From: Campylobacterales bacterium
Lineage (GTDB): Bacteria > Campylobacterota > Campylobacteria > Campylobacterales > Sulfurimonadaceae
Assembly: GCA_024280035.1 (NCBI GenBank)
Contig: JAJRQV010000008.1
Span: 1-35,044 of the forward strand
Direction of reading: 5' to 3'
DNA: 35,044 nt
The notes beneath the pieces are model-generated. The model had not been told where the DNA came from. It made no database searches and saw nothing but the letters and a program-made list of their open reading frames with translations. Within the stretch, counting starts at the first letter, position 1; each line of letters begins with the position of its first letter. Of the stretch, positions 1 through 35,044 are shown in pieces. A program made the position numbers and the translations under genes.

Positions 1-3
1 AAA

Positions 4-504
4 ATGGTCTATAATTTTGATTATGAAAATAAAAAAATAACACTCAATAAAACAACCCTTGAAACTATTCATGGTACAAAATTTGATACAACAAGTTTTA
101 AAATCATTGATACAACAGAGCTAAAAAAATCATCCAACTCAGAGGTTTTAGAAAACTTTGTCAGCAGTGATATTTTAAGCACTTACCTCAACACACGACG
201 TTCATGTAATGCAGAAAAAAACAATTATGACCTTGTTGCCATTGGTGCAAGAAATGATAGAAATGAGATTACGGTCTCTTTTTTAAATAATCTGCAAAAA
301 GCAGAAATCAATAGTAGTTTTTCAGAAGATATTAAAAATATTTATAAACTCCATGTTCAACCCATAGACAAAGATAAAACAACGGTTGATATACTTATGG
401 CTTTTGATAATGATGGTCTGATGAAAGAAGCGGTTTTAGGAAATGTATTTTGGATTGGAGAAATTACAGCAAAACGTGTGTATCATGATGTTGCTAGCAA
501 ATAA
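4..504 (+). CDS. Hypothetical protein, 5' end at window edge
   Basis: A 166-codon reading frame that I do not recognise. It is soluble-looking, rich in Asp, Asn, Lys and Thr, with no signal peptide, membrane segment or Cys cluster. The frame is still open at base 1 (codon AAA before the ATG), so the true start may lie upstream and the protein may be longer. It ends with TAA one base before the convergent yyaL-like gene, leaving no room for a separate terminator. Codon use looks like the neighbours. It is one of only three + strand genes in the window. No function is proposed. Confidence 0.6.
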   Translation: MVYNFDYENKKITLNKTTLETIHGTKFDTTSFKIIDTTELKKSSNSEVLENFVSSDILSTYLNTRRSCNAEKNNYDLVAIGARNDRNEITVSFLNNLQKAEINSSFSEDIKNIYKLHVQPIDKDKTTVDILMAFDNDGLMKEAVLGNVFWIGEITAKRVYHDVASK

Positions 505-505
505 G

Positions 506-2488
506 TTATCTTTCTTCAATAATTTTTATAACCTTTCTTAAGTCTTGATCTATCGCGAAACATTGAGACATATCACAAGCAAGGTAGCCTTTTATCGTTG
601 CTACTTTTTTAAGTACAAAAGGATAGTTGATTTCAGCTATCTTTTTTGTATTCTTTTCTAAATTTTCCTGACTTGCTTTTAGGGTAATATATCCTTTTTT
701 TTCTCTCAATAAAACTTGCATTAAACTCGCATAAGAAAAGGGCTCTTTTTTTAACAGTGCTGACGTATTGGCAAGTGTCTGTTTAACAATATCAAGATAC
801 TTTCGCTCTGCACTAAGGTTAGCTAACTTTAACAGAGCCCTAAGCATCTTATTCATCGCCGCAGTGTAATACTTATCCAACATATCCGCATTAACACGTA
901 AATCATCATCACTTAAAACCCACTGCTTAGCGTAGAACTTTTCAATAGCTTCATCACTTAAGGTTTTTGCTAAATAATAATACTCTGTCTTATACGTCTG
1001 CTTGTAAGCTTCAAGAAGTGCCGAAATCAAAAATGCATAATCTTCTAAAAGTGCCTTTTGCTGAGGAGCTTTTTCTAAAAAGGTTTGATGATATAGAACC
1101 CCTTTAAGATACATTTTTCGAAGTAATGCCATTAACCTTTCATTCCCCAGCTTCACATACTTCTTATCAATTGCGGCAGAACGAAACAAGGCTTCTATCA
1201 TCATCGCATTCCAAGCTGTATTAATCTTTTTATCTATAAAAGGGTAGTCTCTATTTTTACGTATGGCTTCTAGATTTGGTTTAATCTTCTCAAAGTTCTT
1301 TGGACGTTTTTTTGAGTAAAAATTGATATGTGTTTTAGCTTCAAAAGCCTCTTTATCATTAATAAAATTACCCTTTCGAGTAAGCTCAAGGTCATTAATG
1401 AGTTCGCTCTTATCTTTTTTACTAAGCCCTTGCATATACTGCATCATCTCTTCATAAGAGTAAGTAAAAAATCCCCCTTCTTCATGATGACTATCAGCAT
1501 CAGAAGCCGAAAAATAGACAGACCTGTTTTCAAAACGATTTTCTATCATAAAGATTGTCTCTTTTACAATATTTTTATAAAGTTCATCCTTTGTTAGTCT
1601 ATAGGCTTTAAGGTAAAGGGGAATAAGTTCTGCATTGGTATATAACATCTTCTCAAAATGAGGAATCTCCCAAGTAGCATCTACACTATAACGAAAGAAA
1701 CCACCTTCGACTTGGTCATAAATTCCATGCAGTGCCATTTCTCTAAGTATTAAGAGTGCCATCTCTTTTGCACCCTCAACCCCCAAACTATCTAAATCAA
1801 ATAAAAGATCTATCTTCGAACTCTCTGGAAACTTTGGCTGGTATGAAAAACCGTAATAAATATCATCAAAGTTCTCTTGAAATGCCAAAAACACCTTTTT
1901 TATAATATCAAGTTTAAGTGATACAGCTTTAAAATTATGGGCATCAAAGGCCAAGACTTTTTTGTGAATCAGCTCTGCCTTTATCATTATCTCTTTTTTA
2001 TTTTTTTCGTAGGCTAGAGCTAAACGAGGAAGAAGACTTAGCATTCCTTCTAGGCTGTATTTTTCAGTGGGTGGAATATAAGTACCCACAAAAAAAGCTT
2101 TTGCATCTTCAGTTAAAATGGCTGTTAAGGGCCATCCTCCTGAACGATTTTTAAGTAATATATGAAGATTTTGGTAGAGTTTATCTAAATGTGGAAGTTC
2201 TTCTCTATCAACTTTAATAGCAATATAGTCTTTATTTAAAAGCTCCGCTATCTCTTTATCTTCAAAGCTTTCATAAGCCATAACATGACACCAGTGACAG
2301 GTTGAATAACCAATAGAAAGAAAAATAAGTTTATGCTCTTTTTTTGCCTTTGTTAAAGCTTCTTCTCCCCAAGGGTACCAGTTAACAGGATTATTTTTAT
2401 GCTGTTGTAGATAAGGAGAGGATTCAGACTTTAAGGCATTTGCATCTAAAAAAGAGAGTATCAATAAAAAAAGAATAAAAGGCTTCAT
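506..2488 (-). CDS. Thioredoxin-domain protein, DUF255/YyaL (SPATA20-like)
   Basis: A 660-residue protein of the YyaL/DUF255 family. An N-terminal hydrophobic stretch (residues 1-18, ending in DANA) looks like a signal peptide, so the protein probably acts in the periplasm, which is unusual for a family mostly annotated as cytoplasmic. The mature N-terminus has the family signature ([20 protein letters not shown]) and a thioredoxin-like active site STCHWCHVM near residue 65, preceded by LIFLSIGY. The remaining ~450 residues are the alpha/alpha toroid (N-acyl-glucosamine-epimerase-like) part of the family. Full family length, no lesions. The substrate is unknown; a thiol-disulfide or sugar-related role is only family inference. 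It converges with the + strand gene and follows a decayed spacer after ribF. Confidence 0.85.
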
Positions 2489-2504
2489 TTTTTTATTACC
2501 TGTT

Positions 2505-2561
2505 TCATAAGTTCATTCCAAAAATACCAGCTATTATTAAATAAATCCATGTTCTATTCAT
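2505..2561 (-). pseudogene. Possible 5' remnant of an SMR (SugE/EmrE-type) transporter gene
   Basis: A very good ribosome-binding site (AAGGAG, 7 bases before ATG) precedes an 18-codon frame beginning MNRTWIYLIIAGIF and then stopping at TGA. Small multidrug resistance proteins start with this kind of sequence (WIYLIIAG.FE...), forming the first helix of a ~105-residue, four-helix pump. Here the rest is missing. Another frame continues [11 protein letters not shown], consistent with a deletion joining two gene parts, but that is inference. It could instead be a genuine small leader peptide before yyaL. Confidence 0.4.
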
Positions 2562-2622
2562 AAGGAATCTCCTTAATCCATTTTAGCCATTTACGCTGAC
2601 TTAATTTCTTTGCTAGCGTTGA
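2554..2622 (-). other. Possible 3' tail of a lost gene after ribF
   Basis: Directly after the ribF TAG, in the same frame, 22 sense codons read as protein (STLAKKLSQRKW..., then a basic/aromatic tail) and end at a TAG that overlaps the SMR-like ATG (ATGAATAG). Such an overlap is typical of adjacent operon genes, so this may be the 3' end of a gene that once lay between ribF and the SMR gene. It is short and could be chance. Confidence 0.2.
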
Positions 2623-3447
2623 CTACAGTGCTAAAAAGTTTATGACTTTTTTTGCCTCTTGTATATCTAAATTAATCTGCTCTTTTAGTTCTTCAAAAGA
2701 CTCAAAGGCTCGATTTTTTCGTATATAGTGTAAAAATGAAATTTCTGCTGTTTTGCTCACATTAACCTCTTTAGCTAAGATATGTGTTTCTATGGCAAAA
2801 GAGTTATCTGTAATCTGTCTTTGACCAATAAAACTTACTGAAGGATATAGCTTGTCATCATCCAATCGAGTCATTGTAGCATATACCCCCTCTTTAGGAA
2901 GGCGGTACCCTAAGGTCTCTATGTTAATGGTGGGCACTAGTTTTTCTTTTCCTACACCCTGCCCTGAAACTACCTTTCCCTTAAGTTGGTAGTTATACCC
3001 TAAGTAAAGATTAGCCTTTTCTAATCTACCTTGTTCAAGTAATTTACGAATCTTATGCGAATGAACAGCAACGCCTTCAACCTTAACCTCATCAACAACA
3101 ATAACCTCTCCATCAAAAAGTTCTTTTAAATCTAAGGAGTCACATGAACGTCTATTTCCAAAATGAAAATCAAAACCAACAACAATCTTCGTAAGCTTAG
3201 GAAAATCTGTTTTTAACTTAGTAATAAAAGCATCTCCACTTAAACCTTTGATATCTTCTAAATCATAATAAAAAAGCGGATAATGCGTATGATCTTGTCT
3301 GTGTTTACCCGGTGTCATATCTGCATAACCTGTCTCAATGGCTAAAACAGCTCCTTCTTCACTTAATTCAGAAAAAAGATATTGATGCGCCGCATGCATA
3401 CCATCAAAACCACCAATGGCAATCGAATCTATTTTATCGCTTAACAT
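2623..3447 (-). CDS. ribF: Bifunctional riboflavin kinase / FAD synthetase
   Basis: Makes FMN from riboflavin and ATP, then FAD from FMN. The N-terminal nucleotidyltransferase half shows the GGFDGMHAAH motif (family GxFDGxHxGH) close to the start. The C-terminal flavokinase half shows the start of the barrel (LKGKVVSGQGVG), the PTINIE motif, LPKEGVYA and the catalytic Glu in ETHIL. The frame is open to a further ATG at 3468, but the ATG at 3447 (MLSDKIDS) is preferred because it leaves the normal short lead before GGFDG; this gives 274 residues and a 14-base overlap with tlyA. Neither start has a well-placed Shine-Dalgarno, so translation is probably coupled to tlyA. The tlyA-ribF order is typical of Campylobacter. 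Confidence 0.9.
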   Translation of the reverse strand: MLSDKIDSIAIGGFDGMHAAHQYLFSELSEEGAVLAIETGYADMTPGKHRQDHTHYPLFYYDLEDIKGLSGDAFITKLKTDFPKLTKIVVGFDFHFGNRRSCDSLDLKELFDGEVIVVDEVKVEGVAVHSHKIRKLLEQGRLEKANLYLGYNYQLKGKVVSGQGVGKEKLVPTINIETLGYRLPKEGVYATMTRLDDDKLYPSVSFIGQRQITDNSFAIETHILAKEVNVSKTAEISFLHYIRKNRAFESFEELKEQINLDIQEAKKVINFLAL

Positions 3448-4144
3448 AATAATAACAGTACTCCACATTTCCTTCTTTTCCGGTAACAGAGGATTCTTCC
3501 ATCTGTACCTTACGCCAACCTAAAAGAGAACAAGTGTCTTCAAATTTTATCATCGAAGCCATAATTGCTTTTTTATCAACTACCACACCATTCTTATCAC
3601 GCTTAACATTCTTACCCACTTCAAACTGCGGTTTAAAAAGAAGGATAATATATTGTGAGCTCAAGTTATCTATCGCTTCTAAAATATTCAATAAAGAGAT
3701 AAACGAGACATCACAGGTAATAAGTTCAAAGGCTTTTTCACTCTTGTATTCACGAATATCTTGATTTTCTATACTTATAACGCGTTCATCGTCTAAAAGT
3801 TTCTGATGAAGTTGAGATGAACCTACATCCACAGAGTGTACACAAGCCACATCATTCATTAAAAGAACTTCCGTAAAACCACCCGTTGAAGAGCCAATGT
3901 CTAAGGCATTAAGCCCCTTCACCTCAAAAGGTAAAAGAGGCAAAAAGTTTTTAAGTTTATGTGCTGCACGCGAAACATACACATATTCATCATCAAGCTC
4001 TACAAGCTCATCTGAAATCTTAAAAGATGCCTTCGTAATAACTTTTTTGTTAACACTAACTTTTGAGTTTTTAATGAGTTGTTGAGCCTTATTTCGGCTA
4101 TCTACAAGCTTGTTTTCTACTAAATATTGGTCAAGTCTAATCAT
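3434..4144 (-). CDS. tlyA: TlyA family rRNA 2'-O-methyltransferase
   Basis: A 236-residue TlyA protein. TlyA enzymes methylate ribose 2'-OH groups on rRNA (16S C1409 and/or 23S C1920, which affects capreomycin sensitivity) and are sometimes reported as haemolysins. Residues 1-60 form an S4 RNA-binding domain (MIRLDQYLVENKL). The linker VSRAAHKL leads to an FtsJ-like Rossmann methyltransferase with the SAM site LDIGSSTGGFTEVLL (~80-94), the acidic VDVG motif, CDVSFISL and LLFKPQFEVGK. All parts expected for the K-D-K-E family are present. Its stop lies inside the start of ribF, so the two form an operon. A good -10 element sits only seven bases before the ATG. Confidence 0.95.
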   Translation of the reverse strand: MIRLDQYLVENKLVDSRNKAQQLIKNSKVSVNKKVITKASFKISDELVELDDEYVYVSRAAHKLKNFLPLLPFEVKGLNALDIGSSTGGFTEVLLMNDVACVHSVDVGSSQLHQKLLDDERVISIENQDIREYKSEKAFELITCDVSFISLLNILEAIDNLSSQYIILLFKPQFEVGKNVKRDKNGVVVDKKAIMASMIKFEDTCSLLGWRKVQMEESSVTGKEGNVEYCYYYVKR

Positions 4145-4150
4145 ATACGG

Positions 4151-4156
4151 ATTATA
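4151..4156 (-). promoter_or_regulatory. -10 element (TATAAT) of tlyA-ribF, possibly leaderless
   Basis: On the minus strand GGGTATAATCCGTATATG places a consensus TATAAT so that transcription would start at or within a base or two of the tlyA ATG. No Shine-Dalgarno fits between them, which suggests a leaderless mRNA. A clear -35 is not seen, as is usual in Campylobacterota. Confidence 0.5.
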
Positions 4157-4209
4157 CCCTATCTGAGGATATAATTACTAAGGTATAAACAAGAATTTTT
4201 TAGGAATTT

Positions 4210-4569
4210 TTACTCTTTTATAAAGTTTAAAGACAAAGAGTTAACACAATGACGTGTACTTTTTTGTGTAATGCGTTCACCTACAAATACATGACCTAAG
4301 TGACCACCACAGTTCTTACATACAATTTCTACACGTCGACCATCGGCATCTGGAATCTCTCTTACTGCACCGGCAATCGTATCATCAAAACTTGGCCAAC
4401 CTGTGCCTGAATCAAACTTGTCTTCTGAGTTAAAAAGTGGACTATTACACTGTTTACAGGTATAAACACCTTGTTCTTTATTATCATTAAGTGCCCCTGA
4501 AAAAGGTCGTTCAGTACCCTTTTGTAAAATCACATACGCTTCTTCTTCTGTTAGTTTATTATACGCCAT
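4210..4569 (-). CDS. msrB: Peptide-methionine (R)-S-oxide reductase MsrB
   Basis: Reduces methionine-R-sulfoxide in oxidised proteins using thioredoxin. The 119 residues form a complete single-domain cytoplasmic MsrB without a signal peptide or MsrA fusion. Visible features are two zinc CxxC pairs (C38-K-Q-C41 and C84-K-N-C87), the GTGWPSF motif, GGHLGHVF, and the catalytic cysteine C108 in RHCVNS. It follows the GAF-domain gene by 78 bases on the same strand and may share its transcript. The possible Fur box upstream of that gene would link both to iron or oxidative stress, but this link is inference. Confidence 0.95.
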   Translation of the reverse strand: MAYNKLTEEEAYVILQKGTERPFSGALNDNKEQGVYTCKQCNSPLFNSEDKFDSGTGWPSFDDTIAGAVREIPDADGRRVEIVCKNCGGHLGHVFVGERITQKSTRHCVNSLSLNFIKE

Positions 4570-4647
4570 AGTTTTTATCCAATCTATTTATTTAACGCGA
4601 AGTGTAACAAGTTTGAGTAAGTCAAAGCTGAAAATTTTAGTTAGATA

Positions 4648-5220
4648 TTATTTTTGTTGTCTACGTAAGACAATACCTACAATAAAAGCCGAAACATCTA
4701 AAAGCATCTTATGAAAAGCAGAAGGTTCTCTATGCTCAAAAGAAGACAAGGTAAAACTTCCTATCGCTTCACCCTCTTTTGTTCGTATGGGCATTGACCA
4801 ACAAGAGCAGAGATTAAAGTCATAAGCAATATTACGTATATCTTCCCATCTCTCATCTTTAAAGGTGTCTTTTACATATTGAGGTTGATTTTTATACACT
4901 GCATTTCCACATGAACCTCCACCAGGACCAGGCTTTAGGTCTCTTAGCGCCTGATGACCATCAGCAGGAATTGTTGGTGCAGAAAGGACACTCATTAGAC
5001 CTGTTTTTTCATCTTTAATCATAATTGAGGCTACAGAGTTTGGTAACAAAGACTCACTTAACTTACACAAACTCATTAAAATTGTTTCTTGAGATCCTCC
5101 ATCAGCTACCATCTGTAAAACTTTTTGCTGTATATCCGAAATCTCGTTAAATTCTATCGCAGTCATTGGAACAGTTTCTAAGGAGGAATTTTCCAAAGAG
5201 GTACACCCCATCGTTTCCAT
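4648..5220 (-). CDS. Stand-alone GAF-domain protein
   Basis: A 190-residue protein. After a ~25-residue N-terminal tail, residues ~30-185 form one GAF domain of the kind usually found in front of GGDEF or kinase modules: VLQMVADG, SVASIMIKD, the glycine-rich PGPGGGSCGNAVY, DTFKDERWEDIR, and CSCWSMPIRTKEGEAIGSF. No output domain follows, so it must act on a partner or as a small sensor. Cysteines in GGGSCG and LCSCW could bind a cofactor or respond to redox state, but the ligand is unknown. It stands between ligA and msrB, and a possible Fur box overlaps its likely promoter. Confidence 0.8.
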   Translation of the reverse strand: METMGCTSLENSSLETVPMTAIEFNEISDIQQKVLQMVADGGSQETILMSLCKLSESLLPNSVASIMIKDEKTGLMSVLSAPTIPADGHQALRDLKPGPGGGSCGNAVYKNQPQYVKDTFKDERWEDIRNIAYDFNLCSCWSMPIRTKEGEAIGSFTLSSFEHREPSAFHKMLLDVSAFIVGIVLRRQQK

Positions 5221-5258
5221 AATGTATCCTTGAATAAAAACACTTATTTATTCTCTAA

Positions 5259-5273
5259 TGATAATTCTTATTA
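5259..5273 (-). promoter_or_regulatory. Candidate Fur box upstream of the GAF/msrB genes
   Basis: The sequence TGATAATTCTTATTA matches the 7-1-7 Fur inverted repeat (TGATAAT-N-ATTATCA) with a perfect left half and 5 of 7 in the right half. It lies 39 bases before the GAF-gene ATG. A possible -10, TAGAAT (minus strand, 5279-5284), would start transcription inside the box, a repressing geometry. AT-rich DNA makes chance matches common. Confidence 0.35.
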
Positions 5274-5348
5274 ACTAAATTCTACATGATACTTTTCATA
5301 TAACTTCAGACAAAAAGAATCTTCAAACTTTGAAACATTATAAAATAA

Positions 5349-7304
<1,956 letters not shown>

Positions 7305-7346
7305 TTATTGTCCATAAAGAGGGCTTAGTTCTGAGGTTATGCCGCG

Positions 7347-8294
7347 CTAAAATTTTATTTTATCAATAATATCAGCTTGATTTGAGACCTCTGTTGATTT
7401 ATATTTTGTATACATCAAGTCATTCATATGCTCGTTATACTGGTCAATTTGAACTTTTTGGTACTCAATTACTGTAATATCATTGAAAGTATACACTGCC
7501 GTATCTTTACTTCCGGCTAATTGAAGTACATTTCTAAAAACATAAAAGATTTTACGCCCATTTTTAGTACGAAGGGAGATCTTATGTTTATTTCCTTCCG
7601 CTTCAAAATTATCTAACTGTTCAATAAAGTCATTTTCAGCATGAACAACACTATCAATAGAGATTTTCTGGTTTAAAAATTCCCACAAATGATTCTCATT
7701 TTCTATCAATTTTTTTAAATCATCATCATCAAATAGTTTAGTAAATGCCTTGTTCATAAAGGTAATACTTCCATTAGAATAAACAATAGTTGGATTAGGA
7801 GAGACATTAGTGATTTCAGAAAGAATAGAAGCTGAAGCCCTTTGAACCTTAACTTGAAGTTCACGACGACGATAGGTATCTGCAATACGTTTATATACAA
7901 TTCGTTTTACAGCTGAAAAAAGAGTGTCAATAAGACGAGGCATCTTAATTGGTTTTAAAATATAATAGTCAATACCAATGGCAATAGACTCCATAAAATA
8001 CTCGGTATTAGAATAAGCAGAAACTACGACAATGGGTATACTAGTGTCGATACTACGAATATTTCTACTCATCTCAATACCATTTAAATTAGGCATCTCA
8101 ATATCGGTAATAACAAGGTCATACTTCATGGTTTTAAAGGCGGCAAGCCCCTCTTTCCCATCACTTGCTACATCAACCTTAGCAAAAATACGTTCTATAA
8201 TTTTAATGGTTTCTAAACGCAAATTTTCATCATCTTCAACATATAAAATACGAAGTTCTTTTCCCAGTTCCATTAAATCATGAAGATGTTCCAT
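7347..8294 (-). CDS. Response regulator with C-terminal PAS-like domain
   Basis: A two-component receiver protein. The first ~125 residues are a complete CheY-like domain: acidic pair in LYVEDDE, phosphoacceptor D64 in DLVITDIEMPN, the conserved Ser in VVSAYSN and the Lys in YYILKPIKMP. A linker leads to a PAS-like domain (~150-290: TNVSPNPTIVYSNGSITFMNKAF). There is no DNA-binding, GGDEF or kinase output, so it may sense or relay by protein contact. The frame is open to a TTG at 8312, but the ATG at 8294 has a good Shine-Dalgarno (AAGAGG, 4 bases away) and is chosen, giving 315 residues. In Helicobacter a chemotaxis regulator (CheV) sits at the same place next to ligA, which hints at a signalling slot. 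Confidence 0.85.
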   Translation of the reverse strand: MEHLHDLMELGKELRILYVEDDENLRLETIKIIERIFAKVDVASDGKEGLAAFKTMKYDLVITDIEMPNLNGIEMSRNIRSIDTSIPIVVVSAYSNTEYFMESIAIGIDYYILKPIKMPRLIDTLFSAVKRIVYKRIADTYRRRELQVKVQRASASILSEITNVSPNPTIVYSNGSITFMNKAFTKLFDDDDLKKLIENENHLWEFLNQKISIDSVVHAENDFIEQLDNFEAEGNKHKISLRTKNGRKIFYVFRNVLQLAGSKDTAVYTFNDITVIEYQKVQIDQYNEHMNDLMYTKYKSTEVSNQADIIDKIKF

Positions 8295-8320
8295 AAAGCC
8301 TCTTGAAATCAATTTTTCTT

Positions 8321-8326
8321 ATTATA
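8321..8326 (-). promoter_or_regulatory. Extended -10 promoter before the response regulator and ligA
   Basis: Minus-strand TGATATAAT is an extended -10 (TG-N-TATAAT) in the 64-base gap between mutS2 and the response regulator. It would start a transcript about 20 bases before the chosen ATG, giving the ligA segment its own promoter within the larger block. No clear -35. Confidence 0.5.
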
Positions 8327-8358
8327 TCATAATGGAGGAAACCTCATCTTTTCTTTAC

Positions 8359-10572
8359 CTAAAGCGTTACTACCTTTGCTCCAAAACCACCCATATGTGC
8401 AGGGGCATCTGAAAATTTCTTCACTGAAGGATGAACCTTTAAAAACTCTTTAACCGCATAAGCCAGTTTACCAGTTCCGATACCGTGATAAATCAAGACT
8501 TCATCCCAACCTGCCATCAAAGCATCTGATAAAAAAACATCCAGCTTTTCAACTGCCTCTTCACCTCGTAAACCATGTAAGTCCAGTTTTAAACCTGAAC
8601 GTTTTTGTGTGTCTATGGTCACAATAGAGTGCTCTTTCTTTTTAAGAAGCTCTTTTTGCGTAGGCTTAAGTTCAACAAGTTTAACACGAAGTTTCATTCC
8701 CTCAACCTCTACCGTTGCCTCTTTTTTCTTCATTGAAGTAATAATACCACGTGACTTTCTATACTGAACTGCATCACCCACTTTAAAGAAGTGATCAGTA
8801 GTGACTTTTGTATGGGGTGCTTTGTTTTTTGGAAGTTCAGTATTGGCACGATTTAAGGCACGATGAAGCTCTTTCTCATCCTTAGCTTTTACAGCAGTTT
8901 TAGCCTCTTTAATCGCTTTTTTATAGGCTTCATCAAGAATAAACTTCTCTTGTTTCAAGTCATTATAGATGTTTTCTTTAGCATCTTTAAGCTCTTTTTT
9001 CTGCTCATATATAGCTTCAAGCTCTTTATCTAATTTTTTATGTTTATCTTGCAAAGAGCGTTCAAGTTCAGAAGAACGTTCAATTAAGGCATTAAGTTTT
9101 TCATGATTTTCACCATAAACCACCTTCGCTTCATTCACAATAGATAGAGGTACACCATAACGCAATGCTGTTTCAAAAGCATACGATTTTCCTACTATAC
9201 CTTGAAGGAATTCATACCTTGGTGTACGATTTTTTTCATCATACATCGCTGCCATTAAAGCAACCTCATCATTCAGTGCCATTAAAGAAGCAAGACGTTT
9301 ATGATGAGTGGTAATAACAATCTTTACCCCTCTTTTCATTAAGGCTTCTAACATCGCTTTAAACAGAGCTGCCGCCTCATCGGAGTCAGTACCTAACTCA
9401 ATCTCATCCACGCCTAAAAGCATGTTCTCTTCCTTAAAGAGTTTGGCGAAAGAGAGCATTCGACCTGCAAAAGTTGAAATATCATTTTTTACATTTTGAG
9501 GATCATCAATAATAGCTTCTATATTTTTAAAGGTACCAATCACAGAGTTTTTTGGATTAATTGGCATAGGAATAAGATACTTTGCTAAATACGCAGCAGA
9601 AAGTATTGCCTTAAGTAACATAGTTTTACCCCCCGCATTAACACCCGTAATCATTAAAACAGATTTTGAAAAGTCTAGACTAATAGACTTAGCATTAGAG
9701 AGTGCGGGATGTTTAAATTCATTAAGAATAATTTCTGATGTTTTTTGCGCTTTTAAGATATGTAAGTTCTTAGAACGAGCAAAAAGAATTCTAGCTTGGT
9801 AGTGATCAAAAATATCAAAACTTTTATTAATAAAAAGCAAGAATCCATGCATCTTATACATAGACGAAGAAAATGCAATCGCATAGGTATACAGTTTTGC
9901 CTCTTTTTCTTGTTTAACTGAGTTTACCTGAGCCTTAAGGTTTGAAATAGAATCTGGAGAAACATAAAAAAATCCAGATGATGAACGCCCAACAATATTT
10001 CCCTTAAGGTAATGATTAAAGCCTGGACGAAGAAGAAGACACTCTTCTCCATTAAAGAAGTGTACCTGTCTATCAACTAAATACATCTCTAGTTTTTTTG
10101 TAAATAAAATACGTTTCATACTGGCACTAAGCTGGTCTTTAAGCTGTTTTAAACGAAGGTTCATGGCATATAAATCTTCATCTAAATCTTCTTTAAATTC
10201 ACCCTTAGCATCAAAATATCTGTCTATCTCATCAAAATCAAGGTGAATATCAATACCATGAATCCATGTACCCAAACTTCCATCAAAATCAAATTTTTGA
10301 AGATAACGAAAGTAACGTACTATTTTTACAAATTCAAAAATATCTTCTAAATTTAATTGTCCTTGTTTTTTTAGGTACGCTAATGCCGAATTAAGTTTTT
10401 TTACCTTTGAAGGTGCCTTAAATTCATAAGCATCAAGCTCATTAATAATTTTAAAATGGCGATTTTGGTCACCCTCTATGTAGAGAGCTTTATCACGTGC
10501 TAAAAAATCTTGAAATTGGGAAAGAAAGGAGCTCAGATCTAACTGAGTAGAAATTTCACTGCTTATTGACAT
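8359..10572 (-). CDS. mutS2: MutS2 family ATPase/endonuclease
   Basis: MutS2 proteins act in suppression of recombination and, in Bacillus, in rescue of collided ribosomes; they do not do mismatch repair. The 737-residue protein has the core helical domain, a MutS-type ATPase (Walker A GVNAGGKTM, Walker B LLGVDEIELGTD, then ITTHH), a long charged coiled coil (~500-580), a KOW-like segment (FFKVGDAVQYRKSRG) and a C-terminal Smr nuclease domain with LDLHG and HGIGTGKL. It lacks the N-terminal mismatch-recognition domain of MutS1, as expected. It overlaps the upstream small membrane gene by 10 bases, so translation is coupled. Full length, no lesions. Confidence 0.95.
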   Translation of the reverse strand: MSISSEISTQLDLSSFLSQFQDFLARDKALYIEGDQNRHFKIINELDAYEFKAPSKVKKLNSALAYLKKQGQLNLEDIFEFVKIVRYFRYLQKFDFDGSLGTWIHGIDIHLDFDEIDRYFDAKGEFKEDLDEDLYAMNLRLKQLKDQLSASMKRILFTKKLEMYLVDRQVHFFNGEECLLLRPGFNHYLKGNIVGRSSSGFFYVSPDSISNLKAQVNSVKQEKEAKLYTYAIAFSSSMYKMHGFLLFINKSFDIFDHYQARILFARSKNLHILKAQKTSEIILNEFKHPALSNAKSISLDFSKSVLMITGVNAGGKTMLLKAILSAAYLAKYLIPMPINPKNSVIGTFKNIEAIIDDPQNVKNDISTFAGRMLSFAKLFKEENMLLGVDEIELGTDSDEAAALFKAMLEALMKRGVKIVITTHHKRLASLMALNDEVALMAAMYDEKNRTPRYEFLQGIVGKSYAFETALRYGVPLSIVNEAKVVYGENHEKLNALIERSSELERSLQDKHKKLDKELEAIYEQKKELKDAKENIYNDLKQEKFILDEAYKKAIKEAKTAVKAKDEKELHRALNRANTELPKNKAPHTKVTTDHFFKVGDAVQYRKSRGIITSMKKKEATVEVEGMKLRVKLVELKPTQKELLKKKEHSIVTIDTQKRSGLKLDLHGLRGEEAVEKLDVFLSDALMAGWDEVLIYHGIGTGKLAYAVKEFLKVHPSVKKFSDAPAHMGGFGAKVVTL

Positions 10573-10892
10573 TTATCTAAACTAAGAAGTCTTCCATACA
10601 TTTGTGTATCTTTTATACCCATAAAGGTTTGTGTTCCTGAACTATAAGAGAACTCCTCTTTACTTACATTGACACCATCACAAACAATCTTTTCACCATG
10701 TGTATATTCTAAAAGAACACTTTCTAAATGTAAACGTATGTTTTGTGTATTTTGGTTATACAAATACGCACCAACGATAAACAAACCAAAGATAACAACG
10801 GTAATAATTTTTTGCTTTAAAGAGATTTCAGTAAAAAAATGTAAAACTGAAAAAAGAATCAATACAACTATGATACCAAGAAGGTAAGCCAT
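10563..10892 (-). CDS. Small conserved-position membrane protein
   Basis: A 109-residue protein with two predicted membrane helices (residues ~3-20 and ~28-44) followed by a ~60-residue soluble tail with two Cys (IVCDGVN and LDKCQ at the end) that may pair if periplasmic. I do not recognise a named family. It overlaps murC by 1 base upstream and mutS2 by 10 bases downstream, so it is firmly within the operon. A small hypothetical gene is also found between murC and mutS2 in Helicobacter pylori (HP0622, from memory), which suggests a conserved, undescribed partner in this cluster. No function is proposed. Confidence 0.75.
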   Translation of the reverse strand: MAYLLGIIVVLILFSVLHFFTEISLKQKIITVVIFGLFIVGAYLYNQNTQNIRLHLESVLLEYTHGEKIVCDGVNVSKEEFSYSSGTQTFMGIKDTQMYGRLLSLDKCQ

Positions 10893-12193
10893 TAAGCAAT
10901 TCCTCTAAGTTGGTAGGTAATATCACCTGCACCAAAACCAACAATGAGACCCTTGTCTAAAGATTTAAGTACCTTATTGTCTTTAATAATGTCTAGATCA
11001 TTATTAGAACGTTTTACACTGTCTGCCATTAGAGGGGGATAGGCTTTAAAATCACCTTCAAAATCAATCTTTCGCTTTGCTTCACCTGCTGCCCATACCG
11101 GCAAAATAATAAGTTCAGAAGCCCCTTCAAAACATTTAATAAAAGCATCCAAGTTATCAATAGTACGACTGTATTTATGCGGCTGCCAAATCGCAGTAAT
11201 CTTATCTATCCCCATTAAGTCAGCATAAGCCTTTACCGATTCTAAAGTCGCTTTAATTTCGGTAGGATGGTGTCCATAATCATCAATTAAAATAGAATCA
11301 TTTTTATTAATAATATCAAAACGTTTTTTAATACCTTTAAAACCAAGAAGGTTTTTTCTAACCTCTTCAATATCTTCAGTATGCACTGCTGCTAAAATGG
11401 CTAAAGCCGCATCAATGGCAATATGTTCTCCAAATCCCCATACTTCAAACATACCCATATCTAAAAGTTCAAAACGGGTATGAGGTTCATCATTAATCAG
11501 AACAAATTCTAAGTTTTGAATATCTTTACTGGGGTAAAGGCGAATCGCTTCACCTTCAATAGTAGAAAGAAAAGGGTCTTCTGCATTAATGATACGTAAA
11601 CTTGCTGAAGCAATAAAGGTTCGGTATGCCTCATAAAAACGGTCAAAGTTATAATCATAATACTCCATATGCTCAGGTTCTGCATTAGGAACAATTGCAC
11701 AATAAGGGTTAGAATTTAAAAAACTTCCATCACTCTCATCTGCTTCAAAAAGAAGTCGGTTTCCTTCATGATGACGTACATTATTTCCAAACTGTTTTGA
11801 CTCTGCACCAATGACTGCAGAACCTTCTAAAACAGAAGATAAAATTGCCGTTGTAGTGCTCTTTCCATGAGCACCACATACTGCATACACCTGTTTTCCT
11901 TCTAATATAAAAGGAAGGGCTTCTCTTCTAGCAAGGACTTTAATGTTTTTCTTATTAGCAGCAATGACTTCTACATTATCAGGACGAATAATCGCCGAAT
12001 GAATCACTAAGGCTTGCTCTTTTATAGCAGAGGTATTATGAGGAATAGTTAAGTCCATTCCTAGTTTTTCTAATTCTTTAGTGATAGCTGTTTCAGAAAT
12101 ATCAGAACCTGATACCTCATGCCCCTGTGCCAACATAAATTTTGCTAAACCAGAAATACCAATACCGCCTATACCTATAAAGTGTATTTTCAT
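10892..12193 (-). CDS. murC: UDP-N-acetylmuramate--L-alanine ligase
   Basis: Adds L-alanine to UDP-MurNAc, the first amino acid of the peptidoglycan stem peptide, in the cytoplasm. The 433 residues show the N-terminal Rossmann motif HFIGIGGIGISGLA, the ATP-binding loop GAHGKSTTT near residue 108, EADESDGSF, the central NAEPEHMEYY region, DDYGHHPTEI and the C-terminal WQPHKYSRT. Size is normal for the family. It shares one base with the downstream small membrane gene. The nearby dapC-type aminotransferase also feeds peptidoglycan precursor synthesis, so the cluster joins cell-wall and DNA maintenance genes. Confidence 0.97.
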   Translation of the reverse strand: MKIHFIGIGGIGISGLAKFMLAQGHEVSGSDISETAITKELEKLGMDLTIPHNTSAIKEQALVIHSAIIRPDNVEVIAANKKNIKVLARREALPFILEGKQVYAVCGAHGKSTTTAILSSVLEGSAVIGAESKQFGNNVRHHEGNRLLFEADESDGSFLNSNPYCAIVPNAEPEHMEYYDYNFDRFYEAYRTFIASASLRIINAEDPFLSTIEGEAIRLYPSKDIQNLEFVLINDEPHTRFELLDMGMFEVWGFGEHIAIDAALAILAAVHTEDIEEVRKNLLGFKGIKKRFDIINKNDSILIDDYGHHPTEIKATLESVKAYADLMGIDKITAIWQPHKYSRTIDNLDAFIKCFEGASELIILPVWAAGEAKRKIDFEGDFKAYPPLMADSVKRSNNDLDIIKDNKVLKSLDKGLIVGFGAGDITYQLRGIA

Positions 12194-12275
12194 TTAATTA
12201 CCTTTCTGACGCTAAACGCCGATACCCTTTTGTATCTTGTCTGTCCTATGCTATTTCTAGGCATTAGGGTAAAGA

Positions 12276-12776
12276 CTAACATGAGCTACATTCACTCTCA
12301 TCTAGCAATTTTTGTGCCTCTTTATTAAACTCTGTAATATAAAAATCGTCCATTTTCTCTTTTACTTCACAATACTTATCTAAAAAGTCATCAATATTAA
12401 TTTTTTGAGCACAGGCTAAGGCATGGATCTTCATTGATTTTTGAAATTTTTCTTCTTTAGCTGTACCTTCTAAAACCTCAAAAAGTGCCTTAGCGTCATT
12501 ATATTGTGCGGCACTATAGTGTGAGATTGCATACTCATACAGCGCTCTTAAGGTATATCTTTCTTGCTCATTTTCTAATGATAATTGAGCCTGTATTTCT
12601 AAGGTATTCGTTAACAATTCTAAGGCTAAATCTAAGATATTCCCATATAAACCTTGTTCAATCTCATCTGTAAGTTCCGTATGATGATTTTCAAGTAGTG
12701 CATAAAGGGCTTTAATATCTCCCTCATGTACAGCTTCAATAGATTTTTCACGAACTTGAACTAAGAGTTCAGACAT
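12276..12776 (-). CDS. Helical TPR-like hypothetical protein
   Basis: A 166-residue, acidic, almost wholly alpha-helical protein with no signal peptide. The middle part (ALYEYAISHYSAAQYNDAKALFEVLEG) resembles a tetratricopeptide repeat, in which A/G and aromatic residues alternate. The C-terminus ends in ECSSC, a possible metal or redox CxxC. It overlaps the aminotransferase stop by 16 bases, so it is translated from the same mRNA. The repeat-like fold suggests a protein-binding role, perhaps an adaptor or chaperone, but I do not recognise a family and propose no function. Confidence 0.7.
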   Translation of the reverse strand: MSELLVQVREKSIEAVHEGDIKALYALLENHHTELTDEIEQGLYGNILDLALELLTNTLEIQAQLSLENEQERYTLRALYEYAISHYSAAQYNDAKALFEVLEGTAKEEKFQKSMKIHALACAQKINIDDFLDKYCEVKEKMDDFYITEFNKEAQKLLDESECSSC

Positions 12777-13900
12777 AATTTCACCGCCTCTAAAGCTACT
12801 CGCGTGGTATGAGCATTATGCACCAAGGCAAGACGTACATAGCCCTTACCTGGATTTTCACCTTTTTCATTTTCACGGGCTAAAAATGAACCAGGAAGTA
12901 CTTTAACATTAAACTCGCAAAACAGTCGTTTTGTAAAATCAATCTCATCCTCTACTTTTAACCAGATATAAAAACTAGCCTTAGGTATCGGTGTTCCTAA
13001 AATCTCTTGAGCTATCTCAAAGTTTTTCTTGTAAATTTCTCTTGAATCTGCTACATGTTCTTCATCTAACCATGCTGCTGCCGCTGCTGATTGAAGAGGA
13101 AGAGGAGAAGCACAGCCCACATAGGTTCTGTACTGTATATAGTCTTTTAATATATTTGCATCCCCTGCAATAAAACCAGAACGTAAGCCTGGGGCAGACG
13201 AACGTTTGGAAATTGAGTTAATGACTACTGTATTTTTAAAACTCTCATTTCCAACATGAACAGAGGCTTCAAGTAAAGAGGGGGGAGGCTTAGATGTATA
13301 AATTTCTGAATAACACTCATCATTAAGAAGGACAAAATCATATTCTAAGGCAAGCTTAACCCACTCTCCAAGTTCATCTAGACTTAAAACAGAAGCCGTG
13401 GGGTTATTGGGAAAATTTAAAATAACTAAGTCAGCTTCTTTCATCTGTTCTTCACTCATTTCAGGTTTAAATTCGTTCTCTTCATTAAGATTTAATAAAA
13501 CCATTTTTGCACGACTTGCAATCGCAGCACCCTCATAAATCTGATAAAAAGGATTGCTAAATGCCATAACAGGCGCTTTCACATCAAACAGAAGAAATTG
13601 AGGAAAATTAAAAAGCACTTCACGTGTTCCAAAACAGGGAATAATCTCTTCATCTTTAAGTTTAAGATTAAAGCGTTTTTGATTAAAGCGTTTCATCGCC
13701 TCTTTAGTCTCAGCCTCACCCGCCGTTTTAGGGTATTTTTTTAGAAGTGAAACATTTTCTTTTAGGGCATCTTGTATAAAGGCAGGGGTTTCAAACTGTG
13801 GCTCACCAATGGTCAGCGCAATAAGCTCTTTACCCTTAGCAGGTTGAATATCTGCTAAAAGGGTAGTAAGTTTTTCAAAAGGGTAGGATTCAAATTGCAT
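12761..13900 (-). CDS. dapC: Class I/II aminotransferase, probable succinyldiaminopimelate transaminase
   Basis: A 379-residue fold-type I PLP enzyme. Visible motifs are LTIGEPQFETP at the N-terminus, the NFPNNPTAS substrate/PLP loop, the DECYSEIY aspartate/tyrosine motif, the Schiff-base lysine K232 in SISKRSSAPGLRSGF, and a C-terminal RLAL arginine motif. Campylobacterota proteins of this type are annotated as DapC, which converts N-succinyl-2-amino-6-ketopimelate to N-succinyl-LL-diaminopimelate for lysine and peptidoglycan. The location next to murC supports that, but substrate cannot be read from sequence alone and a general aspartate-type aminotransferase is possible. A strong -10 lies about 35 bases upstream. 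Confidence 0.85.
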   Translation of the reverse strand: MQFESYPFEKLTTLLADIQPAKGKELIALTIGEPQFETPAFIQDALKENVSLLKKYPKTAGEAETKEAMKRFNQKRFNLKLKDEEIIPCFGTREVLFNFPQFLLFDVKAPVMAFSNPFYQIYEGAAIASRAKMVLLNLNEENEFKPEMSEEQMKEADLVILNFPNNPTASVLSLDELGEWVKLALEYDFVLLNDECYSEIYTSKPPPSLLEASVHVGNESFKNTVVINSISKRSSAPGLRSGFIAGDANILKDYIQYRTYVGCASPLPLQSAAAAAWLDEEHVADSREIYKKNFEIAQEILGTPIPKASFYIWLKVEDEIDFTKRLFCEFNVKVLPGSFLARENEKGENPGKGYVRLALVHNAHTTRVALEAVKLCLNS

Positions 13901-13933
13901 TTAGGTCATAATCTTTACATATATATTTTCGCG

Positions 13934-13939
13934 ATTATA
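13934..13939 (-). promoter_or_regulatory. Extended -10 promoter for the dapC-murC-mutS2 block
   Basis: Minus-strand TGGTATAATCG is an extended -10 (TG-N-TATAAT) within the 42-base gap between the RND pump stop and dapC. It would give a leader of about 27 bases and appears to start the long leftward operon. Confidence 0.6.
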
Positions 13940-13942
13940 CCA

Positions 13943-16900
13943 TTAATTTACCTTAGTTTTATTAATGGCAGTATCTTTATCAAAGCTATACGCAAACATA
14001 GGCAGATACACAAGACTTAAAAATGAACCTACAATCACCCCACCAATGGCAACATCAGCTAAAGGAGAAAGACGTTCAAGTCCAACAGCTTGTTCTAGAG
14101 CAATAGGAATCATTCCTGCAATTGTTCCAAACGTGGTCATCATAACAGGTCTAAAACGCACCCGTATACTCTCTAATGCAGATTCAAAAGCAGACTCTTT
14201 TTCTCTATATTTTCGATAAAAGTCTGTAATAATAATCGTATTATTAATCACAATCCCAAAAAGGAGTAAAATCCCTACCATACTTGGCATTGAACTGGGT
14301 TTATCAAAGAGTAACATTCCCCACGAAGCTCCTATCATGGAAAGGGGTAAAATAAAAATCATTATTAATGCCAAACGCACCGAACGGAAGATAATTATCA
14401 TCAATAAGGTATCTAAAACAATACCAATAGCAATTGCTTTTAAGATACGTTTTGTACTATCATATATCTCTGCGATATCACCTTCTTGAGAAAGAAAAAA
14501 TCCAGAAAGATTAATGTTTTCAAGGTTTTTATTGGCATCATCTGTAATGATAGATACCGGTCGTTTAGAGCGATAAGCACCCACATCAATACTATACAGC
14601 ATCTTATCACGCTCAATTTTTGCCTGGGTTAAATCATACTCAATTGTTGCCACAGCTGAAAGAGGAATTTGACCTGTTTTTGTCTGAATCGGAAGCATTT
14701 TAAGGCTCTGTATGCTGTAAGCAAAATCTCCATCAAGATAGAGTCTTACCCCTTGTGTATTCATAGAGGCTAGACTCCCTTCTAAAGAGACAATCTGCCC
14801 TTTAATAGGTAGTTGAGATGCAATACTTAAGGGAGTTAACCCATAAGAGAGAGCCTTATTAATATCTATTTTTACATTTGCCTCTGTAAAGTCATTACTC
14901 CAACTTTTAGAAATACTTTTAAGACCTTTAATGCCTTCAACTGCTTTAATCACTTCATCTGCTTTTTCTGGTAACCCATCATAAGAGCTTGATTTAAGAC
15001 GAATATTCAAAGGAGCCTTAATACTAGACAGTGCAGTAGCACCAAAATCAAAGGCATCTGCTTCTTTTAAACCCTCTAAGGTATGAAGCTGGTCTCTTAT
15101 CTCCTCTTCTATCTGCCATATCGTCTTTTTACGTTCAAATCGATTCACATAATTTATGGTGATTGTTGCTTCACTTGGAAGGTTTCCACTTCCTAAAGAG
15201 AGTATCCCCATCTCATTACCAAAGGCGACAGAACTCATTTTCACCTCTTTTTGCTTATGCAACCACTCTAAAAAAGGCATCAGACTTTCACGTGCTTTTT
15301 CAACCGTATCATTACTACTAAACTTCAGATGCACTTTAACAATACCAGTATCCATAGGGGGCATTACATCACGTCCAATAATAGGCATTACATTTTTTAC
15401 ACTTAAGGCTAAAATAGCCAAAATACCAAAGGTCATCAGTAACTTTCGTAATAATGACCTTTTACCATTAGAAAAATGCAGCAGACCTAAATATGGAGCA
15501 ATAAAACGACCTATGGTATTCAGATATAAACTTTCAAAAAATTTCTCAATTTTATTTTTCTCACTAATACCATTTCGATATAAAAAACGTGAAATATGTG
15601 GTAAAAAAGTAACCGACAGTACATACGATACAAGAAGTGCAATCAGTAAGGTACTAATAAGTGGGCGAAAAATATGTTCTGGAAATCCGCCAACAAACAT
15701 CAATGGAAATAGAATTACACTGGTTGAAAGTGTTCCTGCAAAATCAGGAAGAAGCACCTCTTTTGTCCCATTAATTACAGCAACATCAGGAACTTCTCCT
15801 AGCTTAGAAATATGACGTTCAATATTTTCAATAATAACTACTGCATCATCAATCAATAGCCCAAGAGAGAGAATAATAGCGGTATACACAATAATATTTA
15901 ACTCTCCGCCAAAAAGCCAGATAATCGCCATTGTTCCAAAAAACACCATAGGAATCGACAGACCCACGGCTAAAACAGCACGAAAGTTTCCTAAAAAAAA
16001 CATTAATACAATCAATGTATAAATAACCGCATCTCTTAAGGCTTCAAGCATATTTGTATTTGAGGTTTCAATCAGATCTCTTTGGGTATCACTAATAGAA
16101 AATTCAATATTTTTATACGTCTGCGCCAACTTCTTCATCTCTTTTCTTGCCACAGTACTAACATCTAAAACACTTCCCCCTGGAGCTCTTTGAATGGCTA
16201 AGGCAACCCCTTCTTTTCCATTTCCTAAATAAGAAGAAAAGGTTTTTTCATAACCCCACTGTACTTTTGCGATATCACTTAAATGTACATTGGGTTTAAT
16301 AAAAAGTTGTTCTAAACTCGCGACCTGACTTTTCTCTCCATAAAAAGTTAGGGTAAAAAAGCCCTCTTTACCCTTAGTAAAACCTAAAGGAACATCACGA
16401 TTAAGTGCAGATATCGTTTTTGCTAAGTTATCTAAGTTAATCCCATAACGATTGGCTTTAATCGGGTTAATATGGATATTAATTGCACTCTTATAACCAC
16501 CATATACCTCAACATTTCCAATTTCAGGATTACTTAAAAGTTCAGGTTTAATAAAACTATCTGCAATTTTTCTAATATCAGCTAAAGAGAGTGAACTGTT
16601 TTTAGAACTTAGGGTAATTATATCAACAGGTAAGGTAAATGCACCTACTGTATAAATAGCGGGTGAAACATTTGAAGGGAGTTTAGCACGTACAATAGAA
16701 AGAGCATTATTCACATCAACTGCTGCTGCATTTAAGCCTTTTTCATACTCAAACTCGGCTTTAACAATAGAAAAGTTGGCTATATTTGTAGAGCTAATAT
16801 CACGTATTAACGCCAGTCTAGATATCTCTTCTTCTATAGGTTTTGAGACGGTGTTAGTTACCACCTGTGCCGTTACACCAGGAATCTTAGTAATTACAAT

Positions 16901-17029
16901 TACGGTTGGTCTTTCTGAATCAGGAAAAAGGTTTTTAGGCATAGTGATTAATCCATATATACCTAAAAAGAAGAACGCAACCATCACACTATAAATAAGA
17001 TGGGGGCGTTTATGAAAAAACTCAAACAT
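13943..17029 (-). CDS. RND efflux pump inner-membrane permease (HefC/AcrB-like)
   Basis: A 1028-residue AcrB/AcrD/AcrF-type proton-driven exporter, the inner-membrane trimer of a tripartite pump. The N-terminal helix (LIYSVMVAFFFLGIYGLI) is followed by a large periplasmic porter loop (~35-330), a six-helix bundle (~335-480) with the proton-relay Asp pair in LIDDAVVIIENIERH, the long interdomain region, a second porter loop (~555-850) and the last six helices (~860-1015; PSMVGILLLFGIVINNTIII). Length equals that of Helicobacter HefC as I recall it. Its ATG shares a base with the adaptor stop (TAATG), so the operon is coupled. Substrates cannot be inferred. The adaptor it needs is frameshifted in this sequence. 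Confidence 0.95.
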   Translation of the reverse strand: MFEFFHKRPHLIYSVMVAFFFLGIYGLITMPKNLFPDSERPTVIVITKIPGVTAQVVTNTVSKPIEEEISRLALIRDISSTNIANFSIVKAEFEYEKGLNAAAVDVNNALSIVRAKLPSNVSPAIYTVGAFTLPVDIITLSSKNSSLSLADIRKIADSFIKPELLSNPEIGNVEVYGGYKSAINIHINPIKANRYGINLDNLAKTISALNRDVPLGFTKGKEGFFTLTFYGEKSQVASLEQLFIKPNVHLSDIAKVQWGYEKTFSSYLGNGKEGVALAIQRAPGGSVLDVSTVARKEMKKLAQTYKNIEFSISDTQRDLIETSNTNMLEALRDAVIYTLIVLMFFLGNFRAVLAVGLSIPMVFFGTMAIIWLFGGELNIIVYTAIILSLGLLIDDAVVIIENIERHISKLGEVPDVAVINGTKEVLLPDFAGTLSTSVILFPLMFVGGFPEHIFRPLISTLLIALLVSYVLSVTFLPHISRFLYRNGISEKNKIEKFFESLYLNTIGRFIAPYLGLLHFSNGKRSLLRKLLMTFGILAILALSVKNVMPIIGRDVMPPMDTGIVKVHLKFSSNDTVEKARESLMPFLEWLHKQKEVKMSSVAFGNEMGILSLGSGNLPSEATITINYVNRFERKKTIWQIEEEIRDQLHTLEGLKEADAFDFGATALSSIKAPLNIRLKSSSYDGLPEKADEVIKAVEGIKGLKSISKSWSNDFTEANVKIDINKALSYGLTPLSIASQLPIKGQIVSLEGSLASMNTQGVRLYLDGDFAYSIQSLKMLPIQTKTGQIPLSAVATIEYDLTQAKIERDKMLYSIDVGAYRSKRPVSIITDDANKNLENINLSGFFLSQEGDIAEIYDSTKRILKAIAIGIVLDTLLMIIIFRSVRLALIMIFILPLSMIGASWGMLLFDKPSSMPSMVGILLLFGIVINNTIIITDFYRKYREKESAFESALESIRVRFRPVMMTTFGTIAGMIPIALEQAVGLERLSPLADVAIGGVIVGSFLSLVYLPMFAYSFDKDTAINKTKVN

Positions 17030-18116
17030 TATTTATCCTTAATAGTAATAGCTACACCAGCAAGTAGTTTCAATAAAATATCACTTTTAGCTACAACAAT
17101 TTCATCATCTACATCTAAACCACTTATCACGCCCCCTTTTAATCCCGTATACAGTAGTTGTACCTCTTTAACCTTAGTCTGTTTACCCTGAACAATAAAA
17201 GAGTAGTTTTTTCCCTCTTTTTGTAAGAGTGCATCAAAAGGAACATAAATACCCTCCCCTTTAAAACTAATTAAATCAACATTAATACGTGCCCCTTCAT
17301 TATATTTACTCATAATGTCTGCTCTGTATTCATCTAACCCATTAACAGTATTGTGCAAAGAGATAAGAGGATAAAGTTTATCATTAAAACGAATAAACTT
17401 AGGCTGCATTTCAGGTGCAACTTGAACAAGTAAGTACTGCCCTTTTTAGACTCTAACTTAAGCAGTGGTTTACCGGGCATTGCCATATCACCCACGTTCA
17501 TATAACACTTTGCTACAACTGCATCTACAGGGCTTGTTAATAAGGCATAAGATAAGTTAACATCTAATTCTCTCTGACTAAGTTTAAGAATTTTAATCTT
17601 ATTGGCTAAAGACTTGAGTGCTGACTTTAACTTAATAATAGATGTCTCTTCTTTATCATAACTCTCAGGTGATGCCCCTTTTACTTCTAAAAGTTCTTTT
17701 GTTCTTAGATGGCTTGCTTCTTGCGTACTTAAGGCACTTTGTGTAGCAGATATATCTGCTTGTAAGGAGTTAATTTGAAGGCTTAAGGCAAGATATTTTT
17801 CTTTTAACTCTCGTGCATCTAAGGAGACAATTTGTTCTCCTTTTTTAACATTACTAGCACAATGGGCTAAAGACTTAATACGTGCACTAATACGTGAAGA
17901 GATTACCACACTCGTATCACTTTGGACTTGAGCAAGATAAGGTAAATAGAGTTCAACAGGTTTACGTTCAATTTTTATTGTCTTCACTGGTATAGAATAC
18001 ACTACCATTCCCTCTTGAGCATCTAAAGAGGCACGCTTGTTCTGAATAACTTTAACACCTCCTATTACTAAAAATGCTAAACCTACTACTGTTATAATTT
18101 TTGCCTTAGTTGTCAT
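17029..18116 (-). pseudogene. RND periplasmic adaptor (HlyD/AcrA family), frameshifted
   Basis: Encodes the membrane-fusion protein that joins the RND pump to the TolC channel. The N-terminal part (17450-18116) has a membrane anchor (~7-25), a barrel-lipoyl half (ISSRISARIKSL, VKKGEQIVSLD), a coiled-coil hairpin (~100-180) and the second lipoyl half (LLTSPVDAVVAKC, GDMAMPGKPLLKLES). The frame is then lost. The rest continues in the -1 frame (QYLLVQVAPEMQPK..., IYVPFDALLQKEG, GLDVDDEIVVA) to 17029. The break lies at CCCTTTTT (17440-17447; AAAAAGGG on the coding strand): one extra A or G restores SKKGQYLLVQV. Overlaps with tolC (4 bases) and the pump gene are kept. This may be sequencing error, slippage or true loss; a simple programmed -1 site is imperfect (T-AAA-AAG). 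Confidence 0.85.
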
Positions 18117-19390
18117 TGAACCATCTCCTCAATATTATTTCCATAAATCACAGCTAACTGCATAAGCGTCTGCCATGAAAGTGCCTGTGATTGATATAGT
18201 TTTGCTTCTTCTGCTACATAATCATCTTCATAACGCAAGTATTCTTCCGTACTTAAACGACCATTATTAAAACTCACTTTTGCAATATCAAGTAAGATTT
18301 TTTTATCTTTTACACTTTTTTGATATAAGCGTACAGATTTATCTAAAAGTTCTAAACTTCGAGAAAGTGCATGAGACTGTGATTTCATTTTCAAGCTCTC
18401 TTTTTTAAGTTGTGTTTTTGCCTTCATCGAAGCTACTTTTGCCTCTTGTACCGCAACATTATTTTCCTTATTTAACAAAGCAAAACTTAAACTCAGACCA
18501 ACTTGCCCATAGTTTTCATACATATGTACATCATTATTGTATGCCTTAGTAAAAGAGCGTGAATAACTTCCATCTGCATTTAAACTTGGCCACCATACCT
18601 TCTCTTCTTCTGCCTTAACACCATAATCTAAGGCTTGTGCTTTTGTACGTAAAGGACGCAAAGAGACATATTCACCCTCTATATATTCAGATTTTTTTAT
18701 CATATCTAATGCTTTTGAAAGTTTAATATCAGTAAGAACCTCAATTTGCGAATACGCCTTTTGTTCTTCTAAGGCAATATTATTAAGTGAAATTTCAACT
18801 TGAGTAAGGGCATCATTAAACTTATATAGTTCTGCTTCAGCAGAACGACCACTTTTTACCTTAATTTTTAAAAACCTTTGAGTTTGTAATAAAGATTTTT
18901 CTTTTCTTTTCAAAGAATCACTTAAGGCGTGAAAGTAGAGTAAAGAGGCATTAGTACCTACCAAGATTGCCTCATTTTGCAAAAGGTTAATTTTTTTCTT
19001 CTCTTTAGACGAGGCTTTCATTTTTTTAGCTTGTTCGGCATAAGTATAAATAGACTTTACAAATATGGGCATGGAAAATGAACCTCCAACACGATAAATG
19101 TTATAACCAAAAGGCTGACCATCAACAGGATTTTGCACCATTTCAATCAATGAATTTGGTGGAACAGGTACGGAACCAGTAGGCGAGCTATAATTATCAT
19201 AACGTCCAAAGAGTGTAAGTTTAGGATAAAGTTTTGCATTTACTTTTTCCCCACTTACATCCGCTTCTTGAACACTAAGCTCATCCAGTTTGGTACTTGG
19301 ATTAGCCTTAAGTGCTACAAATAAATCTTGCATACTCATAGCATAAAGATTAATCGTAAGAAGTATTAATACTATAAACGATATTTTCAT
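18113..19390 (-). CDS. TolC-family outer-membrane efflux protein
   Basis: A 425-residue TolC/HefA-like protein, the outer-membrane channel of the tripartite pump. Residues 1-17 form a signal peptide (MKISFIVLILLTINLYA). The mature part shows two similar halves of long amphipathic helices typical of the OEP fold (AKLYPKLTLFGRYDNYSS and WWPSLNADGSYSRSF mark the two beta-hairpin segments), each followed by a ~100-residue heptad-rich helix pair. It lies between tetR and the adaptor, overlapping each by 4 bases, so all four genes are one coupled operon. Order channel-adaptor-pump equals hefABC of Helicobacter. Confidence 0.92.
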   Translation of the reverse strand: MKISFIVLILLTINLYAMSMQDLFVALKANPSTKLDELSVQEADVSGEKVNAKLYPKLTLFGRYDNYSSPTGSVPVPPNSLIEMVQNPVDGQPFGYNIYRVGGSFSMPIFVKSIYTYAEQAKKMKASSKEKKKINLLQNEAILVGTNASLLYFHALSDSLKRKEKSLLQTQRFLKIKVKSGRSAEAELYKFNDALTQVEISLNNIALEEQKAYSQIEVLTDIKLSKALDMIKKSEYIEGEYVSLRPLRTKAQALDYGVKAEEEKVWWPSLNADGSYSRSFTKAYNNDVHMYENYGQVGLSLSFALLNKENNVAVQEAKVASMKAKTQLKKESLKMKSQSHALSRSLELLDKSVRLYQKSVKDKKILLDIAKVSFNNGRLSTEEYLRYEDDYVAEEAKLYQSQALSWQTLMQLAVIYGNNIEEMVQ

Positions 19391-20028
19391 TTTTCAGCCT
19401 TTAACATTTTTATTATCTTATCAAATATATATGCTGAGACTTCTTCTTCATCACACTGCGCACATACATCAAGATTCTCTTCATTTGACTCACCTACTTT
19501 CTCACGTAAGGCTTGTGTTGTTACCATTAAGTTTATTGTACCAATAATCATAAAATGCACCATCATAGGTTTAACCTCACAAAAAACGCCCAGTTGTTCA
19601 CCCTCTTTTAAAATCTGACTTAAAAGTCTAAAAATCTGACGCATTTTAGAAAACATTTTTTCAGCAAGATGAGCACCACTATCACTCAATTCTCTTAATA
19701 AAAGTGCAGGAAAATAAGGATATTGAAAAGCATGTTTGGTATAAGTATCAATAAAGGCTTTAAGACTTAAAAGAGGTTCATGCAAGTTTTTTTCATAAGA
19801 GTTATTCACCTGAGTGTAAATCCATTCCATTAAAGTTGACATCACCTCTTCATAAAGCCCTGACTTATTTTTATAATAATAATAAATCATCGCTTTATTG
19901 ACACCACAAGCCTGTGCAATTTCATCCACACTTGTAGCATCAAAACCTTTTGTACTAAAGAGTTGTATCGCATTATTAACAATCTTTGCCTTAGTAGCAA
20001 CAGCATCTCGTTTAATTTTTTCTTTCAT
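19387..20028 (-). CDS. TetR/AcrR-family repressor of the efflux operon
   Basis: A 213-residue TetR-family regulator. The N-terminal helix-turn-helix domain (~10-60) is standard: IVNNAIQLFSTKGFDATSVDEIAQACGVNKAMIYYYYKNKSGL. The C-terminal ligand domain is typical in size and ends with a CAQCDEEE segment whose two Cys could bind metal or respond to thiol stress (inference). It is the first gene of the tetR-tolC-adaptor-RND operon, overlapping tolC by 4 bases, so it very probably represses its own operon. A perfect inverted repeat 13 bases upstream of its ATG is the likely operator. Confidence 0.93.
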   Translation of the reverse strand: MKEKIKRDAVATKAKIVNNAIQLFSTKGFDATSVDEIAQACGVNKAMIYYYYKNKSGLYEEVMSTLMEWIYTQVNNSYEKNLHEPLLSLKAFIDTYTKHAFQYPYFPALLLRELSDSGAHLAEKMFSKMRQIFRLLSQILKEGEQLGVFCEVKPMMVHFMIIGTINLMVTTQALREKVGESNEENLDVCAQCDEEEVSAYIFDKIIKMLKAEK

Positions 20029-20040
20029 TTCAAGCCTTAC

Positions 20041-20058
20041 TAACTAACCATTTAGTTA
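20041..20058. promoter_or_regulatory. Probable TetR operator, 7-4-7 palindrome
   Basis: TAACTAA-CCAT-TTAGTTA is a perfect inverted repeat with 7-base arms, beginning 13 bases before the tetR ATG. Its size and place fit a TetR dimer site for autorepression of the efflux operon. Confidence 0.7.
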
Positions 20059-20192
20059 ATTATAAAACTCTTTACCTTAATTTTATATTTAATTCTATTG
20101 GATTTGTTAAAGACTCCCTTGTTATAATGGTGTTTTATCCAGTAAATTATAAAAAAGTCTATAAGATTCAAGTATAAACAAGATTTTATAAC

Positions 20193-20216
20193 TTAAACTA
20201 ATCTTTAAACTAATCT
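20193..20216. repeat. Tandem repeat, 2 x 12 bp (TTAAACTAATCT)
   Basis: Two exact adjacent copies of TTAAACTAATCT in the tetR / cytochrome c spacer. Each contains AACTAA, which is one arm word of the nearby tetR palindrome, so they could be secondary regulator sites. They may equally be a simple slippage duplication in AT-rich DNA. Confidence 0.6.
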
Positions 20217-20368
20217 TTATACATTGCTTTCAATCACATACTTAGTAAGTTAAGACTATTATTCTATAAATTTTAACTAATAGACTTTTTACGTATAGCT
20301 CTGTTCGTCCTTCCCTAGGGCATTGCATACAAGAAGTTTATTATATTTTTTAAAGGACCTATATTTAT

Positions 20369-20806
20369 ATGAAAACTATTCTCTATTCTAGCCTTGCACT
20401 TTTACTTTTAAGCGCTTGTAGTAGTGCTCCAAGTGAAGACAAAAAGACAAAAACAGTAGTTGATGATAAAATTTCTGCCATTACACAGGCACAAAATGTG
20501 GTACAACAGACCAATAAAAATATTCATACTCAAGAAAAAGCCACTGCTCAAATTACTGCTGAACCTGCACATGGTCCAACCTTATATATTAAGTGTGCTT
20601 CATGTCACGGTAAAGATGGGAAAAAGTCTGCCTTAAGTGCATCACAAAGTATTGCAGGTTGGCCAAGTGAAAAGACACAAGCTGCTTTACATGGATATAA
20701 TAATGGAACCTATGGTGGAAAAATGAAGGCCGTAATGAAAGGTCAGAGTAAACCCCTTAGCGATGAAGAAATTATAGAAGTTTCAAATTATATTTCTACC
20801 TTATAA
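20369..20806 (+). CDS. Lipoprotein class I cytochrome c
   Basis: A 145-residue c-type cytochrome. The N-terminus is a lipoprotein signal (LLLLSAC, lipidated C17), so it is tethered in the periplasm, probably to a membrane leaflet. A ~50-residue low-complexity linker rich in Lys, Gln and Thr follows. The haem domain (~65-145) carries C76-A-S-C79-H80 and a likely axial Met in GGKMKAVM, ending in LSDEEIIEVSNYIS, the usual last helix. It is a small electron carrier; the partner oxidase or dehydrogenase is not in the window. It is transcribed away from tetR and converges with the ThiF-like gene, 21 bases apart. Confidence 0.9.
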   Translation: MKTILYSSLALLLLSACSSAPSEDKKTKTVVDDKISAITQAQNVVQQTNKNIHTQEKATAQITAEPAHGPTLYIKCASCHGKDGKKSALSASQSIAGWPSEKTQAALHGYNNGTYGGKMKAVMKGQSKPLSDEEIIEVSNYISTL

Positions 20807-20827
20807 TTAAACCAACCATTTTGCTTA

Positions 20828-21499
20828 CTAAGTCGTAGGCAATCCAAACTTTTGTGTAACAAGTTCACCTTCATCATTAAAAAAGAGATAATACAAATAA
20901 TCTTTTTTTACACTAAGCCCAGCTAAGTACCGTAAGGCTAGGTTTGCTTGTAAAGAGGCAATGTGCATAACAATCGGTGCAGCAATTCCCCCTGGTTTTT
21001 TATCACTCACCTTAAACACATCAAAAGAGGAATTTTCAAAAAAACAGACCTGCCCATTGAACTCTTCAACAGAACCATATACCCAGGGTTTGTTAATCTT
21101 TTGAGCATACGAATTTATCTTAGAACGTACAGGTAAATTATCTGTAGCATCTATAATTAGATCCAGTTCAATCCCTTTTTTAGAAAAACTTTCAAAATCA
21201 CAATTATGCTCAATTGCTTTAACATAAGGGCATCTGTCTTGAATACTTTGTCTTACTACTGCTGATTTAAATTTACCCTCATCGCCTACTTTAAAAGCAA
21301 TCTGTCTATGAATATTATGTACAGAAACTTCATCAAAATCAATCAGATGAATTTCACCTATGCCTGAGGCGCCTAAGGCAAATGCCAAAGACGAACCCAA
21401 TCCACCACAACCAATAATAGCAATTTTTTTTTCTTGTAAGGAGAGTTGAATATCTTCTCCCCACAACTGTACCTGTCGATTAAAATACTCTAACATCAT
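20828..21499 (-). CDS. ThiF/MoeB/HesA-family adenylyltransferase (E1-like)
   Basis: A 223-residue E1-like enzyme, the class that adenylates the C-terminal glycine of ThiS/MoaD-type sulfur carriers in thiamine or molybdopterin synthesis. It has the nucleotide loop IIGCGGLGSSLA (~30-41), DFDEVSVHNIHRQ with the Asp and Arg of the active site, KSAVVRQ and DATDNLPVRSKIN. The two CxxC zinc pairs of many ThiF/MoeB proteins are absent, so it is a zinc-less subtype and its partner is unclear. Its first 14 codons lie in a 41-bp repeat; the other copy lies at the kinase stop (see the repeat entries). The start used here has a Shine-Dalgarno (AAGGG) supplied by the insert. Confidence 0.88.
   Translation of the reverse strand: MMLEYFNRQVQLWGEDIQLSLQEKKIAIIGCGGLGSSLAFALGASGIGEIHLIDFDEVSVHNIHRQIAFKVGDEGKFKSAVVRQSIQDRCPYVKAIEHNCDFESFSKKGIELDLIIDATDNLPVRSKINSYAQKINKPWVYGSVEEFNGQVCFFENSSFDVFKVSDKKPGGIAAPIVMHIASLQANLALRYLAGLSVKKDYLYYLFFNDEGELVTQKFGLPTT
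21459..21499. repeat. 41-bp direct repeat, copy at the ThiF-like gene start
   Basis: A 41-base stretch identical to 21625-21665. This copy encodes the first codons (MMLEYFNRQVQLWG) of the intact gene. The two copies start 166 bases apart and bracket a 125-base insert. Confidence 0.95.
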
Positions 21500-21624
21500 T
21501 CAATTCCCTTATCCTTAAAACTTTTACGATATTCAACTTATGGACTCCGACGTCGGTGCTTGCACAACGACTCTGGTTCCGACCCTAAAAATGAGAAGCA
21601 GTTCTCATTTATTAACGTGTCTCA
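21500..21624. mobile_element. 125-bp insert between direct repeats, with hairpin (possible excision scar or MITE-like element)
   Basis: Lies between the two 41-bp copies. It contains a 10-bp palindrome CCGACGTCGG (21547-21556), a GC-richer stretch (21541-21585) unlike its surroundings, and a 9-bp hairpin. It has no convincing ORF and no terminal inverted repeats, so it is not a standard insertion sequence. It splits an ancestral ATGA-type junction between the sensor kinase and the ThiF-like gene. Its mobile nature is inference. Confidence 0.4.
21589..21610. terminator. Hairpin with 9-bp perfect stem, possible terminator
   Basis: AAATGAGAA-GCAG-TTCTCATTT. On the minus strand the right arm runs into CATTTTTAGGG, a short U tract, so it could end transcripts coming from the kinase. 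The stem is AT-rich and of moderate strength. Confidence 0.4.
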
Positions 21625-21665
21625 CCCCACAACTGTACCTGTCGATTAAAATACTCTAACATCAT
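21625..21665. repeat. 41-bp direct repeat, ancestral copy at the kinase stop
   Basis: Identical to 21459-21499. The kinase TGA overlaps the ATGATG here, and AAAGGAGAG just before is a good ribosome-binding site, so this is the original start of the ThiF-like gene. Reading from here now gives only MMLEYFNRQVQLWGETR and then stops. Confidence 0.95.
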
Positions 21666-23599
21666 CTCTCTCCTTTGGGTAAACTGATTATAAAAAGCAC
21701 ACCATCTTTTACATTTTCAACCTGAATAGTTCCCTTCATACTCTTTTGGATAATCTCTTTTGACATATAAAGCCCAAGCCCTGAGCCACCCTTACCTTTT
21801 GTTGAAAAGTAGACATCAAAAATCTTATCTATCTTATCCTCATCAATACCACCTGCATTGTCTTGAATACGAATAAGCACATTATCTTCATCTTCTTTAA
21901 CTAAAAACTTAAGAATAGGTCTCTCAATCTTTTTCTCTTTAACTGCATCTTGTGTATTTTTAATCAGATTCATTAATACCTGAGTTAACTCTTGTGAAAT
22001 TCCTAATACATAATGATTTGTATCACTAAAAAGATGTGTCTTGATTTTCACCTCTTTAAGACTCCCATCACTGAGCGTGAGTGTACTTTTAATAACATCT
22101 TCAACACAAAAATTTTCTTTCTCTTTTTTGGGATTAGAAAAGTTTCTAAAATCATCTATAGTTTGCGACATATATTGCAACTGTTCATTAATTTTATCAT
22201 GTGTCTGTACCGCATCATCTTTTTGAACAGTACCCAGCTGTATTTTAAAATAAAAATTTTGATTTAATAGGGCTAAGGTATTTAAAGGTTGTCTCCATTG
22301 ATGTGCAATCTGTTCTATCATCTCACCCATAGCTGCAAAACGCGATTGTTCAATTAAAACATTATCATTTTTTCGAAGCAAGAGTAGATTCTCATCGACC
22401 TTCTCTTGGAGTAAACTATTTAAACCATTTAGTTTTTCTATATACTCATTTTCTGACTGTTTTTGTAAGTCTGCTAATGCCCAAGAGAGGAAAACCATCT
22501 CTAAGGCAGAGCCTAATTGTTGAGAATATGCTAAAAAAGCATAGCCTTCAATCCATGCAAATTTATTCATTGCAAAAAGTACAGAACCAAGTAAAAAAGC
22601 GCCCCAACCTATAAGATAAAAACGTGCAGGATAAAATTTTCTTTTATACGCAACTATGGCAGAATAAATTAAAAATAGAGGTAAAAGAACAGAAACACCC
22701 GCAATTATAAGTATCACATCACCATAAGGTTTAAAAACGGCAATACTCATAAGTATTAACATTAATATGGCAATAAAAACAAGAACAATATCTACACGTG
22801 GCGTATGTTTTGATGTATGTAAAAAATCTCTTGAAAACTGAACAATAAAAAATATCATCATTGCCATTATCGTTCCACTTCCATGTTTTACCATCCATGC
22901 CCAATTAGACCAAAAATACTGCATTCCAAGCCCGTCTAAAGAGAGTTGATAAATAATAAATGAAGAGATGAAAACTAAATAATAAAAATATTTTTTTGTA
23001 CGAGTATAAGCAAATGAGATAGCATTATAAAAGAAAATAAGAAGAAATATTCCATAATAAATTCCTGAGATTACCCAACTGTTTCGTGATTCATAAAAGA
23101 GTTTTTCAGAACTCATGATATTCATAGGTACCTGCATAGAGCTGTCTGTTTTTACACGAATATATAGTATCTGACTTTTTTGATGAGGATTAATTTGAAA
23201 AATATAGTTCCTGTCGTTCAATTCTCTTTCACTAAAGGGTCGAAGTTTTCCACTTTTATGTATTGAGATTAATTTACTGTTTTTATCGCAGGTATATAGG
23301 TCTATTTTGTCTAAAAGAGGATAAGAGATACTTAACCACCATTTATAAAGTTTGGAATCTTCTTTTGTATTAATAATAACTTTGAACCAATAAGCCGAAG
23401 AGGTAAAACCAAAACTGGCAACCTTAGTTTTTGCAATAGAAAATTTTTTTGTTTTAATATCATGAAAACTCAAGGTAGCTGTTTTATCTTCATAATAAAC
23501 CAGATTATGAAGTTCAACATCTTGATTTTTACTTGATAAAACAACTTCTGCTATAAGAAAAGTGTTAAATATAAATAAAAATAAAAAAAGAGTTCTCAT
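21662..23599 (-). CDS. 7TM sensor histidine kinase (7TMR-DISM type)
   Basis: A 645-residue membrane sensor kinase. A signal peptide (MRTLFLFLFIFNTFLIA) leads to a periplasmic 7TMR-DISMED2-like domain (~25-170; SSAYWFKVIINT, SISYPLLDKIDLY), seven membrane helices (~175-370), a coiled coil (~375-420) and a kinase core: H433 in QIAHQWRQPLNTLALL, N box NLIKNTQDAV, DNAGGI, FDVYFSTK and GSGLGLYMSKEII. The ligand is unknown; this fold often senses sugars or small acids. The frame is open to 23677, inside the preceding gene, but the ATG at 23599 starts exactly at the signal peptide and is chosen. No response regulator is adjacent, so its partner is elsewhere. Confidence 0.9.
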   Translation of the reverse strand: MRTLFLFLFIFNTFLIAEVVLSSKNQDVELHNLVYYEDKTATLSFHDIKTKKFSIAKTKVASFGFTSSAYWFKVIINTKEDSKLYKWWLSISYPLLDKIDLYTCDKNSKLISIHKSGKLRPFSERELNDRNYIFQINPHQKSQILYIRVKTDSSMQVPMNIMSSEKLFYESRNSWVISGIYYGIFLLIFFYNAISFAYTRTKKYFYYLVFISSFIIYQLSLDGLGMQYFWSNWAWMVKHGSGTIMAMMIFFIVQFSRDFLHTSKHTPRVDIVLVFIAILMLILMSIAVFKPYGDVILIIAGVSVLLPLFLIYSAIVAYKRKFYPARFYLIGWGAFLLGSVLFAMNKFAWIEGYAFLAYSQQLGSALEMVFLSWALADLQKQSENEYIEKLNGLNSLLQEKVDENLLLLRKNDNVLIEQSRFAAMGEMIEQIAHQWRQPLNTLALLNQNFYFKIQLGTVQKDDAVQTHDKINEQLQYMSQTIDDFRNFSNPKKEKENFCVEDVIKSTLTLSDGSLKEVKIKTHLFSDTNHYVLGISQELTQVLMNLIKNTQDAVKEKKIERPILKFLVKEDEDNVLIRIQDNAGGIDEDKIDKIFDVYFSTKGKGGSGLGLYMSKEIIQKSMKGTIQVENVKDGVLFIISLPKGER

Positions 23600-23606
23600 T
23601 AAAATT

Positions 23607-24401
23607 TCACTTACGTTTAGTAAGTGCCTCTTTAAATCCCCAACCTTTACGAGAAGCTTTAACTGCTTTTTTATCAAGGTCTATCATCAAAAGCTCTTCT
23701 TGGTTGCCTAATGAGTTTTCTATCTCACCATCAGGAGAAACCACCAAAGAGTCTCCATAAAAATTCCATGTAATTTTTTCATTTTCTTGATAATCACCTA
23801 TACGATTAGCTCTTAGTACATAACATGAATGCGTAAATGCTCTCATCTTAATCAGTTCACGCCACCTTTGATGTGATTCAAAGGTAGATACTGTTGGTAA
23901 TAAAACCACATCTACATTTTTGGCACTTATCTCTTTCCAAAATTCATCAAAATGAAGTTCAAAACCTGCTATAACAGCGAACTTAAACCCCTCTATACTA
24001 AAAATTAGTGGTGCTTTAAAAGGTGCAATTTCATTAGCGAAAAACTTCTCTTCAGTCCAATGTTTATAATTAATAAGAATTTGCTGATGATAATAAGTTG
24101 TTGATGTGGGTGAAAATTTTACTATCGTTTTATAAGGTTCTCTCTTTTTTACAATCACTAAAGGAGCAATAATAGTTATGCCATACTCTTTAGAAAGGGC
24201 TTTTAATGTTTTTAGATGATGGTCACTCTGCTCTTTAATCATGGCAATAGGTGTTTTTTCAAGCTCTTTAAAAAAACGGTTTAAAAGGTACTCTCCAAAA
24301 ACAACTACACGGCATCCCTTTGACTTAGCAATACGCAGATAATAATCAAACTTTGCAGCAGACATGCCTACCGAAGGGATTTGAAGTATTGCTGCTCTCA
24401 T
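23607..24401 (-). CDS. Nitrilase-fold (carbon-nitrogen hydrolase) protein lacking catalytic Cys
   Basis: A 264-residue protein of the nitrilase superfamily, recognised by MRAAILQIPS at the start, the Glu in VVFGEYLL (E37), YGITIIAPLVI, and the C-terminal WNFYGDSLVVSPDGEI. These enzymes use a Glu-Lys-Cys triad. Here the nucleophile position reads AVIAGFELHFDE (family ICYDxRFPE), so Cys is replaced by Gly146, and the YRKxH lysine position reads YHQQIL. Only Glu is plainly kept, so amidase activity is doubtful, and a binding or regulatory role is possible. The ATG at 24401 is used because it follows the xseB stop by 1 base; an upstream start would run into xseB. It ends 7 bases before the sensor kinase. 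Confidence 0.85.
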   Translation of the reverse strand: MRAAILQIPSVGMSAAKFDYYLRIAKSKGCRVVVFGEYLLNRFFKELEKTPIAMIKEQSDHHLKTLKALSKEYGITIIAPLVIVKKREPYKTIVKFSPTSTTYYHQQILINYKHWTEEKFFANEIAPFKAPLIFSIEGFKFAVIAGFELHFDEFWKEISAKNVDVVLLPTVSTFESHQRWRELIKMRAFTHSCYVLRANRIGDYQENEKITWNFYGDSLVVSPDGEIENSLGNQEELLMIDLDKKAVKASRKGWGFKEALTKRK

Positions 24402-24402
24402 T

Positions 24403-24603
24403 TTAGTTTCCCTCAGCCTGTACTTTTTCAAACTCTAAGGTGGCATTTTCTAAAATCTTTTGCGCATCTTGAAGTGTTTTCATTCCTTCTTTATAAGACT
24501 TAACACTGGCATCAAGCGTAAGTTCAGGGTCCATAAGTTTTTCTAAAACTTTTTTGGCATCTTCAAGTTTTTTTTCAAAATCTACTAAATTTTCCTTAGG
24601 CAT
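24403..24603 (-). CDS. xseB: Exodeoxyribonuclease VII small subunit
   Basis: A 66-residue subunit of exonuclease VII, which degrades single-stranded DNA together with the large subunit XseA (not in this window). It is all helical: FEKKLEDAKKVLEKLMDPELTLDASVKSYKEGMKTL matches the family's LE.iv..LE.gel.LeesL..yeeG core. It overlaps metX by 8 bases and is followed 1 base later by the nitrilase-fold gene, so it sits inside the operon. Confidence 0.92.
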   Translation of the reverse strand: MPKENLVDFEKKLEDAKKVLEKLMDPELTLDASVKSYKEGMKTLQDAQKILENATLEFEKVQAEGN

Positions 24604-25699
24604 CTAAAGCTTTCCTTATATAATTTTCAAATTTATCTACTTCTACTAAAAAGGCATCATGCCCGTATGAACTATTTACATTTAAGTAAGAGCTCTGCTG
24701 TTTAGGATGAATATCTTGCATAATATCATATATCTCTTTGGACTCTTTTGGCTCAAACAGTAGGTCAGCTTCAAAACTAATCAAGAACAACTTCGACTTA
24801 ATTCGCTCAAGTGCCTCTTCTAAAGAGTCATACCCTCTTGAAAGGTCAAAAATATTAATTGCTTTCGTAATATACAGGTACGAAAGAGGATCCAACCATT
24901 TGGTAAAGTTATAACCATTGTACTCTAAATATGACTCAACTTGAAACTTTCCAAAGAGTTCATACAAACCATCAGTACGTTTATACTCACGTCCAAACTT
25001 TTTATCCATAGAATCAGGCGAAAGAAAAGAGATATGCCCTGCCATTCTTCCCACAGCCAGCCCAACTAAGCCTGTTATTTTTATATCCGCAGGGTCATAC
25101 TGCCCTTTTTTAAAGGCAGGATCTTCAAGAAGCGCTTCTTGTGCAATCTTATTAAAGGCTATTGCCCATGGACGTGTGGCATGTGTCGTAGCAAGTGCGA
25201 TTATTTTCTTTGCAAATGAAGGAAAATCAACTGCCGCTTGTAAGGCTTGCATTCCCCCCATAGAACCACCTACAATGGCTTCAAGTTTATAAATACCTAA
25301 AGAGTCAAAAAGAATTTTCTGTGCTTTAACCATATCTTTAATAGTCACTACGGGAAACTTATAACGGTAAGGTACCTGTGTAGCATAATCATCAGAAATG
25401 GGTCCAGTTGAGCCAAAACATGAGCCAATTACATTTGTACAGATAATGAAATATTTATCTGTATCTAGAGCTTTTCCTGAACCAATTAAAGCATCCCACC
25501 AGCCCGCTTTTGTCTCATTTTCATACGTTCCTGCTGCATGATGTGAACCTGTTAAGGCATGTGTCACCCAAATAACATTGGATTTATCACTATTAAGTTC
25601 ACCATAAGTTTCATAGGTAATATCATAAGGCTCAATAATACGACCACTTTCTAAATAAAGAGGATTCGTAAAATGTGCTGTTTTTGTTTGTACTTTCAC
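24596..25699 (-). CDS. metX: Homoserine O-acetyltransferase
   Basis: Transfers acetyl from acetyl-CoA to homoserine, making O-acetylhomoserine for methionine synthesis; the product is normally used by metY, which lies directly upstream. The 367-residue alpha/beta-hydrolase shows THALTGSHHAAG, the nucleophile Ser in GGSMGGMQAL, the Asp in FEADLLFEP and the His in YGHDAFLVE, all three triad residues. It begins with GTG directly after the metY stop (TAA-GTG), with AAAGAG as a weak ribosome-binding site, so it was translationally coupled to metY. With metY broken, its product would need another sulfhydrylase. Confidence 0.95.
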   Translation of the reverse strand: MKVQTKTAHFTNPLYLESGRIIEPYDITYETYGELNSDKSNVIWVTHALTGSHHAAGTYENETKAGWWDALIGSGKALDTDKYFIICTNVIGSCFGSTGPISDDYATQVPYRYKFPVVTIKDMVKAQKILFDSLGIYKLEAIVGGSMGGMQALQAAVDFPSFAKKIIALATTHATRPWAIAFNKIAQEALLEDPAFKKGQYDPADIKITGLVGLAVGRMAGHISFLSPDSMDKKFGREYKRTDGLYELFGKFQVESYLEYNGYNFTKWLDPLSYLYITKAINIFDLSRGYDSLEEALERIKSKLFLISFEADLLFEPKESKEIYDIMQDIHPKQQSSYLNVNSSYGHDAFLVEVDKFENYIRKALDA

Positions 25700-26967
<1,268 letters not shown>

Positions 26968-27191
26968 AATATATTACCTTTTGTTTTCCGTATCATTGTT
27001 TTCCAAACCCAATAAAGGTTTTGTTTTCCAATAAACTGTTTTCCATAGTTAGCGTGACAACTGTGTTGCTATGTTAAAGAAGGACACAACATTAATTTTT
27101 TCCCTTCAAGGGATGAAAATTCATCTTATGCCCCCTTAGCCAAGTTCATTACTATTTTTATTTAGTAACTGAACTTTAGCACTATTTTATA
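26968..27191 (-). promoter_or_regulatory. Structured leader before metY-metX
   Basis: A minus-strand -10 (TATAAAAT, 27184-27191) would start a leader of ~210 bases before metY. It holds a 13-bp stem with one bulge (27142-27154 with 63-76; AAGTTCA, TTACTA arms, 8-base loop), a CCCTT-C-AAGGG hairpin (27102-27112) and a GATGAA-AA-TTCATC hairpin (27112-27125). I see no match to SAM-I, SAM-II or other known methionine riboswitch cores. The true status (attenuator, riboswitch, or unrelated) is open. Confidence 0.4.
26982..27044. repeat. Four TGTTTTCC boxes spaced 15/25/15
   Basis: The word TGTTTTCC starts at 26982, 26997, 27022 and 27037. The two pairs are each 15 bases apart and are 40 bases from each other, with partial similarity between the boxes (TTTTGTTTTCC, CCAATAAA). 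They stand just before the metY ribosome-binding site and could be regulator sites or a degenerate 40-bp repeat. Confidence 0.7.
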
Positions 27192-27260
27192 TCCATTAGC
27201 GATAGATTCTTCCGCATCTACACTTAAGCGAAGCCATCACTCCTTCACCATCATCACATC

Positions 27261-30045
<2,785 letters not shown>

Positions 30046-30049
<4 letters not shown>

Positions 30050-30162
30050 ATGTTTTCCTTTTTAATCTTTATACTATAAATTGCAACTGCTATAAGTGCA
30101 AAAAGAACACCCACCGTTTCTAAAATAAAAGAGAACGGTATAGGCTCACTTAAGAGTGGCAT
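30046..30162 (-). CDS. Small membrane protein between ileS and gatA (38 residues)
   Basis: A 38-residue frame beginning [12 protein letters not shown] and containing one hydrophobic helix ([18 protein letters not shown], ~13-30) followed by a basic tail IKIKKENM. Its ATG overlaps the ileS stop (TAATG) and its TGA overlaps the gatA GTG start (ATGTGA), so it is translationally coupled on both sides, as a real gene would be. It fills the whole gap between ileS and gatA. A small gene also lies between ileS and gatA in Campylobacter jejuni (Cj1060c, from memory), which supports a conserved slot. Single-pass, N-out/C-in by the positive-inside rule. Function unknown. Confidence 0.75.
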
Positions 30163-32918
30163 TACGCCATTACCTCTTCACAACGTGTACACAATGACTC
30201 TTCAGCCTTAGCCTTAAACTTCCAACAACGTGGACACTTAAAATCTGTTGATTTAAAGATAGTAAACTTGTCGCCTTGAACTTCGAAGCTTCCAAAGTTT
30301 TCACCCACACTTTCACTTACAATTCCAGAAACTTGGAACCAGTCTTCAGCGTCTGTTGCCTCTAAAGCATTAACCACCTCACTCTTAGTCACAATAACTA
30401 AAGCCAGAGTATCTTTAATCGTTTTTTCTTTCTTAAGTGCATCTACAATCACAGAGAACTGTGTTCTTGCCTCAGACATATAGACCTCATTAAATAAAGA
30501 AGCGGGTGCATCAATAGGCGTATACACTAAATCAAAAATATCTTCTGCCTCACCCTTAAGAAGTGCAGGAAGTGTTTCTAAAATTTCATCTGCTGTATAC
30601 GTAAGTACCGGAGCAAGAAGAAGCAGTAATGGTTTTAAGATAATTGCCATTGCTGATTGAGAGGCTCTACGTGTCACGGAGTCTTTTGCATCACAATAAA
30701 GACTATCTTTTGTTACGGCTAAATAAATTCCTGAAAGCTCATTAACAATGAAGTTAGTAATCACTGACATTCCTTGGACATAGTTATACTCACCAAAAAG
30801 TTTCTGTGCCTCATCAAATACAACACTGGCTTTAGAAACAATCCATTGATCCATTAGACCTAAGTCTTTGTATTCACCGATAGTCTCTAAATCATTAATG
30901 TTTGCCATTAAAAATCTAAAAGTATTTCTAATTTTTCTGTACTGTTCTGCTGTCTGTTTTAAGATGTCATCCGAGATTTTCAAGTCGGTTTGATAATCAG
31001 AAAGGGCTACCCAAAGACGTAAAATCTCTGAACCGTACTGTTTAATGACTTTTTCAGGAGCAATAACATTACCCTTAGACTTAGACATCTTCTCACCCTT
31101 AGCATCCACAGTGAAACCATGGGTTAAAAGTGCTTTATACGGTGCTTTATGCTCAACTGCCGCAGAAAGGAAAAGAGACGATTGGAACCAACCTCTGTGC
31201 TGATCAGAACCTTCTAGATATAAATCTGCTTGATATTTTCCAGCATCATAATTACGAGACTTTAAAACAGAGTTCCAAGTCGAGCCTGAATCAAACCATA
31301 CATCTAAGATATCCGTAACTTTTTCGACTTCATCTGCCTTATAACCTGCACCTGGATAGAGAAGGTGTTCTGTTGGTAATGAATACCAAGCATCTGAACC
31401 TTGCATCTCAAACACCATCGCGGTAAAGTTCAGAACTTTTTCATCAAGAAGCACTTCGCCCGTAGCCTTTACTCTAAAAAATGCGATTGGAACTCCCCAG
31501 TCACGTTGACGAGAGATACACCAGTCAGGACGGTTTTCAACCATAGAAGTCAGGCGTTTACGCCCCGTTGCAGGATAAAAAGAAGTTTCATCAACCCCTT
31601 CCATTGCGATTTCTCTTAAGGTTTTTTCTTCACCCTCAGGATTTTCATCTACTGAGATAAACCACTGACGTGTTGCTCTAAAGATAAGTGGCGTATGTGA
31701 ACGCCAACAGTGTGGATACGAGTGTATAAACTTAGAAACTTTAAGTAGTTTGTCACCCAAAAGTTCATTAATGGTGTCATTACACTTAAAAATATGTTTA
31801 CCTACAAACTCTTCAGGGTTTGGAAGAAGTTGGTCTTTTACCACTGTCTCATCATAACACCCTGTCTCATCAACAGGCATAACTACTTCAAGATTATACT
31901 TAAGCCCTACACGGTAATCATCTTCACCATGACCCGGAGCCGTATGAACACAACCCGTACCATTTTCCATTAAAACATGCTCACCAAGAACAATAGTAGA
32001 AGCACGTCCATTTAGAGGATTAATGGTATGAAGCTTATCAAAAACAGTCGCATCAAAGCTTTGAACGATCTTACCGTTAAGCACTTCTTGCTCAATCATC
32101 TGCCCATAAAGTTTTTCCGCAACAATATAACCATCTTGTGTACGTACATACTTCTCTTCAGGGTTTAAAGAGATTCCTGTATTGGCAGGAAGGGTCCAAG
32201 GTGTTGTTGTCCAGATAACTAAAGCAGCATCGCCTTCAATCGAAGCTCTTACTTTTGCCTCATCCGAAAGTTCAAAAGCAACAAAAATTGAGAAATCTTC
32301 TTTATCTTCGTACTCAACTTCAGCTTCTGCAAGGGCTGTTCTTTCTGCCCATGACCAAAATACAGGTTTAGAACGTTCGGTTAAAAGACCTTTTTTAGCT
32401 ACTGAACATAAGGTACGGTAGATGTTTGCTTCAAACTTGTAATCCATTGTTACATAAGGCTTGTCCCAGTCAGCAATAATACCTAACTCTTTGAATTCCT
32501 CTTTTTGGATATCTACAAATTTAGCGGCATGTTCTCTACAAAGTTTACGTACTTCATGCGTTTCTAGAAGCTCTTTTTTCTGTTTTCCACCCAGTTTTTT
32601 CTCGACTTGTTGCTCAATTGGTAGACCATGACAGTCCCAACCTGGCGTAAAACGAACCGACTTACCATTAAAGTAGTTCTGTTTAATAATGATATCTTTT
32701 AAGATTTTATTTAAGGCATGTCCAATATGAATATGCCCATTGGCATAAGGAGGGCCATCATGCAAGGTAAAAGATTCCGCGTCTTTACGGTTTGCTTTCA
32801 TCTTTGCATAAACATCTTTTTCAAACCACGCTTTATAACGCGGTGCTTCATTGTTCAGTAAGTTCCCTCTCATTGGGAAAGCTGTGTTTGGTAAAAGAAG
32901 TGTATCTTTATAGTTCAT
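30162..32918 (-). CDS. ileS: Isoleucyl-tRNA synthetase
   Basis: Charges tRNA(Ile) with isoleucine. The 918-residue class I synthetase has the HIGH motif in PPYANGHIHIGHALNKILKD, the CP1 editing domain with WTTTPWTLPANTGI, HPGHGEDDY-type motif (TAPGHGEDDY), the DWCISRQRDWGVPIAF strand, the KMSKS loop GEKMSKSKGN, the anticodon-binding helical part and a C-terminal zinc motif (CPRCWKF ... CTRCEEV, ~895-915). Full length, no lesions. It leads a long leftward series through guaB. A -10 element lies ~85 bases upstream. Confidence 0.98.
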   Translation of the reverse strand: MNYKDTLLLPNTAFPMRGNLLNNEAPRYKAWFEKDVYAKMKANRKDAESFTLHDGPPYANGHIHIGHALNKILKDIIIKQNYFNGKSVRFTPGWDCHGLPIEQQVEKKLGGKQKKELLETHEVRKLCREHAAKFVDIQKEEFKELGIIADWDKPYVTMDYKFEANIYRTLCSVAKKGLLTERSKPVFWSWAERTALAEAEVEYEDKEDFSIFVAFELSDEAKVRASIEGDAALVIWTTTPWTLPANTGISLNPEEKYVRTQDGYIVAEKLYGQMIEQEVLNGKIVQSFDATVFDKLHTINPLNGRASTIVLGEHVLMENGTGCVHTAPGHGEDDYRVGLKYNLEVVMPVDETGCYDETVVKDQLLPNPEEFVGKHIFKCNDTINELLGDKLLKVSKFIHSYPHCWRSHTPLIFRATRQWFISVDENPEGEEKTLREIAMEGVDETSFYPATGRKRLTSMVENRPDWCISRQRDWGVPIAFFRVKATGEVLLDEKVLNFTAMVFEMQGSDAWYSLPTEHLLYPGAGYKADEVEKVTDILDVWFDSGSTWNSVLKSRNYDAGKYQADLYLEGSDQHRGWFQSSLFLSAAVEHKAPYKALLTHGFTVDAKGEKMSKSKGNVIAPEKVIKQYGSEILRLWVALSDYQTDLKISDDILKQTAEQYRKIRNTFRFLMANINDLETIGEYKDLGLMDQWIVSKASVVFDEAQKLFGEYNYVQGMSVITNFIVNELSGIYLAVTKDSLYCDAKDSVTRRASQSAMAIILKPLLLLLAPVLTYTADEILETLPALLKGEAEDIFDLVYTPIDAPASLFNEVYMSEARTQFSVIVDALKKEKTIKDTLALVIVTKSEVVNALEATDAEDWFQVSGIVSESVGENFGSFEVQGDKFTIFKSTDFKCPRCWKFKAKAEESLCTRCEEVMA

Positions 32919-33001
32919 CTATTATCCTAGATTGTATTCGAAACTGATCTTTGGTACTAAAGATAGTAACTTAAGTTCAATTTATAATTTAAAATTTTTG
33001 C

Positions 33002-33007
33002 ATTATA
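33002..33007 (-). promoter_or_regulatory. -10 element (TATAAT) for ileS
   Basis: Minus-strand ATAGATATAATGC gives a consensus TATAAT about 85 bases before the ileS ATG. No clear -35. It would start the ileS-gatA-guaB series. Confidence 0.45.
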
Positions 33008-33045
33008 TCTATAAAGCGATTAAAAAGGGCTGATATTTTTGATGT

Positions 33046-33074
33046 ATACACGCCCTTGGAGCTTTAACGTGTAT
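33046..33074. promoter_or_regulatory. Inverted repeat ATACACG...CGTGTAT between ileS and cinA
   Basis: Perfect 7-base arms (33046-33052 and 33068-33074) with a 15-base GC-richer loop, in the divergent spacer. It lies upstream of the cinA-like -10 and could be an operator or a chance hairpin. Weakly supported. Confidence 0.3.
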
Positions 33075-33103
33075 GACAATTAATGCTATTTTTTAAACTA
33101 TGT

Positions 33104-33109
33104 TATACT
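33104..33109 (+). promoter_or_regulatory. Extended -10 (TATACT) for the CinA-like gene
   Basis: TGTTATACT is an extended -10 (TG-N-TATACT) 27 bases before the GTG start, preceded by an AT-rich TTTTTT tract as in many Campylobacterota promoters. Confidence 0.5.
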
Positions 33110-33135
33110 TTTCATAATTAATTCAAGGATTATAC

Positions 33136-34227
33136 GTGGAAAAAATTGTCTTATTTATAGGTAGAAAGTTTAGAGTAAACCCTCCTTTTAAAGAGTATAT
33201 AAAAAGAGAAATTGCCTCAAATCTTGGTGAAGTCAACGCCTATTATTACTATCGTGAAAATGACAATGCCCTATTTTTACATCTAGAAAGTATCCTTAAA
33301 AAAGAGGCACAACTCCTTATTGTTACGACAAAATCAGCTTCAACTGTTATAGGTAAACTGCTGTGTACCATTACTCAAGACAACCAAATTTTAAAAGAAA
33401 ATATGCTTATTCCTTCATCTACTTCTATTTTTGAAGATAATACTTATCTTTTGCATTATAAAAAATCTCATATTAATGTTTTAACCGCATCAGAAAATGA
33501 AGAACTTCCCCAAATTTTAATTAAGAATGAGACCCGTTCAGCTGATGTACAGATTTTTGACATGGATATTGAAACAGCAAATGCCCTTCTTTTGCCTCTT
33601 GCACAAACTTATGAAGTCAAGCTCCATTTTACAGTCTTAGTAAAAGAGTGGTTAACCCTTAATATAGAGAGTAAAAAATATGGGCATATTTCACAATTTA
33701 TCTCTTCGGCTACCTCTTTGTTAAATACAAAACTTATTCCTGCTTCAAATATTGCAGCCTTTATTATTCAAAAACTATCTCATGCTGGTAAAAAAATCTC
33801 TCTTGCCGAATCATGTACAGGAGGGCTTATTGCTTCATTTCTAACTAAAGAGAGTGGCTCATCTTCTATTTTTGATGGTTCTTTAGTGACCTATTCTAAC
33901 CTTTTAAAGGCCAATTGGTTAGCTGTAGACAGTGCCATTCTTGAAAAACATGGTGCAGTCAGTAAAGAGGTTGTTTTAGAGATGAGTGAGGGAACACTTA
34001 ATGTCAGTGACGCCGATTATGCACTCTCTGTAAGTGGGATAGCAGGACCCGATGGAGGAAGTGACTTAAAACCTGTGGGTACAGTTTTTATCTCTGCACG
34101 TTCAAAAACAGATGTAATTGTACAAGCCTGTCATTTTAGAGGCGATAGAAATTATATTCAAGACCAAAGTGCTTTATACGCAATAAAAATGTTACTCTGT
34201 TTAGATAAAGAGCTCTTTTTTAACTAA
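33136..34227 (+). CDS. CinA-family protein (NMN amidohydrolase C-domain)
   Basis: A 363-residue protein. The C-terminal ~155 residues (from ~205) form a CinA domain, which in characterised proteins deamidates nicotinamide mononucleotide (PncC): AESCTGGLIASFLT, FDGSLVTYSNLLK, SVSGIAGPDGGSDLKPVGTVF and a final helix. The N-terminal ~195 residues are divergent from the usual MoaB/MogA-like CinA N-domain, with no recognisable GxxGPTxDD motif, so a pyrophosphatase activity is uncertain. The start is a GTG with an AAGGA ribosome-binding site six bases before it. It is divergent from ileS and converges with the nuclease-like gene, 10 bases apart. Confidence 0.85.
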   Translation: MEKIVLFIGRKFRVNPPFKEYIKREIASNLGEVNAYYYYRENDNALFLHLESILKKEAQLLIVTTKSASTVIGKLLCTITQDNQILKENMLIPSSTSIFEDNTYLLHYKKSHINVLTASENEELPQILIKNETRSADVQIFDMDIETANALLLPLAQTYEVKLHFTVLVKEWLTLNIESKKYGHISQFISSATSLLNTKLIPASNIAAFIIQKLSHAGKKISLAESCTGGLIASFLTKESGSSSIFDGSLVTYSNLLKANWLAVDSAILEKHGAVSKEVVLEMSEGTLNVSDADYALSVSGIAGPDGGSDLKPVGTVFISARSKTDVIVQACHFRGDRNYIQDQSALYAIKMLLCLDKELFFN

Positions 34228-34237
34228 TCTATATTTC

Positions 34238-35044
34238 TTATATTGATGATACTATTGAAAAGTCATGTACGTTCTTTTCATCTAAGTTGCAAGTACTAAC
34301 AACCTTTAGTTGTGACAAAACTTTTTTTAATGTCTCTGCAACTTGATTACCTCTTACGAGTAAAGGATTATTAAAAATAAGTTCATGTTTAAGTTTACCA
34401 TCACTGATAGACCATTTCACGTATACACTTAAATGTCGATTACCTTCCCATTTAGGAGGTTTATTTAAGGTTCTATAGTTCAACGCCTTACAAGCAAAAT
34501 ATATTTTTGGTTTTTGTTCAATTAAATAAGTATCAATTAATGTCAAATCATCTAATATTATTTGTGCCGTTTTATATTTAGCTATATCATCAACAAACAA
34601 TAAATAATTTGCAATTCCTGACTCAGAAACCCTTTTCCTTTGATAAACGCATTCTTTTTATCCTCATCAAGTAAAAGACCTTTATAAACTTCTTCAGGAC
34701 TTACATCTATTTCACCAGAAAGTTCACCATTTAACTTATTAAAAAATTCAAATCTCCAGCCTAATGTAATTGACCCAGGTTCATTCTTATCATGTCCATA
34801 TTTATAAATAAGATGTTTTTGCTCAAACTTATCTTTTAAAGTTAATACATTTCTCATTACTATTTCTTTCCAAGTATCTCCAAAATAAACTTCTGCTCTT
34901 ATATCACTTATTTTATTCTCTAAAAAATCTGCATTATTTTTTTTACAGAAACCTTAATCTCCTTGATAATATTTTTATTTTTTAATTGAACATATATATC
35001 AGTTTTAGGCTCACCTTTCTCACTTGATGGCTTATCTACAACAG
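34238..35044 (-). pseudogene. Frameshifted gene, possible PD-(D/E)XK-like restriction endonuclease, truncated at window end
   Basis: Three successive frames read as one protein when two bases are added. From the edge: VVDKPSSEKGEPKTDIYVQL...EIKVSVKK (35043-34945), then NNADFLENKISDIRAEVYFG...SPEEVYKGLL...AFIKGKG, then VSESGIANYLLFVDDIAKYKTAQ...FACKALNYRT...HDFSIVSSI. The breaks are at an 8-T tract (34937-34944) and at CCCTTTT (34630-34636); one extra base each restores the reading. The N-terminal EPKTDIYV...IKVSVKK pattern (Asp, then Ser-x-Lys in a hydrophobic strand) resembles the core of PD-(D/E)XK nucleases, including restriction enzymes. That is inference; no methylase is visible, and the gene runs past base 35044. 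It could be decayed, phase-variable, or misread. Confidence 0.55.

Follow-up and report, generated by a model that had tools for sequence, protein, structure and literature searches.

The window, i.e., the whole stretch of 35,044 nucleotides analysed here, contains on its minus strand a gene for a 7TMR-DISM histidine kinase with a HATPase domain (21662..23677; 671 aa in the ORF list) and, downstream of it, an intact ThiF-family gene (PF00899; 20828..21499; 223 aa) that is conserved in relatives, both identified by domain matches. A repeat search of the window recovered at their junction a direct-repeat pair of 44 nt with one mismatch (21456-21499 and 21622-21665; spacing 166), the perfect part of which comprises 41 nt. 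The kinase-side copy (P1; 21625..21665, minus strand) corresponds to the first 41 nt of the ThiF-like CDS, while the second, identical copy (P2; 21459..21499, minus strand) forms the start of the intact ThiF-like CDS, such that kinase, P1, a 125-bp insert, P2 and the ThiF-family gene follow one another in that order on the same strand. No comparable repeat scored above 11 at 568 control positions, as against 41 in the window, and the repeat is therefore not attributable to chance. The complete 207-bp repeat-insert-repeat unit is single-copy in the draft host genome (2.51 Mb, 107 contigs).

Reading of the sequence upheld several statements of the preliminary description at this junction: the 41-bp copies flanking 125 bp are indeed identical, the kinase ORF, which ends in ..LPKGER* at 21662, has its TGA within the first ATGATG, and the ThiF-like ORF runs from the second copy at 21499. 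Likewise, the short peptide attributed to the kinase-side copy is a 17-codon ORF reading MMLEYFNRQVQLWGETR* (21612..21665, minus strand), whose TAA stop is provided by the insert.

The insert itself is composite, consisting of an 83-bp dispersed structured element, here termed E (21542..21624, minus strand), and 42 bp of AT-rich, single-copy DNA, termed Q (21500..21541, minus strand; delimited by sequence comparison). The left edge of E, TGAGACACGTTAA.., adjoins P1, and the element is matched by the covariance model R1 at 92.1 bits, a score to be read with the fact that R1 was built partly from this same copy. The insert had been described as GC-richer than its surroundings, which holds for the whole (41%, against 35% for the window) but is due to the left 83 bp only (48%), the other 42 bp having 26%. 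On the basis of the family alignment, E includes a central hairpin, AAATGAGAA-CTGC-TTCTCATTT (21589..21610, minus strand; helix 2 of the family structure), and a second hairpin, GTCG(TT)GTGC-AA-GCACCGAC (21552..21571, minus strand; helix 3). E contains no ORF, and the 125-bp insert, which starts TGAGAC.. and ends ..AATTGA, has no terminal inverted repeat. The purine-rich AAGGATAAGGG of Q precedes the working ThiF-like start codon; Q has no second occurrence in the host genome, and no donor for it was found among the right flanks of other E copies.

A search of 100 relatives revealed the first ~84 nt of the insert to be a dispersed repeat, at times forming tandem arrays of 75-90 bp, with the remainder not recurring. 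The suggestion that the insert might occur elsewhere or carry cargo is hence borne out for the left 83 bp, which recur widely in relatives, but not for cargo, none of which was found in the other copies. The model R1, built from 8 copies, matches six places in the host genome, two of them weakly, with the window copy the best at 92 bits and the next at 68 bits; among the top candidates scored in relatives, E is present in 54 of the 100 genomes, with up to 42 matches in each. The other host copies lie at G000:C42:3622-3707, C53:18100-18182, C62:63-149 and C100:14-164, those on C42, C53 and C62 each starting with a stop codon that closes a preceding open frame ending in Met. A degenerate-pattern scan of about 85,000 public species genomes returned 66 stretches. 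Nearly all of them carry a Campylobacterota label (Sulfurovum, Sulfurimonas, Arcobacter and 'Helicobacteraceae' MAGs), and one carries the label Gracilibacteria; the same exact degenerate pattern had no match in IMG/VR. Neither the gathering score nor a permissive setting yielded a relevant match in Rfam, and partial-coverage searches of open-access text found no description of the family.

Members of the family are ~85 nt long, with three covarying helices and a fixed left edge, TGAGA. Double-sided changes are seen at all 23 base pairs of the helices across 136 distinct copies. Paired cells make up 97.6% of the alignment, as opposed to 70.5% after shuffling, with none of 500 shuffles reaching the observed value, although the former figure is inflated because the alignment is fitted to the model. 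When helix partners are slid by 1-3 columns, pairing falls to 32-49%, and the same compensations are visible in 8 hand-collected copies. Only 2.1% of the pairs in E are G-U, compared with 8.6% in the helices of 61 tRNAs that the same loci contain. This low share suggests that the helices of E are formed by the DNA strand rather than, or more than, by RNA. Further, the insert folds better than its shuffles as single-stranded DNA (z -2.7) and no better than them as RNA (z -0.04). A riboswitch or other RNA role of the insert was rejected on the strength of the RNA fold and the rarity of G-U pairs.

In terms of genomic context, E often adjoins the 3' end of a gene and provides its stop codon. In 50 of 150 copies, not all of them independent, it supplies the TGA that closes an open frame of 60 or more codons upstream, and in 13 further copies of the 150 such a frame is ended by a TAA at about +10 to +13 of E; the three nucleotides preceding E are ATG in 43 of the 150. 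For example, a gene ending in ..KHM has E directly behind the ATG in the host genome and in G002, G015 and G024, while its E-less relatives end ATG-TAA or ATG-TAG, with one ending ATG-TGA without E. Another recurrent site is the end of genes reading GGMPGMM*, which we take to be groEL. E-like elements have also inserted repeatedly at the 3' end of tRNA-Asp, in two genera of different families (L147, L148, L176, L357, L372). An in-frame E that is read through occurs within a restriction specificity gene judged by eye to be hsdS-like (L088 1307-1393, L089 2073-2159), where it would encode a linker of ~28 residues.

Going by descriptions of known repeats, E appears to be a previously undescribed family of the REP/MITE kind. 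MITEs and BOX-like repeats are non-autonomous, non-coding, modular and sometimes tandem, all of which applies to E; the usual target-site duplication of a MITE measures 2-10 bp, and E resembles MITEs in duplicating its target on insertion (at a tRNA-Asp locus, see below), though over a much longer stretch, and differs from them in having no terminal inverted repeats. The Rickettsia palindromic elements, likened here by description, are comparably palindromic and can sit in frame within genes, as E does in the hsdS-like ORF, but the phylum differs, and E is found predominantly at the ends of genes.

The closest comparison is with REP elements, which PMC3733652 presents as short, dispersed, palindromic sequences lying mostly just downstream of genes, with termini that often provide the stop codon of the upstream ORF and with some cases inside ORFs. 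E likewise is, in the broad sense, a short palindromic repeat with many dispersed, mostly extragenic copies, which lie near the 3' terminus of the preceding gene and provide its stop codon. REPs in the vicinity of stop codons are reported to terminate transcription or stall ribosomes (PMC12306157). However, it has ~85 nt and three helices as opposed to the single 20-40 bp hairpin of a REP as given in that text (PMC3733652), and a fixed left edge, TGAGA, tied to long direct repeats; target-site duplication receives no mention in the main text of PMC3733652 on GTAG- and CGTC-tagged REPs. Unlike the RAYT-mobilised GTAG REPs, E has no conserved GTAG in its consensus, and no RAYT (Y1_Tnp) gene was found flanked by its copies in the host genome or at 22 Y1_Tnp loci of relatives. 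The same source describes CGTC REPs without a dedicated transposase in Sulfurovum sp. NBC37-1, with a CGTC (TGTC/CCTC) tag beside an 8-9 bp stem, a loop of 4-5 and a CCA tail. On the reverse strand of many E copies, helix 3 is preceded by TCCGTC and followed by TGG; compared by description, the published CGTC stems almost invariably start with A/T pairs, whereas those of E mostly start with G-C. Additionally, IS1549 and IS1634 of the IS1634 family produce long, variable direct repeats of 8-514 bp, a behaviour for which no model of the mechanism had been put forward (PMC2266710). E shares these long variable duplications, but those are full transposase-bearing insertion sequences, while E has neither ORF nor terminal inverted repeat.

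The duplication seen in the window recurs elsewhere in the family. At 7 of 142 copies (a count that leaves out one tandem array), representing about 6 independent events, a direct repeat has its end no more than 2 nt from the left edge of E, as against none of 568 random control positions; 134 of the 142 copies have no left-edge repeat. Besides the 41-bp repeat of the window, such repeats were detected at the tpiA-fabI junction of G001, for which G002 has a weaker orthologous copy, at L221, L147 and L141, and at the tRNA-Asp locus in both G014 and G030. The second copy lies 42-231 nt past the right end of E. Repeats at the right edge were absent, apart from one tandem array, and the right parts at different loci have at most an initial extension in common. 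At the tpiA-fabI junction, E-less relatives show an ordinary junction, and the duplication at fabI may include the leader, an alignment that is not strong alone. The tpiA-fabI spacer of the host genome and G001 (L247, L076) bears a second, unrelated inverted repeat of the CCACAGATT..AATCTGTGG type.

The key evidence for the class of mechanism comes from the tRNA-Asp locus, where sites with and without the insertion can be compared. The locus is uninterrupted in the sister genomes G061 and G083 and filled in G030, G014 and G068; the latter have therefore gained the insertion. What was gained there is E together with its Q, ~147 bp in all, with a ~57-bp duplication. We infer that the insert in the window arose in the same way.

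On these grounds, the best explanation, to which we assign a probability of roughly two in three, is that a non-coding mobile element inserted into the ThiF-like gene and that the long duplication of its target site re-created the start of that gene. An element of the Campylobacterota family would have entered the ThiF-like gene behind codon 13. The left edge of such an element, at which the hairpin-rich 83-bp core E starts, is fixed, and the right part (Q, here 42 bp) varies by copy. The insertion would have copied the adjacent 41 bp of the target, thereby giving two gene starts, of which the right-hand one would carry the intact ThiF-like gene with a new leader and the left-hand one would be a dead 17-codon ORF ended by the element. 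This reading comes close to the integration idea of the preliminary description, and an insertion duplicating the gene start is supported by the wide recurrence of the left 83 bp in relatives and by the empty site at another, similarly built copy. Nor does the insert look like an ancient fixture of this site, the other ThiF loci examined lacking it. Counting against this explanation, most E copies have no such repeat, the repeats at tRNA loci overlap the tRNA 3' ends, no donor for Q was found, and a leader separates the kinase from the ThiF-like gene in same-genus relatives.

The last of these bears on the most serious, if clearly less probable, alternative. The preliminary description had expected relatives to share the ATGA junction, but this overlap is absent from same-genus relatives, which, where the kinase lies upstream, have non-overlapping junctions with a leader of ~20-95 nt. 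Because relatives have such a leader and Q is weakly similar to that of one of them (L004; about 1 in 500 to 1 in 1000 shuffles), Q may be the native ThiF leader and only P1+E (124 bp) inserted; E would then have entered at the kinase stop, and the downstream gene start would have been copied in at its left edge by template slippage over the hairpins. The resemblance of Q to the L004 leader lies at about equal distance from the ATG, joining the kinase end to Q restores LPKGER-TAA in frame (..GGA GAG AGA TAA), and insertion at a stop codon is typical of E. However, Q resembles the L004 leader weakly, and the leader of L023, from another genus, scores equally high; the empty site at the similarly built tRNA-Asp locus shows that E+Q, and not P1+E, was inserted there, which weakens the reading of the kinase-side copy as simply the derived one.

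Site-specific integration by a tyrosine recombinase that uses P as its attachment core is improbable, and so is a scar left behind by some larger integrative element. The 3' ends of tRNAs are favourite integrase sites, and P lies, as attachment sites do, at the end of a gene, in three loci at tRNA 3' ends; the rebuilding of the target gene also fits. Against this, an integrase uses one core, while P differs between loci in both sequence and length (~20 to 57 bp), most E copies have no repeat, and the stretches between repeats span only ~125 to 316 bp, with neither integrase nor cargo. No integrase is implicated, and an excision scar is unneeded because the element itself is still in place. Least probable of all is an assembly artefact, a thought raised by the 107-contig draft and by E-like repeats at contig ends in several draft genomes, since a 41-bp repeat is short for assembly, the E of the window has no exact repeat in the host genome, and the same layout exists in the single-contig genomes G014 and G030.

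As to how E moves, replication-linked template switching at DNA hairpins is proposed only. A nascent strand would switch during replication to an E hairpin on a DNA strand, copy E with some of its flank, and then re-anneal 21-57 nt behind its point of departure, which would leave an end that is fixed, another that varies, and a long duplication of variable length. These last properties, together with the lack of an ORF and of inverted ends, do not agree with transposition of the HUH/Y1 or the ordinary DDE MITE type, the former being expected to leave no target duplication. Y1 transposase was rejected as a partner, as the host genome has no Y1_Tnp and no E was found within 22 Y1_Tnp loci of relatives. 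A reverse transcriptase partner or SINE-like origin is not supported outside a single genus, g7: RVT_1 occurs in 9 of the 13 genomes with at least 10 E matches, but the association disappears once that genus is left out (Fisher P 0.22 to 1.0), and the host genome has no RVT_1. The idea of E as one terminus of a kb-scale autonomous element was rejected, there being no convincing distant copy of the left flank.

Every E-rich genome of g7 examined has one RVT_1 match (G060, at L399, G060:C152; G011, G028, G067, G072, G077, G082), mostly in an open frame of ~535-548 aa. The one in G060 lies behind an RdgB/HAM1-like gene, judged by eye, carries a long C-terminal portion that includes a hydrophobic stretch, and falls below the cut-offs of named retron families. 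The reverse transcriptases of G001 (L395) and G039 (L397) match the PADLOC retron RT-Toprim I-C defence models at 614-731 bits.

We tentatively consider that E could represent a new class of non-autonomous mobile DNA, namely a hairpin module that a host- or replication-linked process would copy from a DNA strand to the ends of genes, no transposase of its own being involved. Such a module would have one end fixed, capture a flank that varies, and leave a 20-60 bp target duplication by which the gene is spared. Long duplications of this kind are otherwise known in few, unexplained insertion sequences. The movement of CGTC REPs without a known transposase is posed as a question in PMC3733652, and the E loci form a ready-made series of sites with and without the insertion in which to study how short palindromic repeats move without one. 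The family is abundant across a whole bacterial order and is often positioned exactly at stop codons, being scattered through the genomes of sulfur-oxidising Campylobacterota, where it leaves unusually long duplications.
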